DNA from: Aminobacter aminovorans
GTDB taxonomy: Bacteria; Pseudomonadota; Alphaproteobacteria; Rhizobiales; Rhizobiaceae
Length of the DNA: 64,000 nucleotides
NCBI RefSeq assembly: GCF_900445235.1
Contig: NZ_UFSM01000001.1
Span: 1,875,501-1,939,500 of the forward strand
Reading direction: 5' to 3'
A program made the position numbers and the translations under genes. Below the pieces are notes generated by a model. That model worked only from the letters and a program-made list of their open reading frames with translations. It had not been told where the DNA came from and did no database searches. Every line of letters starts with the position of its first letter. Positions within the stretch are counted from its first letter, which is position 1. Shown here piece after piece: positions 1 to 64,000 of the stretch.

Positions 1-1
1 T

Positions 2-367
2 GCCACGCCCAAGAACGCGATCGTCACGGCTTCGTCCGGTAGCGATCCCGCCGCGGCCGTCGGTGGTAACGTCAAGACGACGCGCAAGTCGGCCCGGCCT
101 TCGGCCCAGGAAGCCAAGCCCGATCCAAAGGCCGTGGTCGTTGCCGCAGCGCCCGACGCTGCACGATGGGCACTGCGCAGCGGCACTCAGGTTACGACGG
201 TTACGACCAATACCAAAGCGCCCGGTTTTGCCTACAACATGGTCCGCACCGCACCGACCGAAGTCTACACGTCGGGCTTCCAGCAGGATGACCAGTCGGC
301 AAATGCCCACAAATTCTCGGGCAGCGCCGTGAAGTTCCTCTCGGTGGCCCGGTTCTCGACGAACTGA
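2..367 (+). CDS. C-terminal part of an unrecognised alanine/threonine-rich protein (5' truncated by window edge)
   Basis: An open frame enters from the left edge and ends in TGA. About 121 residues are visible. The first half is rich in Ala, Lys, Pro and Thr and looks like a low-complexity linker; the second half has a more folded look and ends FSGSAVKFLSVARFSTN. A strong terminator follows at once, which supports this as the true 3' end of a gene. I do not recognise the family. An exported or cell-wall-associated protein would fit the linker-rich composition, but that is a guess. Confidence 0.6.
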   Translation, partial: ATPKNAIVTASSGSDPAAAVGGNVKTTRKSARPSAQEAKPDPKAVVVAAAPDAARWALRSGTQVTTVTTNTKAPGFAYNMVRTAPTEVYTSGFQQDDQSANAHKFSGSAVKFLSVARFSTN

Positions 368-385
368 TCGCCATCCAGACAAATG

Positions 386-419
386 AAAAGGCCGCGCTGG
401 GCAACCAGCGCGGCCTTTT
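386..419. terminator. Bidirectional rho-independent terminator
   Basis: A 15-bp perfect stem (386-400 with 405-419, loop GCAA) starts with AAAA and ends with TTTT, so it works on both strands. It lies between two convergent genes: the fragment ending at 367 and eda ending at 457. Confidence 0.85.
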
Positions 420-456
420 GATTCCCTTCTCCCGCAGGGGGCGGAGGGAAGAAACC

Positions 457-1098
457 TCAGTTCTTGCGCAGCTTGTTTGCCTCGGCAGCGAGTGCCTCGA
501 TGCCGGTCCAATCGGCTGCCTTGACCATGTCGTCGGGGGCGACCCACGAGCCACCGACGCAGACGACATTCGGCAGGCTGAGATAATCCATCGCGTTCTT
601 GGCCGAGACGCCGCCGGTCGGGCAGAATTTCACGCCGGCGATCGGCGATGCCAAGGCCTTGAGGAAGGACGCGCCACCGGCCTGCTCGGCGGGGAAGAAC
701 TTCAGGAAGTCGAGGCCGGCTTCAAGCGCGCCCATGATCTCGCCTGGCGTAATGGTGCCCGGCAGCAGCGGCACGTCGCTCTGGGCGGCGTGGGCAGCCA
801 GTTCGCGCGTCAGGCCGGGGCTGACGATGAATTTCGAACCGGCGGCGACAGCCTCGTCGAACTGCCGCGCATTCAGGATGGTGCCGGCACCGACGATGCA
901 ATCCTCTACCTCGGCGGCGACACGGCGGATGCATTCCAGCGCTTCGTCGGTCCTGAGCGTGATCTCGATCGCCTTGAGGCCGCCACGCGCCAGCGCGCGG
1001 GCCAGCGGCACGGCGTCGGCCGCACGCTCGATCTTCAGCACCGGAATGACTGGCTGGCCATCGAGCAATGCAAGCAGTTGCTGGGTTTTGCTGGTCAT
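457..1098 (-). CDS. eda: 2-dehydro-3-deoxy-phosphogluconate (KDPG)/KHG aldolase
   Basis: 213 aa, the usual length for the class I KDPG/KHG aldolase, a cytosolic trimer that splits 2-keto-3-deoxy-6-phosphogluconate into pyruvate and glyceraldehyde-3-phosphate at the end of the Entner-Doudoroff pathway. Visible family motifs are IPVLKI near the N-terminus, AIEITLRT with the catalytic Glu, VGAGTI, SPG, PLLPGTITPGE, and LKFFPAE with the Schiff-base Lys, then CPTGGV and VGGSW. The open frame runs further upstream, but the ATG at 1098 has a GGAG-type ribosome site and gives the family N-terminus. It is transcribed toward the shared terminator and no edd gene is adjacent. Confidence 0.93.
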   Translation of the reverse strand: MTSKTQQLLALLDGQPVIPVLKIERAADAVPLARALARGGLKAIEITLRTDEALECIRRVAAEVEDCIVGAGTILNARQFDEAVAAGSKFIVSPGLTRELAAHAAQSDVPLLPGTITPGEIMGALEAGLDFLKFFPAEQAGGASFLKALASPIAGVKFCPTGGVSAKNAMDYLSLPNVVCVGGSWVAPDDMVKAADWTGIEALAAEANKLRKN

Positions 1099-1240
1099 GG
1101 CATTCGCTCCGCTGTGAATTTTCAACCGATTTAACAGACCCGCCATTCTGAGTCCACGAAGCCGGTCGCGACATGGTGTTGCGCCCAAAAGGCGGGGCCG
1201 CTGCGTCCACCGAGGCCCTACGCCTTGCCGGGCTTGCCGT

Positions 1241-2110
1241 CTATGCCCTGCCGACAAGCCCGGCGAACCAGACCTTGAGCTTCGACCACATACCACTGCC
1301 ACTGAAGGGTAGGGCACTGGCGATGGCTGCCTGGGTACGTTCTCCGGCAATGCCATCTGCAGCAAGGCCATGATCGGCCTGAAACCGCTTGACCGCAGTT
1401 GCCGTGCCCGGCCCGTAGATGCCGTCCGTATCCATGGGATATCCCAGGGCAACCAGCGCTTCCTGCAACTCGGTCACAAGCTCGCCGCGCGATCCGACCG
1501 TCATCGTGCGGTCGCCGGGGGCAGGGCCGTCGAACTGCCTCGTGTAAGCCTCCGACAGCTTGAGGTGGTAGCCGTTCTTGCGGAAACCGGGTCCGTTGTA
1601 GCCGTGGCCGACGGCTTCCCAGTCGTGCCCGTTCAGTGCGCCGGTGAGTCCTGCCTTGTCGAGATATCGCGCCATCAGCCGCGCCTGGCCGGCAGCTCCG
1701 GAACGCGCCTCGGTCACAAGTGCATCGACATCGTTGAAGCCGAGCCACTGCCAATGCGCGCCCATCACCTGGCCCAGACCCCAGGAGGTCGATTCATAGG
1801 CGGCCTGATGGTCGATAGCGGCCGCCCTGTCGAGAAGCTGCCACCGCGCCGCCTGGGCACGCGGGTTGGCGACTGCGCCCGCATTCGGCGAGGCCAGGCC
1901 TTCGGCGCGGGCGCGATCCCGTGCTGCGCCGGAAAGCCTGCGGTCGAAATAATGCCCCTCGAAGCGGATCAGCGGCTCGTTGCGGCCTTCAACCTTGGCG
2001 AATACCTGGCCGGCACTCTCGATCTCGGCAATGGCGAGCAGTGCTGCCGGTTCGAGCCCGAACTCCTGGGCCGCTTTTTCGATTTCCGTTGCCGTCTGCC
2101 TGCTGAACAT
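1241..2110 (-). CDS. N-acetylmuramidase-domain protein with C-terminal peptidoglycan-binding domain
   Basis: 289 aa from the ATG at 2110, chosen because GGAGA lies about nine bases upstream; an ATG at 2119 is also possible. Residues ~1-185 resemble the DUF3380/N-acetylmuramidase domain of phage-type lysins (ALLAIAEIES with a likely catalytic Glu, RFEGHYF, STSWGLGQVMG). Residues ~200-265 are a PG_binding_1 domain (LQEALVALGYPMDTDGIYGPGT...). It should cleave or bind murein. No signal peptide is obvious, and no holin or phage genes are near, so it is either a domesticated lysin or a cell-wall enzyme exported in another way. Confidence 0.8.
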   Translation of the reverse strand: MFSRQTATEIEKAAQEFGLEPAALLAIAEIESAGQVFAKVEGRNEPLIRFEGHYFDRRLSGAARDRARAEGLASPNAGAVANPRAQAARWQLLDRAAAIDHQAAYESTSWGLGQVMGAHWQWLGFNDVDALVTEARSGAAGQARLMARYLDKAGLTGALNGHDWEAVGHGYNGPGFRKNGYHLKLSEAYTRQFDGPAPGDRTMTVGSRGELVTELQEALVALGYPMDTDGIYGPGTATAVKRFQADHGLAADGIAGERTQAAIASALPFSGSGMWSKLKVWFAGLVGRA

Positions 2111-2242
2111 GCGCGACATTCTCCATATCCAGGCGTCCGGTGAGAAGCCGCTGGCCACAGGTCGATTCGACAAAAGACTGTAATCGTTCTGCTTTCAGCT
2201 GCACGTTGAAAAAAAACGACCAAGGCGCTAGTGCGTCACGCC

Positions 2243-3172
2243 ATGAAACCGTCGACACCCCAGCCATTCTTCCGCGTTGCCGCCCTCTACCGCTTCTGTC
2301 GGCTCGAAGGTTACGAGGCGCTGCGCGCGTCGCTCGCCGCCTTCTGCTGCGGCCGCGGCATCAAGGGAACGCTGCTGCTCGCGCGCGAGGGCATCAACGG
2401 TACCGTCGCCGGCACCGCAGAGGCGATTGCCGAACTTATCGCCCATCTCGAAGCCATGCCGGAGTTCGTCGGCCTCGAGGTCAAGTACAGCACTGCCGAA
2501 GAGATGCCGTTCCATCGCATGAAGGTGCGGCTCAAAAGTGAAATCGTCACCATGGGCGTCGAGGGCATCGACCCGCTTGCAAGCGTCGGCGCCTATGTCG
2601 AGGCTGGTGACTGGAACGCGCTGATCTCCGATCCCGACACCATCGTCGTCGACACCCGCAATGATTATGAAGTGTCGATCGGTACGTTCTCTGGCGCTGT
2701 CGATCCGCAGACCAAGAGTTTCCGTGAGTTTCCGGCCTGGGTCGAAAACCACCGCAGCGAACTTGAAGGCAGGAAGGTAGCGATGTTCTGCACCGGTGGC
2801 ATTCGCTGCGAGAAGGCCACGGCTTACGTGAAGTCGATCGGCATCGACGATGTCTTCCATCTCAAGGGCGGCATCCTCAAATATCTCGAAGATGTGCCCG
2901 CTGAAGAGAGCCTATGGCAAGGCGAGTGCTTCGTCTTCGACGAGCGCGTGTCGGTGTCGCACGGGCTTGCCGTGGGCGCGGCCGAACTGTGCCGTGCCTG
3001 CCGGCATCCGCTGATGCCTGACGAGCTCTTGTCGCCGAAGTTCGAGGCTGGCGTGTCCTGCCCGCATTGCCATGACGCTCGCACCGACGAGGATCGCGCC
3101 CGCTACGCCGAGCGCCACCGCCAGGTCGAACTGGCGGAACAACGTGGCTCGAACCCACATATCGGCAGTTGA
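2243..3172 (+). CDS. trhO: tRNA uridine(34) hydroxylase, rhodanese-type (YceA/TrhO family)
   Basis: 309 aa. The N-terminal ~100 residues are the acylphosphatase-like domain ([19 protein letters not shown]), followed by a rhodanese domain with [15 protein letters not shown] and the active-site loop CTGGIRCEK holding the catalytic Cys. The C-terminal tail has CRACRHP and CPHCHD Cys pairs typical of the family. TrhO makes 5-hydroxyuridine at the wobble position of tRNA. The ATG at 2243 gives the conserved start; a GTG at 2231 is in frame. It is divergent from the muramidase gene, with which it shares a ~130-bp promoter region. Confidence 0.92.
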
Positions 3173-3273
3173 CCCTCCGCCGCCGGCCAGCCTCGCCAAA
3201 TTGGCCGGCGTCATTGTAATGTCTTGATCGTCCGCCTACCTCTCGGCGACCGACATTCCAACCGGAGGCATCC

Positions 3274-4026
3274 ATGTTCGACCCCAAGAAGCTGCTCGAC
3301 GATCTCCTCGGCTCCAAGATCCCGGGAACCGGCTCCACCGTGCGCGACAAGGCCGGGCAGGCGACCCAAATGGCCAAGGACAACCCGCTTGCTGCCGGCG
3401 CTTTGGTCGCCGTGCTGCTCGGCACCGGTGCCGGCCGTCAGGTGGCGGGTACGGCGCTGAAGGTTGGTGGTCTCGCTGCCATTGGTGGTCTCGCATACAA
3501 GGCCTACCAGAACTACAAGGCCGGCAATGCCCCCGAGCAGACCGCGGCTGCCCCCGATGCCGAGCCGCAGCTCCTGCCGCCGCCGTCCGACAATTCCTTC
3601 CACCCGTCGCAGGCACCGCAGGGCGAAACCGAGTTTGTGCTGACGCTGATCCGCGCCATGATCGCCGCCGCCAAGGCCGATGGCCATATCGATGAAGACG
3701 AGCGCAAGAAGATCGGTGACAAGCTCAGCCTGTCGGGCATCGGCTCCGACGCCGAGCAGTTCCTGATGGAAGAGCTCAATTCGCCGCTCGATCTCGACGC
3801 GATCGTCGCTGCCGCCCAGACCGAGGCGCAGAAGGTCGAGCTCTACACCGCCTCGCGCCTGGCGATCGATCCCGACACCCGCGCCGAGCGTGGCTATCTC
3901 GATCTGCTTGCCGGCCGCCTGCAACTGCCGGATGCGCTTGTCGACCACATCGAGGCGACCGTTTCGAGCGTCAAGGTGCCGGTCGTCGAGTCATCCGCCA
4001 ATCCGCAGGTCAACCCGCGCTGGTAG
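3274..4026 (+). CDS. DUF533 / TerB-like protein (YebE family)
   Basis: 250 aa. The N-terminal half has a Gly/Ala-rich hydrophobic stretch (about residues 42-78, AAGALVAVLLGTGAGRQVAG) that may be membrane-associated. After a Pro-rich linker the C-terminal ~130 residues form an all-helical TerB-like domain with LIRAMIAAAKADGHIDEDE, the acidic motif of TerB/DjlA-type folds. Family members are inner-membrane-associated proteins of unknown function. An ATG preceded by GGAGG-like bases supports the start. It stands alone. Confidence 0.85.
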   Translation: MFDPKKLLDDLLGSKIPGTGSTVRDKAGQATQMAKDNPLAAGALVAVLLGTGAGRQVAGTALKVGGLAAIGGLAYKAYQNYKAGNAPEQTAAAPDAEPQLLPPPSDNSFHPSQAPQGETEFVLTLIRAMIAAAKADGHIDEDERKKIGDKLSLSGIGSDAEQFLMEELNSPLDLDAIVAAAQTEAQKVELYTASRLAIDPDTRAERGYLDLLAGRLQLPDALVDHIEATVSSVKVPVVESSANPQVNPRW

Positions 4027-4099
4027 GCGACCAGGATGTGCCGGGCGGTGCCTAAAAGGCGATTTTTCGCGTTAAGGATTTGTTAACCGCCCAGGCGCA

Positions 4100-4182
4100 T
4101 CATTTTCTTACTCGGATCGGCTCTCCTCCTCCCAAGCACGGTTCGATCAAAGACTGGGCGGTCGCCAATGACCGCCCTTTTT
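4100..4182 (+). ncRNA. Candidate trans-acting sRNA with anti-Shine-Dalgarno loop (alpha-r14/cuckoo-like)
   Basis: The sequence shows a short GATCG/CGATC stem (4115-4119 with 4144-4148) whose loop holds CTCCTCCTCCC (4123-4133), a perfect anti-SD run, followed by a strong intrinsic terminator (4156-4182). Loop-exposed CCUCCUCCC motifs before a terminator are the hallmark of alphaproteobacterial anti-SD sRNA families such as rhizobial alpha-r14 (NfeR1) and the Rhodobacter cuckoo RNAs. The next gene starts 140 bp after the terminator, so this is unlikely to be its leader. The 5' end is estimated; I could not place a convincing promoter. Confidence 0.5.
4156..4182 (+). terminator. Intrinsic terminator of the candidate sRNA
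   Basis: An 8-bp perfect GC-rich stem GGGCGGTC/GACCGCCC (4156-4163 with 4170-4177), loop GCCAAT, followed by TTTTT. It faces plus-strand transcripts only and lies 130 bp after the DUF533 stop, so it could also end that message. Confidence 0.8.
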
Positions 4183-4325
4183 GTGTGATTACGGCCCTCC
4201 AAACTCCGGCCGTTTGTCAACGATGCGCCGTGCTATTTCGATTTCCGGGGCTGTGCTTTAGACTGCCCGAGCTACCAATGATCTGCCACCGGCGATCGGT
4301 CATGCGCAGGGAGGGGAGCTTCTTC

Positions 4326-5081
4326 ATGGCAAGCAACAGGGTTGCAGTGGTCACGGGTGCCGGCAAGGGCATCGGCAAGGCGGTGGCAACCGCGCTGCTC
4401 AAGGATGGCTGGAACACCGTCTTCTGCGGTCGCAGCAAGCATGCGATCGATGAGGCGATCCGCGAGGCCGGCAAGACCGACGCCAAGGCGCTTGCCATCG
4501 TCTGCGACGTGACCAGGCCCGACCAGGTCGACGACATGTTCGAGACCATCACCGAGGCCTTCGGCCGCGTCGATCTGCTCTTCAACAATGCCGGCATGGG
4601 CTACAAGGCGTCGACAATCGACGAGATCCCCGTCGAGGCCTGGAACGACGTCGTGTCGGTCAATCTCACCGGGACATTCCTGTGTTCTCGGGCTGCCTTC
4701 GCGGCGATGCGCCGGCAGGAGCCGATGGGAGGGCGCATCATCAACAACGGTTCCGTCTCGGCTCATGCGCCGCGCCCGGGTTCTGTGCCCTACACAGCGA
4801 CCAAGCACGCCATCACGGGGCTGACCAAGACGCTGGCGCTGGACGGACGGCCGTTCGACATCGCCTGCGGCCAGATCGACATCGGCAATGCGCTGACCGA
4901 CATGGCCGTGCCGATGACCGTCGGCGTCCAGCAGGCCGACGGTTCGATTTCAGCCGAAGCGGTGATGGACGTCGCCCGCGTCGCCGAGGCGGTGGTCTAC
5001 ATGGCCGGCCTGCCGCTCGATGCGAACGTGCTGTTCATGACCGTCATGGCCACGAAGATGCCCTATGTCGGACGCGGCTGA
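4326..5081 (+). CDS. SDR-family NAD(P)-dependent oxidoreductase
   Basis: 251 aa, a classical short-chain dehydrogenase. It has the cofactor motif TGAGKGIG near the N-terminus, NNAG (LLFNNAGMG), the catalytic Ser in NNGSVSA, and YTATK with catalytic Tyr and Lys. The substrate cannot be read from the sequence. The ATG at 4326 was chosen over upstream in-frame codons because of the AGGGAGGGGAG ribosome site and because the Rossmann fold starts six residues later. The C-terminal segment departs from FabG-like enzymes (QIDIGNALTDMAVP replaces the usual PG motif). Confidence 0.9.
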   Translation: MASNRVAVVTGAGKGIGKAVATALLKDGWNTVFCGRSKHAIDEAIREAGKTDAKALAIVCDVTRPDQVDDMFETITEAFGRVDLLFNNAGMGYKASTIDEIPVEAWNDVVSVNLTGTFLCSRAAFAAMRRQEPMGGRIINNGSVSAHAPRPGSVPYTATKHAITGLTKTLALDGRPFDIACGQIDIGNALTDMAVPMTVGVQQADGSISAEAVMDVARVAEAVVYMAGLPLDANVLFMTVMATKMPYVGRG

Positions 5082-5195
5082 GGCATCCACCGAAATCCAG
5101 CAAATCTCACATTCCGTGGCAAACAGCCGTTAACCCAGAAGTAGTACACAACGGTGCTTACGCGTCGAAGTGGCTTCTGGAAGGCGGGTTTTGGC

Positions 5196-6014
5196 ATGCA
5201 ATTGAGCGATCTGGTGGATATCAAGGCGCTTCTCATCATCGCGCTCATCTTCATCCCCCTCGAGCAACTGATCCCGCATCACGACGAGCAGAAGACGCTG
5301 CGCCGCCATTGGCTGAACGACGTCTTCTACCTCCTGTTCAACGGCATCGTCATCAAGATCGGGTTGCTGGCCGTGGTTGGCGCCATGATGGTCGGTCTTG
5401 ACTACATCATGCCGGAGCGTGTCGGCGCGGCCGTCCGTAGCCAGCCGATATGGCTCCAGACAATCGAGGTGATCGTCCTCGCCGACATCGGCTTCTATCT
5501 CGCTCATCGCACCTTCCACGCCGTGCCGTTCCTGTGGCGGTTTCATGCCGTCCATCACAGCATCGAGGAGATGGATTGGCTAGCGGGACACCGGGTCCAT
5601 CCCGTCGACCAGATCCTCACCAAGTCGGCGTCCTATCTGCCGCTGTTCGCGCTCGGCTTCTCGCCTGCGGCCATCGTCATCTATGCGGTGATCTACCAGT
5701 GGCAGTCGGTGCTGGTGCATTCCAACACCCGTATCGGCTTTGGTCCGTTGAAGTGGATCTTCGCATCGCCCAAGTTCCATCATTGGCACCACGCCAACGA
5801 GCGCCAAGCCTATGACAAGAACTTTGCCGGCCAGTTGCCGTTCCTCGATGTCATCGGCGGCACGCTCTACATGCCCGACCGCATGCCGTTGATATACGGC
5901 ACCGACGACCCGGTGCCCCATCTCTATCACGAGCAACTGGCCTATCCGTTCACGGCCGGAAAGCCGCTCGACGATGTCAGCCTGCCTTCCGCAATCGGAG
6001 AGACCCCGAAATGA
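5196..6014 (+). CDS. Sterol desaturase / fatty-acid hydroxylase superfamily membrane protein
   Basis: 272 aa with several hydrophobic helices and the di-iron histidine boxes of the superfamily: HRTFH, HAVHH and FHHWHH, in the right order and spacing. Members hydroxylate or desaturate lipids (hopanoids, ornithine lipids, carotenoids) using O2. The specific substrate is unknown. The start at 5196 skips a 14-residue upstream extension lacking family character. The gene overlaps the next by four bases (ATGA), so the two are translationally coupled, which suggests a joint role in lipid or membrane-metabolite modification. Confidence 0.88.
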   Translation: MQLSDLVDIKALLIIALIFIPLEQLIPHHDEQKTLRRHWLNDVFYLLFNGIVIKIGLLAVVGAMMVGLDYIMPERVGAAVRSQPIWLQTIEVIVLADIGFYLAHRTFHAVPFLWRFHAVHHSIEEMDWLAGHRVHPVDQILTKSASYLPLFALGFSPAAIVIYAVIYQWQSVLVHSNTRIGFGPLKWIFASPKFHHWHHANERQAYDKNFAGQLPFLDVIGGTLYMPDRMPLIYGTDDPVPHLYHEQLAYPFTAGKPLDDVSLPSAIGETPK

Positions 6015-6709
6015 ACAGTCGCCTGGAAGATGTGGTCGGCAAGGGCCTGATGATCTCGATCTTTCTGTATCTGGCGATCATGCAGGCCGCGTCCATCATA
6101 GCGACCGTCCAGATGCGGGAGCAGATCGACCTGTGGGGCTTCGTGCTCGCATCGCGCGTCGCCGGTCTGGTCTTTCTTGCGCTGATCGTGTTCCTCACCG
6201 TCATCCGGCATGCGCCAAAGAACGTGTCGTCGGGCATCGAACCGCGCCTGACGGCGATCGCCGGCACGTTCTGCCTGATGTTCCTCGTCGTGTTGCCGAC
6301 GGGCAGTCCCGGGATCGGCCTGCGCATCTTCGCTTCCTGCCTGATGGTGGTCGGCACGGTGTTGTCGATCTGGTGCGTTATCTATCTCGGCAGGTCGTTC
6401 TCGATCATGGCCGCCGCACGTCAACTGGTCGTCCAGGGACCATATGCGATCGTACGGCATCCCCTTTATGCCGCCGAGGCCGTCACGACGCTTGGCGCGG
6501 TGATCGCCGGCTGGTCGATCTGGTCTGCCCTGTTCTTTGTCCTGTGGTGGGCATTGCAGTACCGCCGCATGCTCAACGAAGAGCAAATCCTCCGTGCGAC
6601 GTTCCCCGAATATGAAGACTATGCCCGCCACGTCCCGATGGTCGTCCCGACGCTGACGCCATACCAGCCCGGCGGTGCGGCAGCGACTGGTACGCTGCCG
6701 GCCGAATAG
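6011..6709 (+). CDS. Isoprenylcysteine carboxyl methyltransferase (ICMT/PEMT)-family membrane protein
   Basis: 232 aa and about six hydrophobic segments. The C-terminal third carries the family signature GPYAIVRHPLYAAE and EEQILRATFPEYEDYARHV, which bind S-adenosylmethionine and substrate in the ICMT/phospholipid methyltransferase fold. The start overlaps the stop of the desaturase-like gene (ATGA). In bacteria such proteins methylate lipids or other hydrophobic acceptors; the acceptor here is unknown, though the coupling points to the product of the neighbouring enzyme. Confidence 0.85.
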   Translation: MNSRLEDVVGKGLMISIFLYLAIMQAASIIATVQMREQIDLWGFVLASRVAGLVFLALIVFLTVIRHAPKNVSSGIEPRLTAIAGTFCLMFLVVLPTGSPGIGLRIFASCLMVVGTVLSIWCVIYLGRSFSIMAAARQLVVQGPYAIVRHPLYAAEAVTTLGAVIAGWSIWSALFFVLWWALQYRRMLNEEQILRATFPEYEDYARHVPMVVPTLTPYQPGGAAATGTLPAE

Positions 6710-6732
6710 AATGCGCGGATCGAGGCCATCGG

Positions 6733-7917
6733 CTATTTCGCCAGGAACGCCTCGATGCGCTCCAACGCGCGCAGGATGTTCTCTTCCGAGTTGGCGTAGG
6801 ACAACCTGATGTAGCCCTCGCCCAATATGCCGAAGTCGGGCCCGCCGATCAGGGCGACCCCGGCGTCCTCGAGCAAGGCCGAGGCCAGCTTCTTGGCCTT
6901 CCAACCGGTCTGGCTGATGTTGGGAAACGCATAGAAAGCGCCCTTTGGCGTGACGCAGGAAACGCCTGGGATGGCGTTCAGCCCTTCGACAACGATCCGG
7001 CGCCTGTTGTCGAACGCGCGCATCATGCGCTCAACGTCGTCCTGCGGGCCGTCGATAGCAGCAATGCCGGCGAACTGGCTCGGTGCGTTGACGCAGGACC
7101 AGCAATTGACGGCGAGCTTCCGCACCTTATCGTAGAGGCGGCCGCCTTCGGTCGCATTCGGCCAGATCGACCAGCCCATGCGCCAGCCGGTCATCGCCCA
7201 GGTCTTGGACCAGCCGTTAAGCACGATCAGCCGGTCGCGGATCTCGGGGAAGGTCAGCAACGAGACGTGGCTTTCGCCATCATAGGTCATGACGTCGTAG
7301 ATCTCGTCCGACATGATTGCGACATGTGGATGGGCCTCGAGGCCCTTGACCAGCTTGGCGATTTCGACGCGCGGCGTCACCCCACCTGTCGGATTGGCCG
7401 GAGAATTGAGGATCAGCAGCCGCGTCTTCGGCGTGATCAGCGCAAGCGTCTCCTCGGCCGAGAAGGCAAAGCCGTTGGCCTCGCGCATAGGCACCGGCAC
7501 CGGTGTCGCCCCGGTGAATTCGATCATCGAGCGATAGATCGGGAAACCCGGATCCGGATAGAGGATCTCGGCGCCCGGTTCGCCGAACATCAGGATCGCG
7601 GCGAACATCGTCGGCTTGCCGCCGGGCATGATCATCACGCTGTCCGGCGACACCTCGACGCCTGTCGTGGCAAGCGTGCGTCGCACCACCGCTTCGCGCG
7701 TCGCCAGCAGGCCGTTGGCCGGCGTGTAGCCGTGATGGCCATCGCGCAGCGCCTTGATGGCGGCCTCGACGATATGCTCCGGCGTGCGGAAGTCGGGCTG
7801 TCCGATACCCAGATTGACGATATCGCGCCCCTCATGGAGCAGGGCCGTGGCACGGGCCAACACGGCAAAGGCATTTTCCTCGCCGAGGCGGTCGAAGGCG
7901 GCAATCGTGTGGAGCAT
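6733..7917 (-). CDS. Class I/II PLP-dependent aminotransferase
   Basis: 394 aa, the normal length for fold-type I aspartate/aromatic-type aminotransferases. It shows NLGIGQPDF, HHGYTPANG, the NSPANPTGG motif, SDEIYD, and the PLP-binding Lys in NGWSKTWAMTGWRMG; a conserved Arg near the C-terminus (YIRLSY) would bind the substrate carboxylate. The ATG at 7917 gives the family N-terminus; the longer open frame upstream reads into the divergent GNAT promoter. The exact amino-acid specificity cannot be told from sequence. Confidence 0.9.
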   Translation of the reverse strand: MLHTIAAFDRLGEENAFAVLARATALLHEGRDIVNLGIGQPDFRTPEHIVEAAIKALRDGHHGYTPANGLLATREAVVRRTLATTGVEVSPDSVMIMPGGKPTMFAAILMFGEPGAEILYPDPGFPIYRSMIEFTGATPVPVPMREANGFAFSAEETLALITPKTRLLILNSPANPTGGVTPRVEIAKLVKGLEAHPHVAIMSDEIYDVMTYDGESHVSLLTFPEIRDRLIVLNGWSKTWAMTGWRMGWSIWPNATEGGRLYDKVRKLAVNCWSCVNAPSQFAGIAAIDGPQDDVERMMRAFDNRRRIVVEGLNAIPGVSCVTPKGAFYAFPNISQTGWKAKKLASALLEDAGVALIGGPDFGILGEGYIRLSYANSEENILRALERIEAFLAK

Positions 7918-7976
7918 TCCGGCTATCCGTCTGGTTCTGTTGGGGGCACCCGATTTTTGCGAGACTTGGGGCGACC

Positions 7977-8684
7977 ATGTCAAACGAATTGGAGATGTCC
8001 TTGTCCGAGAACCTGCAGGACTGGAAGCCGCGGCCGCGCCCTGAGCGCATCGATCTCGAGGGGCGCTATGTTCGCCTGGAGCCGCTCGATGCCGCAAAAC
8101 ACGGCGAACGCCTGTATGAAATGGCGACCGCCGACGATGCTGAAGGCCGCTTCCGCTGGCTCTTCGACACCAAGCCGCAGACCCGCGCCGACTTCCAGCC
8201 CTGGCTTGAAAAGTCGGCGGCGAGTGACGATCCGTTGTTCTTCGTCGTCATCGACAAGGCGAGCGGCAAGATGGCCGGGCGCCAGACCTTGATGCGCATC
8301 GACCCGAATTTCGGCGTCATCGAGATCGGCAACATCTACTGGAGCGACATCGTCTCGCGCAAACCGGCCGCGACCGAGGCGCAGTTCCTGTTTGCGCGCT
8401 ACATCTTCGAACTCGGTTATCGCCGCTACGAGTGGAAATGCAACAACCGCAACGATCCCTCCAAGCGGGCGGCTGAACGTTTCGGCTTCAAATTCGAGGG
8501 CATCTTCCGCCAGCACATGGTGACCAAGGGCGAAAATCGAGACACTGCCTGGTATTCGATCATCGACAAGGAGTGGCCGGCCTTGCTCAGATCCTACGAC
8601 GCCTGGCTCGATCCGGCCAATTTCGACGCGGCAGGCCTTCAGAAGCGCAAGCTCGAAGACTTCCGTGCCGAGTTCGGCGCCTGA
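7977..8684 (+). CDS. GNAT-family N-acetyltransferase (RimJ/RimL type)
   Basis: 235 aa. Typical Acetyltransf_3 layout: GRYVRLEPLDAAKHGERLYE near the N-terminus, EIGNIYWSD in the middle, and YRRYEWKCNNRNDPSKRAAERFGFKFEGIFRQHMV, the acetyl-CoA-binding and C-terminal core. Related proteins acetylate protein N-termini or small amines; the substrate is unknown. It is divergent from the aminotransferase, with starts 60 bp apart, so they share a promoter region. The first ATG (7977) follows GGGGCGA; a second ATG lies six codons later. Confidence 0.85.
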   Translation: MSNELEMSLSENLQDWKPRPRPERIDLEGRYVRLEPLDAAKHGERLYEMATADDAEGRFRWLFDTKPQTRADFQPWLEKSAASDDPLFFVVIDKASGKMAGRQTLMRIDPNFGVIEIGNIYWSDIVSRKPAATEAQFLFARYIFELGYRRYEWKCNNRNDPSKRAAERFGFKFEGIFRQHMVTKGENRDTAWYSIIDKEWPALLRSYDAWLDPANFDAAGLQKRKLEDFRAEFGA

Positions 8685-8833
8685 CGTTCGCAGGGGACGG
8701 GTTTTAGGCTTCAACGGCAAGGCATGCGACAATCGAACCTGTGTTGGCGCGTTGGCTGAAACGCCAACGGGCGCTATGTAGCTGAAGCTTGCCGGGCGCG
8801 GTCCGGACGCAACGAGATGTTAGGGCCACGCCG

Positions 8834-9040
8834 ATGGACACCAAGACCCGCCACGCCGCCGTCGCCGCTGCATGGATCATGATCATCTTCGGCGTCTCGG
8901 CGTTCTTCCTGCCTAAGGTCATGCTGGCAGTCGGCAATTACTCGACTGCTGCCGCCGGCGTGATTGCGGTGTTCTTTGTGCTTGCCTTCTTTGGCGTGTT
9001 CTGGCTGCGCGGGCGCAGCCAGCGCAAGAACGGCAACTGA
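8834..9040 (+). CDS. Small two-helix membrane protein
   Basis: 68 aa with two hydrophobic segments (about residues 8-27 and 35-57) separated by a short polar turn, and a basic tail (RGRSQRKNGN). The start at 8834 was chosen because the ORF upstream of it is arginine-rich and lacks a clear ribosome site. No family is recognised. It is convergent with the histidine kinase gene, with only 12 bp between stops. Confidence 0.6.
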   Translation: MDTKTRHAAVAAAWIMIIFGVSAFFLPKVMLAVGNYSTAAAGVIAVFFVLAFFGVFWLRGRSQRKNGN

Positions 9041-9052
9041 AACAAGTTGATC

Positions 9053-10483
9053 CTATCCGGCCGCTGCGGCATTCACGGTCCCGGCCAGCGGTATCTTGAG
9101 CTCGGCGCGCAAGCCGACGCTGCTACGGTTCTTGAGCGTGACGTCACCGCCAAAACGGCGGGCAATGTTGCGGGCGATCGTCAGGCCTAGCCCGAAGCCC
9201 CCGGTCTGGCGGTTGCGTGAACCTTCGATGCGGATGAACGGCCGGAAGATCGTTTCGATCTTTGCCTCCGGAATGCCTGGACCGGAATCGTCAATGGTGA
9301 GCAGCAGCCATCCGTCGTTCTGTGACAGGGCCAAGCGTGCCTTGCCACCATACTTCACCGCATTGTCGACGAGATTGGTCACGCATCGGCGCAGCGCGAT
9401 CGCCTGGCCGTAGCACACCAGTCCACGGGCATGCTGGCGAGCGCCGTCGAAGACGACGTGCGGATTGCCGTCGGCGATCGAATCGACGAGCGACCAGAAG
9501 TCGATCCTTTCCGAGGCTTCGTCCTTGGCCTCGTAGGTGGCGAAGTCGAGCACGGATGCCGAGATTGCCTCTATGTCGGCAAGGTTGTGCATCAGCGCGG
9601 TGCGAAGCGGCGAGTTGCGCAGCAGCTCGAGACGCAGGCGAATACGCGTCAGTGGCGTCCGGAGATCATGTGCCAAAGCGGCCGCCAGCAGCTCACGGTC
9701 CTCGACATACTCTTTCAGCCGCGCCTGCATGGTGTTTACCGCCTTTGCCGCGGACTTGTAATCGCTGCTGCCGCGTTCATCCAAAGGCGGGCTTTTCAAG
9801 TCCTCCCCAATGCGCCGGACGGCACTTTCGAGCGCGCGATAAGGTGCGGTCAACCGACGCAGCGACCACATCGACAACGCCACCACGAGTGCCGCCACCG
9901 AACCGTAAAGCGGCAGGCTGTCGCTGTTGAGAACGGGACTGGGCGGCGTCGCCTTCATGGTGAAGTTAAGCCACTGGCCGTCCTTGAACTCGATCGAAGC
10001 CACCAGCGTGTCGCTGTTGGTGATGTCGGATGACAGGTCGAGCAACTCGCGTTCGACGCTGCCCACGCTCTCGACAGGTTCCGCCGAATTCTGGCTCGGC
10101 CTTGCCTTTGGCATTTCGCGGCGCACGCGGGCTTCCTGAATGCCGTATTTCGACAGCCGGCCGACAATGATGTCCTCGAGTTCGGCCATCTCGTCATCCG
10201 CCGGGATGACCGAGCTTACGGCGGGTACGTCCGAGGTGGTCAGCACGTGCGGCGGCACCGACAGGCCGGCGGCGATCCGGGTGCGATCGAGCGGCTGTTC
10301 GGCGTACATCAGCTTTGCCAGCGACAGCGCCCGGTCGTTGAGACGGAACAGGTCGAGGATGTTGTTGGAGGCGACGCGCTCGCGCGAAACGATGGAGAGT
10401 GTCGAGACCTGAATCGAAAGCAGCCCGGCGATGACGATCAAAAGCACCCACGCCGGCAGCGACCGTGGCAGGAGCCATCTCAT
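9053..10483 (-). CDS. Sensor histidine kinase
   Basis: 476 aa. One membrane helix at ~12-32, a periplasmic sensor region to ~190, a second helix at ~190-207, a HAMP-like linker, HisKA with phospho-acceptor His272 (LAHDLRTPLTRIRLRLE), and HATPase_c with N box NLVDNAVKYGG, G1 DDSGPGIPE and G2 GGFGLGL. It should autophosphorylate and pass phosphate to the regulator encoded just upstream, whose stop overlaps its start by four bases. EnvZ/OmpR-type architecture; the signal is unknown. Confidence 0.93.
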   Translation of the reverse strand: MRWLLPRSLPAWVLLIVIAGLLSIQVSTLSIVSRERVASNNILDLFRLNDRALSLAKLMYAEQPLDRTRIAAGLSVPPHVLTTSDVPAVSSVIPADDEMAELEDIIVGRLSKYGIQEARVRREMPKARPSQNSAEPVESVGSVERELLDLSSDITNSDTLVASIEFKDGQWLNFTMKATPPSPVLNSDSLPLYGSVAALVVALSMWSLRRLTAPYRALESAVRRIGEDLKSPPLDERGSSDYKSAAKAVNTMQARLKEYVEDRELLAAALAHDLRTPLTRIRLRLELLRNSPLRTALMHNLADIEAISASVLDFATYEAKDEASERIDFWSLVDSIADGNPHVVFDGARQHARGLVCYGQAIALRRCVTNLVDNAVKYGGKARLALSQNDGWLLLTIDDSGPGIPEAKIETIFRPFIRIEGSRNRQTGGFGLGLTIARNIARRFGGDVTLKNRSSVGLRAELKIPLAGTVNAAAAG

Positions 10484-11196
10484 TCGGCAAGGACCTCCGG
10501 CACGAACTGGTAGCCGCCGCCGCGCACGGTGAGGACCAGCTTCGGCGTGCGCGGATTGTCCTCCATCTTGCGGCGCAGGCGGCTCACCAGGATGTCGACG
10601 CTGCGGTCATAGCTGTAGTCGCCGTTCTGGTTTGAGAGTTCGACCAACTGCTCGCGGCTGAGCACGCGCTGGGCGCTGCGCACCAGAGTATGTAGCAGGT
10701 TGAACTCGGCGGTCGTCAGTTCGACCCTGATATCGTCCGGCCTGAGCAGCCTGCGACGGGCGACATCGAGCGTCCAGCCGGCAAATTTGTAGACCTGGGG
10801 CACGGGCCGGTGCGTCGTTCCGGCAGTGCTCGGTCGGCGCAACACCGCGCGCGCCCGCGCCAGTAGTTCGCGTGGGTCGAAGGGTTTGGGCACGTAGTCG
10901 TCGGCGCCCATCTCCAGCCCAACGACGCGGTCGATGGTTTCGGTGACCGCCGTCAGCATGATGATCGGGATTCTGGAGTGCGTGCGCAGGTCGCGACAGA
11001 TGTCGAGACCGCTTTTGCCGGGTAGCATGACGTCGAGGATGATCAGGTCGACAGGGGCGCGGCGCAGGGCTGCCTGCATCTCGTCATCGTCGCGTGCGCC
11101 CGAAACACGCATGCCGTGCTTGACGAAGAATTCCTGCAGCAGGTCGCGGATTTCCCTGTCGTCGTCGACGATCAGGACATGGGCATCGGTTTTCAC
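10480..11196 (-). CDS. OmpR/PhoB-family response regulator
   Basis: 238 aa. The receiver domain has acidic residues 11-13, phospho-acceptor Asp55 (LIILDVMLPG), the switch Thr and the Lys in VPKPFD. The C-terminal ~100 residues are a winged-helix domain (ELTTAEFNLLHTLV, SYDRSVDILVSRLRRKMEDN, RGGGYQFV). It overlaps the kinase gene by four bases. It is divergent from two small exported-protein genes across a 210-bp intergenic region, so those genes are plausible targets, which is an inference from position. Confidence 0.95.
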   Translation of the reverse strand: MKTDAHVLIVDDDREIRDLLQEFFVKHGMRVSGARDDDEMQAALRRAPVDLIILDVMLPGKSGLDICRDLRTHSRIPIIMLTAVTETIDRVVGLEMGADDYVPKPFDPRELLARARAVLRRPSTAGTTHRPVPQVYKFAGWTLDVARRRLLRPDDIRVELTTAEFNLLHTLVRSAQRVLSREQLVELSNQNGDYSYDRSVDILVSRLRRKMEDNPRTPKLVLTVRGGGYQFVPEVLAE

Positions 11197-11406
11197 TTTT
11201 TCGCACCTCGGCTCGATCCGAAGGGGATCGGCGCGGACCTTGGCGAAATGAGGTCAAACTAAGGTTTTGACCAGAAAACACGAGAACTTGAGCGCCTGGG
11301 ACGACAGTTACAATCCAGAAACAAAACACTGCAAACCGGAAAGAAGCCCGACAAGTCGGTCGGCGATAACAACCGTGCTGCTTCAACCATGGGTGCTGTA
11401 ACCGAC

Positions 11407-11700
11407 ATGCGAAAGTTAGTGACCAGTTCGATGATCGTAATGCTCGCTGCACTTTCAATTGGCGCAGCCAGCACCCAGCCGCAGGCCAAGGAAACAGTTA
11501 CGAGGACCGAACGCTGCAACAGGCTGCAGCAGCAATTCACCGACGAGATCACTGAACACGCAGAGGCGAAACGGGCCGCCGAAGCGAAGGCTCTTCAGAA
11601 AAAGGCGATGAAATTCTGTGCCGGCAACCAGCAGGCCCAGGGCATCCGCGCCTATGCGACAGCACTGAAGATGCTTGGAGTGCAACCGATCGAACCGTGA
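11407..11700 (+). CDS. Small exported protein of unknown function
   Basis: 97 aa. An N-terminal signal peptide (MRKLVTSSMIVMLAALSIGAAS, cleavage near residue 22-25) is followed by a short helical Ala/Lys/Glu-rich region with two Cys residues (RCNRL and KFCAG) that could form a disulphide in the periplasm. No known family is recognised. The start at 11407 gives a clean signal peptide; the ORF extends six codons further up. It is next to a second small exported-protein gene in the same direction and divergent from the two-component system. Confidence 0.7.
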   Translation: MRKLVTSSMIVMLAALSIGAASTQPQAKETVTRTERCNRLQQQFTDEITEHAEAKRAAEAKALQKKAMKFCAGNQQAQGIRAYATALKMLGVQPIEP

Positions 11701-11756
11701 CCGGCAAGCTCGAACAAAGCCCCCTCAACAATGCACTCGTGCAAAGGAAACTGATC

Positions 11757-12014
11757 ATGAACGTCAACAAGACCCTGCTGACCGCTCTCGGCCTGACCGT
11801 CGCCATGGCCTTCTCGGCCCCGGTCCTGACTGCCAGCTCCGCCAGTGCCGCCGGCTACACGTCAGCCCCCGCCGCAGCCGCGACGACGACCACCAAGGCG
11901 GCCACGCCGCTGGTGAAGAAGGTCGCGGCCAAGAAGCCGGTGCACCACAAGAAGGTCAAGAAGCACAAGAAGCACGCTGCTGCGCCCGTCACGACCAAGA
12001 AGACCACGATGTAA
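11757..12014 (+). CDS. Small exported Lys/His-rich protein
   Basis: 85 aa. Signal peptide to about residue 31 (TVAMAFSAPVLTASSASA). The mature part is low complexity: Ala/Thr-rich, then strongly basic with KKPVHHKKVKKHKKH. AAAGGAA lies eight bases before the ATG. A perfect terminator follows 35 bp after the stop. The basic His-rich tail could bind metal, nucleic acid or cell-wall anions, but nothing in the sequence decides between these. Confidence 0.7.
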   Translation: MNVNKTLLTALGLTVAMAFSAPVLTASSASAAGYTSAPAAAATTTTKAATPLVKKVAAKKPVHHKKVKKHKKHAAAPVTTKKTTM

Positions 12015-12049
12015 GCACTCAACGCCACGCAGGACGTGGCTCAACCAAT

Positions 12050-12088
12050 TCCGCCCTGGCAGCCGCAACTCCAGGGCGGATTTCTTTT
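12050..12088 (+). terminator. Rho-independent terminator after the small exported-protein genes
   Basis: A 10-bp perfect stem TCCGCCCTGG/CCAGGGCGGA (12050-12059 with 12071-12080), 11-base loop, followed by TTTCTTTT. Confidence 0.85.
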
Positions 12089-12203
12089 GTGCGCAAACAG
12101 CTTTGGCCGGTCGCAGGTCCGAGTGGTGTGGCCGTGAACCTGTCTTGACGGATCGGGTCCGGTGGGGCTGGAAGCCATCATTGCGGAGCGCAACGGCCCG
12201 CAG

Positions 12204-12674
12204 TCACCAGAAGTCCTTGTGGTCGTGGACGATCTCTTCCTCGAGTTCAGGGAATGGACCACGGACCGCCACTTGGCGCCGTCCGGCTGCGAAGACTTGC
12301 TGACAGCTCAGGTCGAGGGTCAGATTCTCCGGGTTGTCTCCGGTCAGCTCGGCCAGCCGCCTTTCGCTCAGGCCGTAGACCACTGTGCCTATGCCAGCCC
12401 AGTAGCTGGCTCCGGCGCACATGCAGCACGGCTCGACCGAAGTCACCAGGGTGCATCGCTCCAGGAAGGCCGGCTCGTATTGCCGCGCGGCCGCGCCGGC
12501 CACGTTTGCCTCTGCGTGGCCAACGCCGCGATCTGTCGAGTAGGTGTTGCCAGAGGATAGGAGCACGTCGCCCTGCGGCCCGACCAGGAGTGCCCCGAAG
12601 GGATGATTGCCGCTGGCACGGCTCTCGGTGGCGATCGCCACGGCAAGACGCAGATATTCGGTATCGCTCCTCAT
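12204..12674 (-). CDS. Nucleoside/guanine deaminase-family protein
   Basis: 156 aa, cytidine/deoxycytidylate-deaminase fold. The zinc motifs are intact: HAEAN (His ligand and catalytic Glu) and PCCMC (two Cys ligands). TadA/guanine deaminase-like enzymes of this size deaminate free bases or nucleosides; GNHPFGALLV and the C-terminal acidic tail (ELEEEIVHDHKDFW) resemble nucleoside deaminases rather than tRNA-specific TadA. The ATG at 12674 has GGGAG upstream. It is separated from the NicO transporter gene by ~195 bp. Confidence 0.85.
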   Translation of the reverse strand: MRSDTEYLRLAVAIATESRASGNHPFGALLVGPQGDVLLSSGNTYSTDRGVGHAEANVAGAAARQYEPAFLERCTLVTSVEPCCMCAGASYWAGIGTVVYGLSERRLAELTGDNPENLTLDLSCQQVFAAGRRQVAVRGPFPELEEEIVHDHKDFW

Positions 12675-12868
12675 GGCGGTCTCCCTGGGATGCCCATTCG
12701 CGGCTATTCGCTTAAAGGCCGTTCGCCCGGGTTCTATCCTCCTAGAGCGCTTGGGAGCTGTCCAGCCATGGGCATCAAACTCATGGCTGCGCAACGTGGC
12801 GCATAGGTTCGAGTCACAGGATCATCGCAGCAGCAAGCCAATGGCACCGGACGCTGGAGATTCAATCG

Positions 12869-13999
12869 CTAGGCCTTCAGGCTGGCCGCCAGCAACACCA
12901 GGCCCAGCATCATGACGAGCGCTGCACCGCCGATCTCGATGACATTGTGGACGCGGTTGCCGGCGCGGCCGTCGCCGGCAATAGCCACAGCCCAGTTCTT
13001 GGCCGTCACGGCCATGACGGCGAGCGTCGATACGGTGATGGCGGTTCCGAGCGCCATGGCGAAGACCGACAGGATACCGCCGGCCCACAGGCCGTTGAGG
13101 AAAGCGAAGCTCAGCACGATCAGCGCGCCGGAGCAGGGGCGGATGCCGACGGCGGCAACCGCCGACCAGGCTGTGCGCCAGTCGAAATGCTTGCCTTCGA
13201 GCATCCTGGGATCAGGCGCATGGGAGTGGCCGCAGGTCGAGCAGACTTCGCCCACGGCATGAGCGTGATGGGCATGGCCATGATCGTCAATCTGGTGATC
13301 GTGCCCGTGCCCATGGCCGTGACCGTGCGCGTGGTCATGGTGATCGTGTGAGTGGTCATGGCCGCAGGTGGCGTGGTCGTGATCAACATGATCATGCGTG
13401 TGGACATGGGCGGCCGACAGGCTGTGCACCGGGGCCGCACCGGTCAGGAAGGCCATCGGCTTGAGCTTCTTCCACAATAGCCAGGCGCCGAAGGCTGCGA
13501 TCAGCGCGTAACTCACCGTTTCCAGGAACCAGGTCGCATTGGTCATCGAGACCGAGGTGCCACGAAGGACGAGGAACACCAGCGTCATCAGCACGACCGC
13601 CGTCGCCCCCTGGAGGAAGGCAGAGACGATGGACAGCATGACGCCGCGGCGCAGCGCCACTTCGTTGGCGAGCATATACGACGAGATGACGGCCTTGCCG
13701 TGGCCGGGGCCGGCGGCGTGAAAGATACCGTAGGCAAAGGAAAGGCCGACAAGCAGCCAGATGCCACCGCTGTCGCCGTCGCGCATCGCCTTCAACGAGC
13801 CGGTCAGCGAGCGGTAGAACTGCTGCTGATGTACGTTGATCCAGTTGAGCAGCTCTGAGAACAATCCGGTTGAAGGCACCATCGCTTCGTTGGTGCCGAT
13901 GCCGAGCGAACTCTGGGCATGAGCCCGCACCGCGAAATGGCTGAGCACGTAGCTGAGCGCCAGGAGCGCGAAGATCACTCGGATGGTCGTCTTCTTCAC
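12869..13999 (-). CDS. Nickel/cobalt transporter, NicO/RcnA family
   Basis: 376 aa. N-terminal signal-like helix, then GIFHAAGPGHGKAVISSYML, the family signature in the first transport helices, more helices, a cytosolic loop extremely rich in His and Asp (about residues 200-262), and GIRPCSGALIVLSFAFLNG, the second signature. NicO proteins move Ni2+ or Co2+; the His-rich loop is expected to bind metal. It starts four bases after the DUF1007 stop, so the two are co-transcribed. Direction of transport is not decided by sequence. Confidence 0.9.
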   Translation of the reverse strand: MKKTTIRVIFALLALSYVLSHFAVRAHAQSSLGIGTNEAMVPSTGLFSELLNWINVHQQQFYRSLTGSLKAMRDGDSGGIWLLVGLSFAYGIFHAAGPGHGKAVISSYMLANEVALRRGVMLSIVSAFLQGATAVVLMTLVFLVLRGTSVSMTNATWFLETVSYALIAAFGAWLLWKKLKPMAFLTGAAPVHSLSAAHVHTHDHVDHDHATCGHDHSHDHHDHAHGHGHGHGHDHQIDDHGHAHHAHAVGEVCSTCGHSHAPDPRMLEGKHFDWRTAWSAVAAVGIRPCSGALIVLSFAFLNGLWAGGILSVFAMALGTAITVSTLAVMAVTAKNWAVAIAGDGRAGNRVHNVIEIGGAALVMMLGLVLLAASLKA

Positions 14000-14003
14000 T
14001 GCA

Positions 14004-14669
14004 TCACCCCTTGGCTTGGCAGTTCAATTCCAGGCGCGTGGCAAAAATCTTGCTCATGTCGGTGCCCGACGGATCGTTGAAGAACGCATCGGTCAGCTTC
14101 GACTGGTTCTGCGCGATCGCTTCGTCAGGGTCGGGACGGATGACGCTCTGCTTGCAGCTTGAAGGCAGGCCGGCGACGTTCAGGTTGGAATCCTCGGTGA
14201 AGTCGATCGCGGTGTAGAAGGTCGGGTCGTAGACGCCGAAGTCGATCTTGCCGGCAAGCTTCAGTGGTTCCTTTGGCTCGGTCTCGAACAGGATGATGAG
14301 CTGCTGGTCCTCGAAATTGGCGACGAGGTTTGCCGGCGGCTTCATGGCGATGTCCTTGCCGTCCAAGGTCACGACCTGGAAATAATTGTATTCGCCGATC
14401 GATTCGAAAACCGTCTTGGACACCTCGGCCAGTTCGCTGTCGTCGAGCTTGAGGTCCGAGTTCTTGTCGAACTCCATCAGCACCGTGCTGGAAAACAGGT
14501 CGTCGAAGCGCCACAGATGCCTGAGCGACTTCACCGTCTGGTCGGGATTGAGCATGACGTCGAGCCGCGCTTCGGCGAAGACGTGCGGATGAACGCTCGC
14601 CGGCGCTGTCATGGCCAGCAAGGCCACGGCCGCCGTGAACAGCATCGTCTTGGAAGTTTTCAGAATCAT
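14004..14669 (-). CDS. DUF1007 family periplasmic protein
   Basis: 221 aa with a signal peptide (SKTMLFTAAVALLAMTAPASVHPH). The mature N-terminus starts with the family HPHVFAEARLD motif, in which His residues near the processed end could bind metal. DUF1007 genes are commonly found beside NicO-type transporters, and this one lies directly upstream of one in the same operon; a periplasmic metal-handling partner is the likely role. The ATG at 14669 is preceded by GGAG and gives the signal peptide. Confidence 0.88.
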   Translation of the reverse strand: MILKTSKTMLFTAAVALLAMTAPASVHPHVFAEARLDVMLNPDQTVKSLRHLWRFDDLFSSTVLMEFDKNSDLKLDDSELAEVSKTVFESIGEYNYFQVVTLDGKDIAMKPPANLVANFEDQQLIILFETEPKEPLKLAGKIDFGVYDPTFYTAIDFTEDSNLNVAGLPSSCKQSVIRPDPDEAIAQNQSKLTDAFFNDPSGTDMSKIFATRLELNCQAKG

Positions 14670-14746
14670 TGCTCCGGCGGCCCGACCTGTTGGGTGATGC
14701 CGACAATTATCAGAAACCGGGCAAAAGTGGGACGGCTGCGGTTCAA

Positions 14747-15655
14747 CTAAACGGCATGGTCGCAAGGATTCGTCTTGAACCACTGCACCAGGAAGTCGAC
14801 GAAGACCCGGATCTTCGCAGGCAGATAGCGCCGGTGCGGGTAGACCGCGAAGATGCCGCCGCCGCCGAGGCGGCGGTCGTCCAACACCGGCACCAATCGG
14901 CCGGAATCGAGATCAGGGGCGGCGATGAAATCGGGCAGGATGGCAAAGCCGAGACCGGCAACTGCTGCAGCACGTGCCGCCATCGGGCTGTTGACTTCCA
15001 TCGGGCCTGACACCGACACGGTCATGATATCGCCGGTCTCGCCCGAGAATGGCCAGTTCGACATGTAGCGGCCGTTGGTGTCGATGATGCAGGGAACGTT
15101 GGCGAGATCCGCCGGTTTTTTCGGCATGCCGTATTTTTCAATCAGTTCGGGTGAGGCGCAGACCCGGATGCCGAACGGCGCCAGGCGTCGGGCGATCAGC
15201 GACGAGTTCTCGAGCCTGGAGATTCGGATGGCGAGGTCGAAGCCTTCCTCGACAAGATCGACGAAGCGGTCGTCGAGATGGATTTCGAGTACGATGTCGG
15301 GGTGTGCCTTGGCGAAGTCGATCAGCGAGCGCCCGATCGGCGCATCGGCGAAGGTCCGCGGCGCCGACAGCTTGACCCGTCCACGCACGTCGCCGGAGGA
15401 TTCGCGCACCGCATCGGCCAGGCTGTCGACCTCGCGGATGATCTCCGAGGCACGCCTGTAATAGGTGTGGCCGGCCTCGGTCAGCGAAAATTGCCTGGTC
15501 GTGCGGTTGAGCAGGAGCGCGCCGAGCTCATCCTCGAGTTCGCGCACATACTTGGACAGCAGCGCCTTGGAGCGGCCAATCTTGCGCGCCGCCGCCGAAA
15601 AACCTTCGGCCTCGACCACGTCGATAAAAGCGCGCATCCGGGTCAGTGTGTCCAT
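14747..15655 (-). CDS. LysR-family transcriptional regulator
   Basis: 302 aa. The winged helix-turn-helix is at residues ~1-60 (MRAFIDVVEAEGFSAAARKI, SKALLSKYVRELEDELG), followed by the substrate-binding effector domain. The start of the effector domain (VRGRVKLSAPRTFADAPIG) fits the CrgA/AaeR-like subgroup. It starts four bases after the amidase stop on the same strand, so it is probably co-transcribed with the amidase, which may be its regulated partner. Confidence 0.92.
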   Translation of the reverse strand: MDTLTRMRAFIDVVEAEGFSAAARKIGRSKALLSKYVRELEDELGALLLNRTTRQFSLTEAGHTYYRRASEIIREVDSLADAVRESSGDVRGRVKLSAPRTFADAPIGRSLIDFAKAHPDIVLEIHLDDRFVDLVEEGFDLAIRISRLENSSLIARRLAPFGIRVCASPELIEKYGMPKKPADLANVPCIIDTNGRYMSNWPFSGETGDIMTVSVSGPMEVNSPMAARAAAVAGLGFAILPDFIAAPDLDSGRLVPVLDDRRLGGGGIFAVYPHRRYLPAKIRVFVDFLVQWFKTNPCDHAV

Positions 15656-15659
15656 GATA

Positions 15660-16859
15660 TCAGCCCTTTGTGCCTGCGGCGTCGAGCACGCGGCGTCCCA
15701 AATGGATCAGCGCCAAATCGCTGCCGGCGGGGCCGAGCAGCGAGAGCCCGAATGGCGCGCCGTCGACCGTGCCGATCGGCAGCGTGACTTGCGGGAAGCC
15801 CGACAGGCCGGACAGGCAGAGCAGCATCAAAGCGCGCTCGCGATAGGCGAGAAGTTCGTCGTGGCTGCCGCTGGCCAGGGGAGCGGCTCCCGGAACCGTC
15901 GGCAGGACCAGGATGCCGTCAGCGTCGAGCAGCACGCCGAGCTCGTGGCGAAATGCATCGCGCCTTTCGATCTCGGCGGCATAGTCTGACGCGGAAATGG
16001 TGGCGCCGAACTCAAAACGCTCCTTGACGCCGGGTCCGAGGCCGCGATCTCCGGAAGCGATCCATGCTCCATGCTCTTGCCATGCCTCGAAGGCCTGGAC
16101 CTTACGGAAGCACCAATAGAGCTCGTCTGATGAAAAGGAGAGAGGGGCAGTCTTGACGACCGGGCCAAGGGCCGCCTCGGTGTGCCGACGCATCCGCTGG
16201 TATTCTGCCGCTTCGTCCGGGCCGGTCGGCAAGCCGTCGAGCCAGTCGAGCGCCACGGGCCTTGTCAGCTCGCAGCCATGGGCGTCTTCGCCAATGAGCA
16301 ATTTCGCCACCGTTTCATAGGCGTCGATGTCGCGCGCGAACCAGCCGAAGGTATCGAGGCTGGGCGCCAGTCTCATCGCGCCGTCGAGCGAAATCAGTCC
16401 ATGGGTGGTGCGCAGACCGATAAGCCCGCAGAAGCTCGCCGGCGCCCTGATCGAGCCGCCGGTGTCGGAACCGATGGCGATGTCGGCAAGCTTGCCGGCG
16501 ACCGCCGCCGCCGAGCCCGACGACGAGCCGCCGGTGACGCGGTTCGGTGCGGCGGAATTGATCGGGTGCGGAAAATGCGCGTTCTGGCCCATCAGCGAGA
16601 AGGCGAGTTCGTCGGTTTGGGTCTTGCCGGCGAATCGCGCACCGGCATCGAGCAGGATCTGTATCGCAGGCGCGGTTCTTGTGGCTGTTTCGGCGCTTGC
16701 AGCCTTTGCCGGGTTGCCGCAGCCGGTTTTGTAGCCGGCGACGTCATAGATATCCTTGACCGCCAGCCGAAGCCTCGCCAAAGACCCGGTTTCTGCATTT
16801 AAAACAGGTGCTTGCGGCACATCGAGAAAAGCGTTGAAGCGGTCGGATGTGCCGGTCAT
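15660..16859 (-). CDS. Amidase (amidase-signature family)
   Basis: 399 aa. Ser-cisSer-Lys catalytic triad motifs are visible: the Lys in LAVKDIYDVAG, the cis-Ser region GGSSSGSAAAVAG, and the nucleophile Ser in SDTGGSIRAPASFCGLIG. The protein is shorter than the ~470-residue GatA-type enzymes, matching the smaller amidase subgroup found in rhizobia. It hydrolyses a carboxylic amide of unknown identity. Four bases separate its stop from the LysR gene. Confidence 0.9.
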   Translation of the reverse strand: MTGTSDRFNAFLDVPQAPVLNAETGSLARLRLAVKDIYDVAGYKTGCGNPAKAASAETATRTAPAIQILLDAGARFAGKTQTDELAFSLMGQNAHFPHPINSAAPNRVTGGSSSGSAAAVAGKLADIAIGSDTGGSIRAPASFCGLIGLRTTHGLISLDGAMRLAPSLDTFGWFARDIDAYETVAKLLIGEDAHGCELTRPVALDWLDGLPTGPDEAAEYQRMRRHTEAALGPVVKTAPLSFSSDELYWCFRKVQAFEAWQEHGAWIASGDRGLGPGVKERFEFGATISASDYAAEIERRDAFRHELGVLLDADGILVLPTVPGAAPLASGSHDELLAYRERALMLLCLSGLSGFPQVTLPIGTVDGAPFGLSLLGPAGSDLALIHLGRRVLDAAGTKG

Positions 16860-17035
16860 CGTTCGAAGCCTGTTTACGATGTCTCCAACATTGTTCGATG
16901 TTTGAATTTTTTCAACCCGCCATGAGATTTTAATTGATTGTGACGGTGACGAGCCATATATCCGCGCTTGCCCAAAGTCGCACGTGCCTGTGGGTGTCCG
17001 CCGATCCCTCGAATGGCGAGGAAATCGGTAAGGTA

Positions 17036-17400
17036 ACTGGAGCTAACCCCTCCAGTCGATTTAGCGGCCAACCGCAAAATCGAGGACACCTTGAAGCAAC
17101 GACGGTGCGGGCCTTTCTGGTTCTCTTCCGGCTGTCCAAAAGCCGGGGTTACTGAAGAGGCACACCTTCATTGCCGGCAGTGCGGAACGGGTCTTCCCAT
17201 TTCCAAGCCAAGGCAGACAAAGCGAACCGAAGCCGGGCTGGCTTAGGTTCACCGCCGCGTGAAGCGCATTTATGGTTCCAGGGTCTCCACAGGCTGGATC
17301 CATCAAATAGCGGTCATGTCTTTGTCCACCGCGGGATTCCGCGGCCGGGAACGGCCGTCCCGCAGCTTGATGATTTTTGCGCGGCAGGACCGCGCGATGG
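17036..17400 (+). promoter_or_regulatory. Structured leader region of the ornithine/lysine decarboxylase gene; possible speF-type RNA
   Basis: There is no coding gene between 16860 and 17408 (549 bp). The region holds several inverted repeats: ACTGGAG/CTCCAGT at 17036-17055, and just before the gene a strong hairpin with outer arms GCGGGA/TCCCGC (17331-17336, 17358-17363) and inner arms CGGCCG/CGGCCG (17342-17347, 17352-17357), followed by a short T run at ~17374. Alphaproteobacterial decarboxylase genes of this type are known to carry the speF cis-regulatory RNA motif. I infer that identity from context and could not match the consensus. Confidence 0.35.
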
Positions 17401-17408
17401 AGAGACCT

Positions 17409-18542
17409 ATGGCCACTCAGCGCATCCTCGACTTCCTTGCCACCCGACGCCCGTCCGGCCCTTGCCTGGTCGTCGACCTCGATGTCGTGCGCGACAATTT
17501 CCGCGCCTTCGAGAAGGCGATGCCGGAGTCCAAGGTCTATTACGCGGTGAAGGCAAACCCGGCACCTGAGATCCTGCGCCTGCTCGCCGGCATGGGATCG
17601 TCCTTCGATACCGCTTCGGTTGCCGAAATCGAGATGGCCATGGATGCCGGTGCCCCGGCCGAGCGCATCTCCTTCGGCAACACCATCAAGAAGGAGCGCG
17701 ACATCGCACGCGCCTTCGAGCTCGGCATCCGCCTGTTCGCCGTCGACAGCGTCGAAGAAGTCGAAAAGGTCGCACGCGCCGCTCCCGGCTCCCGCGTGTT
17801 CTGCCGCGTGCTGACCGATGGCGAAGGCGCCGAATGGCCGCTGTCGCGCAAGTTCGGCTGCGTGCCTGCCATGGCCGTCGACGTGCTGCGCGTTGCCAAG
17901 TCGCTTGGCCTCGACGCCTATGGCGTGTCGTTCCATGTCGGCTCGCAGCAGACTGACCTGACCGCCTGGGATCGTGCGCTGGCCGACGCCAAGAAGGTGT
18001 TCGCCAAGCTTGCCGAAGAAGGCATCATGCTCGGCATGGTCAACATGGGCGGCGGCTTCCCGACGCGTTACCTGCGTGACGTGCCGGCGGCCCAGGCCTA
18101 TGGCCAGGCGATCTTCGAGGCGCTGTCCAAGCACTTCGGCAACAGCATCCCGGAGACCATCATCGAGCCTGGTCGCGGCATGGTCGGCAATGCCGGCGTC
18201 ATCAAGTCGGAAGTCGTGCTGATCTCCAAGAAGGCCGACAACGACAATGTGCGCTGGGTGTTCCTCGACATCGGCAAGTTCGGCGGTCTCGCCGAGACGA
18301 TGGACGAGGCGATCCGCTATCCGATCGTGACCGCGCGTGACGCAGACGAGAAGTCGCCTTGCGTGCTCGCCGGCCCGACCTGTGACTCGGCCGACGTGAT
18401 GTACGAAAAGACGCCGTACCCGCTGCCCCTGTCGCTGACCATCGGCGACGAGGTGCTGATCGAGGGCACCGGCGCCTACACGACGACCTACTCTTCGGTC
18501 GCCTTCAACGGCTTCGAGCCTCTCCGATCCTACGTGATCTGA
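17409..18542 (+). CDS. odc: Ornithine/lysine decarboxylase, fold-type III PLP enzyme
   Basis: 377 aa, the standard length for rhizobial type III ornithine/lysine decarboxylases. PLP-binding Lys48 is in VYYAVKANP; HVGSQ, GGGFP, EPGRGMVGNAG and the Cys-loop GPTCDSADVMYE are all present. It makes putrescine (and cadaverine when acting on lysine), the first step of polyamine synthesis. The start at 17409 has GGAGAG upstream; an ATG at 17397 is in frame. A structured leader precedes it and a palindromic repeat follows its stop. Confidence 0.92.
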   Translation: MATQRILDFLATRRPSGPCLVVDLDVVRDNFRAFEKAMPESKVYYAVKANPAPEILRLLAGMGSSFDTASVAEIEMAMDAGAPAERISFGNTIKKERDIARAFELGIRLFAVDSVEEVEKVARAAPGSRVFCRVLTDGEGAEWPLSRKFGCVPAMAVDVLRVAKSLGLDAYGVSFHVGSQQTDLTAWDRALADAKKVFAKLAEEGIMLGMVNMGGGFPTRYLRDVPAAQAYGQAIFEALSKHFGNSIPETIIEPGRGMVGNAGVIKSEVVLISKKADNDNVRWVFLDIGKFGGLAETMDEAIRYPIVTARDADEKSPCVLAGPTCDSADVMYEKTPYPLPLSLTIGDEVLIEGTGAYTTTYSSVAFNGFEPLRSYVI

Positions 18543-18556
18543 CGGCGCTCGTTTTG

Positions 18557-18604
18557 GCGCATTTTCGAACGGCGAACCGGTATCCACTTCGCCTGAAAAT
18601 GCGC
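18557..18604. repeat. Intergenic palindromic element (rhizobial RIME/mosaic-type)
   Basis: Perfect 10-bp arms GCGCATTTTC and GAAAATGCGC flank a core containing ACCGGTATCCACTT, the sort of core found in the dispersed intergenic palindromes of rhizobia. It starts 14 bp after the odc stop and may also end that transcript. Only one copy is recognisable in this window. Confidence 0.55.
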
Positions 18605-18696
18605 TGAGAGCCGATCAGATCACCCCGGAGCGGGCGCATCGGCGCCCGCACGGGTTCGCTTGTGGAACAGTTCTCCGCTCGTGAAGGATCGCGGAC

Positions 18697-19326
18697 ATGC
18701 ATACCGAAAAAGAAGCCATCGAGACCTCAGCCGACATCGTGATCGTGGCTGAAAACCTTGCCGACGTCGCTGCGCGCGAAGCGCTGCTCGACCGTGCCAT
18801 GGGCCCGAAGCGGCGCAAGAAGTCGTCGGAGAAGCTGCGGCGTGGCCGCCGCCCGTCTGAGGGCCTGGCGCTGATCGCGCGCAATGCCGAGGGGTTGGCC
18901 ATCGGCACCGTGCGACTGTGGGACGTGCGCCTGGGCGAGGGCGGCCCGGCAGCGCTGCTGCTCGGCCCGCTCGCTGTCGATCCGGCGGCCAAGGGTGCCG
19001 GCATCGGCTCAGCGCTGATGCGCCAGGCGATCGCCGAGGCCGCGCGCCTTGGCCACCGTGCCATCCTGCTCGTCGGCGACGCGCCCTATTATGCGCGCTT
19101 CGGCTTCACTGCCGGGAAAACCGGGCAGCTTTCGATGCCCGGACCCTATGAGCGCGACCGCTTCCTGGCGCTGGAACTCGTGCCCGGTGCGCTGGAAGGC
19201 GCCAGGGGCGTGCTCAAGGCCTCCGGTCGCAAGCTCGGCGCCTCGGCTCGCAAGTCGGAGGGCGGTGCGCGAGGCGAAAGCGTCGGGGCGTCGTTGGCGC
19301 GTCCAACGGGACGTGTGGCGCTCTAG
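18697..19326 (+). CDS. GNAT-family N-acetyltransferase (YhbS-like)
   Basis: 209 aa. The acetyl-CoA-binding core LLGPLAVDPAAKGAGIGSALM and GHRAILLVGDAPYYARFGF are clear YhbS-type GNAT motifs; the last ~40 residues are a low-complexity basic tail. It follows the decarboxylase gene in the same direction with a 154-bp gap that holds a palindrome and a GCGGGCGC/GCGCCCGC hairpin (18630-18649). Its position suggests polyamine acetylation, but this is inference. Confidence 0.85.
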   Translation: MHTEKEAIETSADIVIVAENLADVAAREALLDRAMGPKRRKKSSEKLRRGRRPSEGLALIARNAEGLAIGTVRLWDVRLGEGGPAALLLGPLAVDPAAKGAGIGSALMRQAIAEAARLGHRAILLVGDAPYYARFGFTAGKTGQLSMPGPYERDRFLALELVPGALEGARGVLKASGRKLGASARKSEGGARGESVGASLARPTGRVAL

Positions 19327-19355
19327 CCGAAGCCTCCGCCTGGCCGACGATCAGC

Positions 19356-19588
19356 TCAAGTCACCTCCAAGCCGACATCCGGCTTGGAGGTGCCGGAAAG
19401 CAGGTCGGAGACGGTGTCCTCTCCTTGACGCAAGTGTTTGAAGGCTGCGGCGACAGCGGCAGGCTTGAAGGCCTCTGCTGCCCGGTGGCGTAATCGTCGT
19501 CCAACCCGACTGCCGAGCCAATGTAGCCGCAACCCGACAGCGGCATTGCGCAAGCCATTGACATTACCAGTCCTGCAAGGCGTTTCAC
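19356..19588 (-). pseudogene. Small lipoprotein gene, probably frameshifted
   Basis: From a GTG at 19588 (GGAG six bases upstream) the frame encodes a lipoprotein signal VKRLAGLVMSMACAMPLSGC with an LSGC lipobox, then GYIGSAVGLDDDYATG. After that the frame turns Pro/Ser-rich and stops at 19361, whereas another frame over the same bases reads more protein-like (AFKPAAVAAAFKHLRQGE..., stop at 19356). This pattern suggests a frameshift near 19485. An intact 75-residue product is the alternative. Convergent with the GNAT gene. Confidence 0.4.
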
Positions 19589-19651
19589 CTTCGACTCCAC
19601 GTCGGCTACGGAATTGCTGCGAAAGGCGCTGCGCCCCCCCGTCGCCATCCG

Positions 19652-19998
19652 TCACTGCTCGGTGGTGTAGTAGCGGTCGCCGCCATGACGCGGCGGCCGC
19701 CTGTCGCCGCAACCCGGATGTCGTCGCCTGCCATACTCCGGGTGCAGAATATTGGTTCCGACACCGATGGGCCTGGTGCGCGGGGCAGGCGCGGCGGTAT
19801 TGGTGGCGCCGGTGGACGCGGGACATAGCGCGGGTAATCTCCGCCATGAAGTGGCGGGTAGTGTGTTTAGCTGTCGCCGTGCCGCGGCGGATAGCGCGTG
19901 TCGTCCCAGCTTGGCGGGCCTTAGCGATAGTCCACGCAGCCTGCGAGCGTTACCGCGCACGGGGTCGCGGCCAAGGCAATCAGTCGAAGTCGCTTCAC
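19652..19998 (-). pseudogene. Degraded small lipoprotein gene
   Basis: From GTG 19998 (GGAG upstream) the frame starts VKRLRLIALAATPCAVTLAGC, a lipoprotein signal with an LAGC lipobox, then VDYR followed by an in-frame TAA at 19921-19923 and another TAA 20 codons later. Reading on gives Pro/Arg/Gly-rich sequence like the intact neighbour at 20128-20445, and the likely C-terminus (PPRHGGDRYYTTEQ) is in a different frame. Two stops plus a frameshift mark it as a decayed paralogue. Confidence 0.55.
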
Positions 19999-20099
19999 CT
20001 GACACTCCGGATGGATTTTGATCGGGGCGGTGTGGGCTTCAATTGTTGTGGGGACATTACCGCACCGGGCTGGCTGGATCGCTGTCCCTCACGAAGCGA

Positions 20100-20123
20100 A
20101 AAGGCCGGGCGAGCCCGGCCTTT
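20100..20123 (-). terminator. Terminator downstream of the intact small lipoprotein gene
   Basis: An 11-bp perfect inverted repeat (20100-20110 with 20113-20123) beginning with AAA and ending with TTT, five bases after the stop of the minus-strand gene; the minus strand continues TTTTCG. Confidence 0.7.
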
Positions 20124-20127
20124 GGGG

Positions 20128-20445
20128 TCAGTCATCGGCGAAGCGTCGTGGTCTTGGCTGGTCGATGCAGTCGGGCGACGGCGTCGTCGCCGGTCCGCCT
20201 CGGCAGTCGAGCGGTTCCCCGCGAGGACGCGGTGGCGGGCCATGCCGGGGGTATTCGCGCGGGCCATCCCAGTTGCGCGGCCCGCGTGGCCCGTCCCAGT
20301 TGCGGGGGCCACCTCGTGGGCCGTCCCAACTGCGAGGACCATGCCTGGGGCCGTCCCAGTCGCGGCCATAGCGGTCGTCGACGCAGCCTGCGAGGGCCAC
20401 AACGCACAGGGTCGCAGCCAATGCGGCCAGTCGATTTCGGGTCAT
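20128..20445 (-). CDS. Small repeat-containing lipoprotein
   Basis: 105 aa. Lipoprotein signal MTRNRLAALAATLCVVALAGC gives an LAGC lipobox with Cys21. The mature part carries repeats of WDGPR (RDWDGPRHGPR, SWDGPRGGPR, NWDGPRGPR, NWDGPREYPR), visible in the DNA as tandem repeats between ~20255 and 20355. GGAGC precedes the ATG at 20445. No family is recognised; an outer-membrane-anchored extended protein is likely. The two upstream lipoprotein remnants share its signal-peptide style. Confidence 0.65.
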   Translation of the reverse strand: MTRNRLAALAATLCVVALAGCVDDRYGRDWDGPRHGPRSWDGPRGGPRNWDGPRGPRNWDGPREYPRHGPPPRPRGEPLDCRGGPATTPSPDCIDQPRPRRFADD

Positions 20446-20542
20446 ATGAAGCTCCACATCGCAAATCGTCCCTGCGAGCGATGTGGACCCACTTCATTGC
20501 GGTTGCATTGCGTGAGTGGCGGCTGCGTGTGAGCTGTGCATA

Positions 20543-20568
20543 GAAAAGCCCGGCGTCACCGCCGGGCT
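20543..20568 (-). terminator. Terminator of the SCP2-domain gene
   Basis: A 9-bp stem AGCCCGGCG/CGCCGGGCT (20547-20555 with 20560-20568), followed on the minus strand by TTTT. It starts 26 bp after the stop codon. Confidence 0.75.
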
Positions 20569-20594
20569 GCCTCATTCCGATAGGCTGGAAGTGC

Positions 20595-20876
20595 CTAGAG
20601 CAGCTGGCTCAGGCTCATGGCCACCGACATGTCACCCTCGACCTTGATCTTGCCGGTCATGAACGCCATCGTCGGGTTGAGATCGCCAGCGATCAGCGAC
20701 TCGAGGTCGTCGAGTGACAGCTTGATGGTGCAGTCGGCCGGTCCGTCGGTCGTCGAAAGGGTGGTGCCGTCGATCACGATGACGCCGTCGCTGCCGGTGT
20801 CGAACTTGATCGAGCGCCCAAAGCCGGCGCTCTCCACCTTCGACTTGATCTTGTCTGCGACTGCCTGAATGCTCAT
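20595..20876 (-). CDS. SCP2 sterol-binding-domain protein
   Basis: 93 aa, a single SCP2 domain: IVIDGTTLSTTDGPADCTIKLSLDDLESLIAGDLNP followed by the TGKIKVEGDMSVAMSL motif that lines the hydrophobic pocket. Such small stand-alone SCP2 proteins bind lipids or acyl-CoA in the cytosol. A LiuR-like palindrome ~105 bp upstream suggests control with branched-chain amino acid or fatty-acid catabolism genes. Confidence 0.9.
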   Translation of the reverse strand: MSIQAVADKIKSKVESAGFGRSIKFDTGSDGVIVIDGTTLSTTDGPADCTIKLSLDDLESLIAGDLNPTMAFMTGKIKVEGDMSVAMSLSQLL

Positions 20877-20982
20877 GGCTCTCTCCTGGTCTTTTCCTGA
20901 AAGGCGCTTTGCGCCCGGCCTCCCCGGACCAATCCGGACGAGCCGGCCATGTCACAGGACTGCATTGCCTATAGCTGGCATC

Positions 20983-20997
20983 TTACGTTTACGTCAA
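20983..20997. promoter_or_regulatory. LiuR-like (MerR-family) operator upstream of the SCP2 gene
   Basis: TTACGTTTACGTCAA matches the published style of the LiuR operator in proteobacterial leucine/isovalerate genes (TTTACGTTTACGTAAA-like). On the coding strand it reads TTGACGTAAACGTAA. It sits 107-121 bp before the start of the SCP2 gene. The regulator is not in the window. Confidence 0.4.
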
Positions 20998-21065
20998 CGT
21001 AGAACTAGCTGAGGGTACTCGCATGAATCGTCCCTGCAGGCAGCCAAGCTGGCTGCCTGCAGGGT

Positions 21066-21614
21066 TCAATGCGCCTTGGCCGGAGCTGCTTCCGCCGGCT
21101 TCGCCGCCTCGGCGGCTGCTGTGGCAGCGGCCGATTCACGCTGGCGAACGGCGTTGTCGCGAACGTCGTCGGGGGTCAGGAAATCGATCTGCTCGACCAT
21201 CACCTCGTGGATCAGCTTCGAGCCGACACGGGTATTGATGGCGTCGCGGATGCCATTGCGAAAGCCGTCGAGATCAAGCTTCTCATATGCGGTGAAGTCG
21301 ATCTGCGGATTGCCGTAGAGATAGGAGTAGACCTGGTCGACGAGCAGGGACGCCATTGGCACCGACAGCTTGGAGACTTCCTTGGGCTCGACCGTGTAGA
21401 CGAGCCGGGTCAGGAAATAGCCATGCACGCGTTCGCCCTTGAGCAGCGGCACCGAGATGACGTCGGTCTTGACGTAGTCGAGACCGCCGAGCAACGGTTT
21501 CTGCTCTTCGGTTGCCGGCAGGTTGGCGGCGGCCTGGAACGAATAGAAGACCGCGCCGAGGGTCACGGCGACAATCCACAGCGCCGCCGCGATGAACTTG
21601 ATCACCGCGCCCAC
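21066..21614 (-). CDS. FliL-like single-pass membrane protein of the flagellar cluster
   Basis: 182 aa. One N-terminal membrane helix (KFIAAALWIVAVTLGAVFYSF), a periplasmic region with LLKGERVHGYFLTRLVYTV, then GFRNGIRDAINTRVGSKLIHEVMVEQIDFL, which resembles the end of FliL/stomatin-like proteins, and a disordered Ala-rich tail. It is the last gene of the fliR-side run and overlaps the previous gene by 13 bases. A stator- or basal-body-associated role is inferred from context. The cluster has a separate true fliL. Confidence 0.6.
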   Translation of the reverse strand: MGAVIKFIAAALWIVAVTLGAVFYSFQAAANLPATEEQKPLLGGLDYVKTDVISVPLLKGERVHGYFLTRLVYTVEPKEVSKLSVPMASLLVDQVYSYLYGNPQIDFTAYEKLDLDGFRNGIRDAINTRVGSKLIHEVMVEQIDFLTPDDVRDNAVRQRESAAATAAAEAAKPAEAAPAKAH

Positions 21615-22012
21615 CCGAATTCGTTGGCCGAATAGGTGCCGTCCGCTTCGGAGCGCTGGATGGCGTCGCGGAGCAGGGAGGCGACTTCACTGACCGCGCT
21701 GAGATGAGCGAGGATCGCACGCTCATTGGCGACGAGCTTATCGCGCAGGCGTTCGACACCGACCTTGAGCTCGCTCGGGTAGTCGCCCTCGACCAGGCCC
21801 TTGGTGGCACGGGTCAGTTCGTAGAGATAGCGGCTCTTGCGGGCGTTCGATGCCTTGATGTCGAAATGGATGTCGGTGCGGATCGCAGCGGTCTCTTCTT
21901 CGACTGCATCCTCGATCCGGCTAATGATGGCCGCGACGTTGCCGGGACGGGCAACGTCGATGAAATCGGCCGTCGCCGGCAGGTTCGTCCTGAATTCGGA
22001 GAGATCCGACAT
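21602..22012 (-). CDS. FlgN-like flagellar export chaperone
   Basis: 136 aa, all-helical, no signal peptide. The pattern of a long acidic N-terminal helix, NARKSRYLYELTRATKG in the middle, LRDKLVANERAILAHLSAVSEV and a C-terminal DGTYS segment resembles FlgN chaperones, which hold FlgK/FlgL before export. It sits between the FlgJ-like and FliL-like genes. The name rests on layout, not on a clear signature. Confidence 0.5.
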   Translation of the reverse strand: MSDLSEFRTNLPATADFIDVARPGNVAAIISRIEDAVEEETAAIRTDIHFDIKASNARKSRYLYELTRATKGLVEGDYPSELKVGVERLRDKLVANERAILAHLSAVSEVASLLRDAIQRSEADGTYSANEFGWAR

Positions 22013-22022
22013 ATCCTATCCT

Positions 22023-22577
22023 CTACGATTTTGTGTCAGTGACGGAGGCGGCATCATCGCTTCCAAGCGAGCGTACCATCTTCCGCTGCAATTCCTGGAT
22101 GAGCGCGGTCGCCTGGCTCATTTGTTCATCGAGCGCGGACTTTTCGGGTCCGCCGGAGACGCCACTTACCGGCACCACTTGCTCGTCCTTGATGTAGTGG
22201 TCGCGCATCACCGTCTTGGCGATGCCGATGCCACCGGCTTCGGCGGTCTGCTTGGCGAGATGCTCGGCCATCATCGACTTCCACATGTCGCCGGCCATGC
22301 CCTTGCCGTACACGCTCTCGGTGTTCTTCGGCATCATGTTGCCGATGAAGGTCTGCAGCACCATCGCCTCGAACTTCTTCATCGAGGCGTCGGCCGATGT
22401 TCTGTCCGGCTGGCGTCCGACACCGCCGGTCACGTCGGCCTCGGTGAGCGAGAAGGTTCCGGCCGGGGCAACATTGGCTGTCCGGTTGGCGAGCGCCGCG
22501 CGCGCAGCCTGGATGCCTGCCGGCTCGACCGCCTTGGCTACGTCCAGAATGATGTCGCTAGGTGGGGAGATGGCCAA
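22023..22577 (-). CDS. Rod-binding protein (FlgJ N-terminal domain / CheL-like)
   Basis: 184 aa. The core KKFEAMVLQTFIGNMMPKNTESVYGKGMAGDMWKSMMAEHLAKQ is the Rod-binding domain of FlgJ. The C-terminal muramidase domain of enterobacterial FlgJ is missing, as usual in alphaproteobacteria; the separate transglycosylase at 34232 probably supplies the murein-cutting activity. It should cap and help build the rod in the periplasm. Confidence 0.82.
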   Translation of the reverse strand: MAISPPSDIILDVAKAVEPAGIQAARAALANRTANVAPAGTFSLTEADVTGGVGRQPDRTSADASMKKFEAMVLQTFIGNMMPKNTESVYGKGMAGDMWKSMMAEHLAKQTAEAGGIGIAKTVMRDHYIKDEQVVPVSGVSGGPEKSALDEQMSQATALIQELQRKMVRSLGSDDAASVTDTKS

Positions 22578-22640
22578 AGCTGGCTCGCCTTTCCGGGTTT
22601 ACGTTACTGCTGATTGTGGAGGGTCAAGCTTGCGGCAACC

Positions 22641-23030
22641 TTACTTGTCTTCAGCCGACTTTCTTTCAATGATTTCGAGACGTTCGCGATCGGCGCTGTC
22701 ACGCTCGTCCTGGCGGCGGACGTCGCGGTAGGCGCGCTCGACCATGTTGGTGCGGGCGGTGGCCGTGGCGATCTTGCCGACCTCGACATTGGCGAGACCG
22801 AGATTGAGCTGCTTCTTGTCGATCGCCTCCTTGATGCGGCGATGGTAGAGCTCGGGGAACAGTTGCGAGATGCCACCGGCGTTGTCGAAGCTGTCCGCCA
22901 GCGAATGCGCCTCGGCTTCGGCGGCGATGGCCTTGGCGACAAAGCCAGCGTGGCGGGTCTCGTGCAGCGCCTTCAGCTGTTCCTGCACGACCACCAGCTT
23001 CTTCAGACGGTCCCTACGCGACATTGCCAT
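22641..23030 (-). CDS. FliJ-like coiled-coil flagellar protein
   Basis: 129 aa, almost wholly helical and charged, beginning SRRDRLKKLVVVQEQLKALHE and ending in RRQDERDSADRERLEIIERK, a FliJ-like antiparallel coiled-coil layout. FliJ couples the export ATPase to FlhA. It lies three bases after the stop of fliR on the same strand. Sequence similarity to classic FliJ is weak, so the assignment is based on size, predicted structure and position. Confidence 0.5.
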   Translation of the reverse strand: MAMSRRDRLKKLVVVQEQLKALHETRHAGFVAKAIAAEAEAHSLADSFDNAGGISQLFPELYHRRIKEAIDKKQLNLGLANVEVGKIATATARTNMVERAYRDVRRQDERDSADRERLEIIERKSAEDK

Positions 23031-23033
23031 TCC

Positions 23034-23786
23034 CTATCTCCCCACAGTGATGTCTACGAAGCCGTCGGCAAACAGGCTGAGCATGGTGGCGATGCCGAAA
23101 TACATCAGCACCAGGCCACCGGCGACGACGAAAGGCAGCGAGATGAAGTAGACCGGGATTTGCGGCGTCAGCTTGTTGACGAAGCCGATCGTCAGGTTGA
23201 TCAGGATGGCATAGGCGACGAACGGGCTGCCGAGCCTCAGCACGACCATGAAGCTCTCCGAAAGGGTGTCGGTAACGTCAACGAGGGCCGCCTGCGGATT
23301 GAAGAACATGTTGACCGGCGCGACCTCATAGGAGGCGACGAGCGCGCGGATGATCTCGTGGTGGAAATTGAAGGTAAACAGCAGCAGCAGTGCTGCGATC
23401 GAGATGATCGAGGCCAGCGCCGCCTGCGGCTCGTTTTCCTCGATGGCGTGACCGCCAACGCCGCCAAAACCGATCAGCATGGCGATTGCCGAGCCCATGA
23501 ACATCAGCGCCAGAATGTAGAGCCTGGCCATCAGGCCGATCAGGCCGCCGATCAGCAGCTCGGACGCGATCATCGGCATCAGCACGCCAGGACGGGGGTC
23601 GACGAAGGGAAATATCTGGTCCCAGAGGTGGACCAGCAGCCCGCCGGTGGCGGCTACCGCGACGAACAGCCGGACATGCATAGGCACGCGCACGCTCGAT
23701 ATTCCAGGCATCAGCATGAAGCAGCCGCCGATGCGACAGAAGGCGAGGAATGCCGCAAGGACCATGCCTTGCGCGGCGGCATTCAT
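23034..23786 (-). CDS. fliR: Flagellar biosynthetic protein FliR
   Basis: 250 aa, six or seven hydrophobic segments, starting [23 protein letters not shown], the FliR N-terminal pattern. FliR joins FliP and FliQ in the helical core of the export gate in the inner membrane. The start overlaps the flhA stop by four bases (translational coupling). Confidence 0.93.
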
Positions 23787-25873
23787 GAGACCGTACCGAG
23801 CACGCGCAGTTCGACGCCCTTTGCGATCTCGACATGGCTGAGCACCGGCAGGGTCGGGAACAGCCTTTCGATAATCATGCGAACATAAGGACGTGCGTCT
23901 GGAGCCGTGACGATGACGAAGCGCTCGCCGGTTTCGAGATGGGTGCGGATCGTCTTCGAGGCGTCCTGGCCGAATTCCTCGAGCTGGCGCGGGTCGATGT
24001 CGAACTCGCGCACTTCGCCCTTGGCGTCGCGCTTGAGGCTCTGGTGGAAAGCAAGGTCCCAGCGGTTGCCGAGACGCAGCACCTTGAGCACGCCGGCTTC
24101 GCTGAGATCGCCGCAGATCTGTTGGGCCATGCGGATGCGGACATGCTCGACGATCTGCTCGGTGCGGCGCACATGCGGCGAGATCTCGGCGATGGCCTCG
24201 ATGATGAGGTGGAGGTTGCGGATCGAGACACGCTCGGCGAGCAACAATTTCAGCACTGCCTGCAGGCCCGGATAGGTGATGTGCGAGGTGCAGATCTCGT
24301 CGGCGAGCTTGCGGTATTCGGGATCCTGGCGCTCGAGCAGAGCCTTCATGTCCTTGTAGGACAGAAGCTGCGGCAGATTGTTGCGGATCACCTCGGAGAG
24401 ATGGGTGAGCAGCACCGACATGTTGTCGGCGAAAGTGAACTGCTCGCGCTTCAGGTCCTCGGCGAAGGAATCGAGCACCGAGAATGCGCGCATGCCGAAG
24501 GCCGGCTCGCGCACTTCCTCGCCCGGAATGTCGGGCAGATCGCGCGAGCCGAGCAGCACCATGATCTCGCCGACGCGCATCTGGTACTCGGCGACGACCG
24601 TGCCGTGGACCTTGATCTGGTAGCTCTTGGGCGGGATCGAGAAGTCGTCGGTCATGCGGACTTCCGGCACGACGAAGCCGTATTGGGTGGCGAACTTCTT
24701 GCGCATCTTCGACATGCGGAAGGCGAGTTCCTGATGCGTGGCGAGCAGGCGCGTCGAGAGTTGCTTGCCGATCAGCAGCTCGATCTCGGCGGTGGCGAGC
24801 GATGCCTTGACCGAGTTCTTTTCCTCTTCGACCTTGTCGGCCTCGACCTGCTCCCTTTCAGCGTCGACCTCGGCCATGCGGCGCTTGTGCTGCATCGGGA
24901 TGAAGTAGCCGAGTGCTGCCATGGCAACCGCAAGCGAGAGGAACGGCAACATCGGCAGTCCGGGCACGAGCGAGAGCAGAAGCAGCAGGCCGGCGGCGAC
25001 GTAGAGCGCGCGTGGATAGGCGCCGAGCTGGCCGAACACCGCCTGGTCGGCAGAGCCGCGGGTGCCGCCCTTGGAGACCAGCAGGCCGGCGGCGAGCGAA
25101 ACGATGAGTGCCGGGATCTGGGTGACGAGGCCGTCGCCGACCGACAGCTTGATGAACACGTCGGCGGCTTCGCCCATGCCCATGTCGTGTCGGAAGTAGC
25201 CGATGGCGATGCCGCCGACGATGTTGATGGCGGTGATCATCAGACCGGCGATGGCGTCGCCGCGGACGAATTTCGAGGCACCGTCCATGGAGCCGAAGAA
25301 CGAGCTTTCCTCTTCCAGTTCGCGCCGACGCAATTGCGCTGTCTTGTCGTCGATCATGCCGGCTGAGAGGTCGGCGTCGATCGACATCTGCTTGCCCGGG
25401 ATGGCGTCGAGAGTGAAGCGGGCGCCGACTTCAGCGATACGCGTCGCACCCTTGGTGATGACGATGAAGTTCACCACGATCAGGATCAGGAACACGATCA
25501 GGCCGATGACGAAATCGCCGGACATGACGAGGTTCGAGAAGCCGGAGATGACGTAGCCGGCGGCATGCGTGCCTTCGTTGCCATGCGACAGGATCATGCG
25601 CGTGGTGGCGATGTTGAGCGACAGGCGCAGCATCGTGGCGATCAGCAGGATCGTCGGGAACGACGAGAAGTCGAGCGGCCGCTGGATCCACAGCGCGACC
25701 ATCAGGATCAGCACCGAAATGGCGATCGAGAAGGCAAGCCCGACGTCGATCAGGAAAGCCGGGATCGGCAGGAACAGTACGGCAAGAATGATGACGATGC
25801 CGACGGCGAAGAAGACGTCGCGCCCGTTCTTGGGTGCAGCGCCTGCGCCTGAAATGGTTTCGCTGATCGCCAT
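23783..25873 (-). CDS. flhA: Flagellar biosynthesis protein FlhA
   Basis: 696 aa, the standard FlhA length. Eight N-terminal membrane helices; the FHIPEP region has [21 protein letters not shown]; the long cytosolic domain that docks chaperone-substrate complexes follows ([18 protein letters not shown]). The ATG at 25873 has GGAAG upstream. It is followed by fliR with a four-base overlap and has its own promoter region (CTTGCGCGAAGGT box at 25938) because an MFS gene separates it from fliQ. Confidence 0.96.
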
Positions 25874-25937
25874 TGATGCTTCCGATCGAATCCCGCCGCG
25901 CGCCAATGCCACGGCTGCCTGACCCTATTGCCTCAAG

Positions 25938-25950
25938 CTTGCGCGAAGGT
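25938..25950 (-). promoter_or_regulatory. Flagellar upstream box (candidate Rem/FtcR site) of flhA
   Basis: On the coding strand it reads ACCTTCGCGCAAG, matching the box found at flgE, fliF, flgB, the DUF1217 gene and a flagellin. It is 65-77 bp before the flhA start. Confidence 0.45.
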
Positions 25951-25996
25951 GGGAGGGAAGCATGCATCTTCCTCGCCCCGTTTGCGGGGGAACCCG

Positions 25997-27640
25997 TCAA
26001 TGCAACTCGATATGTCCCTTGTGGCTGCCCAGGGCGGCCGCAAGGCTGGTTGGGCGTTCGATGAGGCGGTGGACGCGGGGTGGCTGGGGGCCGCTGTGCA
26101 GGGCGCGCAGCTTGTCACCGATGACAGCGTCGGCATGGGTGGCACGCTGGTTGTGGCGGATGTATTCGAGCCAAGTGGGCGTGTGGTAGGTCTCGACCCA
26201 TATCTCGGGGTTCTCGAGGTCTCGCGCCAGTACCCAGTTGCGGGCGCCGTCGCGACGGCGGACACGGCGACGCTCGGTCATGGCGTCGAGGAAGGCGGGC
26301 ACGTCCTGCTCGCGGATGATGAACTCGATTGAGATGACGATGGGGCCTGAGCGTGGCCGGACATCGAGCGCCAGATGCGGCTCGCGGAAGCGGTTGAGCG
26401 GGTCGAGGTTGAGCGCCGTGTGTTCCGGCAGTGGCAGCAGGAAGCCGATCGCGGCACCCACCAGCATGACGATGCCAGCGGCGACAAGAGCGGTTGCGGC
26501 ACCGTTGCTTTCGGCGACGAGGCCCCAGATCCAGCTGCCAAGCGCCATGCCGCCGAAAGTTGCCATCTGGTAGATCGACAGCGCCCGGCCGACGACCCAG
26601 CGCGGGGTCGACATCTGCACGGTGATGTTGAAGTGCGACAGCGCCAGCACCCAGCAGGCGCCGCCGATGAGCAGGCCGGCGCTGGTCAGCCAGGCGTTGG
26701 AGCTGAAAGCGGCGATCCAGCTGCACAAGGCGAAGCCGAGGAAGGCCGAACGCACGATGGACTCGCTCGACAGGCTGCTGCGGATACGGCCGCTGATCAA
26801 CGCGCCACCGACCGCGCCGACGCCAAAGGCGCCGAGCATGATGCCGTAGGTGAGCGGGCCGCCGGCGACAAGGTCGCGGGCGACCAGCGGCAAGAGCGCC
26901 TGGATGACGACGGCGGTGAAGCCGAAGGCGAAGCTGCGCAGCAGCACCTTGCCGATGTTGGGCGACATGGCGACGTAGCGCAGGCCGGCCCCCATGGCCT
27001 GGCCGAGCGTTTCACGCGGCAGCGGGTTTGCCGGATATTCGGGGCGCCAGCGGAAAAGCACGAAGATGATGGCGAAGTAGCTCAGCGTGTTGACGGCGAA
27101 GGCTGCCGCCGCACCGGCGGCGGCGACGATGATGCCGCCGATGGCGGGGCCGACGCTGCGCGTCATGTTGAAGCCCATCGAATTGAGCGCGACCGCCGCC
27201 GGCATGACGGCGCGGGGCACCATGTCGCCGACGGAGGCCTGCCAGGAGGGGTTGTTCAGCGCTGTGCCGCAGCCGATGAGGAAGGTGAAGGTGAGGAGCA
27301 GCCAGGGCGTGATCAGGCCGAGATAGGCAAACAGCGTCAGCGCTGCCGAGACTGCGAACATGAAGCACTGCGCAGTCAGCATGACGCGGCGGCGGTCATA
27401 GCTGTCGGCGAGCGCGCCGGAGGCGAGCGAGAACAGCATGATCGGCAGCGAGATCGAGGCCTGGACCAGCGCCACCATGTCGGATGATGTGGCGATCGAG
27501 GTCATCAGCCAGGCGGCGCCGACCGACTGGATCAGGCTGCCGAAATTCGACGCCAGACTGGCGAACCAGACGGAACGGAAGATGCCATGCTTGAAGGGCG
27601 CGAGTGCCGAACCTTGCTCGTACTGGTGGTCGTCTTCCAT
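25997..27640 (-). CDS. MFS transporter with C-terminal extension (EntS-like, MFS_3)
   Basis: 547 aa. Twelve hydrophobic segments over residues ~20-420 with ADSYDRRRVM, the MFS loop 2-3 motif, and the WQASVGDMVPR segment of the MFS_3/transmembrane-secretion-effector group. The C-terminal ~125 residues (from RPRSGPIVISIEFIIREQD) form an extra soluble ferredoxin-like domain seen in this subgroup. It probably exports a small molecule or siderophore. It sits between fliQ and flhA, is unrelated to motility, and looks like an insertion into the regulon. Confidence 0.85.
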   Translation of the reverse strand: MEDDHQYEQGSALAPFKHGIFRSVWFASLASNFGSLIQSVGAAWLMTSIATSSDMVALVQASISLPIMLFSLASGALADSYDRRRVMLTAQCFMFAVSAALTLFAYLGLITPWLLLTFTFLIGCGTALNNPSWQASVGDMVPRAVMPAAVALNSMGFNMTRSVGPAIGGIIVAAAGAAAAFAVNTLSYFAIIFVLFRWRPEYPANPLPRETLGQAMGAGLRYVAMSPNIGKVLLRSFAFGFTAVVIQALLPLVARDLVAGGPLTYGIMLGAFGVGAVGGALISGRIRSSLSSESIVRSAFLGFALCSWIAAFSSNAWLTSAGLLIGGACWVLALSHFNITVQMSTPRWVVGRALSIYQMATFGGMALGSWIWGLVAESNGAATALVAAGIVMLVGAAIGFLLPLPEHTALNLDPLNRFREPHLALDVRPRSGPIVISIEFIIREQDVPAFLDAMTERRRVRRRDGARNWVLARDLENPEIWVETYHTPTWLEYIRHNQRATHADAVIGDKLRALHSGPQPPRVHRLIERPTSLAAALGSHKGHIELH

Positions 27641-28011
27641 GCGCCAAGCCGGCTGAGCCGGGTGCCCTCGTGTGATTTGCCGCTACAGCGCCACGCGTCC
27701 TTCGGGAGGCGCAAAGGACGCCGTGGCCCTCATGTGTATGCAGGATTGGGAATCGGTTCCGATCCTGCCGCTACGACTAGACCATGATCGGCGGGCGGGG
27801 TGAACCCATTTGTATGAAACCGGCATGGGCCAGTGGCGGCGCGGCTAAGGTCCACAGGGGATTGAGGTGAGGCCGGCCGGCAAATGGCGGCATCTCGGCT
27901 TCCGGTGCTCACGTACCAGATGGAAGCTCCGCTCCGGTTCGCGAAAGCCGACATTTTCGGCGCGGCTTGGCCCGAATCCAGGCACCTCTGCAAACGGGAC
28001 AATGGATGCCG
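27641..28011. other. Non-coding gap between the MFS gene and fliQ
   Basis: 371 bp containing the promoter region of the MFS gene and the downstream region of fliQ. One 90-residue minus-strand frame exists (27730-28002) but it has no ribosome site or family look. I see no clear terminator or repeat. Confidence 0.5.
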
Positions 28012-28278
28012 TCAGAAGCCGTTTTCGATGCGCTCGAAGATGACGTTGGTGAAGCTGGAAATCTGGGCGCCGATGAACGGGCCGGTCAAAGCCACCACCA
28101 GGAAAATGGCAACGATCTTGGGCACGAATGTAAGCGTGATTTCCTGGATCTGGGTCAGGGCCTGGATCAGGGCGATGCCGACGCCGACAAGCATGGCTGC
28201 CGCCACCGCGGGCGCGGAGGCGGTCAACACGGTCCAGATGGCGAACTGGACAAGGTCGAGGGCATCGGCTTCGTTCAC
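28012..28278 (-). CDS. fliQ: Flagellar biosynthetic protein FliQ
   Basis: 88 aa with two long hydrophobic helices and the FliQ signature GIALIQALTQIQEITLTFVPK. Part of the FliP5Q4R1 export gate. Overlaps the flgD stop by four bases. It is the end of the flgE-to-fliQ run; its partner genes flhA and fliR are separated from it by the MFS gene. Confidence 0.95.
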   Translation of the reverse strand: MNEADALDLVQFAIWTVLTASAPAVAAAMLVGVGIALIQALTQIQEITLTFVPKIVAIFLVVALTGPFIGAQISSFTNVIFERIENGF

Positions 28279-28682
28279 GCGGCGGCCTTGACCTTGACGC
28301 CCGCAACGACTGCAACCGTCTTGCCGTCGGACAGCACGGCGGTGACGCCGTCCTTGGCGAGGCGGACCTCGGTGACGGTGCCGGACGTCTTGCCGTCGGC
28401 CGAGGTGATGTTGCGGCCGATCAATGCATCCGCCTGGGCGAGTGCAGACGACTGCAGAATCTGATCGAGGCGCGCATTCATCTGCACCGACTGCTCGACC
28501 TGCGAGAAGGTGGCGAGCTGGGCCACATACTCGGTCGATTCCATCGGCTTGGTCGGGTCCTGGTTCTTCATCTGCGCCATGAGCAGCTTGAGGAAGGACT
28601 GGTAGTCGACCTGGGTCTTGGAGCCGGTCGACTTGTTGGTGCTGGTATTTGCGTTGACTGGCGCGGTGAAATCAATGGCCAT
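28275..28682 (-). CDS. flgD: Flagellar hook assembly protein FlgD (short form)
   Basis: 135 aa. The conserved N-terminal core DYQSFLKLLMAQMKNQDPTK and STEYVAQLATFSQVEQ are clear. It is much shorter than the ~220-residue enteric FlgD because the C-terminal Tudor/FnIII half is reduced to a small beta segment (TVTEVRLAKDGVTAVLSDGK), as is usual in rhizobia. It caps the growing hook. Its start codon shares one base with the flbT stop region. Confidence 0.95.
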   Translation of the reverse strand: MAIDFTAPVNANTSTNKSTGSKTQVDYQSFLKLLMAQMKNQDPTKPMESTEYVAQLATFSQVEQSVQMNARLDQILQSSALAQADALIGRNITSADGKTSGTVTEVRLAKDGVTAVLSDGKTVAVVAGVKVKAAA

Positions 28683-29122
28683 CAGAATTTGCCTCCGGCT
28701 GCGACGGCGCGTTCGACGGGCTGGGAATCGTTGCCGGCGATGATGCGCTGCTCGAGTGGGTAGAGAGAACGGATGGTCTTCAGTGCTTCGTAGACGTGGT
28801 CTTCGGCAACGAGGCGGTCGACATGCTTGAGGCTCGACAGGATCTCGGCATTGTCGAAGGTCGCGAGCAGCAGCGGCAGCGAGCGGCGGAACATGTCGCG
28901 CGCCTGGACTGCGCCGATCGGGTCGACCAGCATCACCTGCAGGATGAAGTAGAGCTGGCGCAGCGGCGTCGAAGCCTGCTCTGGCTGCAGCACGTGGCTT
29001 TCGAGCAGGAATTGCACATCGTTGAGCAGCTCGAGCGAGACCTTGCGGTCGGCACGCACGACGGCACCATTGATGTAGATTTTCTCGTTGGCCTTCAGCG
29101 ATATCTTCAGGGTGTTTTTCAT
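28682..29122 (-). CDS. flbT: Flagellin post-transcriptional repressor FlbT
   Basis: 146 aa. Starts MKNTLKISLKANEKIYINGAVVRADRKVSLELLND, the FlbT signature. In Caulobacter FlbT binds the 5' leader of flagellin mRNA and lowers its stability; in other alphaproteobacteria it can act positively. The structured leaders of the flagellin genes in this window are its obvious candidate targets. Overlaps flaF by four bases. Confidence 0.95.
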   Translation of the reverse strand: MKNTLKISLKANEKIYINGAVVRADRKVSLELLNDVQFLLESHVLQPEQASTPLRQLYFILQVMLVDPIGAVQARDMFRRSLPLLLATFDNAEILSSLKHVDRLVAEDHVYEALKTIRSLYPLEQRIIAGNDSQPVERAVAAGGKF

Positions 29123-29466
29123 TGGATGCCGTCGCGGATGATCTGCGAAACCTCGATCAGGCCTTCGAAACTGTCGGCGCGGCCCTGGCGGATGTCTTCG
29201 GATTCACGCAGCAGCCACAGGCCGATCGAGATGAGATTGGCTCGCAGTTCCTTGGGCAGTGCGTTCTCGGGATTGCCGAGATCGTCCATCAGCGAGGTCC
29301 AGACGCGGTTGGTGAAGTTCAGCGCGGCGATCGCCTCGTTGGAGTTGGCTCCGGCTTCGCTGGCCTTGGTCAGCATGTCGATCGAGCGGCTGAGAAGCTG
29401 ACGTTCGCGATCCCGCGCATCGGCGACGGAGTCGGTCTGAATGTCGGCATAGGAGAATTGATACAT
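29119..29466 (-). CDS. flaF: Flagellar biosynthesis regulator FlaF
   Basis: 115 aa. Family features are REREQLLSR-like RERQLLSRSIDMLTKA, AALNFTNRVWTSLMDDLGNPENALPKELRANLISIGLWLL. FlaF works with FlbT to adjust flagellin synthesis and secretion in alphaproteobacteria. Overlaps flbT by four bases, so the two are made together. Confidence 0.94.
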   Translation of the reverse strand: MYQFSYADIQTDSVADARDRERQLLSRSIDMLTKASEAGANSNEAIAALNFTNRVWTSLMDDLGNPENALPKELRANLISIGLWLLRESEDIRQGRADSFEGLIEVSQIIRDGIQ

Positions 29467-29492
29467 ATGCGTCCCGTTTGTTGCCGTTCAGG

Positions 29493-30536
29493 TCAGAGGT
29501 AGTTCATCAGGCTGAGCTTCTGGATGCGTGCCGTCAATGCGTAGGATTTCTCGATCATCGAGATCAGGTCGCTGACGCGCGTCGCCGCCTTCTCGGGGTT
29601 GACGCCCTCGGTGTTGATAATGTGGCGCTCGAACAGGTCCATCTGCATCTTGATGCGGTCGGTGGCGTTGGTGACGCGCTGCTCGATGATGCCGGTCTGC
29701 GATTCAAGCTGGCCGATGTCGCTGATGGCGGTGCCGATGATCGAGACCGCGCGGGTGACGAGCGCGCCGCGCGCAGCAGCACCGACATTTGAATCGAGCA
29801 GGTCGCTGACCATTGCGGCAGCCATGGCAACCTTGCGAATGCCGACATTGTTGGCGCTGACCGAGGATTCGGTGGTCTCGTTGAGCGTGATGCGGCTGGT
29901 GATGCCTTGGTCGGTGGCGTTGGAGAAGTTTGCCTGCCAGCCGGCGCCGAGGAACATCGGTTCGACGACCGAGGTCATGAAGGTATTCATCTGGGTGGCC
30001 GAGATGGACTGCGCCGCCGGATCGTTCTGGGTGAAGCCGAAATGCGTCTGGAAGGCGGCGTCGAAGGCCGCCTTGGCCGGCGAGCCGGCCTTGAATTCGT
30101 TGATCGGCTTGACGTCGGTGTTGGTTCCGGCGAACAGGTATTCGCCGTTGAGGCTGGTGTTGAGCACCGAGGTCAGCGTGTCGAGCGTGCCGCGCGCAGC
30201 CTTCTGCGTCAGCGCATAGGCGGCATCGCCGGAAGAGCTGCTGGTCAGGCTGGCGAGGAAGGTCTGGGCTGCCTTGCCGACCTCGTTGAGCGACTTCTGC
30301 GTCGCCGACAGGCGCGACGACACCAGGCCGTTCGAATCGACGATGCCTTCCAGCCGCGAGTGGTCGCGGTGGAGCGTGGCCGACTGAGCGGCGCGGGCGC
30401 CAAGGGACAGGCCGATGTCGGCGACGAAGCCGGTGGTCGCTTCCTTCTGCGCCTTGATGAGCTCCGACTGCTGGCGCATCATCGAGTAGCGCAGGGCGTT
30501 GGTGACCGCGGAGGAGGAGACGAATGTTGCTTTCAT
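29493..30536 (-). CDS. flgL: Flagellar hook-associated protein 3 (FlgL)
   Basis: 347 aa. Flagellin-type N-terminus adapted to the junction (AVTNALRYSMMRQQSELIKAQKEA) and the conserved C-terminal coiled coil (NATDRIKMQMDLFERHI, LISMIEKSYALTARIQKLSLMNYL). FlgL forms the last junction ring between hook and filament. Four bases separate its start from the flgK stop. Confidence 0.94.
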   Translation of the reverse strand: MKATFVSSSAVTNALRYSMMRQQSELIKAQKEATTGFVADIGLSLGARAAQSATLHRDHSRLEGIVDSNGLVSSRLSATQKSLNEVGKAAQTFLASLTSSSSGDAAYALTQKAARGTLDTLTSVLNTSLNGEYLFAGTNTDVKPINEFKAGSPAKAAFDAAFQTHFGFTQNDPAAQSISATQMNTFMTSVVEPMFLGAGWQANFSNATDQGITSRITLNETTESSVSANNVGIRKVAMAAAMVSDLLDSNVGAAARGALVTRAVSIIGTAISDIGQLESQTGIIEQRVTNATDRIKMQMDLFERHIINTEGVNPEKAATRVSDLISMIEKSYALTARIQKLSLMNYL

Positions 30537-30540
30537 CGCG

Positions 30541-31995
30541 CTATCTCACCGCTGCCAGGAGTGCCGCCAGCATGTCGTCGACGGCTTTCATGAGCCGTGC
30601 CGAGGCCTGGTAGGCGTGTTCGAGTTCGAGCATCAGCGACATCTCGACGTCGACGTTGACAGCGGTTTCGTTGGAAAGCGCTTCCGCCGTCCGGACGGCC
30701 AGCGCTTCCTTGGTCTCGGCAGCAGTGGAGGCTTGCTTGCGCATGGCCTCGAACCAGCCGATCGAGTTGGTGGTGAAGGTGCTGAGGCTCGAATTGGTGG
30801 CGATGCCGGCGGCCGGATCAAAGGCCATCGTCTGGTCGATGCGGTTGCCGTAGGAGATCAGCAGGTCGGCATAGGAGGCGTTGCCGGCGGGGTTCTTGAC
30901 ATAGGCGGCACCATTGATGCCCCCGTCGCGCAGCAGCTTGGGGTTGCCGCCGACTTCCGGGTCGACCGCGGGATTGATCTTGATCGAGCGCGCCAGGCCG
31001 TCGACCAGCACGCCGGCCGGCGGAACAGCCGGGCCACCCGACCAGGTGAACAAGCCGGCCTGGTCGGCGAGCGCGGGCGCGGTTTCGGAGAAGGCGGTGA
31101 TCAGTCCACGCGCCATCTCGTCGAGCTGCGCCTGCATCGTGGTGGCAACGCTGTCGCGGACCTGGATCAGGGCGGCGAGCTTGCCGCCGGCGTCGGTGTT
31201 GGCGCCGATGCCGGGCTGGAGCGGCACGCCGTCGATCAGGATCTTGTTGCCGGTGACACCGGCGGAGTAGCCGGCGAGCGGAGCGAAGCTGACCGTGCGC
31301 GGGATGGTCTCGAACAAGGTCGTGCCATCACCTGTGGTGATGACCATGTCGTTGTCGCCTCGCCTGAAGGTCGAGATCGGCACGATCTCGGAGATCTTCT
31401 TCAGGATGGCATCGCGCTGGTCGAGGGAATCGTTGACATCGCGTCCGGCGCGGGTGCCCTGGATGATCGCCTTGTTGGCCTGCTCGAAATCGGCGAGCAG
31501 CCGGTTGAGGTCGTCAACGGTGGTGGCGATTTCGCCGTCGGTCTCGGTACGGATGCGCTGGATGGCGTCGCTGCCGTCGTTGAGCGAACGCACCACCTGG
31601 CGGGCGGCGTCGATCGCCGCAGTGCCGAGGTTCTGGTTCGAAGGGGCTGCCGCATATAGCTGCAGCGCCTGCTGGAACTTGCCGAGCACTGTCGCGACTG
31701 AAGTCTTGTTTTCCGAGCCGTTGACGTCCAGCGACAGCTTCTGCAGCCCTTCGAGAAGCGTGTTCTGGCCGGTAAAGTCGGCCAGAGCAGAGAGGTTCTG
31801 GCGGAACAGCAGTTCGTTGGTTGCACGCTGGATTTCGACCACGCGCGCCCCGGGGCCGGTGCTGGCGAGCACCGCCGTGCGACGCACGTAGTCAGGATTT
31901 GATGCATCCGCGACGTTGCGGGAAACAGTGCTTGTCTGGCGCGACGTGTTGCGAAGCGCAGATTGGGCTATGCTAATGGCAGACGACAGCGACAT
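30541..31995 (-). CDS. flgK: Flagellar hook-associated protein 1 (FlgK)
   Basis: 484 aa. N-terminal rod/hook motif SAISIAQSALRNTSRQTSTV and NVADASNPDYVRR, and C-terminal VNVDVEMSLMLELEHAYQASARLMKAVDDML, as in all axial proteins. It forms the first hook-filament junction ring. It starts 36 bp after the flgE stop in the same run. Confidence 0.94.
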   Translation of the reverse strand: MSLSSAISIAQSALRNTSRQTSTVSRNVADASNPDYVRRTAVLASTGPGARVVEIQRATNELLFRQNLSALADFTGQNTLLEGLQKLSLDVNGSENKTSVATVLGKFQQALQLYAAAPSNQNLGTAAIDAARQVVRSLNDGSDAIQRIRTETDGEIATTVDDLNRLLADFEQANKAIIQGTRAGRDVNDSLDQRDAILKKISEIVPISTFRRGDNDMVITTGDGTTLFETIPRTVSFAPLAGYSAGVTGNKILIDGVPLQPGIGANTDAGGKLAALIQVRDSVATTMQAQLDEMARGLITAFSETAPALADQAGLFTWSGGPAVPPAGVLVDGLARSIKINPAVDPEVGGNPKLLRDGGINGAAYVKNPAGNASYADLLISYGNRIDQTMAFDPAAGIATNSSLSTFTTNSIGWFEAMRKQASTAAETKEALAVRTAEALSNETAVNVDVEMSLMLELEHAYQASARLMKAVDDMLAALLAAVR

Positions 31996-32031
31996 GCTAT
32001 GTTTTTCCAGCGGGCGATAAGCCCGTCAGTC

Positions 32032-33285
32032 CTATCTCTTCAGGTTGACGAGGATATCCATCAGGTCCGCTCCGGTTTGGAAGACCTTGGAATTGGCAGT
32101 GTAATTACGCTGGGACTCGATCATCGCGGTGAGTTCCTCGGCGATGTCGACGTTGGAGTTTTCGAGCGCGCCCGAAATCATCTTGCCGAGGCCGCCGGAG
32201 TCGGCAAAGCCGATCTGGACCGGTCCGGAGTCGGCGCTTTCGCGGAACACGTTGCCTGAAAGGCTGTTCAGACGATCGGGGCTCGCAACGTCGGCCAGCG
32301 GGATCTTGTATAGGGGCTTCATCGAGCCGTCAGCGTACTGGGCGTACATGGTGCCGTCGGTGTCGATCTCGACGCGCTCGATGGTGCTCGGGCCATTGCC
32401 GTCGGCGACAGCCTTGGTCACGGTGTAGGGCGAGGCAAGCTGCGTCATCTTGGAGATGTCGAGGCTCACCGCCGCACCGTTTGGTACGGTAAAGTTGAGG
32501 CTGCCCGCGCTGGTCAGCTTGCCGGTGGTACCGTCGAAAGTCATGGAGCCGCTGGTCAGCAGGCCGCCCGCGGCATAAGGGAACGATGTTCCGGGCGCCG
32601 CCTTGGACTGGTCGAACACGGCGACGTCCCAGGTGTTGGCACCGGTCTTGGTGTAGTAGATGTCGACGATCTTCTTGGCGCCGAGATTGTCATACATGAC
32701 CATCGACGACTTGGACGTGTAGGTCGCGCCGGCGGCGTTGCCGCTCGGTAGCGGGCCGGTTACGACGGCCGCGTCGCTCTGCAGGTTGGCCGTGAAGGTG
32801 GCGTTCTTGGTCGGCAGCGCCGTGAGCTCGGAGCTTGAGATCTGGACCGGAACGAGACCGTCGAAGCCGTTGGCGGTAGCGGCAGGCACGCCGTTGGCGT
32901 AGCTGTAGCCCATCAGCTGGTAGCCGGCGGCATTGATGAGGCGACCCTGGCCGTCGGGCACGAACGAGCCGGCCCGAGTCAGGTAGGGCGATCCGGAAGC
33001 ATCCTGGACGACGAAGAAGCCGTTGCCCTGGACCGCGAGATCGGTGCCCGAAGTCGTGTACTGAAGCGTGCCGTCCTTGGCGATGGCGTTCAGCACCTTG
33101 GTGGTGACGCCGCCGGAATTGTAGGCGCCGGGCGTGCTGGGCAGGACCAGCGACGAGAATTCGGTATAGGCGCGCTTGTAGCCGGTCGTGCTCGAGTTAG
33201 CGATGTTGTCGGCGACCGTCGACAGCCGGTTCGCCTGGGCATTCATGCCCGAAACGCCGGTTCGCATCATTCCGTAAAGGCTCAT
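32032..33285 (-). CDS. flgE: Flagellar hook protein FlgE
   Basis: 417 aa. N-terminus MSLYGMMRTGVSGMNAQANR with NIANSSTTGYKR, and C-terminus NVDIAEELTAMIESQRNYTANSKVFQTG, the classic hook-protein ends. GAGGAG lies eight bases before the ATG at 33285. Its upstream region holds a perfect 10-bp inverted repeat and the conserved upstream box, so it is the probable head of the flgE-flgK-flgL-flaF-flbT-flgD-fliQ operon. Confidence 0.96.
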   Translation of the reverse strand: MSLYGMMRTGVSGMNAQANRLSTVADNIANSSTTGYKRAYTEFSSLVLPSTPGAYNSGGVTTKVLNAIAKDGTLQYTTSGTDLAVQGNGFFVVQDASGSPYLTRAGSFVPDGQGRLINAAGYQLMGYSYANGVPAATANGFDGLVPVQISSSELTALPTKNATFTANLQSDAAVVTGPLPSGNAAGATYTSKSSMVMYDNLGAKKIVDIYYTKTGANTWDVAVFDQSKAAPGTSFPYAAGGLLTSGSMTFDGTTGKLTSAGSLNFTVPNGAAVSLDISKMTQLASPYTVTKAVADGNGPSTIERVEIDTDGTMYAQYADGSMKPLYKIPLADVASPDRLNSLSGNVFRESADSGPVQIGFADSGGLGKMISGALENSNVDIAEELTAMIESQRNYTANSKVFQTGADLMDILVNLKR

Positions 33286-33304
33286 CGGTGGTCTCCTCAA
33301 ATCT

Positions 33305-33334
33305 CATGCCACGTTAGTGAAGTTACGTGGCATG
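33305..33334 (-). promoter_or_regulatory. Perfect inverted repeat upstream of flgE
   Basis: CATGCCACGT (33305-33314) and ACGTGGCATG (33325-33334) with a 10-base spacer, 20 bp upstream of the flgE start and directly next to the flagellar upstream box. It may be a leader hairpin or an operator. Confidence 0.55.
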
Positions 33335-33335
33335 T

Positions 33336-33348
33336 CTTGCGCGAGGCT
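33336..33348 (-). promoter_or_regulatory. Flagellar upstream box (candidate Rem/FtcR site) of flgE
   Basis: Coding-strand AGCCTCGCGCAAG, 51-63 bp before the flgE start. The same 13 bases occur at the same distance from the DUF1217 gene start (57870-57882). Confidence 0.5.
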
Positions 33349-33350
33349 GG

Positions 33351-34019
33351 TCAGACGATCAGCCGGTAGCCGAGGAAACGCTTCGAATCGATCGGGTCGT
33401 GGCCAAGACGCTCGCGCAGCTTCTTGCGCAGCTTGGAGATGTGGCTTTCGACGACGTTTTCTTCGACTTCTTCATCGAAGACGCCGTAAATCGCGTTGAA
33501 GACCTGGGTCTTGGTGACCCGGCGGCCGCTGTTGCTTGCCAAATACTCAAGGATGCGTCGCTCGCGGCGCGGCAAGGGCATCGGTTGACCGTCGATCTCG
33601 GGGTCGCGTCCATCCATGAAGATGCGCATCGCACCGATCTGGGTGAAGCCGGTGTCTTCCTGGGCGCGGCGGCGGATGGCCGAGATGCGGGCGAGGATCT
33701 CGCGGATGTGGACCGGCTTGCGGATGACGTCGTCCACGCCCGACTCGAAAAGCTTGAGCGTGTTTTCGAGATTGTTCTGTTCGCTGAGCGCGATCACCGG
33801 TGCCTTGGAGCGGTCACGCAGCTGGCGCGGCGAGATCGAGCCCTCGTTGCAGTCACCGATGAGGAAGGCGCGAACCGAGCGCAAGTCCTCGTCGGGAGCG
33901 CTGGTGACCCATTCGCCGAATTCGGTCGAACGGAAGCCCGCGCACGCCACGCCTTCCCTGTCGAAGAGTGAATTATATCCGTTGGTGACGAGCTCTCGCT
34001 CATCCACGATTACGATCAT
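33351..34019 (-). CDS. rem: OmpR-type flagellar transcriptional activator Rem/FtcR
   Basis: 222 aa. An N-terminal receiver-like domain ([19 protein letters not shown]) and a C-terminal OmpR-type winged helix ([44 protein letters not shown]). In Sinorhizobium (Rem) and Brucella (FtcR) it is the class II activator of flagellar operons, itself under VisNR control. The acidic pocket has D6 and E7, and around the usual phospho-acceptor position the sequence is [10 protein letters not shown], so phosphorylation may not be conventional. It is a lone regulator with no kinase beside it. Confidence 0.92.
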
Positions 34020-34231
34020 GATCCCGCCCCCGAATCAGTAAAAATGCCCTGTTAACCATTCGGTAATGGGTCGGGACCAAGGCGACCAATCGTGAATTCT
34101 TGCCGCTATTTTTTAGGGAGTCCGGAATCGCATGGGTTGAGCGGGTTGCACGATATGCGTGCATCCTTGTCCAAGCCTGTCGTTAATGAGGGGAGGGCGG
34201 CCCGTGTCCGGTTTCGTTCGGCTGAAGACGC

Positions 34232-34822
34232 CTATGGGTTGCAGAAGGTCCGGGCGTTTTCAGTCCAGCGGCCGAAGCCGGTGGCGACCATGTTGGCGAT
34301 GACGCGACAGACGTAGCGCTTCTGGGCGGGGTCGTTGTTGGGGCCGGCATGGTAACGGGCAACCGCCATCGACCAGGACTCGTGGCGTGAGTGCAGGCTG
34401 ACGAGGAAGCGCGCGGCATAGTCGACATTGAGGCGTGGGTTGAGCATGTCGCGCACCGAGCGAAACTCGGCGGCGTGGTAGCGGTGATTGATCTGCATGC
34501 AGCCGAGGTCGATCAGCGTCTTGCCTTCGCCACGGGCCGTCTCGAAGGCGGCAATGGCTTCGGCCTCGCTTCGAGCGAAGACAGCTTTTCCCTCTATGTT
34601 CAAGGCGTTAGGCTGCAGGCTGCCTTTCTTTCCGGTCTCGGTCAGGCCAACGGCATAAAGAATGCCGACAGGCACGCCATAACGGTCGGCGGCACGCAGG
34701 ATCTCGGGCTCGCACGGATTGGCCGCAGCCGTGGCCATGCCAGTGGCGACGCTAGATATAGCGGCTGCTGCCAGGGCGATCAGCGTTAGACGACGAGATG
34801 TTGCGTGAATTGCCGTCATCAT
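34232..34822 (-). CDS. Lytic murein transglycosylase (SLT domain) of the flagellar cluster
   Basis: 196 aa from the ATG at 34822 (GGGAG upstream; a second ATG follows directly). Signal peptide to ~residue 35 (LIALAAAAISSVATGMATAAA). The SLT fold is marked by ILYAVGLTETGKKG with the catalytic Glu, DLGCMQINHRYH and SMAVARYHAGP. It probably opens peptidoglycan for rod insertion, replacing the muramidase domain absent from the FlgJ-like protein. Its 5' end overlaps the fliK 3' end by 71 bp in another frame. Confidence 0.87.
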   Translation of the reverse strand: MMTAIHATSRRLTLIALAAAAISSVATGMATAAANPCEPEILRAADRYGVPVGILYAVGLTETGKKGSLQPNALNIEGKAVFARSEAEAIAAFETARGEGKTLIDLGCMQINHRYHAAEFRSVRDMLNPRLNVDYAARFLVSLHSRHESWSMAVARYHAGPNNDPAQKRYVCRVIANMVATGFGRWTENARTFCNP

Positions 34823-36053
34823 TTGCCGCTCTCCCACTCTGACGTCCATTGCCGGAATTTGCCCCTTCACCACCCGATCCGTCCGACTGGGCGGACGCCT
34901 GGTCGCGGCTTGCGAAGCCGGAGGAGGGACCGCCGTCGCCGCGCGCGGTCGTCGACTGGGGCTGCAGGATGGTGACGCGATCGACATCGAAGCCGAGGCC
35001 GCGCAGGGCGCTGTTGATCGCGTCCCGGTCAGACGAAAGCCTGTTATAGGCCTCCGCGTTCTCAACCTCGATCTCAACCGATAGTTGCTCTCCGACGAGA
35101 TGGAGATTAGCCGTGACCATGCCCAGTTCGACGGGGCGCAACTGGATCTTGAGAACCTGTGCGCCGGGGGTGCTGGCGGAGCTGTTCTGGAGCTGCTGGA
35201 CCGAGGACGCGGCTGCGACATGGCGCGGAGCACCGGAGGCGATGTCGAGAGCCAGTGCGCCCGCGGTGCCGGTGGCGCCATTGCCTGCCGGAGCCGGGAT
35301 CGACTGCTCCGACATGACGGTGACAATGTTGCCGACGGCAGGCTGTTCGGCCTGTCTGACGGGCGTAGGCCGCGCTTGTTTGTCGGCGCTTGCAGCGGTG
35401 TCGCCGGCAGCTCCCGCTTCCGGCACTCCAGGCTGTGACTTCTGCTGTGCATCCGACGCGGAGGCCACCGCGGGTGTCGTAGCAGGTGCCGCTGCTTGTG
35501 GCGCGGAGCCGGTAGCGGCCGAGCGTGCTGACTTGCCGCTGGCGACGAGTGCCGCGAGTTCCGTCTCGGCCACTTCGCCCGGTGCGTCCGGCTGTTTGCC
35601 GGCATCGGCGGCTTCGACATCGGTTGTGTCGGCGGTACCTGCTTTCGCCGGCTGAGCGCCCGCCTTGCGCAGCTCGCTCAGCGCAAGCACCAGCGGCAAC
35701 GCAGGCTCGTCGGTCTTCTCTGCCTTGACTTCCTGTGCCGTCGTATCGGGTTGCTGCGGCTCGGATAGTTCAGGCGTCTCGCCCTCTGCGGTTTTGCCGG
35801 TCCTGGGCGTGTCGCCCTCGGTTTCGGCAAGTGCGTTGCGCGCGGCAAGGCGCTCGGCAAGCTTGTTCAGGCCCTTGGGACGCGGGGCATCATGGTCGGC
35901 CGCATGGCCCTTCGATTTCGGATCACCCTTGTGGGGCGAAGCGAGGGCCTGGCCGAAATCGGGCTGGTCGTCGTTGGCGAGGGCGTTGCGCTCGTGGCCC
36001 GATGAATGGCGGGTGAGCGGGCTCGCCAGTGCCGCGCTGATTGCGTCGGTCAT
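34752..36053 (-). CDS. fliK: Flagellar hook-length control protein FliK (formerly MotD)
   Basis: 433 aa. A long disordered Ala/Pro/Thr/Gln-rich N-terminal part is followed by the Flg_hook domain: LKIQLRPVELGMVTANLHL, LSVEIEVENAEAYNRLSSDR and INSALRGLGFDVDRVTI. The Sinorhizobium gene first named motD between motC and the transglycosylase gene was shown to encode FliK, and this gene has the same place. It acts as export ruler and substrate-specificity switch. The start overlaps the motC stop by four bases. Confidence 0.9.
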   Translation of the reverse strand: MTDAISAALASPLTRHSSGHERNALANDDQPDFGQALASPHKGDPKSKGHAADHDAPRPKGLNKLAERLAARNALAETEGDTPRTGKTAEGETPELSEPQQPDTTAQEVKAEKTDEPALPLVLALSELRKAGAQPAKAGTADTTDVEAADAGKQPDAPGEVAETELAALVASGKSARSAATGSAPQAAAPATTPAVASASDAQQKSQPGVPEAGAAGDTAASADKQARPTPVRQAEQPAVGNIVTVMSEQSIPAPAGNGATGTAGALALDIASGAPRHVAAASSVQQLQNSSASTPGAQVLKIQLRPVELGMVTANLHLVGEQLSVEIEVENAEAYNRLSSDRDAINSALRGLGFDVDRVTILQPQSTTARGDGGPSSGFASRDQASAQSDGSGGEGANSGNGRQSGRAANDDGNSRNISSSNADRPGSSRYI

Positions 36054-37414
36054 TTGGGGGAGCCTCCTAGCAGTTCGTCAATGGATTCAAGCGTGCGGCG
36101 CGCTTCGGTAATCTTGGGGTCTTCCGGTTCCGCTGGTTCCGGCTGTTGCGCGGTCAGTGGCACGACCCTGGGCGCTGCCGCGCCCGCCGGCAACTCAGCA
36201 GCCGGAGCGGTGGGTGCAGCCGCTTCGGCGGGCGCAGAGGGCGCAGGGCTTGGCGCCTCGACGGAGTCGGGGATCATCGGATCCGCTGGCGGCGGCGCGA
36301 TGTCGATCGGCGCCGGCGGCAGGTCGCTGATATCGATGGGTTGTGACGCACTGGCAGATGTTGCCGGCACGGCCGAAGTAAGTTCGGAGGCGACCGCCTC
36401 GACGGCGTCCAGCAAGGCGCGGTCGCCCTTGGACAGCTTGTCGCGATCGATGCCGCCGAGCTTGCCCAGCATGTCGACCGCGGTGCCGGAGGTGACCGAA
36501 GACAGGCCGGAATAGAGCTGGGCGCGCGGGTCGACGGGACCAGGTGCTCCATCGCGGCCCTTGTCCGCCTTGGCGGAGGCAAAAGCCGAGAGCTCGGTCA
36601 AGCCGTCGATGGCGGCACGGCGGGCAATGCGGAGGTAAACGACCTTTTCCTGCTCGGCCTCCATCATCGCCGTCATGTCGGCGAGCGTGTCGAGATTGAT
36701 CGACTTGTGCAGGGTAACGACACCGGCGACGAATGCGTCGGCGAACTGGCTGGCATAGGGCGAGCGCAGGTAGTTGCGGACATATTGCGTCGAGTTGCGC
36801 ATGAAGCGAGCGCCGTCGTCGAGCCTGCTTGCAAGTGCCACCGAACGGCGCAGAGCGGCTTCCTCTACGAGCGTGCCGGGGCTGAGCAGCCTGGCCTGGT
36901 CGAACAGCTTCATCGCCTGCTCGGGCTGGTCGGCTATGCTGACCGAACCCTTGACCAGCGCCAGGAAGGCGCCGAGTTCGGAGATCTGCGTCAGCGGGTC
37001 GATCGAGGCGAGCGCCTCGGCCGTGCCCTTGGGTTTGCCTCGGAGATAGTCGATGACACCTTGCGCCAGCTTCTGATCGGCTTCTTCAAGCTCGAGCCGC
37101 GACACCACCTGCTCGATCGTCAACGGGTTGCCGCCGCTCATCGCGTAGATCAGCAGGGCACGGAAATTCTTGGCATCCTTGAACGTATCGACTTCGGCGG
37201 TGCGCATGCGTTCGTCGGTCATTTCGAGCAACCGGCGCTGCAGCGGGAGCGAGGCCTGGTCGCCGGAGGCGATGCGGTCCTGCAAAAGCTGCAGACAACG
37301 CACGAGCTGGTAGGGCGCGAGCGCCGGCGCTTCGCTTGCGACAGCGCGGCCGGGCACGCCCGCAACCAGCAGGGCGATAAGGGCGGCACCGGAAAAGGTC
37401 GCCGCGAGCCTCAT
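36050..37414 (-). CDS. motC: Periplasmic motor protein MotC
   Basis: 454 aa. Signal peptide ([23 protein letters not shown]), helical repeat region with [25 protein letters not shown], and a Pro/Ala-rich linker near the C-terminus. Rhizobial MotC is a periplasmic protein that binds MotB and supports torque generation. Coupled to motB and fliK by four-base overlaps. Confidence 0.93.
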
Positions 37415-38736
37415 TCAGTGCGCTCCAGCAGAATTTCGATGCGCCGGTTGGTGGCCGAGAACGGCTCGGTCTTGTCCCTCAGCTTGCGGTCGGCGAAACC
37501 GGCAACCTCGACGATACGCTTTTCGTCGAGCCCGGCCCGGGCCAGCATGTAGTAGGCGGAATGGGCACGCGACGTGGACAGCCGCCAGTTGTCATAACCG
37601 CCGCCGCGGAACGGGCGCGCATCGGTGTGGCCGTTGATTGAGATGTTACCTTCGTGGGTGGCAAGTGTCTTGGCGATCTTTTCCATGGCGAGCACGAGCT
37701 GCTTGCGCGGCACGGCGGAGCCGATCTCGAACATGCCGAAGTCGAACTGCTCGGTGACCGAGATAACGACGCCCTTGTCTGTGGCGACGACCGAGAGACC
37801 GTCGGGCAAGGCGCCGCCGCCCGACTTGATCGCCTCGGCGAGTTCGCGCCTGATGGCATCGGCGTCGTTGATGGTTTCGCGCGCCGGCGCTTCGTTCTTG
37901 GGCTTTGGCGCCTCGGCCATAGCTTCGGCTTCGTTGGTATCGCTCTTGGGTGCGTCGCCCGGCTTGGCGGCGGTCTCGCGCGCCGTGGGAACGGGCGTCA
38001 GCTGAACGGGTGGTGCCTGCTCGGCGAGCTTGGCTTGCTGTTCCTGCGCCTTCACCGGGTCGGTCTTGGCCGAACGCTCGGTCTTGTCGCCGGGCTTTGC
38101 CGGTTCGCCTTCGATCGCGGCCCGCTCGGCGCTTGCCTCGGCGGCCGGAGTTGCGACCTGCTCGGTCCAGAAGTCGGGCGCGAACGGGTCGCGATAGGCT
38201 TCGCCGCCCGAGGCGCCACTGGCCGGGCCGGCGTTCTGGGCGCCGCCATCGTTGCGTTCCGAGATATTGGCCTTGGCGCCGGTGTCCTGGGCGATTTCGG
38301 CGAGCACGGCGTAAGGGTCGGCAAACAGGTGCGCGTCGGAGCGGTTGACGGCTTCCATGGCATCGGCGGAGTTCTTCTGCGTCGACGGACCGGCATTGCC
38401 GCGGCCATCGGAGCCAGCCTTGGCGCTGGCCTCCTGTGGGTTCTCTGCGGTCAGGCCGACCGCGTTGGGCCCATCGCCGAGCTCTTCGAGGCCCTTGCGG
38501 CTGGCGTTGCGGTCGACCAGCTTGACCGGGTTGAAATAGCTCGCCACAGCCGCCTTGGTCTGCTCGTTGGCGGCACTGATCAGCCACATGACAAGGAAGA
38601 AGCACATCATTGCCGTCATGAAGTCGGCGAAGGCGATCTTCCAGGCGCCGCCATGGTGGCCGTCGTCATGGTCGGAATGGGCACGCCTGACGATGACGAT
38701 CTCGTGGCGTGGCTCGGGGCCGTCAGGACCGTTCAT
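37411..38736 (-). CDS. motB: Flagellar motor stator protein MotB
   Basis: 441 aa. The single membrane helix begins [22 protein letters not shown] with the proton-binding Asp38. A long Ala/Glu/Lys-rich periplasmic linker (~residues 95-300) follows, longer than in enterics and matching the rhizobial need to contact MotC, then the OmpA-type peptidoglycan domain ([37 protein letters not shown]). The start at 38736 overlaps the fliH-like stop by four bases. Its partner motA is 19 kb away on the other strand. Confidence 0.95.
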
Positions 38737-39350
38737 GGCAAGGTCTCGGAAAGCGCCGAAGACCATTCGCCGAGGCGGGTTTCGAACAGATTGTCGTCAA
38801 TCGCGACGCTGAGATCGAAGCCGACGGCCTCGACGAAGTCGACATTGTCGATGCGTTTGCCAATAGCGGCGGCGAGTGCGTCGAACAGGAACTGAGGGCC
38901 GCTGACTTTGATGCGTACCGCTTCGCGGTCGGCACAGGCGGCGAGGATGGCGCTGGACAGCGCGTCGATGGAGCGCTGGCGGATGTCGTCGCTGACGAGC
39001 GTCGCGACAACGCGGGCGGCGGCGTCGGTGGTGAGATGGACGACGCGCGTTTCCATCTCGGCGATACGCGTGGCGATGACGTCGCCTGCCTCGGCGCCGA
39101 AGCGGGCGCCAAGGGCCGCGATTTCTTCGGCGTGGCGCTGGCGCTCGGCCTCGAGCACCAGCTCATACTCCTCGCTGAGTCGCGTGGTCAGGTCGGCTTC
39201 GGCCCGGGCGACGGCTTCGGCGACGATCGCCGGGATATCCAGGTCAGGGACGGCCTTGGGATATTCCGCAACAGGTGCTTCGGGCTCGGTCCTATGAGGG
39301 GCGAGCGGCGCGAAGTCGGTCAGCCGTTCGAAAAGCGCTGCGATCGACAT
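38733..39350 (-). CDS. fliH: FliH-like flagellar export ATPase regulator
   Basis: 205 aa, helical and acidic in the first half ([22 protein letters not shown], coiled coil), then a C-terminal alpha/beta domain ending [19 protein letters not shown], resembling the FliH C-terminus that holds FliI. It is directly downstream of fliF (TGATG overlap of one base) and upstream of motB. Rhizobial FliH diverges strongly, so the name relies on size, structure and position. Confidence 0.65.
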
Positions 39351-40999
39351 CAGGCGGCGACCTCGTTGCCGGCCCATTTGCGCAGGATCAGCGCGGTGCG
39401 CTCTTCATTGATGTCGACCATGCGGGCGAGGCGGTCCTGCGGGGCAGGGCGCAGCTTGTTACGCAGATCGTCCATGGCATGCGGCCGCTGGTCGGAAAGG
39501 GCGACAGGTTCCTCCTCGAAGGAGGCCATGCCGTCGGCGTTGGGCAAGGCACGCTGCATCTCCTCGAAGCTCGGGCCGGCGAAGGTCGGCAGGGCAGGCG
39601 CTGCGGACGAACCCGACAGCGCTGCCGCCATCGGCCTCAGGCCGAAGAAGGCGACGAGGAAGACGACGACGATGAAGGCGGCTGCATTGATCAGCGTGCC
39701 GGCGTGCTGGCCGACGGAGGCGAGCATGCCGGGGCTCTCGATGACTTCGCCGTCGAGGCCGTCGATGAACTCGACCGCCGAGACGTTGATCAGGTCGCCG
39801 CGCTTTTCGTCGAAGCCGGTAGCCGAGGTCACCATCTTCTGGATGTCGGCGACGCGGGCGGCGATTGCCTCTGGTGTTGCGTCCTTGCCGAGGATGGCGG
39901 CGAGGCGCTGCTGGTTGACGACGACGGCGATCGACATCTTGGTCACCGAATAGCCGTTCGAGACGGTGGCGATGCGCTTGGAGTTCATCTCGTAATTGGT
40001 GATCTCTTCCTTGCGGTCGCTGGCCGAGGTCGATTGCGGGCCGTCGGTGGCGGCAGCCTCGGCGTCGGGCAGGTTCTGCTCGACGGTGGCGGGCGTCGAC
40101 GACTGCTTCTGGTTCGAATTCTCGTTGGCGCGGACGACCTGGACCGAGCGTTCGACGCGCGATTCCGGATCGAAGATGGTCTCTTCGGTCTGGCGCGAAT
40201 CGGTGTTGACGTCGGCCTTGACGCTGGCGCGGAAATTGTCGGGTCCGAGATAAGCGGCCAGCGCGCGGCGGATGTTGTCTTCGATCTGGGTTTCAACGGT
40301 GCGCTCGACGCCGATGGAGCGGGCAGCACTCGAATTGTTGGGGTCGTCGCCGGCAGCGAGCAGATTGCCGCTCGAATCGAGAACGGTGACGCGCTCGGCG
40401 TCAAGGCCGGGCACGGCGGCGGCGACAAGATGGCGGATCGACATGGCGCTCTTGTCGGCATCTATGCTCGCAGCGCGGATGACGACCGAGGCCGAGGGCT
40501 TCTGCTCGTCGCGGCGGAAGTTGGCGCGTTCGGACATGACGATGTGGACGCGCGCTGCCTTGATGCCCGAAATCGACTGGATGGTGCGGGCGATCTCGCC
40601 TTCCAATGCACGGACGCGGGTGACCTGCTGCATGAAGGAGGTGAGGCCGAGCGAGCCGACATTGTCAAACAACTCGTAGCCGGCATTGGCGCTGGTGGGC
40701 AGGCCCTTTTCGGCGAGCAGCATGCGGGCTTGCGCGGTGCTGCCGGCGGGCACCAGCACCGTGGTGCCGTCGGAGGCGACGTCGAAGCCGATGCCGGCTT
40801 CGCCCAGCACCATGCCGATCTGGTTAACGTCGGAGCGTTCGAGCCCGACATAAAGCGTCTCGTAGGCAGGCCGGTTGAGATAGACGGAGGCCACGCCGAC
40901 GATGGCGATCACCAGCGCTGCGATACCACCCAGCATGGCGAGACGGCGTGGGCCGAAACTCCTGAGATTGGCGACGATGCTCTGTAGCTGTTCGGGCAC
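39350..40999 (-). CDS. fliF: Flagellar MS-ring protein FliF
   Basis: 549 aa. Membrane helix near residue 21-42, YscJ/FliF domain (YETLYVGLERSDVNQI, LPTSANAGYELFD, GLTSFMQQVTRVRALEGEIARTI), a periplasmic loop, a second helix at ~440-460 and the C-terminal FliG-binding tail. The start codon is GTG (40999) with GGGGA upstream. Coding-strand ATTTTCGCACAAG, a variant of the flagellar upstream box, is ~50-62 bp upstream, so fliF heads the fliF-fliH-motB-motC-fliK run. Confidence 0.96.
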   Translation of the reverse strand: MPEQLQSIVANLRSFGPRRLAMLGGIAALVIAIVGVASVYLNRPAYETLYVGLERSDVNQIGMVLGEAGIGFDVASDGTTVLVPAGSTAQARMLLAEKGLPTSANAGYELFDNVGSLGLTSFMQQVTRVRALEGEIARTIQSISGIKAARVHIVMSERANFRRDEQKPSASVVIRAASIDADKSAMSIRHLVAAAVPGLDAERVTVLDSSGNLLAAGDDPNNSSAARSIGVERTVETQIEDNIRRALAAYLGPDNFRASVKADVNTDSRQTEETIFDPESRVERSVQVVRANENSNQKQSSTPATVEQNLPDAEAAATDGPQSTSASDRKEEITNYEMNSKRIATVSNGYSVTKMSIAVVVNQQRLAAILGKDATPEAIAARVADIQKMVTSATGFDEKRGDLINVSAVEFIDGLDGEVIESPGMLASVGQHAGTLINAAAFIVVVFLVAFFGLRPMAAALSGSSAAPALPTFAGPSFEEMQRALPNADGMASFEEEPVALSDQRPHAMDDLRNKLRPAPQDRLARMVDINEERTALILRKWAGNEVAA

Positions 41000-41048
41000 G
41001 TGCGTAAGTTCCCCGCAATACTTTCCGGAGAGACCCTAGCCCGCGAAG

Positions 41049-41061
41049 CTTGTGCGAAAAT
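41049..41061 (-). promoter_or_regulatory. Flagellar upstream box variant of fliF
   Basis: Coding-strand ATTTTCGCACAAG, 50-62 bp before the GTG start; one change in the CGCGCAAG core and a less conserved left half. Confidence 0.35.
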
Positions 41062-41065
41062 GTTA

Positions 41066-41090
41066 TGGGCCGCGCAAGATGCGCGGCCCA
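41066..41090 (-). terminator. Likely terminator of the first flagellin transcript
   Basis: A 10-bp perfect stem TGGGCCGCGC/GCGCGGCCCA (41066-41075 with 41081-41090). On the minus strand it is followed by TAACATTTTC, a weak T run. A second hairpin (41121-41142, CGCCGCCTG arms) lies closer to the gene. Confidence 0.55.
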
Positions 41091-41173
41091 TGACATTTCG
41101 TCGGATTGTTCTCGCTGAACCGCCGCCTGGTTTCAGGCGGCGCGGCCTTCGAAAGCCGAGACCAAGTCAAACA

Positions 41174-42175
41174 TCAGCTCTTAAACAGCGACAGGATGTT
41201 CTGCGAGTTCGAGTTGGCGATCGACAAGGCCTGGATACCAAGCTGCTGCTGGACCTGGAGGGCCTGCAGGCGGGTCGATTCCTTGTTCATGTCGGCATCG
41301 ACCAACTGGCCGACGCCGCGGTCGATGGAGTCCATCAGGCTGGTGGTGAAGGTCTTCTGCAGGTCGATCTGGCTCTTGGCAGCGCCGAGCGTGGTGGCGG
41401 CGTCGGTCATTTCGGCCAAAGTGACTTCGGCGACCTTGACCATCTGCAGGATCTGGTCGTAGCTGAAGCCCTTCACCGAAAGGGTTGCAACAGCGTAGCC
41501 GTCAGTGGCGGCGACGGCAGCACCGGGGGTCGTGGGATTGACGGCCGTGTTGTCACGGGCACCCGAGGTGCCGAGGCGCAGGCCTTCGAGGATGCCCTTG
41601 TTGACGTTGTTGGTGGCGGCGGCATCATAGAGCTTTACGCCCTGGACCTTGATGTCGATGGTTGCCAGCGTGACGGTGCCTGAATTGTCACGGATGAAGC
41701 CCGATACGATCTTGGCGTCGTTGTGGACGCCGGCCGCCGAATGGCCGGCGGCCGTGGTCGAGTTGACGGAAAGCCAGTTGGCGCCGGAGAAGCTGGCGCT
41801 GTCGGCATAGCTCTTGAGCTGCGCCTGCAAGGCCTTGATCTCGACGTCGATCTTGTTCTTGTCAGCATCCGAGCCGTTGGCTGCGGCAACAAGCTTGACC
41901 TTGATGTCGTTGAGGGTGTCGATCGACTTGTGCATGGCCGTGTAGGCGGTGTCGACCTTCGACGCGCCGAGGCCGAGCGCATCCTGGACAGTGGAAAGCG
42001 CCCTGTTGTCCGAACGCATGGTGGTTGCGATCGACCAGTAGGCGGCGTTGTCGGAGGCCTCTGCGACGCGGTAGCCGGTCGAGATGCGGGCCTGGGTGGT
42101 ATTCAAAGCCTTGTTGGTGGTGTTGAGGCTCTGAAGCGCCGTCAACGCCGAAGCATTGGTCATGATACTGGACAT
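41174..42175 (-). CDS. Flagellin (divergent member)
   Basis: 333 aa. Conserved D0/D1 ends: TNASALTALQSLNTTNKALN, AYWSIATTMRSDNRALSTVQ, and GVGQLVDADMNKESTRLQ, QLGIQALSIANSNSQNILSL. It is the most divergent of the five (for example MSSIMTNASAL for MSSINTNASAM, STGYRVAEASD for ATGLRVAEASD) and its gene lacks the conserved RNA leader of the other four; instead it has the flagellar upstream box ~200 bp upstream. It may be a specialised subunit of the filament. It is monocistronic. Confidence 0.95.
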   Translation of the reverse strand: MSSIMTNASALTALQSLNTTNKALNTTQARISTGYRVAEASDNAAYWSIATTMRSDNRALSTVQDALGLGASKVDTAYTAMHKSIDTLNDIKVKLVAAANGSDADKNKIDVEIKALQAQLKSYADSASFSGANWLSVNSTTAAGHSAAGVHNDAKIVSGFIRDNSGTVTLATIDIKVQGVKLYDAAATNNVNKGILEGLRLGTSGARDNTAVNPTTPGAAVAATDGYAVATLSVKGFSYDQILQMVKVAEVTLAEMTDAATTLGAAKSQIDLQKTFTTSLMDSIDRGVGQLVDADMNKESTRLQALQVQQQLGIQALSIANSNSQNILSLFKS

Positions 42176-42377
42176 CGAAATAAACCCCTCTGTCAGAGCC
42201 GCGCGTTCTGCCGCCGCGAACCGGTTGCGGATGCCGTACGTTCTGCCTGCGGCAGCCGAACCGTCATAGCAATTGGTTAACCATAACTACGAACTTATGG
42301 TTAACGGCAGATTAAAGACCGCACGCCGACAGGTCTTCGAATTTACCGTTACGTGGCGGAATCTATGCTCGCCGTAA

Positions 42378-42390
42378 CTTGCGCGAGGCT
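42378..42390 (-). promoter_or_regulatory. Flagellar upstream box upstream of the divergent flagellin
   Basis: Coding-strand AGCCTCGCGCAAG, identical to the flgE and DUF1217 boxes but 203-215 bp before the start codon, implying a long leader if it is the promoter. The rest of 42176-42496 holds a terminator at 42431-42467 and no gene. Confidence 0.45.
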
Positions 42391-42430
42391 AACCCGCGAT
42401 GCCAGGCGAGTGGAAAGGCGGTGGGGAAAT

Positions 42431-42467
42431 GAAATCGGGCCGCACCCTTGGGGTACGGCCCGATTTC
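42431..42467 (-). terminator. Terminator of the second flagellin gene
   Basis: A 12-bp perfect stem GAAATCGGGCCG/CGGCCCGATTTC (42431-42442 with 42456-42467), 30 bp after the flagellin stop. Confidence 0.75.
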
Positions 42468-42496
42468 ACGACTGGAGATGTCCTGACACAGACGCG

Positions 42497-43474
42497 TCAG
42501 CCCTTGAACAGCGACAGGATCGACTGCGAGTTGCCGTTGGCGATCGACAGCGCCTGGATTCCGAGCTGCTGCTGGACCTGGAGGGCCTGCAGGCGGGTCG
42601 ATTCCTTGTTCATGTCGGCATCGACGAGCTGGCCGACACCACGGTCGATGGAGTCCATCAGGCTCGAGGTGAAGGTCTTCTGCAGCTCGATACGGCTCTT
42701 GGCGGCGCCGAGATTGGTGGCGGCCGTCGTCATTTCCTTCAGAGCTGCTTCGACGATGCCAAGCTGCTTGGTCAACTGGGCGTCGGAGTAGCCCTTAACC
42801 GCGACCGTCATGACCGAGTAGGTGTCGGTGGCGGCGTCGGTGCCGGGGGTAGGGGCAGACAGCGCGGCGCGGACACCGGTCGTGCCCAGACGCTGGCCAT
42901 CCAGTATACCGGTCTTGATGGCGGCAGCACCTCCGGTTTCGAAGAGCTTGATGTCGTCGACCTTGACATCGATGGTCGACACCGAAGCGGCACCGGAGGC
43001 ATCGCGGTTGAAGGCGGAGACGATCTTGACGTCGTCGGCAACGGTGGCCGCAGCGCCGCTCTTGACCGAGAGCATGTTGGTGCCGGAAAAGGTCGCGCCG
43101 TCGGCATAGGCTTTGAGCTGGCCCTGGAGCGCCTTGATTTCGGTGTCGATCTTTTCCTTGTCGGCAGCCGAAGCGCCATTGGCGGCGACCAGCTTGACCT
43201 TGATGTCGTTGAGCGTGTCGATGGCCTTGTTCATGCCGGTGTAGGCGGTATCGACCTTCGATGCGCCGAGACCGAGCGAATCCTGAACGGTGGACAGCGC
43301 CTTGTTGTCCGAACGCATGGTTGTGGCGATCGACCAGTAGGCGGCGTTGTCGGAGGCTTCGGCGACGCGGAGACCCGTGGCGATACGGCCCTGAGTGATG
43401 CTGAGCGACTTGTTGGTGGCAGTCAGCGTCTGTAGCGCGGTCATTGCCGACGCGTTGGTGTTGATGCTGGACAT
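42497..43474 (-). CDS. Flagellin
   Basis: 325 aa. Ends are nearly identical to the other flagellins (SSINTNASAMTALQTLTATN; GVGQLVDADMNKESTRLQ; NGNSQSILSLFKG); the central region (~residues 140-230) differs, as expected of the surface-exposed part. Exported by the flagellar apparatus and polymerised into the complex filament. Preceded by a variant of the structured leader (43510-43577). Confidence 0.95.
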   Translation of the reverse strand: MSSINTNASAMTALQTLTATNKSLSITQGRIATGLRVAEASDNAAYWSIATTMRSDNKALSTVQDSLGLGASKVDTAYTGMNKAIDTLNDIKVKLVAANGASAADKEKIDTEIKALQGQLKAYADGATFSGTNMLSVKSGAAATVADDVKIVSAFNRDASGAASVSTIDVKVDDIKLFETGGAAAIKTGILDGQRLGTTGVRAALSAPTPGTDAATDTYSVMTVAVKGYSDAQLTKQLGIVEAALKEMTTAATNLGAAKSRIELQKTFTSSLMDSIDRGVGQLVDADMNKESTRLQALQVQQQLGIQALSIANGNSQSILSLFKG

Positions 43475-43509
43475 GGGAAATACGCCCCTCGAATAAGCAA
43501 CTTACGGGA

Positions 43510-43577
43510 CATGCCGGGTCGACCGGTATGGCGGCGCGGCATCATGCCAATGAACGCCAGAAGGGGTCACCCGCCAT
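43510..43577 (-). promoter_or_regulatory. Conserved flagellin 5' leader RNA element, copy 1
   Basis: Read on the mRNA strand, ATGGCGG...CCGCCAT arms enclose a hairpin region and the conserved GGCATGATGCC mini-hairpin; then CATACCGG/CCGGCATG follows with one mismatch. This copy is the most divergent and its first inner hairpin is only partly conserved. Confidence 0.6.
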
Positions 43578-43708
43578 GGAAATGACCATCGCATCTTAAC
43601 CTTACCGAACTGCTAACAACTCTATGAGGTTCATTTGTTAGGCGGTTGAAATATATAGAGTTTCCTCGGCCTTAGAGCATCGCTGCGCCGGTGCGGGCCC
43701 AAACGCAA

Positions 43709-43735
43709 ACGGGCCGCACCTGAGGTTCGGCCCGT
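43709..43735 (-). terminator. Terminator of the third flagellin gene
   Basis: Stem ACGGGCCG/CGGCCCGT (43709-43716 with 43728-43735), followed on the minus strand by TTGCGTTT. Closely related to the terminators at 44988 and 46343. Confidence 0.75.
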
Positions 43736-43764
43736 CCTGGTACAAGATGCTTGAGACGGTTCGA

Positions 43765-44748
43765 TCAGCCGCGGAAGAGCGACATGATCGACTGCGAGTT
43801 GCCGTTGGCAATCGACAGTGCCTGGATGCCGAGCTGCTGCTGGACCTGGAGGGCCTGCAGGCGAGTCGATTCCTTGTTCATGTCGGCATCGACGAGCTGG
43901 CCAACGCCGCGATCAATGGAGTCCATCAGGCTCGCGGTGAAGGTCTTCTGCAGCTCGATGCGGCTCTTGGCGGCGCCGAGGTCGGTGGCAGCCGTGTTCA
44001 TGTCCTTGAGCGCGCTTTCGACGACGCCGAGCATCTGGCTGAGCTGCTGGTCGTTGGCAAACAGCGTGCCGTCGGTCAGCTTCATGGTGGCGACCTGGAA
44101 GGTGTCCGCGGCATCGTAGGTGCCGAGGGTGACTGCGTTGGCCGCGCCTTCGACGCCAGCGGCGGTGCGTTCGGAGTCGAGGATGCCCTTGCCGGTCGTA
44201 GCAACGCCAGCGCCGGCTTCGTACAGCTTGATGCCCTCGACCTTGATGTCGATGGTCGAGATCGAGGCGGTGCCCGAAGCGTCGCGGTTGAAGGCCGAGA
44301 CGACCTTGACGTCAGCAGCCACGGCGGCGCCGCTGTTCACCGACAGCATGTTGGTGCCCGAGAAGGTGGCGCCGTCGGCATAAGCCTTGAGCTGGTCCTG
44401 CAGGGCCTTCACTTCGGTCTGGATCTTGGCCTTGTCGGCGTTCGACGCGCCGTTGGCGGCGACGAGCTTGACCTTGATCTCGTTGAGGGTGTCGATGGCC
44501 TTGTTCATGCCGGTGTACGCGGTGTCGACCTTCGAAGCGCCGAGGCCGAGCGAGTCCTGGACCGTCGACAGGGCCTTGTTGTCCGAACGCATGGTGGTGG
44601 CGATCGACCAGTAGGCGGCGTTGTCGGAAGCTTCCGCGACGCGGAGACCGGTGGCGATACGGCCCTGGGTGGTGTTGAGAGCTTTGTTGGTTGCAGACAG
44701 GGTCTGCAGCGCGGTCATTGCCGACGCATTGGTATTGATGCTGGACAT
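43765..44748 (-). CDS. Flagellin
   Basis: 327 aa from MSSINTNASAM (44748); nine codons of open frame upstream are within the leader and not part of the family. Same conserved ends as its neighbours; centre includes YEAGAGVATTGKGILDSERT and LTDGTLFANDQQLSQML. Preceded by the structured leader at 44786-44850 and followed by its own terminator, so it is a single-gene unit. Confidence 0.95.
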   Translation of the reverse strand: MSSINTNASAMTALQTLSATNKALNTTQGRIATGLRVAEASDNAAYWSIATTMRSDNKALSTVQDSLGLGASKVDTAYTGMNKAIDTLNEIKVKLVAANGASNADKAKIQTEVKALQDQLKAYADGATFSGTNMLSVNSGAAVAADVKVVSAFNRDASGTASISTIDIKVEGIKLYEAGAGVATTGKGILDSERTAAGVEGAANAVTLGTYDAADTFQVATMKLTDGTLFANDQQLSQMLGVVESALKDMNTAATDLGAAKSRIELQKTFTASLMDSIDRGVGQLVDADMNKESTRLQALQVQQQLGIQALSIANGNSQSIMSLFRG

Positions 44749-44785
44749 GGGAAAATACGCCCCGAAAAAAGACAAAAAACAGGGA

Positions 44786-44850
44786 CATACCGGGCCGACC
44801 GGTATGGCGGAGCGGCATCATGCCCATGATCGCTGTCGATCACCCGCCAT
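44786..44850 (-). promoter_or_regulatory. Conserved flagellin 5' leader RNA element, copy 2
   Basis: mRNA-strand fold: outer stem ATGGCGG/CCGCCAT, inner hairpin TGATCG-ACAG-CGATCA, inner mini-hairpin GGCA-TGA-TGCC, then hairpin CATACCGG-TCGGC-CCGGTATG. The element ends 37 nt before the start codon. Confidence 0.75.
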
Positions 44851-44987
44851 GACGCATCATTCTCATATAGACATTTCTAAAACTCTAACTTTCCAGGAAA
44901 TAATCGGTCAACCAATGCAGATTTGTAGAATAATCAACTGGTCGGACGATGACCTAATCGCCTGGGCGGAAGAAGGTCCCAAGTAAA

Positions 44988-45015
44988 AACGGGCCGCACC
45001 GAAGTGCGGCCCGTT
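44988..45015 (-). terminator. Terminator of the fourth flagellin gene
   Basis: A 12-bp perfect stem AACGGGCCGCAC/GTGCGGCCCGTT (44988-44999 with 45004-45015) with a TTCG-type loop, and TTTTTAC following on the minus strand. Confidence 0.88.
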
Positions 45016-45042
45016 CTCCGAGATGTGCCTGAGACGGTCCGA

Positions 45043-46140
45043 TCAGCCGCGGAACAGCGACATGATCGACTGCGAGTTGCCGTTGGCAATCGACAGCGCC
45101 TGGATACCGAGCTGCTGCTGGACCTGGAGAGCCTGCAGACGGGTCGATTCCTTGTTCATGTCGGCGTCGACGAGCTGGCCGACACCGCGATCGATGGAGT
45201 CCATCAGGCTCGAAGTGAAGGCCTTCTGCAGTTCGATGCGGCTCTTGGCGGCACCGAGATTGGTGGCAGCCGTCGTCATCGACTTGAGCGCGCCTTCAAC
45301 CTTGCTCAGCATCGAGCCGATGAAGGCGTCGGTGACGCCGGCAGCGGTGATGTCGAGGTTGGCGACGGAGACGCCGGTGATGGACGTAGCCGTGCCGTCA
45401 GCTGCTGCGGCCGCGGTTGCGGCAGCCGTCGCCGATGCGGTGTCGGTGCCGCCACCTGCCACCGAGGCAGCATAGGCGCTGTCGTAGGCAGTCTGGGCAG
45501 CCTTTGAGCTCCAGATTGCGGTCTGGCGGTCGAGGATACCGGCGTTCTTGACGTTGGCCGGGGTGCCGGCGCCCGAATCATAGAGCTTGATGCCTTCGAC
45601 GTTGACGTCGATGGTCGAGATCGAGGCGGTGCCCGACGCGTCGCGGTTGAAGGCCGAAACGATCTTGGCATCCTGCTGGACACCGGTGTCGGCGGCTGCT
45701 GCGGCGCCCGCGGCGTTCTTGTCGGAGGCAACCGAAAGGTAGTTGGCACCCGAGAAGGTCGCGCCGACGGCATAGGCCTTCAGCTGGCCCTGCAGCGCCT
45801 TGATTTCGGTCTGGATCTTGGCCTTGTCGGCGGCAGACGCGCCGTTGGCGGCGACCAGCTTGACCTTGATGTCATTGAGCGTGTCGATGGCCTTGTTCAT
45901 GCCGGTGTAGGCGGTGTCGACCTTCGAAGCGCCGAGACCGAGCGAATCCTGAACGGTGGAAAGCGCCTTGTTGTCGGAACGCATGGTGGTGGCGATCGAC
46001 CAGTAGGCGGCGTTGTCGGAGGCTTCTGCAACGCGGAGACCCGTGGCGATACGGCCCTGGGTGACGTTGAGCGACTTGTTGGTGGCTGCAAGCGTCTGCA
46101 GCGCCGTCATTGCTGACGCGTTGGTATTGATGCTGGACAT
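45043..46140 (-). CDS. Flagellin (long form)
   Basis: 365 aa, 30-40 residues longer than the others because of an Ala/Thr/Ser-rich insertion in the central variable region (roughly residues 205-260: SSKAAQTAYDSAYAASVAGG and ATAAATAAAAADGTATSITG). Conserved ends unchanged. The insertion should project from the filament surface. Preceded by leader copy 3 and followed by the terminator at 44988. Confidence 0.95.
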   Translation of the reverse strand: MSSINTNASAMTALQTLAATNKSLNVTQGRIATGLRVAEASDNAAYWSIATTMRSDNKALSTVQDSLGLGASKVDTAYTGMNKAIDTLNDIKVKLVAANGASAADKAKIQTEIKALQGQLKAYAVGATFSGANYLSVASDKNAAGAAAAADTGVQQDAKIVSAFNRDASGTASISTIDVNVEGIKLYDSGAGTPANVKNAGILDRQTAIWSSKAAQTAYDSAYAASVAGGGTDTASATAAATAAAAADGTATSITGVSVANLDITAAGVTDAFIGSMLSKVEGALKSMTTAATNLGAAKSRIELQKAFTSSLMDSIDRGVGQLVDADMNKESTRLQALQVQQQLGIQALSIANGNSQSIMSLFRG

Positions 46141-46177
46141 GGGAATTACGCCCCTAGGAAATGCAAAGGTACAGGGA

Positions 46178-46243
46178 CATACCGGACCGACCGGTATGGC
46201 GGAGCGGCATCATGCCCATGATCCCCGAGGGATCACCCGCCAT
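46178..46243 (-). promoter_or_regulatory. Conserved flagellin 5' leader RNA element, copy 3
   Basis: mRNA-strand fold: ATGGCGG/CCGCCAT outer stem, inner hairpin TGATCCC-TCG-GGGATCA, GGCA-TGA-TGCC mini-hairpin, then CATACCGG-TCGGT-CCGGTATG. 37 nt before the start codon with AGGGGCG as ribosome site. Confidence 0.78.
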
Positions 46244-46342
46244 GCCGGGTAATCTCTCCGATACTCCCTACCAAATCGCTAAGCGTTAGAAACATTGCGG
46301 ATAATCTTGGGATTTATTTTGAATGCTCCGGGCAGACGCAAA

Positions 46343-46369
46343 ACGGGCCGCACCTGAGGTGCGGCCCGT
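46343..46369 (-). terminator. Terminator of the fifth flagellin gene
   Basis: A 12-bp perfect stem ACGGGCCGCACC/GGTGCGGCCCGT (46343-46354 with 46358-46369), TTTTGCG following on the minus strand. Confidence 0.85.
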
Positions 46370-46398
46370 CCTGATACGGAATGCCTGAGACGGTTCGG

Positions 46399-47391
46399 TC
46401 AGCCGCGGAACAGCGACATGATCGACTGCGAGTTGCCATTGGCAATCGACAGCGCCTGGATGCCGAGCTGCTGCTGGACCTGGAGGGCCTGCAGGCGGGT
46501 CGATTCCTTGTTCATGTCGGCATCGACGAGCTGGCCGACGCCGCGGTCGATCGAGTCCATCAGGCTGGACGTGAAGGCCTTCTGCAGCTCGATGCGGCTC
46601 TTGGCGGCGCCGAGGTTGGTGGCGGCAGTCGTCATTTCCTTCAGCGCGCCTTCGACAACGCCGAGCATGGCGCCGATCTGGGTATCGCTGAAGCCCTTAA
46701 CCGAAAGCGTCGCCACGGTGTAAGTGTCGGTGCCGACAGCGGCAGCGCCGGCCGTCGGGTTCGAGGCGGCAGCGACGCGCGCGCCGGTGCCGAGGCGGTG
46801 TGCATCGAGGATACCGTCGGTCAGGCCGGTGGAGGCAGCCGAGGCGTCATAGAGCTTGATGTCCTGAACCTTGACGTCGATGGTCGAGATCGAGGCCGTG
46901 CCCGATGCATCGCGGTTGAAGGCCGAAACGATCTTGACGTCGTCGGCGGTGCCGGCGACGGCATGGCCGGTCGTCGTGTCGACCGAAAGCATGTTCGAGC
47001 CCGAGAAGGTGGCGCCGTCGGCATAGGCCTTCAGCTGGCTCTGCAGCGCCTTGATCTCGGTGTCGATCTTCTCCTTGTCGGCGGCCGAAGCGCCGTTGGC
47101 AGCGACCAGCTTGACCTTGATGTCGTTGAGCGTGTCGATGGCCTTGTTCATGCCGGTGTAGGCGGTGTCGACCTTGGAAGCGCCGAGGCCGAGCGAGTCC
47201 TGGACTGTCGAGAGGGCCTTGTTGTCCGAGCGCATCGTGGTGGCGATCGACCAGTAGGCGGCGTTGTCGGAAGCTTCTGCGACGCGGAGACCCGTGGCGA
47301 TACGGCCCTGGGTGACGTTGAGCGACTTGTTGGTGGCTGCGAGGGTCTGCAGCGCGGTCATTGCTGACGCGTTGGTGTTGATGCTGGACAT
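46399..47391 (-). CDS. Flagellin
   Basis: 330 aa. N-terminal ~110 and C-terminal ~95 residues are almost identical to the long flagellin at 45043, with a distinct centre (STGLTDGILDAHRLGTGARV). It is the first of the five in transcription order and lies next to fliP. Preceded by leader copy 4. Confidence 0.95.
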   Translation of the reverse strand: MSSINTNASAMTALQTLAATNKSLNVTQGRIATGLRVAEASDNAAYWSIATTMRSDNKALSTVQDSLGLGASKVDTAYTGMNKAIDTLNDIKVKLVAANGASAADKEKIDTEIKALQSQLKAYADGATFSGSNMLSVDTTTGHAVAGTADDVKIVSAFNRDASGTASISTIDVKVQDIKLYDASAASTGLTDGILDAHRLGTGARVAAASNPTAGAAAVGTDTYTVATLSVKGFSDTQIGAMLGVVEGALKEMTTAATNLGAAKSRIELQKAFTSSLMDSIDRGVGQLVDADMNKESTRLQALQVQQQLGIQALSIANGNSQSIMSLFRG

Positions 47392-47428
47392 GGGAAATAC
47401 GCCCCTAGGATATGCGATGGTACAGGGA

Positions 47429-47497
47429 CATACCGGACCGACCGGTATGGCGGAGCGGCATCATGCCCATGATCTCTCCGTGAGGATCACCCGCCAT
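47429..47497 (-). promoter_or_regulatory. Conserved flagellin 5' leader RNA element, copy 4
   Basis: mRNA-strand fold: ATGGCGG/CCGCCAT outer stem (47491-47497 with 47447-47453), inner hairpin TGATCCTC-ACG-GAG(A)GATCA, GGCA-TGA-TGCC, then CATACCGG-TCGGT-CCGGTATG (47429-47449). 37 nt before the start codon. Confidence 0.78.
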
Positions 47498-47681
47498 GCC
47501 GGGCAATCTCAACGATAGAAGCTACCAAAGGTCTAAGCAGTATGGTTAACATGCATTAACCTGCTGATTTTCCCCGGTTTTGTATGCTCGCAAGACGTTT
47601 GGCCGCGGCGCGCGCGAGGCGGGCTGCGGCCAGAACAAGGGACAGCGGCAATAGCGCGCCCGCAAGCGGACGCGCGGTGAT

Positions 47682-48413
47682 CTAGGTGAAGGATCGAACG
47701 AGGCTGCCGACGAGCAGGTTCCAGCCGTCGATGAGCACGAAGAACAATATCTTGAAAGGCAGCGACACGACCGTGGGCGGCAGCATCATCATGCCCATGG
47801 CCATGGTGATGGTGGCGACGATCAGGTCGATGACAAGGAAGGGCAGCACGATCAGAAAGCCGATCTCGAAGCCGCGGCGGATTTCGGAGATCATGAAGGC
47901 CGGAACCAGGATGCGCAGGTCGACCTTGTCTTCCGACACTGTCTGGCCACGCTCGCGGGCAAGGTCGGCGAACAGGTTGAAGTCCTTGTCGCGGACGTTG
48001 CGCATCATGAAGGTGCGGAACGGATCGGAAATGCGGTCGACGGCCTGCGCCTGGGTGATCTGGTTGTCCATCAGCGGCTTGACGCCGTTCTGCCAGGCCT
48101 GATCGAAGGTCGGCGCCATGACGTAGAAGGTCATGAACAGGGACAGCGAGATCAGGATCAGATTGGCCGGCGTCGACTGCAGGCCGATGCCGGTGCGCAG
48201 GATCGAAAAGGCAATGACGAAGCGGGTGAAGCTCGTCACCATGATCAGCAGGCCCGGGGCCACCGAAAGAACCGTAAGCAGGCCAAACATCTGGATGATG
48301 TAGCCGATGGTGGCGCCATCGGTGTTGCCGAGCTGGCTCAGGTCGAGCTGCTGCGCGCTCGCAGGCGCGATAGCGCCAGCGAGGATGGCTGCGGTGGCCA
48401 GGAATTTTTTCAT
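47682..48413 (-). CDS. fliP: Flagellar biosynthetic protein FliP
   Basis: 243 aa. Signal peptide (KKFLATAAILAGAIAPASAQ), then the FliP motifs TSFTRFVIAFSILRTGIGLQSTP, MAPTFDQAWQNGV and LVPAFMISEIRRGFEIGFLI. Core of the export gate. Last gene of the flgB-to-fliP run; starts within the fliL stop (four-base overlap). Confidence 0.96.
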   Translation of the reverse strand: MKKFLATAAILAGAIAPASAQQLDLSQLGNTDGATIGYIIQMFGLLTVLSVAPGLLIMVTSFTRFVIAFSILRTGIGLQSTPANLILISLSLFMTFYVMAPTFDQAWQNGVKPLMDNQITQAQAVDRISDPFRTFMMRNVRDKDFNLFADLARERGQTVSEDKVDLRILVPAFMISEIRRGFEIGFLIVLPFLVIDLIVATITMAMGMMMLPPTVVSLPFKILFFVLIDGWNLLVGSLVRSFT

Positions 48414-48916
48414 TCGAAAAGCAACGTTCTGATCAGCACTTCCTTGACGTGGCCGTCGCTGCGGATGGCGGCGCGTTCGTCGAGGTCGGTCTTGAGATGG
48501 CGGAAAGCGCTGGCGCCCTGGACCTGGTGGATCCTAAGCGTGCGCACGAATGCGAGCAGGTCCTGGTGGACGCGCTCGGCGAGATCCACGGATTGCGGCG
48601 CGTCGAGCACAAGCGACACCTCGAGGCGGATCCACATGGTGTCGGGCGCGGCGAGATTGGCCGTGATGGCGGGCAGCTGGACCAGCGTGCCGGCGGCTTC
48701 GCTGGCCGGACCGTGCTCGGCCGCCACTTCCTTGGCGCCGTGCGCCTTTGGCGCTTCGGCTTCCGCTTGCTCGACCGGCGTGCTTTCGCTCTTGAGGTAG
48801 CTGCCCGAAAGCCAGCCCATGCCGATGGCGGCTGATGTCATCACCGCCAGGATGCCGAGCTGGACGACCAGCGACGGGCCGGGCTTTTGGGGGAGGAACT
48901 GTTCTATGTTTGACAT
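48410..48916 (-). CDS. fliL: Flagellar basal body-associated protein FliL
   Basis: 168 aa. One N-terminal helix (SLVVQLGILAVMTSAAIGMGW), an Ala/Glu linker, and the FliL domain with MWIRLEVSLVLDAPQSVDLAERVHQ, LLAFVRTLRIHQVQG and ADSDGHVKEVLIRTLLFE-type end (RSDGHVKEVLIRTLLFE). It forms a ring around the stator. Overlaps fliP by four bases. Confidence 0.94.
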   Translation of the reverse strand: MSNIEQFLPQKPGPSLVVQLGILAVMTSAAIGMGWLSGSYLKSESTPVEQAEAEAPKAHGAKEVAAEHGPASEAAGTLVQLPAITANLAAPDTMWIRLEVSLVLDAPQSVDLAERVHQDLLAFVRTLRIHQVQGASAFRHLKTDLDERAAIRSDGHVKEVLIRTLLFE

Positions 48917-48925
48917 GTCCCGGAC

Positions 48926-49630
48926 CTAGAAGGGGAGGACTTGGTCGAGGAACTGCTGGCCGTAGGGCGGCTGTTGGACCTCGGTGATGCGGCCGCGGCC
49001 GCCATAGGAGATGCGGGCTTCGGCGATGCGCTCGTAGGGGATGGTGTTTTCCGGACCGATGTCGGACGGACGCACGATGCCGGCGATGGTCAGCACGCGC
49101 AGCTCGGCATTGACGCGCACTTCCTGCGAACCCCGGATCATCATGTTGCCGTTGGGCAGCACGTCGGTGACGACGGCGGCGAGCAGCAGGTTGAGCTTTT
49201 CGGAACGCGTGGTGGCGCCGTCGCCGGAGTAGATCGACTTAGAGCCGGCACTGCCGTCGCCCTTTCCGCCAGTCTTGGCGCCATCCCACTCGACGTTGAG
49301 GCCGGCCGCAATGGTCCGGTTGGTGACGCGGTTGCGCTCGGACTCGTTCTGGAAGCGCGCCCTGTCGTCGATCTCGATCTTGACGGTCAGGATGTCGCCC
49401 GGCTGCAGTGCGCGCGGGTCGGTGAACATGCGGCTCTGCTTGTCCTGCCACAGCGAGAAGCGCTTCGGCGGTGCGGCGGGCGATTCAGGATAGCGGTACA
49501 TCGACGAGCTGCCGTCCTCGATGCCGGAGCCGACGGCCGACATTGTCGGCTCTTTGCCGATTTCCTTGAGGTTGGAGCCGCAGCCGGCAAGGCTGGCCAG
49601 GGCTGCGGCGACGAGGGCTTTTCTGATCAT
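48926..49630 (-). CDS. flgH: Flagellar L-ring protein FlgH
   Basis: 234 aa. Lipoprotein signal ending LASLAGCGSNLKEIG (lipobox LAGC). FlgH motifs: LWQDKQSRMFTDPRALQPGDILTVKIEIDDRA, NMMIRGSQEVRVNAELR, VRPSDIGPENTI, ISYGGRGRI. It makes the L ring in the outer membrane. Overlaps motE by four bases. Confidence 0.95.
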   Translation of the reverse strand: MIRKALVAAALASLAGCGSNLKEIGKEPTMSAVGSGIEDGSSSMYRYPESPAAPPKRFSLWQDKQSRMFTDPRALQPGDILTVKIEIDDRARFQNESERNRVTNRTIAAGLNVEWDGAKTGGKGDGSAGSKSIYSGDGATTRSEKLNLLLAAVVTDVLPNGNMMIRGSQEVRVNAELRVLTIAGIVRPSDIGPENTIPYERIAEARISYGGRGRITEVQQPPYGQQFLDQVLPF

Positions 49631-50217
49631 GTGGGGTCTTCCCGGCGTGCGGCGCTCGCGATGATGCGGGTCAGTTCCGCCGCGACCTTGCTTTCCATTT
49701 CATTGAGGATGACGCTGGCCTTGCGTGCGTCGAGCTTCATCATTATGGCCGCCGCCAGATCGACATTCATCACCGCCAGGCGTTCAGCGGCTGCATCGGG
49801 CTTCATGCGCGAATAAATCTGTACGACACCCTCTTCGGCGCGGGCGAGGAAGACCTCGCGACGCTTCAGCCAGGTCTCGTATTCGGTCTTGCGCTCCTCG
49901 AGCAGGGCGATGCGCTTGTCGACCTCGGCCTGCAACTTCTTCAGCTCCTCGGCCTGCAGCTGGTAGCGGCGGTCGCGGGCAGCGTCGGCGATGTTGGAGC
50001 AGAAGCGCTCAACCTCACTCTGCTCGACCGGGGGCACGGCTGCCTCGATGGGTTCTTTCGGCATCTCGCGCTCGATGACCCGCGTCGGGGTGCCCTGCAC
50101 CAGCGGCGTCTTCGGCGCGGCCTGCTCGGCATAAGCGGTGTTGGCGAACACGATGCCAAGCGCTGCCGCGGCAAGTGCGCGGCGAGGGAGGTTGGAAAGC
50201 GGGTTGGTCATGGCCAT
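49627..50217 (-). CDS. motE: MotE family periplasmic protein
   Basis: 196 aa. Signal peptide (LAAAALGIVFANTAYA), a coiled-coil centre (AEELKKLQAEVDKRIALLEERKTEYETWLKRRE) and the MgtE_N-like end (YSRMKPDAAAERLAVMNVDLAAAIMMKLDARKASVILNEM). In Sinorhizobium MotE is a chaperone that folds or protects MotC. A second ATG at 50211 is possible. Lies between flgI and flgH with overlapping or near-overlapping ends. Confidence 0.92.
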   Translation of the reverse strand: MAMTNPLSNLPRRALAAAALGIVFANTAYAEQAAPKTPLVQGTPTRVIEREMPKEPIEAAVPPVEQSEVERFCSNIADAARDRRYQLQAEELKKLQAEVDKRIALLEERKTEYETWLKRREVFLARAEEGVVQIYSRMKPDAAAERLAVMNVDLAAAIMMKLDARKASVILNEMESKVAAELTRIIASAARREDPT

Positions 50218-50220
50218 GGC

Positions 50221-51489
50221 TTACTGGACCACCAGGTCGGCCTGCAGCGCGCCTGCCGACTTGATGCCCTGGAGGATTGCGATGATGCCATCCGGCTTGA
50301 CGCCGAGGCGGTTGAGGCCGGCGACCAGCGTCTGCAGGTCAGGACCGTCGAGCAGGGCAAGCTTAGAATCGGCCCGCTCGGTCTCGATGACGGTGGCATC
50401 CTCGACCGCTGTCTCGCCGCGCGAGAACGGCTCGGGCTGGACCACTCGGGGCTGCTCGGTGATGCGCACCGTGAGCGTGCCGTGACTGATGGCGACGCGC
50501 GAGATCTTGACCTCGTTGCCAATGACGATGGTGCCCGTGCGCTCGTCGACGACGACCCGGGCGGGGACGTCCGACATGATCATCAGGTTTTCGAGTTCGG
50601 CGTAGAAGCGTGCGGTCGAAACGCCCTCGGGCTTGCGGATGACGACGACGCGCGAATCCTGTTCGCCGGCGACACGCTTGCCGAAACGGTGGCGGGCGTA
50701 GTCGTTGATGGCATCAGCGATACGCACCGAGGTCGAGAAGTCGGGATTGAACAGCTGCAGGGTGAGCACGTTCTCGTCGGCGAAGCGCGCCTTGACTTCG
50801 CGCTCGACGATGGCGCCGTTGGGCACACGGCCCGAGGTCGGAACGCCTTGCGTGACCTGCTCGGCCTTGCCCTGCGCGTTGAAACCGGAGACCAGCACCG
50901 ACCCTTGCGCAACGGCATAGATTTCACCGTCAGGCGCCTTGAGCGGGGTCATCACAAGCGTGCCACCGGCGAGCGACGAGGCATCGCCAAGCGAGGAGAC
51001 GTTGATGTCAATACGTGCGCCGGCCTGGACGAAAGCAGGCAGGTTGGCGGTGACGATCACGGCAGCGACGTTGCGGACACGGGCCCGGCCGTCCTCGGAG
51101 GCGATGCCGAGATTTTCGAGCATGGCGCGGATCGACTGCTCGGTGAAGGGCGAGTTGCGCAGGCTGTCGCCCGAGCCGTTCAGGCCGATGACAAGTCCGT
51201 AGCCGACGACCTGGTTGTCGCGGGCTTCCTGGAGTGAGGCGACATCCTTGATGCGGACGTTGACGAGATTGGCGCCGGTGCCTGAATTGAGTGTCGTCTG
51301 GCGGCCGCCGTCACCCGATGTCGAGATAAAGTTGCCATCGTCGCTGCCGATATCCGTTGCGGCATATCCGCCGGCACCGGTCTTGCCGCCGGCCTTCATC
51401 TGGCCGGCCGGAACTCCGTCGGGACCGTCTGCATAAGCGGTTTGCAGGCCGAATACGGCGATTGCGGCGAGCAACAGTCTACGGATCAT
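50221..51489 (-). CDS. flgI: Flagellar P-ring protein FlgI
   Basis: 422 aa. After the signal peptide (RLLLAAIAVFGLQTAYA) comes a ~55-residue Gly/Ala/Asp-rich stretch before the FlgI domain proper begins at VNVRIKDVASLQEARDNQ; most FlgI proteins (~370 aa) start this domain directly after the signal. Remaining motifs are standard (GYGLVIGLNGSGDSLRNSPF, VPNGAIVERE, LQTLVAGLNRLGVKP). P ring of the basal body. Overlaps the flgA stop by four bases. Confidence 0.95.
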   Translation of the reverse strand: MIRRLLLAAIAVFGLQTAYADGPDGVPAGQMKAGGKTGAGGYAATDIGSDDGNFISTSGDGGRQTTLNSGTGANLVNVRIKDVASLQEARDNQVVGYGLVIGLNGSGDSLRNSPFTEQSIRAMLENLGIASEDGRARVRNVAAVIVTANLPAFVQAGARIDINVSSLGDASSLAGGTLVMTPLKAPDGEIYAVAQGSVLVSGFNAQGKAEQVTQGVPTSGRVPNGAIVEREVKARFADENVLTLQLFNPDFSTSVRIADAINDYARHRFGKRVAGEQDSRVVVIRKPEGVSTARFYAELENLMIMSDVPARVVVDERTGTIVIGNEVKISRVAISHGTLTVRITEQPRVVQPEPFSRGETAVEDATVIETERADSKLALLDGPDLQTLVAGLNRLGVKPDGIIAILQGIKSAGALQADLVVQ

Positions 51490-51959
51490 ATGGCACCCAC
51501 GCGGATCGAGCCGTCGGCCATGACCGTGCCCGTGAAGACCTTGCCGCTGTCCAGGTTGCGGACCTTGACGACGTCGCCGGCCGCACCTGGCTCTAGCGTC
51601 ACGGCCGCGGCCGAGATCATCAGCGGGCCGGAGGCGAAGACGACCTGAACGGAGGCGCCGCGGTCGACCAGCCAGGCCTCGCGCAGCGCGGTGATAGGAA
51701 CATAACGGCCTGGCAACAGCGTGCGCTTGGCGATGCGGCCGTCGAGCTCGTCGGCGAGAGTGGCAACCGCATCGGGGCGCACCTTGCCCGGCTTGAGCGT
51801 GACTTCCTTGAGCGACGACAAGGCAATCGTCTCGCCCGGATAGATGACGCGGTTGGGGACGAGCACGACCTCCTGGTCGGCAGCCTGCGCTGCGCCGCCA
51901 AGCAAGGCGAACGCAAGGACTGCCGAGCGGATGTGGAGGAGGGCGTGTCGTCTCCGCAT
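51486..51959 (-). CDS. flgA: P-ring assembly chaperone FlgA
   Basis: 157 aa. Signal peptide (LLHIRSAVLAFALLGGAAQA), then SAF-type domain (VVLVPNRVIYPGETIALSSL; KRTLLPGRYVPITALREAWLV; VVKVRNLDSGKVFTGTVMADG). The ATG at 51959 has GGTGAAG upstream. A GTG at 51968 overlaps the flgG stop as GTGA and would add three residues; the choice is open. It helps FlgI polymerise in the periplasm. Confidence 0.93.
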   Translation of the reverse strand: MRRRHALLHIRSAVLAFALLGGAAQAADQEVVLVPNRVIYPGETIALSSLKEVTLKPGKVRPDAVATLADELDGRIAKRTLLPGRYVPITALREAWLVDRGASVQVVFASGPLMISAAAVTLEPGAAGDVVKVRNLDSGKVFTGTVMADGSIRVGAI

Positions 51960-51964
51960 AATCT

Positions 51965-52753
51965 TCACCGGATGTTCTTGGAGACGACGGCGGCCATTTC
52001 GTCGGCCGCCTGGATGACCTTGGAGTTCATCTCGTAGGCGCGCTGCGCCGAGATCAGCTCGGTGATTTCCTTGACCGGATCGACGTTGGAGCTTTCGAGG
52101 TAACCCTGGCGGATGGTTGCGTAGCCGGGATCGCCAGGGATGCCGACATTTGCCGCACCCGACGCCTCGGTTTCGGCGAAGAGATTGTCGCCGAGCGGCG
52201 CAAGGCCTGCCTCGTTGGCGAAATTGGCGAGTGTCAGCTGGCCGAGCGGCTGTAGGGCCGTCTGGTTGTCGAGCCGGGCGAAGACCTGGCCGGAATTGTT
52301 GACGATCACCTCGACGGCGTCCTGCGGCACGTTGATCGCCGGGATAACGTTGAAACCATCGACGGTGACGAGCTGGCCGGTGGCATTCTTGTTGAAGGAG
52401 CCGGCGCGGGTGTAGAGCGTCTGGCCGTCGGCGCCCTCGATCTGGAACCAGCCCTTGCCGGTCAGCGCGAGATCGAACTCGTTGCCGGTGTTGGTCGGCA
52501 CGCCCTGGATGTGGACGTTGCGCACCGCCGACGTCTTGACGCCCAGGCCGATCGAGACGCCTTCCGGCACGATCGCCGCGTTGGCTCGGTTGGGTACGCC
52601 CTGGGTACGGTCGACCTGGTAGAGCAGGTCGGAGAACTCGGCGCGTGCGCGCTTGTAGCCTGTGGTATTGATGTTCGCGATGTTGTTCGCGATCACCTCG
52701 AGATTTGTCTGTTGGGCATTCATGCCCGTGGCGGCGATGGCAAGTGCTTTCAT
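51965..52753 (-). CDS. flgG: Flagellar distal rod protein FlgG
   Basis: 262 aa. N-terminus [20 protein letters not shown] with [13 protein letters not shown], centre [13 protein letters not shown] and [18 protein letters not shown], and C-terminus [23 protein letters not shown]. Distal rod subunit. Lies between fliE and flgA. Confidence 0.96.
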
Positions 52754-52764
52754 CAGGATTTTCC

Positions 52765-53079
52765 TCAGATGCCCATGCGGCTGACTTCAAGATAGGCCGT
52801 GACGATCTTGTCGCGGATGGCGACGGCGGCCTGCAGGGCCTGTTCCGCGCTCATCACAGCATCGACGACCTCACGCGTGTCGGCCTTGCCCTGGAGGCCG
52901 GCGAGCGACAGCTGCTCGGCCTGGCGCAATGTCGCCTGCGTCTGGGCTGCTGCGTCAGCAAGGGCCGCAGCGAAGGATGAGGCAACACCGGCGCCTGCGG
53001 CGGCTGCGCCAGCCTCGGGCGCAATGCTTGTCGGCTTGGACAGTAGCTGAGTGCCGACTGGGCTGATGCTGCCGATCAT
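52765..53079 (-). CDS. fliE: Flagellar hook-basal body complex protein FliE
   Basis: 104 aa. C-terminal helix pattern [34 protein letters not shown] is the FliE signature. It joins MS ring and rod. Start is one base from the end of flgC (shared base), so coupled. Confidence 0.95.
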
Positions 53080-53495
53080 TACTGATTCCTCATAAGATCA
53101 ATCGTCATGGAAATGAGTTCGCGGGCCTGCTTGACGACTTGCAGGTTGGCTTCATAGGAGCGGTTGGCCTCGGTCATGTCGGCCATTTCAATGATGACAT
53201 TGACGTTGGGCATCTTGACGAAACCGGCGGCGTTGGCGGCCTCGTTGCCGGGCTGGAATTCCAGCGGGAAGGCGGTCTGGTCATGGCCGATCGAGGCGAT
53301 CTCGACAGTCGAGGCGCCAGTGGCGCGGTCGAGCTCGGCGGCGAAGCTGACGGTCTTGCGGCGATAGGGATCGGCGCCCGGCGTGTTGCCGGTCGACTGG
53401 GCGTTGGCGAGGTTTTCCGAAACGATGCGCAGGCGTTCGGACTGGGCTCCGAGACCGGAACCGGCGACCTTGAGAGCGGCGACGAGCGGATCCAT
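53079..53495 (-). CDS. flgC: Flagellar proximal rod protein FlgC
   Basis: 138 aa. N-terminus [30 protein letters not shown] and C-terminus [28 protein letters not shown] are standard FlgC. Five bases downstream of flgB. Confidence 0.95.
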
Positions 53496-53500
53496 CCCGG

Positions 53501-53881
53501 TCAGGCCTTCGTGCTCAGCATGATCATGCGGTGGAAGGCCTTGACGATGGCCGTATTGAGCTCGAACGAGCGGCGGACTTCGCCGGCTTTCATGAGCTCG
53601 TCTTCGACCGCGACCGTGTTGTCGGAAGGCAGGACCGCGTGCTTGGGATCCTCGGGCCTGATGGCATAACCGGCTTCGGTGGCACCGCCGCTAAGGTGAC
53701 CGGTCTGGGTCGACGCGATGGCGACACGCGAACGGTCGAGCACGCGCTCGAACGGTTCGATGTCGTTGGTTCGATAGCCGGGTGTGTTGGCGTTGGCGAC
53801 GTTACCGGCGATGGCGTTCTGGCGCACTGAGAGCCAGCGTGCCTGCTGGGCGGCCAGATCGAACAGGTTGACGGGGTCCAT
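53501..53881 (-). CDS. flgB: Flagellar proximal rod protein FlgB
   Basis: 126 aa. [20 protein letters not shown] with [18 protein letters not shown] and C-terminal [22 protein letters not shown]. The ATG at 53881 has GGAG upstream; the ORF's first Met lies eight codons further up without family support. It heads a run of at least ten genes to fliP. A doubled flagellar upstream box lies 41-60 bp upstream. Confidence 0.95.
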
Positions 53882-53921
53882 GGAAATCTCCGAGCAGATT
53901 TCCAAACACTATGGCCTCAGT

Positions 53922-53940
53922 CTTGCGCGGGCCTTGCGCG
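53922..53940 (-). promoter_or_regulatory. Doubled flagellar upstream box of flgB
   Basis: Two overlapping plus-strand CTTGCGCG cores (53922-53929 and 53933-53940); coding strand reads GGCCCGCGCAAG for the nearer copy. It is 41-59 bp before the flgB start. Confidence 0.45.
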
Positions 53941-53953
53941 GGGGCCAGCGCCG

Positions 53954-54580
53954 CTACTGCGCGACCCGGAAGACTTCTTCACGCGAGGTGACGAGAACCC
54001 ATTTGCCGTCGCGCTGTTCGATCGAGGCGACACGGCTCGAATCGGGCAGGACTGAGCCGCGTTGCACCACCCAGACGCCGGCATCGTCCTCGACCATGGC
54101 GCGGCCGTTGGCGATGTGGACGAGCTTGAATTCGATCTTCGGTCCGGGGAAAGGCTGTTCGGCGACGCCGGCGAGACCTTCTTCGTCCTTGTTTGGGCGC
54201 AGTGAACCGGTGGCGAACAGGTCGAGCTTCATCGGCGGAATGTCTTCGGCCGTCATCGGCGCGCCGACACGTTCGACCTGCTGGCCCATGACCAGCGGGA
54301 CCGCCTGGTCGTTCTGCCCGCCGCCGGAGAACTTCATCGCGCGGATGCCGAACTTGTCCTGGTTGAAGAAGATGTACCAGGGAAACAGCGCGCAGGTGAG
54401 GCCGAGCGCGATACCGAGGGCGGCGATGATGAAGTCGCTGCGGTGATCGCGTTTTTCCCGCCTTGGCGCGATCGTCAAAGGCGAGCGCTTCAGGCCAAGC
54501 CGCTGCAGCAGCGTGCGCGGCTGGTCCCTGGAGCCGATCATCTCCAGGAATTCGCTTGCCGGGTCATTCCGCCTGAACAT
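53954..54580 (-). CDS. Conserved flagellar-cluster membrane protein of unknown function
   Basis: 208 aa. A cytosolic N-terminus with basic patches, one membrane helix (FIIAALGIALGLTCALFPWYIFF), and a periplasmic region ending in a small beta domain (VWVVQRGSVLPDSSRVASIEQRDGKWVLVTSREEVFRV) reminiscent of PilP-type folds. It overlaps fliI by 17 bases and precedes flgB. I do not recognise a named family; a gene at this place is found in rhizobial flagellar clusters. A role linking export apparatus and envelope is plausible but unproven. Confidence 0.7.
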   Translation of the reverse strand: MFRRNDPASEFLEMIGSRDQPRTLLQRLGLKRSPLTIAPRREKRDHRSDFIIAALGIALGLTCALFPWYIFFNQDKFGIRAMKFSGGGQNDQAVPLVMGQQVERVGAPMTAEDIPPMKLDLFATGSLRPNKDEEGLAGVAEQPFPGPKIEFKLVHIANGRAMVEDDAGVWVVQRGSVLPDSSRVASIEQRDGKWVLVTSREEVFRVAQ

Positions 54581-55964
54581 GGGCTCTATCCTTGGATTTC
54601 AGATGGCGTGCGAGGTCGGAGAACGGATCGAGCGACGGCCCGTCGGCAGGTGACTGGCCGAGCGCTTCGTAGATCACCGGGACCTGCTTCACGGCGAGAT
54701 CAAGGTCAGGATCGGCGCCGGGCTGGTAGGCGCCGAGCAGGCGGATGTCGCGCGTGTCCTCGAAACGCGAGATCAGCGCCTTGAGCTTGCTGACGAGCTG
54801 GCGCTGCTCCGGCGTCCAGGCCTTGGAAGCGAGACGCGAGATCGATGCCAGCGGATTGACCGGGGGATAGCGGCCCTGCTCGGCGATGGAACGGTCGAGC
54901 ACGACGTGGCCGTCGAGAATGCCGCGGACGGAATCGGCGACGGGATCGTTGTGGTCGTCGCCGTCGATGAGCACCGAGATGATGGCGGTGATCGAGCCGG
55001 TGCCCTCCATGCCGGGGCCGGCGCGTTCGAGCAACTTGGGCAGTTCGGTGAAGACGGAGGCGGGGTAGCCGCGCGCCACCGGCGGCTCGCCGGCGCCGAT
55101 GGCGACCTCGCGCAAGGCGTGGGCAAAGCGGGTGATGGAATCGAGCACGAGCAGGACGCGGTGGCCCTTGTCGCGGAAATGCTCTGCGACGCGCATCGCG
55201 GTATCAGGCGCGCGGCGGCGCATCATCGCGCTCTCGTCCGAGGTGGCGACGACCGCGACTGTTTTGGCCATGGAGGCCGCACCGATGGTGTCTTCGAGGA
55301 ATTCGCGCACTTCGCGGCCGCGTTCGCCAATCAGGGCGACGACGACGGTGTCGAAGGCGTCTGCGCCGGCAAGCATGGCAAGCAGCGTCGACTTGCCGAC
55401 GCCGGAGCCGGCGAAGATGCCCATGCGCTGGCCGAAGCAGAGTGGTGTAAAGATATCGATGACGCGGACGCCCGTCAGGAAGCCCGTCTCGACGCGCTGG
55501 CGGGCCAGTGCAGCCGGCGGGATGGCTTCGGTAGCATCATCCTTGGCGCTGCGCAGCAACGGTGCGCCGCCGTCGATCGGGCGGCCGAGCGCGTCGATGG
55601 CACGGCCGCGCCAGCTCGGGTGCGGCGTGATGGCGATCGGTCCACGGGTAAAGACGGCGTCGCCGACGCCTACCTCACCGCTGCTTTCATAGGGTGCCAC
55701 CAGCACCTCGTCGCGGCCGATCTGCACGATCTCGCCGCGCCGGTTGCGGCCATGGCCACGGTGCTCGACGATGTCGCCGAGGCGCGCGCTCAAGGACAGG
55801 CCTCCGACCTTGTAGTGGGTCGGCGCGATTTCTGTCACTTGTCCGCCGCGCCTGACCAGCAGGCGGTCGTCGGCGAAGCGGTGCTGGATCCGCTCGAGCG
55901 CTTCGAGGCGATTGTCGTGGACCGCCTGGGGCTCGTTGCGGATGTTGGCCAGTGAGGTGCTCAC
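54564..55964 (-). CDS. fliI: Flagellar protein export ATPase FliI
   Basis: 466 aa. Walker A GIFAGSGVGKSTLL, the VVVALIGERGREVREF motif, Walker B VLLVLDSITRFAHALRE and the GYPASVFTELPKLLERAG segment. Cytosolic F1-like hexamer that energises export with FliH and FliJ. Directly follows flgF (stop and start adjacent). Confidence 0.96.
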   Translation of the reverse strand: MSTSLANIRNEPQAVHDNRLEALERIQHRFADDRLLVRRGGQVTEIAPTHYKVGGLSLSARLGDIVEHRGHGRNRRGEIVQIGRDEVLVAPYESSGEVGVGDAVFTRGPIAITPHPSWRGRAIDALGRPIDGGAPLLRSAKDDATEAIPPAALARQRVETGFLTGVRVIDIFTPLCFGQRMGIFAGSGVGKSTLLAMLAGADAFDTVVVALIGERGREVREFLEDTIGAASMAKTVAVVATSDESAMMRRRAPDTAMRVAEHFRDKGHRVLLVLDSITRFAHALREVAIGAGEPPVARGYPASVFTELPKLLERAGPGMEGTGSITAIISVLIDGDDHNDPVADSVRGILDGHVVLDRSIAEQGRYPPVNPLASISRLASKAWTPEQRQLVSKLKALISRFEDTRDIRLLGAYQPGADPDLDLAVKQVPVIYEALGQSPADGPSLDPFSDLARHLKSKDRAHVQAE

Positions 55965-56687
55965 TTACTTCGAGCCGAGGGTCTTGATGGCTTCGGAGAA
56001 AGAGGCTTCGGTCTGGCGCATCAGGGCGGCGGTGTTCTCGAAGGCGCGCTGCACCATGATGAGCTTGGTCATCTCCTTGATAGGATTGACGTTGGATTCC
56101 TCGACGAAACCCTGGACAATGCCGGCATCCATACGGTCGACCACGGGCTCGGGCGCCGTTGGCGGGATGACGCCTGAGTTGCCATAGCGGACGAAATTGG
56201 TGCCTGGGTTGAACTCGTAAAGGCCGATGGCGCCGACGAGGCGCCCGTCCTGGCGCAGTGAGCCGTCGGAGCCGGCAGTCGGCGGTCCGGCACGCGGATC
56301 GAGCTGCATCGGCGCGCCGCCGGCATCGAGCACAGGATGACCCTCGACGGTGACGAGCTGGCCTTCTGCAGTCATCGAAAAGCGGCCGTCACGCGTCATC
56401 ACCACTCCGGCCGGCGTCTCGATGCCGAACCAGGCGTCGCCACGAACAGCGAAGTCGAACGGATTACCTGTCTCGCGCATGCTGCCATGCTGGGTCGACA
56501 GATAGGTGTCACCTGGCGAGGTGAAGGAGACCGACTGTGGCCCGAGCCCGGAAACCACATCCTCGAACTTCACGCCGGTGGCGCGGAAGCCGACGGTCGA
56601 AGCGTTGGCAACATTGTCGGCGATGGTGTTGAGGCGCCTTTCCAGCGCGACCTGGGCGGAAAGGGCGACGTAAAGACCGTTCTGCAT
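55965..56687 (-). CDS. flgF: Flagellar proximal rod protein FlgF
   Basis: 240 aa. N-terminus QNGLYVALSAQVALERRLNT with NVANASTVGFRATGVKFEDV, centre AWFGIETPAGVVMTRDGRFSM, and C-terminus SNVNPIKEMTKLIMVQRAFENT. Abuts fliI and starts seven bases after the DUF1217 gene stop. Confidence 0.95.
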   Translation of the reverse strand: MQNGLYVALSAQVALERRLNTIADNVANASTVGFRATGVKFEDVVSGLGPQSVSFTSPGDTYLSTQHGSMRETGNPFDFAVRGDAWFGIETPAGVVMTRDGRFSMTAEGQLVTVEGHPVLDAGGAPMQLDPRAGPPTAGSDGSLRQDGRLVGAIGLYEFNPGTNFVRYGNSGVIPPTAPEPVVDRMDAGIVQGFVEESNVNPIKEMTKLIMVQRAFENTAALMRQTEASFSEAIKTLGSK

Positions 56688-56694
56688 GATGTTC

Positions 56695-57819
56695 TCAGAA
56701 CCTCAGTTTCTGCATGGCAAACAGCACATCGGTCGAAACGCCATAGGCCGGCGACGACGAGCCGAACAGGGTGCCGACGGAAGCCTGCACAGGGGAGGAC
56801 GGATTGTTGATTTCCCAGAGGCTGGTGAAGCGCTTGAGGAACTCGTCGAGCTTCTTGGGATTGGAGAAGGTTTCGATCTTGAGCTTGTCCTCGAACAGCT
56901 TGACCTGCCGGTCGATGTTGGCCGAGGCGAAGGTCTCAGGCAGGCCGAGCGCCGTGCGTACGACCTTTGCCAAGGCGGGGTCGGCGAGCACCTCGTAGAA
57001 GCTGGTAATCGATGAAGCCTTGCGCTCGAAATAGAGCGCGAGGCGCACGCCCTCATTGTCCTTGCCGGCATTCTCTTCCAGCGTCTGGCGGACGTATTTG
57101 TCGACCGATGGACGCTGCGCGGCATTGTAGGTCGTCGCATCCTTGCCCAACGCTTCGAAATTGTAGGTGCTGGCAAACGCGGCGTAGCGTTTGTCCGTCA
57201 TCTGATTGGCGTAGCTCTTCGGATCACGAACGCCGCCAGCCAAGACCTTTTCCATCATCTCCTTGTTCGGGATCGATCCTTCGATGCCGAAAGATTTCAT
57301 GGCAAAGGTGTAGAGCCTGTTATCGGCCATCAGGTCCTTGGCCGACGTCACCTTGACGATGTTGTCGAGGTAATACTTGACCTCTTTCTTGACCGCTTCG
57401 GAGTTGGGGTCGACACCATCCAGCTTGACCCGGATCAGGTATTTGTCGACCGCGCCCTGTTGCGCCTTGGTGTAGACGGTGGCCTTGTCGCCGAGCTCTG
57501 CGAAGTTGAAGCTCTTGACGAACTCGGCGTAGCGTTTGTCGGTCAGCTTGTTGGCGAAGCTGTCTTCCTTGGCCACGCCTTCCTTCAGTGCCTTGACCAT
57601 GAAGGCCTTGGCGTAGGCCATGTTTTCCAGGCCGTGCGCCTTCATGGCGTATCTGAAAAGACGGTCGTTCTTGACGAACTCGTCGATGCTTTTCACCTTG
57701 GTGATGTTCTTGAGGTAGTACTCGGTGTCGCGCTCGACCGTCGGCTGGTTCTCGACGCGATCCAGAGCCTTGCCGAGATCCCGCGTGATCAGGTGGTAGC
57801 TTGTATAGGTATTGAGCAC
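56695..57819 (-). CDS. DUF1217-repeat flagellar protein
   Basis: 374 aa. Built of repeated ~115-residue units with the pattern [32 protein letters not shown]...[20 protein letters not shown]; the second unit ([34 protein letters not shown]) is close, and the third ([20 protein letters not shown]) is divergent. No signal peptide; ends [14 protein letters not shown]1217 proteins occur in alphaproteobacterial flagellar clusters and their molecular role is not settled; export by the flagellar system is possible. It heads the run with flgF, fliI and the hypothetical gene. Confidence 0.85.
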
Positions 57820-57869
57820 GACAACAGCCCTTCCGCCGCAGCATAGACGGGGGAGGCTACGCCCGATTG

Positions 57870-57882
57870 CTTGCGCGAGGCT
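57870..57882 (-). promoter_or_regulatory. Flagellar upstream box between the DUF1217 gene and motA
   Basis: Coding-strand AGCCTCGCGCAAG, 51-63 bp before the DUF1217 start, the same distance as at flgE. It is also ~92 bp before the motA start on the other strand and could serve both. Confidence 0.5.
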
Positions 57883-57973
57883 GAATGGTTTTGCGATGAT
57901 CCTTCAAGCCTCACACAAGGCACGGACGCTATCTGTGCCTGTATGTTGCTTTGAATGTGCGGAAGGACCTGCT

Positions 57974-58849
57974 GTGGGCATTCTGATCGGACTCGTCGTG
58001 ACGCTGGGCTGTGTGCTCGGCGGCTTCATGGCGATGGGCGGACACCTGGACGTCCTGATGCAGCCTTGGGAGCTTGTCATCATCGGCGGTGCGGCCCTCG
58101 GTACGTTCCTGGTTGCCAACCCGATGGCCACCGTCAAGGATACCGGCAAGGCGATCGTCGAAGCGCTCAAGCAGGCAGTGCCGAAAGAGCAGGACTATCT
58201 CGAGACGTTGGGCGTGCTGCATTCGCTGATGCGCGAGCTGCGCACCAAAACCCGCTCCGAGGTCGAGGCGCATATCGACAACCCTGACGACTCGCCGATC
58301 TTCCAGGCCTATCCGCTGGTGCTCAAGAACTACGACTTGACGCATTTCATCTGCGACTATTGCCGCATCATCATCATCGGCAATGCCCGCTCGCACGAGA
58401 TCGAAGCGCTGATGGACGAAGAAATCCAGACCATTCGCGCCGACAAGCTCAAGTCCTATCACGCGCTGATCGCCGTCGGTGATGGCCTGCCGGCGTTGGG
58501 CATCGTCGCCGCGGTGCTCGGCGTGGTCAAGGCCATGGGCGCACTGGACCAGTCTCCCGAAATCCTTGGCGGCCTGATCGGCGCTGCACTCGTCGGCACC
58601 TTCCTCGGAATCTTCCTGTCTTATGCAGTGGTTGCGCCGATCGCCACCAAGATCAAGACGGTGCGCGAGAAGAAGAACCGCCTCTACATCGTCGTCAAGC
58701 AGACGCTGCTTGCCTACATGAACGGCTCGCTGCCGCAGGTTGCAATCGAATTCGGCCGCAAGACGATCTCGTCTTATGATCGTCCGTCGATCGATTCGGT
58801 GGAACAGAGCACGCTGAATACGGCCATCGTCGAAAAGAAAGCGGCCTGA
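57974..58849 (+). CDS. motA: Flagellar motor stator protein MotA
   Basis: 291 aa from the GTG at 57974 (AAGGA seven bases upstream); the longer ORF upstream lacks family character. Four helices with [57 protein letters not shown] and [18 protein letters not shown]. Conducts protons with MotB. First gene of the motA-fliM-fliN-fliG-flhB run. Confidence 0.95.
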
Positions 58850-58885
58850 GCCAATGCGGGACGCTGATAAAGGGCATCGCAAGTC

Positions 58886-59818
58886 ATGAATACCACCGCA
58901 AGCCCGGCGGAACCGCGGGATGTCGTCATCGAACGCCTGCTGGGCGATACAGGCGAGCCGGAGAAAGTGCTTGCCGCTGCGCGCCGCCTTGCCGAGCGTG
59001 CGGCGACCGCAGTTGCCGAAGCTATCAACCAGGCGCTGCCGACGTCCGTCTTTGTCGAGGTCGGCGATATCAAACTCGGCCGCATGACGGATGCCAAAGC
59101 GGGCAAGAGCAACCAGGCGATGACCGTCGCCCCGACCAAGCTTTCGCCCGACGGCCTGGTGATGACGTTCGATCCGCAGGCTGTGGCCATCCTCGTCAAC
59201 CTGATGTTCGGCGGCGAACCGACCCGCGATATCGCCGCGATCGATCGCGATCTGTCGTCGATCGAGCTCGGTGTGGTCTCGATGCTTATCCAGGACGTGG
59301 CGCGCGCGATAAACGCACAAGGCCCGGACGGTGGGCTCGGCGTCAAACTGCCGGCGCCCGAGGCGATCACCGGCGCGATGATGAAGAAGCATGTCTTCCG
59401 TGACGGGCCTTCGGCGCGCATCGTGCTGACCGTCTCGACGACGGCTTCGCGCGGCACGCTGACGCTGACGTTGCCGCAGCGTGTGCTGGTGTCGGATCGC
59501 CGCCCGGCCGAGGTCGAGACGGATGCAGCCCCGACCGCCGAATGGCGTTCGCGCTTCTCCGACGAGCTGATGCGCTCGACGGTGAAGCTGGAAGCCTCGA
59601 TGCCGATCGGGCGCATGACGCTCGGCGAACTTACCGGGCTCGAGGTTGGGCAGGTCATCGAGCTCGCCGAAAACACCCAGTCCAACGCGGTTATCGCCGC
59701 TCGCGGCAAGACATTGTTTGCCTGCGAGTTCGGCAAGCTGGGCCAGAATTACACTGTACGCATCCGGCGTCCGTTCGACACTACCGAAGATACAATTGAA
59801 GGGATCGTCGCGGGGTGA
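58886..59818 (+). CDS. fliM: Flagellar motor switch protein FliM
   Basis: 310 aa. The middle CheC-like domain is divergent; the C-terminal SpoA domain (STVKLEASMPIGRMTLGELTGLEVGQVIELAENTQ) is clear. The N-terminal CheY-binding peptide seen in enteric FliM (LSQxEID) is not recognisable, which is usual for rhizobial FliM. Forms the C ring with FliG and FliN. 36 bp after motA. Confidence 0.9.
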   Translation: MNTTASPAEPRDVVIERLLGDTGEPEKVLAAARRLAERAATAVAEAINQALPTSVFVEVGDIKLGRMTDAKAGKSNQAMTVAPTKLSPDGLVMTFDPQAVAILVNLMFGGEPTRDIAAIDRDLSSIELGVVSMLIQDVARAINAQGPDGGLGVKLPAPEAITGAMMKKHVFRDGPSARIVLTVSTTASRGTLTLTLPQRVLVSDRRPAEVETDAAPTAEWRSRFSDELMRSTVKLEASMPIGRMTLGELTGLEVGQVIELAENTQSNAVIAARGKTLFACEFGKLGQNYTVRIRRPFDTTEDTIEGIVAG

Positions 59819-59864
59819 GCTGCTGCCTGGCAGCCACGACGAACGACACAACTGGAGAACACCG

Positions 59865-60263
59865 ATGAGCAAGGCGCAGTCCAAGCCCGAGGTCGAAAAG
59901 CCCGAAATCGAAGAGGTCGAGGACGATCAGCTCAACCGCGCCATCGAAGAACTGCGTGGCGTGCTGAGCGAAGAGGAAAAGCGCCCGAGCGCAGCAGCTG
60001 CAGCGCCCGGCAACAACAGCGTGATCTTCGGCATTCCGGTCGAGGTGCAGATCGTGCTCGGCAGCACCGAAATGCCGGTTTCCGAACTGATGGCGCTGCA
60101 GAAAGGCTCGACGGTTGCCCTCGACCGGCGCATCGGCGAACCTGTCGATGTCGTGGTCAACGGCAGGCGTATCGCGCGCGGTGAAATCACGGTACTCGAA
60201 AGCGATCCGTCGCGCTTCGGCATCCGTCTCACCGAAATCGTAGCGGCGACGAAGAGCGCCTGA
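59865..60263 (+). CDS. fliN: Flagellar motor switch protein FliN
   Basis: 132 aa from the ATG at 59865 (GGAGAACACCG upstream). Acidic disordered N-terminus, then the SpoA domain: IPVEVQIVLGSTEMPVSELMALQKGSTVALDR and VDVVVNGRRIARGEITVLESD. C-ring subunit. 46 bp after fliM. Confidence 0.95.
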   Translation: MSKAQSKPEVEKPEIEEVEDDQLNRAIEELRGVLSEEEKRPSAAAAAPGNNSVIFGIPVEVQIVLGSTEMPVSELMALQKGSTVALDRRIGEPVDVVVNGRRIARGEITVLESDPSRFGIRLTEIVAATKSA

Positions 60264-60307
60264 GGACTGTTGACTGTGCTTACCCCTGCTTCCAGAGAGG
60301 CCTCCGC

Positions 60308-61321
60308 ATGACCACGTCGCTGGCGTCGCTGACGCGGCCACAGAAGGCCGCGGCCATTTTGGTGGCGATGGGCAAGCCCTCGGCCAGCCGTCTGCTGAAG
60401 TTCTTCAAGCAGGAGGAGCTCAAGGCGTTGATCGAAGGTGCGCGGCTCCTGCGCACCATTCCGCAGGCTGATCTCGAACGGATTGTCGCCGAGTTCGAGG
60501 CCGAGTTCACCGAAGGTGCCGGTCTGCTCGACTCGGCCGACAAGATGGACACGATCCTCAATGAGTCGCTGTCGGCGGAAGAAATGAATGCGCTGATGGG
60601 CAATGGCGAGCCCCTGGCGATCAAGGACAACCTGCCGCCGGTGTGGCCGCAGATCGAGAGGCTCGAAGCAACGCAGATCGGCGCCTTCCTCGCCAACGAA
60701 CATCCGCAGACCGCGGCGATGATCCTGTCCAACCTAGCACCGACTTATGCCGCGCGCGTGGTGCTGTCGCTGGAGAAGCCGGCGCGCAGCGAGATCATCA
60801 AGCGCATGATGGAACTGGCGAACGTTCCAGAGGCGGCAACCAAGCTGGTCGAGCAGCAGCTGCGCAACCACGTGCTGACCGAAGGCGCCCAGAAGGATAC
60901 CTCGGTCGGGCAGACGCGCGTCGCCAGTGTCCTCAACGAACTGGACAAGTCGCAGCTCGAAGAAGTGATGAGCGACCTCAGGGAAGTCGGCATGGCCGAT
61001 CTCGATGCCATCCGCGCCCGGCTGTTCTCCTTCGAGGACATTCCGTCGATGTCGCAAAAGGCGCGCGTGGCGCTGTTCGACGGGCTGTCGACCGAGCTCA
61101 TCACCATGGCCTTGCGCGGCACGCCACTACCGCTTGCCGAGGCCGTGCTGTCGTCGATCAGCGCGCGCTCACGCCGCATGATCGAATCCGAACTGAGCCA
61201 AGGTTCGGAGGGGATCCAGCCGGCCGACATCCTGCGTGCACGCAAGACCATTGCCTCCACCGCTTTGCGCATGGCGAACGAGGGTCTCCTCGAATTGCCA
61301 TCGGCGCAGAACGCCGCCTGA
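60308..61321 (+). CDS. fliG: Flagellar motor switch protein FliG
   Basis: 337 aa. Three helical domains: N-terminal FliF-binding part (RPQKAAAILVAMGKPSASRLLKFF), middle (FLANEHPQTAAMILSNLAPTYAARVVLSL, with the EHPQT motif) and torque helix region (DEVMSDLREVGMADLDAIRARLFSFEDI-like; SLRGTP-like ALRGTPLPLAEAVLSSISARSRRMIESEL). Torque-generating rotor protein. Confidence 0.95.
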   Translation: MTTSLASLTRPQKAAAILVAMGKPSASRLLKFFKQEELKALIEGARLLRTIPQADLERIVAEFEAEFTEGAGLLDSADKMDTILNESLSAEEMNALMGNGEPLAIKDNLPPVWPQIERLEATQIGAFLANEHPQTAAMILSNLAPTYAARVVLSLEKPARSEIIKRMMELANVPEAATKLVEQQLRNHVLTEGAQKDTSVGQTRVASVLNELDKSQLEEVMSDLREVGMADLDAIRARLFSFEDIPSMSQKARVALFDGLSTELITMALRGTPLPLAEAVLSSISARSRRMIESELSQGSEGIQPADILRARKTIASTALRMANEGLLELPSAQNAA

Positions 61322-61349
61322 CTTTTTCCGAAACGCGGTCTGCTGAGCG

Positions 61350-62426
61350 ATGTCGGACGAGGACAAAGACTCCAAAACAGAAGAGCCGACAGAGAAGAAA
61401 ATTCGTGACACGATGGAGAAGGGCAAGTTGCCTGTCTCCAAGGAAGTCGCGATCTTCACCTCGTTCCTGGCGATCATGGTCTATGCCGTGTTCTTTGCCA
61501 GCTCGTCGGTGGCCGAGCTCGGCGTCTTCCTCGCCAACTTCCTCGAAAAGCCGGAAGCCTGGCCACTGGGCACCGAGCGCGATGTCACAGAGCTCTACCA
61601 GGCCGTCGTGGTCGAAATCGGTCGCGCTGTCGCTAGCCTGTTCCTGATGCTGATCGTTGCCGGTGTCGGCGCGTCGCTGATCCAGAACGTGCCGCAGTTT
61701 GTCGGCGAGCGCATCCGCCCGCAACTTGACCGCATATCGCTGTTCAAGGGCTGGAAGCGGATGTTCGGTGCGCAGGGCCTGGTCGAGTTCCTGAAGTCGC
61801 TGTGCAAGCTCGGCTTCGTGATGATCGTGCTCTACTTCGTCTTGTCTGATGACCATCGCCGGTTGCTGGCCGGCATGATCACCAATCCCATTGCTTTCGG
61901 CGACGTCATTCGCGGCATCATCGTCGACATCCTGGTGGCGATCGTTTTCGTCATGGGGGCGATCGGCGTCGCCGACATCTTGTGGTCGCGCTTCCACTGG
62001 TTCCAGGAGCAGCGCATGACCAAGCAGGAGGTCAAGGACGAGATGAAGCAGTCGGAAGGCGATCCGATCGTCAAGGCCCGCCTGCGCTCGATCGCTCGTG
62101 ACCGCGCCCGCCAGCGCATGATGACGGCGGTGCCCAAGGCGACGCTGGTGATCGCCAATCCGACCCACTTCGCCATTGCGCTGCGCTATGTGCGCAACGA
62201 GGATGCAGCTCCCGTCGTGCTCGCCAAGGGACAGGACCTTGTGGCGTTGAAGATTCGCGAAATCGCCGAGCAGAACGGCATTCCGGTATTCGAGGACGTG
62301 GCTCTCGCTCGCTCCATGTACAAGCAAGTTTCGGTGGATAGTGTCATTCCATCGCAGTTCTACCAGGCCGTCGCCGAACTGGTGCGGATCGTTTACGGAA
62401 ACAAGGCTCAGCGCAATCCGTCATGA
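61350..62426 (+). CDS. flhB: Flagellar biosynthesis protein FlhB
   Basis: 358 aa. Starts with the EDKDSKTEEPTEKKIRDTMEKG region, four membrane helices, and the autocleavage site NPTH in VIANPTHFAIALRY; C-terminal switch domain APVVLAKGQDLVALKIREIAEQN. Export gate and substrate-specificity switch, acting with FliK. Overlaps the next gene by four bases. Confidence 0.96.
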   Translation: MSDEDKDSKTEEPTEKKIRDTMEKGKLPVSKEVAIFTSFLAIMVYAVFFASSSVAELGVFLANFLEKPEAWPLGTERDVTELYQAVVVEIGRAVASLFLMLIVAGVGASLIQNVPQFVGERIRPQLDRISLFKGWKRMFGAQGLVEFLKSLCKLGFVMIVLYFVLSDDHRRLLAGMITNPIAFGDVIRGIIVDILVAIVFVMGAIGVADILWSRFHWFQEQRMTKQEVKDEMKQSEGDPIVKARLRSIARDRARQRMMTAVPKATLVIANPTHFAIALRYVRNEDAAPVVLAKGQDLVALKIREIAEQNGIPVFEDVALARSMYKQVSVDSVIPSQFYQAVAELVRIVYGNKAQRNPS

Positions 62427-62866
62427 AAAATCAGCAGTACGCTTCGACCCGTGAAGTACTTGTTGCAACGGCGATCCAGCCGGTGGTGCGCGAATTGCGC
62501 CTCGTCGACTTGGCCGACTATATCGCCTTCATCAGGCTCGAGCATTTCGCCAACGTGGCTGATCTGGTCGATTCAGCGGCGGAGCTCTATTTCATGCCGG
62601 GCGCGCTGCGTCTCGGGCTGGGCGGCGAGGCACATGTCAGCTGGACCGGCAGTCCGCGCATCGTTCTCGATCTCGAGCTCAGGCCGGAAGGGGCCGTGGT
62701 CTATTTCCAGCTGTCGATGACCGCCACCAACGCGTCGGTGGAAGTCCACTACGTGTCGTTCGAGAAGCCGGATCCGGAGCCTGAGAAGAATACCGAATAT
62801 CTCGCCGCCGCGATCCAGCACGCGATGATAAGGCAGTCCGAGGCACCGCAGGCGGAAGCGGCCTGA
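62423..62866 (+). CDS. Conserved hypothetical protein coupled to flhB
   Basis: 147 aa, soluble, no signal peptide. A helical N-terminal half (VRELRLVDLADYIAFIRLEHFANVADLVDSAAELYF) and a beta-rich centre (AHVSWTGSPRIVLDLELRPEGAVVYFQLSM) ending in an acidic tail. It starts inside the flhB stop (ATGA), so it is translated with FlhB. I do not recognise a family. A role in flagellar assembly or regulation is inferred from the coupling only. Confidence 0.7.
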   Translation: MKNQQYASTREVLVATAIQPVVRELRLVDLADYIAFIRLEHFANVADLVDSAAELYFMPGALRLGLGGEAHVSWTGSPRIVLDLELRPEGAVVYFQLSMTATNASVEVHYVSFEKPDPEPEKNTEYLAAAIQHAMIRQSEAPQAEAA

Positions 62867-62905
62867 ATTCGAGTGATGCCGGCCTGACCTGAAACTCAAT
62901 GAAGG

Positions 62906-63661
62906 TTAGTCGATCAGGCCCAGCCGCAACGCCTTGGCGACCGCATGCATGCGGTTGACGGCGTTGAGCTTCTGCGTGGTCTGGGTGAGATACTGGTTGG
63001 CGGTGTGCACCGAAAGCTTAAGCAGCTTGGCGATCTCTTCACTGGTGTAGCCACGCGAGGTCAGCTTCAGGCACTCGATCTCGCGGCGCGACATCGACGG
63101 CAGGTCGCGAGACTGGGTCGAGATGATGCGCGACACCGCGTCGAACAGCGCAAAGCAGCGGCCATGCAGGTCATGCAGCGTCTGCGGATTGGGTGAAAGC
63201 TCCGGGCCGCCGAAGACGAAGAGGCCGACCTGGCCGCGATCGGTGTAGACCGGGAAGGCGATGCCGCGGCCGCTCTGGGCGAGCGGTTCGATGCGGCTGG
63301 TCCAGGTGAGTGCCGAAAAGATCTGCGAGGCTTCGGCGTCGTCCGCCCACCAGCACGGCGCCGTCGACTGGCGCGCATGACGCATCAGATGTTCGCCAAT
63401 GCCGCCGCCAAGCAGGCGCGCTGCCGACATAGTGCCCGGATAGTCGGAATCAAAGCATGGCGTCAGCCGGCCGGTGTCGGCGGACGGGCCTGCCAGGCAC
63501 AGCGCGAAATCACGGGCGCCGAGATCGACTGAAATCCAGCGGCAGCGCCTGGCGGCATCCGTGAGTGTTACGGCGTGCAGGCCGATCGGGTGAAGGGCGG
63601 ACGGAACATCCTGTTCATGATCGCGTGCGCGGCTCAATTGCTTTGCCTGGGCGTAGCTCAA
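62906..63661 (-). CDS. visR: LuxR-type motility regulator VisR
   Basis: 251 aa assuming the TTG at 63661 that overlaps the visN stop (TTGA). N-terminal signal-binding-like domain (WISVDLGARDFALCLAGPSAD) and C-terminal LuxR helix-turn-helix (SMSRREIECLKLTSRGYTSEEIAKLLKLSVHTANQYL). With VisN it forms the heterodimer at the top of the rhizobial flagellar cascade and activates rem. No ATG or GTG occurs in frame until far inside the domain, so a non-ATG start with coupling to visN is the best reading. Confidence 0.85.
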   Translation of the reverse strand: MSYAQAKQLSRARDHEQDVPSALHPIGLHAVTLTDAARRCRWISVDLGARDFALCLAGPSADTGRLTPCFDSDYPGTMSAARLLGGGIGEHLMRHARQSTAPCWWADDAEASQIFSALTWTSRIEPLAQSGRGIAFPVYTDRGQVGLFVFGGPELSPNPQTLHDLHGRCFALFDAVSRIISTQSRDLPSMSRREIECLKLTSRGYTSEEIAKLLKLSVHTANQYLTQTTQKLNAVNRMHAVAKALRLGLID

Positions 63662-64000
63662 ATGATGCCGCTCCTGATTGCGGTCGCAATCGCCATTGCG
63701 CGATTGGAGGCCGACAGTTTCTGGATCGCGTGGGTGATGTAGCTGTTGACGGTGTTGGACGACACGCCAAGGATCAGCGCCACGTCGTCGGTGGTCTTGC
63801 CTTCGGAAACCCAGAACAGGCATTCGCGCTCGCGGTCCGACAGCGGGTCCTGCATCGTCGCAGCGGCGAGGACGCTGGGCGCCTGCGAGAGGGCATAGCA
63901 GCATTCGAGCTGGGTGCGCGGCATGACGTTCGGATCGATGCGGCCGGCCTCGGCAGCCGAGAACAGGACGAACAGGCGCTGACGTCCGACATGCAGGCGA
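63658..64000 (-). CDS. visN: LuxR-type motility regulator VisN (C-terminal part; runs off the window)
   Basis: The frame stays open from the stop at 63658 to the window edge; 114 residues are visible. They include the end of the N-terminal domain (RLHVGRQRLFVLFSAAEAGRID) and a full LuxR helix-turn-helix (PLSDRERECLFWVSEGKTTDDVALILGVSSNTVNSYI). The order visN-visR and the position at the end of the flagellar cluster match Sinorhizobium, where both proteins are needed as a pair. Confidence 0.85.
   Translation of the reverse strand, partial: RLHVGRQRLFVLFSAAEAGRIDPNVMPRTQLECCYALSQAPSVLAAATMQDPLSDRERECLFWVSEGKTTDDVALILGVSSNTVNSYITHAIQKLSASNRAMAIATAIRSGII

Follow-up and report, generated by a model that had tools for sequence, protein, structure and literature searches.

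Four of the five flagellin genes in the window, the whole 64,000-nucleotide stretch of Aminobacter aminovorans DNA analysed here, share one structured RNA element in their minus-strand leaders, and comparative sequence evidence establishes both the fold of its stems P1 and P2 and its placement before flagellins. The pattern of substitutions points to a structured cis-regulatory RNA in which P1 and P2 covary beyond phylogeny, as judged by a test of our own. Many soil bacteria of the order Hyphomicrobiales have this fold ahead of their flagellin genes. As to its role, we lean towards a cis-acting translational leader whose masking of the ribosome site would be lifted in an FlbT-dependent manner.

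Layout of the element in the window

The preliminary description had placed a copy before four of the five flagellin genes, and all four lie at those positions, on the minus strand (see table); the fifth gene lacks the element, and upstream of it the R2 model gave no match even with filters off. Three copies end 37 nt before the start codon, as had been described, whereas for the one at 43510 this distance is 35 nt. All four contain the outer stem ATGGCGG/CCGCCAT, GGCATGATGCC and CCGG-N5-CCGG. The variable hairpin pairs well, as described, in three copies and is mismatched in the copy at 43510 (TGACC/GTTCA), and the last hairpin, which keeps its CCGG-N5-CCGG throughout, has an A.C mismatch in that same copy. 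Across relatives, P3 is CCGG-N5-7-CCGG, with a longer loop in a few leaders. Conservation extends beyond the element as first described, down to the start codon (UGUCCC ... GGGRCR), and the conserved UGUCCC is able to pair with the Shine-Dalgarno GGGAC/GGGGC in a helix, P4, that we add here.

A weak promoter-like motif lies upstream at a fixed distance from the element in relatives (positional information at -34 to -7 is at most 0.36 bits in 162 nonredundant upstream regions), so that transcription probably starts near the element 5' end and the flagellin mRNA would begin at or just before it. The main text of a Bradyrhizobium transcription-start paper (PMC4842269) contains none of the terms searched for, that of its Sinorhizobium counterpart (PMC3616915) mentions flaA a single time, in connection with a CtrA motif, and PMC2936354 was uninformative about leaders. 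The element is not described in the titles, abstract openings or passages searched, and the Rfam 15 matches listed overlap none of the four copies.

Features of the flagellin leaders and associated genes in the window
Feature	Position	Strand	Evidence or remark
Leader (element through start codon) of flagellin 46399-47391	47389..47501	-	R2 model 107.0 bits, E 1.1e-22; alignments, pair counts
P1 in 47389..47501 leader	47491-47497/47447-47453	-	
P2 in 47389..47501 leader	47485-47489/47470-47474	-	
P2b hairpin, AUGAN loop, in 47389..47501 leader	47457-47467	-	
P3 CCGG/CCGG in 47389..47501 leader	47442-47445/47433-47436	-	
P4 (predicted) in 47389..47501 leader	UGUCCC 47425-47430 with GGGGCG 47400-47405 (Shine-Dalgarno)	-	
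Leader of flagellin 45043-46140	46138..46247	-	R2 103.4 bits
Leader of flagellin 43765-44748	44746..44854	-	R2 96.7 bits
Leader of flagellin 42497-43474	43472..43581	-	R2 92.9 bits; weakest P2, one non-standard P2 pair marked
Flagellin gene with leader	42497..43474	-	PF00669, PF00700
Flagellin gene with leader	43765..44748	-	ORF, PF00669 match, start set by alignment
Flagellin gene with leader	45043..46140	-	ORF, PF00669 match, start set by alignment
Flagellin gene with leader	46399..47391	-	PF00669, PF00700
Fifth flagellin gene, without leader	41174..42175	-	PF00669
FlbT, candidate trans-acting regulator	28682..29122	-	PF07378 E 1.5e-40; in element-linked clade (L219)
FlaF	29119..29466	-	PF07309 E 1.7e-33
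Promoter-like region upstream of leader at 47501	47508..47535	-	Weak motif at fixed element distance in relatives

Covariation and competing folds

Taken singly, the four window copies fold weakly better than shuffled sequences (z of -0.8, -2.2, -1.5 and -1.1). The minimum-energy folds of the 46 and 47 kb copies contain P1, P2, P2b and a P4-like helix and lack P3, that of the 44.7 kb copy replaces P1 with a long last hairpin, and that of the 43.5 kb copy has neither. With z-scores this weak and folds this different, the evidence for the fold of the element is comparative.

From 179 loci we obtained 252 matches and 232 different sequences, thinned to 172 leaders (117 from pattern loci and 55 from genome searches), in which conservation of the loop, CCGG and UGUCC is partly fixed by the search pattern and models. 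The covariation null was our own and not that of R-scape: parsimony substitutions were re-dealt among columns along the tree in 60 rounds. In a sequence-only alignment of the 172 leaders, the best 8 of 6216 column pairs belong to P1, P2 and P3, three of them with E < 0.05 (5.4e-6, 0.0086 and 0.024). A set collected with a pattern blind to both P1 and P2, thinned from 135 to 95 leaders, has P1/P2 pairs as its best 4 of 9730, two of them with E < 0.05 (5.5e-5 and 0.048). Both-side changes fill 48 cells against 16.3 in shuffles of a 30-row alignment, on which RNAalifold proposed, unaided, P1, P2b and the P3 core, which consists of CCGG/CCGG and one further covarying pair, together with one stray pair; P2 and P4 were not proposed. 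The covarying leader first read from the window copies alone is borne out in the wider alignments, where pairs of P1 and P2 reach significance in our test.

It had also been suggested that the last hairpin competes with the outer stem for a shared CAT, and an exchange between P1 and an extended P3 might then serve as a timer. The extension is pairable in many leaders (57-73 in 77%, 56-74 in 84%, 55-75 in 95%), its cells hold 97 G-U against 10 A.C, and the single-sequence fold of the 44.7 kb copy prefers the long P3 to P1. Against such a switch, the extension lacks covariation and keeps all three pairs in 111 of 172 leaders, and among the 27 rows in which column 56 is unable to pair with U74, pairing with the P1 partner is Watson-Crick in 12, wobble in 2 and neither in 13. 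Since P1, the P3 core and P4 adjoin and are mutually compatible, a timer by competition is unnecessary, and we consider it very unlikely; what survives of the earlier flagellin-leader reading is a conserved, covarying leader associated with FlbT, while the competition between P1 and the last hairpin is little supported.

We give almost no credence to an upstream open reading frame, encoding a leader peptide, that would start at the AUG of the AUGAN loop. Nearly all leaders carry this AUG and open frames occur in window copies, but in the 168 scorable rows of the 172 the upstream frame falls in all three registers relative to flagellin (71, 50 and 47), and 92 frames close whereas 76 are still open at the flagellin start, nor is the peptide kept. 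A leader-peptide attenuator was rejected on these same rows, as neither the upstream frame nor the peptide is conserved.

Distribution of the element and its association with FlbT

Models from the window copies match the element in at least 120 of 397 Hyphomicrobiales genomes and not in any of the 288 remaining genomes sampled across the class (Alphaproteobacteria), at least 3 of which belong to the same order; searches over 40 genomes used stricter filters that lose weak matches, and the genome counts are therefore lower bounds. A covariance model built from the four copies matches 42 of 101 genomes (the window's own and relatives). The element precedes a flagellin in all 33 fetched loci, including 4 in the window's own genome (start codon placed by script in 32, the ATG of L010 being plain in the sequence). 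Among the pattern matches listed, 138 of 147 lie before a flagellin; of the remaining 9, 7 are truncated where the locus ends, which makes 138 of the 140 testable ones (start codon placed by script in 137 of the 138). Counted by gene, 144 of 156 flagellins carry the leader in the window and the pattern-selected loci, again among the matches listed, and some relatives, like the window, have one flagellin without it. The pattern scan yielded at least 119 sequence stretches; an exact pattern match was not found in viral contigs. The window shares its FliP-flagellin-FliF-MotB synteny with Bradyrhizobium diazoefficiens (L079), which fits the lateral flagellar gene list in a passage of PMC6406911.

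All 120 element genomes encode FlbT, and none of the 93 genomes without FlbT has the element; 184 of the 304 FlbT-bearing genomes are without it, 16 of which have two or more FlbTs (the copies in G405 were counted as 3 and its listing gives 4, leaving the presence counts unaffected). In a tree from 47 genomes, hand-picked to contrast those with and without the element, 30 element-linked and 33 other FlbTs are split by one 100/100 branch. By these sequence comparisons, the element is restricted to one of two flagellar systems and to its FlbT clade. A sequence search with FlbT found no solved-structure relative, and its structure model (average pLDDT 75, weak N-terminus) gave no Foldseek match in the PDB at E ≤ 0.001.

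FlbT accompanies the entire flagellar system, and co-occurrence and tree congruence therefore cannot tell it apart from FlaF or from the system's other genes. The leader might instead answer to a factor other than FlbT (a protein, small RNA or small molecule), or mainly set mRNA stability. Structures at the 5' terminus can protect mRNA, which would fit a role in stability; the AUGAN loop, CCGG hairpin and UGUCCC, all conserved, suit any specific ligand, and the co-occurrence is unspecific to FlbT. We nevertheless hold this unlikely, given the clean agreement of the element with one FlbT clade and the effects of FlbT on flagellin translation reported in passages of PMC8429497 and PMC9812332. 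A defined fold before flagellins across many families of the order, matched to one FlbT clade, gives studies of binding, structure probing and mutation something definite to aim at; the element would also add a family to Rfam and mark, at the sequence level, one of the two flagellar systems.

Predicted masking of the Shine-Dalgarno and related systems

P4 is conserved and is predicted to mask the Shine-Dalgarno, whose GGG is unpaired with probability 0.044, compared with 0.19 once the upstream part is shuffled, the natural value being the lower in 156 of 170 leaders (2 of the 172 rows were left out of this test and of the cognate test). On the mRNA strand, P4 cells hold 108 G-U against 11 A.C. 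A test for compensation lends P4 no support, with cognate arms outpairing non-cognate ones in 12 of the 26 variant rows (p 0.71) and in 88 of 170 rows overall (p 0.12), and P4 is lost in several Rhizobiaceae leaders (L017, L041, L058).

In the translational leader that we favour, P1 would form around P2 and the AUGAN-loop hairpin P2b, followed by P3 and then P4, whose UGUCCC would cover the Shine-Dalgarno and leave the flagellin mRNA poorly translated by default. A factor acting in trans, most likely the system's own FlbT, would read the AUGAN loop and the CCGG hairpin, and its binding would open P4 so that translation begins at the right assembly stage. We infer both the binding of FlbT to the leader and its activating sign. 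Passages in PMC8429497 describe FlbT as translationally inducing LafA1 and LafA2, and those in PMC9812332 describe the Brucella melitensis protein as a translational activator and flbT as a hit of an A. fabrum motility screen.

The sign of the same leader could also be reversed: FlbT, by itself or together with a flagellin, would bind and stabilise the masked form, with repression until secretion removes the co-repressor. Caulobacter FlbT is presented as a repressor that works with FljJ in passages of PMC7591256 and PMC3930126, and the leaderless flagellin of the window and some relatives could act as a counterpart of FljJ. However, the reports on Brucella, Bradyrhizobium lateral flagellins and Agrobacterium (PMC8429497, PMC9812332, in part) point to a positive role, and a self-masking leader would need an activator more than a repressor, which makes repression improbable in our view. 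An interaction of FlbT with flagellin leaders in Caulobacter was reported in 2000 (as cited in passages of PMC4347634 and PMC3930126), yet the 2015 review PMC4347634 treats the mechanism of FlbT as unresolved, with opposite signs in Caulobacter and Brucella. Tentatively, two old Hyphomicrobiales FlbT lineages may each read their own leader type, the element-linked FlbT having become an activator as its leader masks itself and FlbT elsewhere having stayed a repressor; if true, this would explain the opposite signs reported and make the element a family of FlbT target RNAs whose fold is defined.

The CsrA-FliW system involves protein-controlled masking of the flagellin ribosome-binding site, and CsrA binds GGA. 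The proposed action of our element resembles it in that masking of this site would be under protein control, and differs in that the conserved loop is AUGAN rather than GGA; the low-confidence FlbT structure model gave no CsrA match.

The flg-Rhizobiales RNA (RF01736) is likewise a cis-regulatory RNA located upstream of flagellar genes in this order, but it has another sequence and other hairpins (GGGA loops), and in L034 it precedes ORFs read as FlgF- and FlgG-like. Membership of the element in RF01736 was rejected, the window being without a match at gathering and 41000-48500 without one at E 5. RF01736 had no match at E 10 in 20 element loci and exceeded its cut-off in 0 of 61 genomes.

The FlbT-bound 5' UTR of Caulobacter fljK mRNA is also a flagellin leader under post-transcriptional control with FlbT implicated. 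It differs in that control there is by repression and that the element is absent from the 288 other class-sample genomes. Flagellin leaders in FlbT genomes also include the short ones that belong to the other flagellar system of this order. They differ from the element in carrying AGRA-loop hairpins of at least 5 pairs, a motif picked post hoc, in 12 of 21 against 0 of 172 (21 of 27 leaders, several of them near-copies, after exclusion of L254-L257, L271 and L273 as other protein types), and in going with the other FlbT clade.

A common leader of four flagellin genes

Five flagellin genes (ORFs with PF00669 matches) lie in the window, all on the minus strand; a sixth PF00669 match falls inside an ORF that we read, by position, as FlgL. 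As the preliminary description had it, four of the five share a leader, borne out by alignments and by model matches in the window, with its 5' edge 106–110 nt ahead of the start codon. On the mRNA, an outer stem P1 (AUGGCGG/CCGCCAU) encloses a variable hairpin P2 (UGAUC.../...GAUCA) and a hairpin P2b (GGC-AUGAU-GCC). Downstream of P1 come a further hairpin, P3 (CCGG-N5-CCGG), then UGUCCC, a linker of 17–19 nt and GGGGCG, which ends 8 or 9 nt before the AUG and likely contains the Shine-Dalgarno. P2 is poor in the 43.5 kb copy and the minimum-energy folds of the four copies disagree; single-sequence folding is on its own unconvincing for this leader. An upstream ORF starting at the loop AUG was rejected, its reading frame not being conserved.

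Features of the window discussed in the text
Feature	Position	Strand
Leader copy	43472-43581	minus
Leader copy	44746-44854	minus
Leader copy	46138-46247	minus
Leader copy	47389-47501	minus
Flagellin without leader (with upstream region to 42300)	41174-42175	minus
FlbT	28682-29122	
FlaF	29119-29466	
ORF read as FlgL	29493-30536	
Sixth PF00669 match	30117-30521	
Inverted repeat	43706-43737	
Inverted repeat	44985-45018	
Inverted repeat	46340-46369	
ar45 sRNA (Rfam match)	16970-17116	plus
speF leader (Rfam match)	17126-17276	plus

The fifth flagellin, without the leader, is perhaps a special paralog like Caulobacter FljJ. TTAACC-type sites (TTAACC we take to be part of the CtrA site) lie upstream of it, as they do for leaderless flagellins in two Aminobacter loci (L077, L099) and in L112 and L128. 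TTAACC-type words are also enriched upstream of the element, where a weak motif (at most 0.36 bits) occupies -34 to -7 at a fixed distance; given both, the mRNA probably starts near the 5' end of the element. A passage of PMC3616915 lists flaA, flaC and flaD of Sinorhizobium meliloti with CtrA motifs. GC-rich inverted repeats (cgggccgcac...gcggcccg type) found 3' of flagellin genes are possible terminators, which would make these genes separate transcripts.

Covariation and distribution

A sequence-only MAFFT alignment of 172 leaders gave 6216 column pairs, each of which we scored (APC-corrected G-test, with a null that keeps tree and substitutions). The top eight were all base pairs: P1 contributed four, P2 three and P3 its closing pair. 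E was below 0.05 for three of the eight (5.4e-6, 0.0086, 0.024) and lay at 0.12 to 2.7 for the rest. Because some of these leaders had been gathered with models that include P1 and P2, the test was repeated on 95 leaders collected by an exact pattern (loop, P3 and first arm of the pairing P4, see below) that leaves both stems untouched: the top four of 9730 pairs belonged to P1 or P2, two with E < 0.05 (5.5e-5, 0.048). An A.G/G.A exchange linking two positions at the P1/P2/P2b junction ranked fifth in the smaller set (columns 61 and 75) and ninth among the 172 (columns 34 and 48); a non-canonical junction pair is possible. In an alignment of 30 rows, pairing cells make up 90.3%, falling to 33–48% with the partner shifted 1–3 columns, and two-sided changes occur in 48 cells against 16.3 in shuffles. 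One P1 position shows UA, CG, GC and AU. P2b and the CCGG/CCGG core are nearly invariant, so covariation speaks neither for nor against them. G-U cells stand to A.C cells, on the mRNA strand, as 74 to 41 in P1, 74 to 63 in P2 and 17 to 19 in P3. Competition between P1 and the last hairpin, also proposed in the preliminary description, is probably not how the leader works: a longer P3 excluding P1 can form in many leaders and appears in one single-sequence fold, but this longer P3 does not covary, and P1, the P3 core and P4 are neighbouring and mutually compatible.

A model of the four window copies, with only P1, P2 and P2b as pairs, matched 42 of 101 genomes, and a flagellin lay directly downstream in all 33 fetched loci (four from the genome itself). 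With a second model built from 30 copies, and strict filters that make counts lower bounds, at least 120 of the 397 genomes sampled from the order Hyphomicrobiales (Rhizobiales) were found to carry the element, as were none of 288 others in a class-wide sample. One 1.5 Mb genome of the window's family has one element copy and one FlbT. The pattern, scanned over GTDB genomes, hit at least 119 stretches; the names of 80 among the matches listed are unclassified MAG names or ones we take to be Hyphomicrobiales. The 119 loci listed hold 147 matches, 138 with a flagellin downstream (starting 26–53 nt away in 136, 85 nt in one, one unplaced). Seven of the remaining nine end at the locus edge. In L117, a Beijerinckiaceae MAG, the element (1521-1663) precedes a non-flagellin gene, by our reading a methyl-accepting chemotaxis protein; in L123 (7336-7458, minus strand, with a P4-like pair) a short ORF and a repetitive TTTQ-rich protein follow, and no flagellin was found downstream. 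The element stands before 144 of 156 flagellins with at least 130 nt upstream (pattern-selected loci listed plus the window). Sequence comparison thus establishes the P1/P2 fold and its placement before flagellins.

No Rfam 15 match overlaps the element, in the window at gathering or in 41000-48500 at E up to 5, and 20 related loci (E up to 10) gave weak matches to unrelated families, flg-Rhizobiales (RF01736) not among them. That RNA, similar only in name, reached its cut-off in 0 of 61 genomes, and identity with it is rejected; in L034, where it matches best, hairpins with GGGA loops stand ahead of ORFs that we read as FlgF- and FlgG-like. Its sub-threshold matches, 49.6 bits in L034 and 34.4 in L035 against a cut-off of 55, come from two other families of the order. 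In the window, Rfam matches to an ar45 sRNA and a speF leader adjoin. We conclude that flagellin mRNAs in many families of one order begin with a genuine RNA leader that covaries and is absent from Rfam 15.

A predicted pairing with the ribosome site

Conservation is strong in both UGUCCC and GGG[A/G]C[A/G], which could join through six pairs (P4), each possible in 92–99% of leaders, the conservation of UGUCC being partly set by the pattern, which fixes it. A purine faces the two U of the P4 arm in 169 and 157 of 170 rows, keeping the pair, and G-U cells outnumber A.C cells 108 to 11. The predicted unpaired probability of GGG is 0.044, against 0.19 with the upstream part shuffled, and lower in 156 of 170. 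A direct compensation test of P4 failed and RNAalifold did not propose it; we regard this predicted pairing of UGUCCC with the ribosome site as likely but unproven. Some leaders of Rhizobiaceae, the window's family, have lost P4 (L017, L041, L058); there a local hairpin just 5' of the AUG (GGUA-CGAG/CGGG-UACC), as we read the sequence, could cover the same Shine-Dalgarno. The element would most likely serve translational control of one flagellar system, masking the ribosome site of the flagellin mRNA and depending on that system's FlbT.

FlbT and the other flagellar system

FlbT occurs in 304 of the 397 genomes of the order, including all 120 with the element; the element was found in none of the 93 genomes without FlbT, and 184 have FlbT without an element detected by the strict filters. 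In four genera (g86, g123, g146, g155) all 35 element genomes carry at least two FlbTs, while 17 of 20 FlbT-bearing genomes without it carry one and three, all g86, carry two; across the sample, 16 genomes have at least two FlbTs and no detected element. In a tree of 66 FlbTs from 47 genomes picked for this contrast, the 30 sharing a contig with the element (about 12–32 kb apart) were separated from 33 others by one branch with 100/100 support, a split matched by 0 of 500 label shuffles. Outside this count, the FlbT of G292, on a contig other than the element's, falls in the linked clade, and G240 has one FlbT in each. This co-occurrence supports, but does not prove, the inferred action of FlbT on the leader, since any gene of the same flagellar system would co-occur alike.

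Fourteen (14) genomes lack the element and have a sole FlbT, of the other clade (loci L258-L283); 12 of 21 flagellin leaders from these have an AGRA-loop hairpin of at least five pairs (shuffled mean 1.2, maximum 5), whereas none of the 172 leaders of the present type does. These form a candidate second leader type, the contrast being exploratory because the motif was picked post hoc and the set includes several near-copies.

In Bradyrhizobium diazoefficiens (L079), as in the window, the flagellins with leaders are flanked by FliP on one side and FliF-MotB on the other, an arrangement that agrees with the lateral flagellar system as outlined in PMC6406911. Passages of the literature describe FlbT as translationally inducing the lateral flagellins LafA1 and LafA2 (PMC8429497) and as an activator in Brucella melitensis, and list flbT among the hits of a motility screen in Agrobacterium (both PMC9812332); Caulobacter FlbT is described as a repressor (PMC7591256, PMC3930126).
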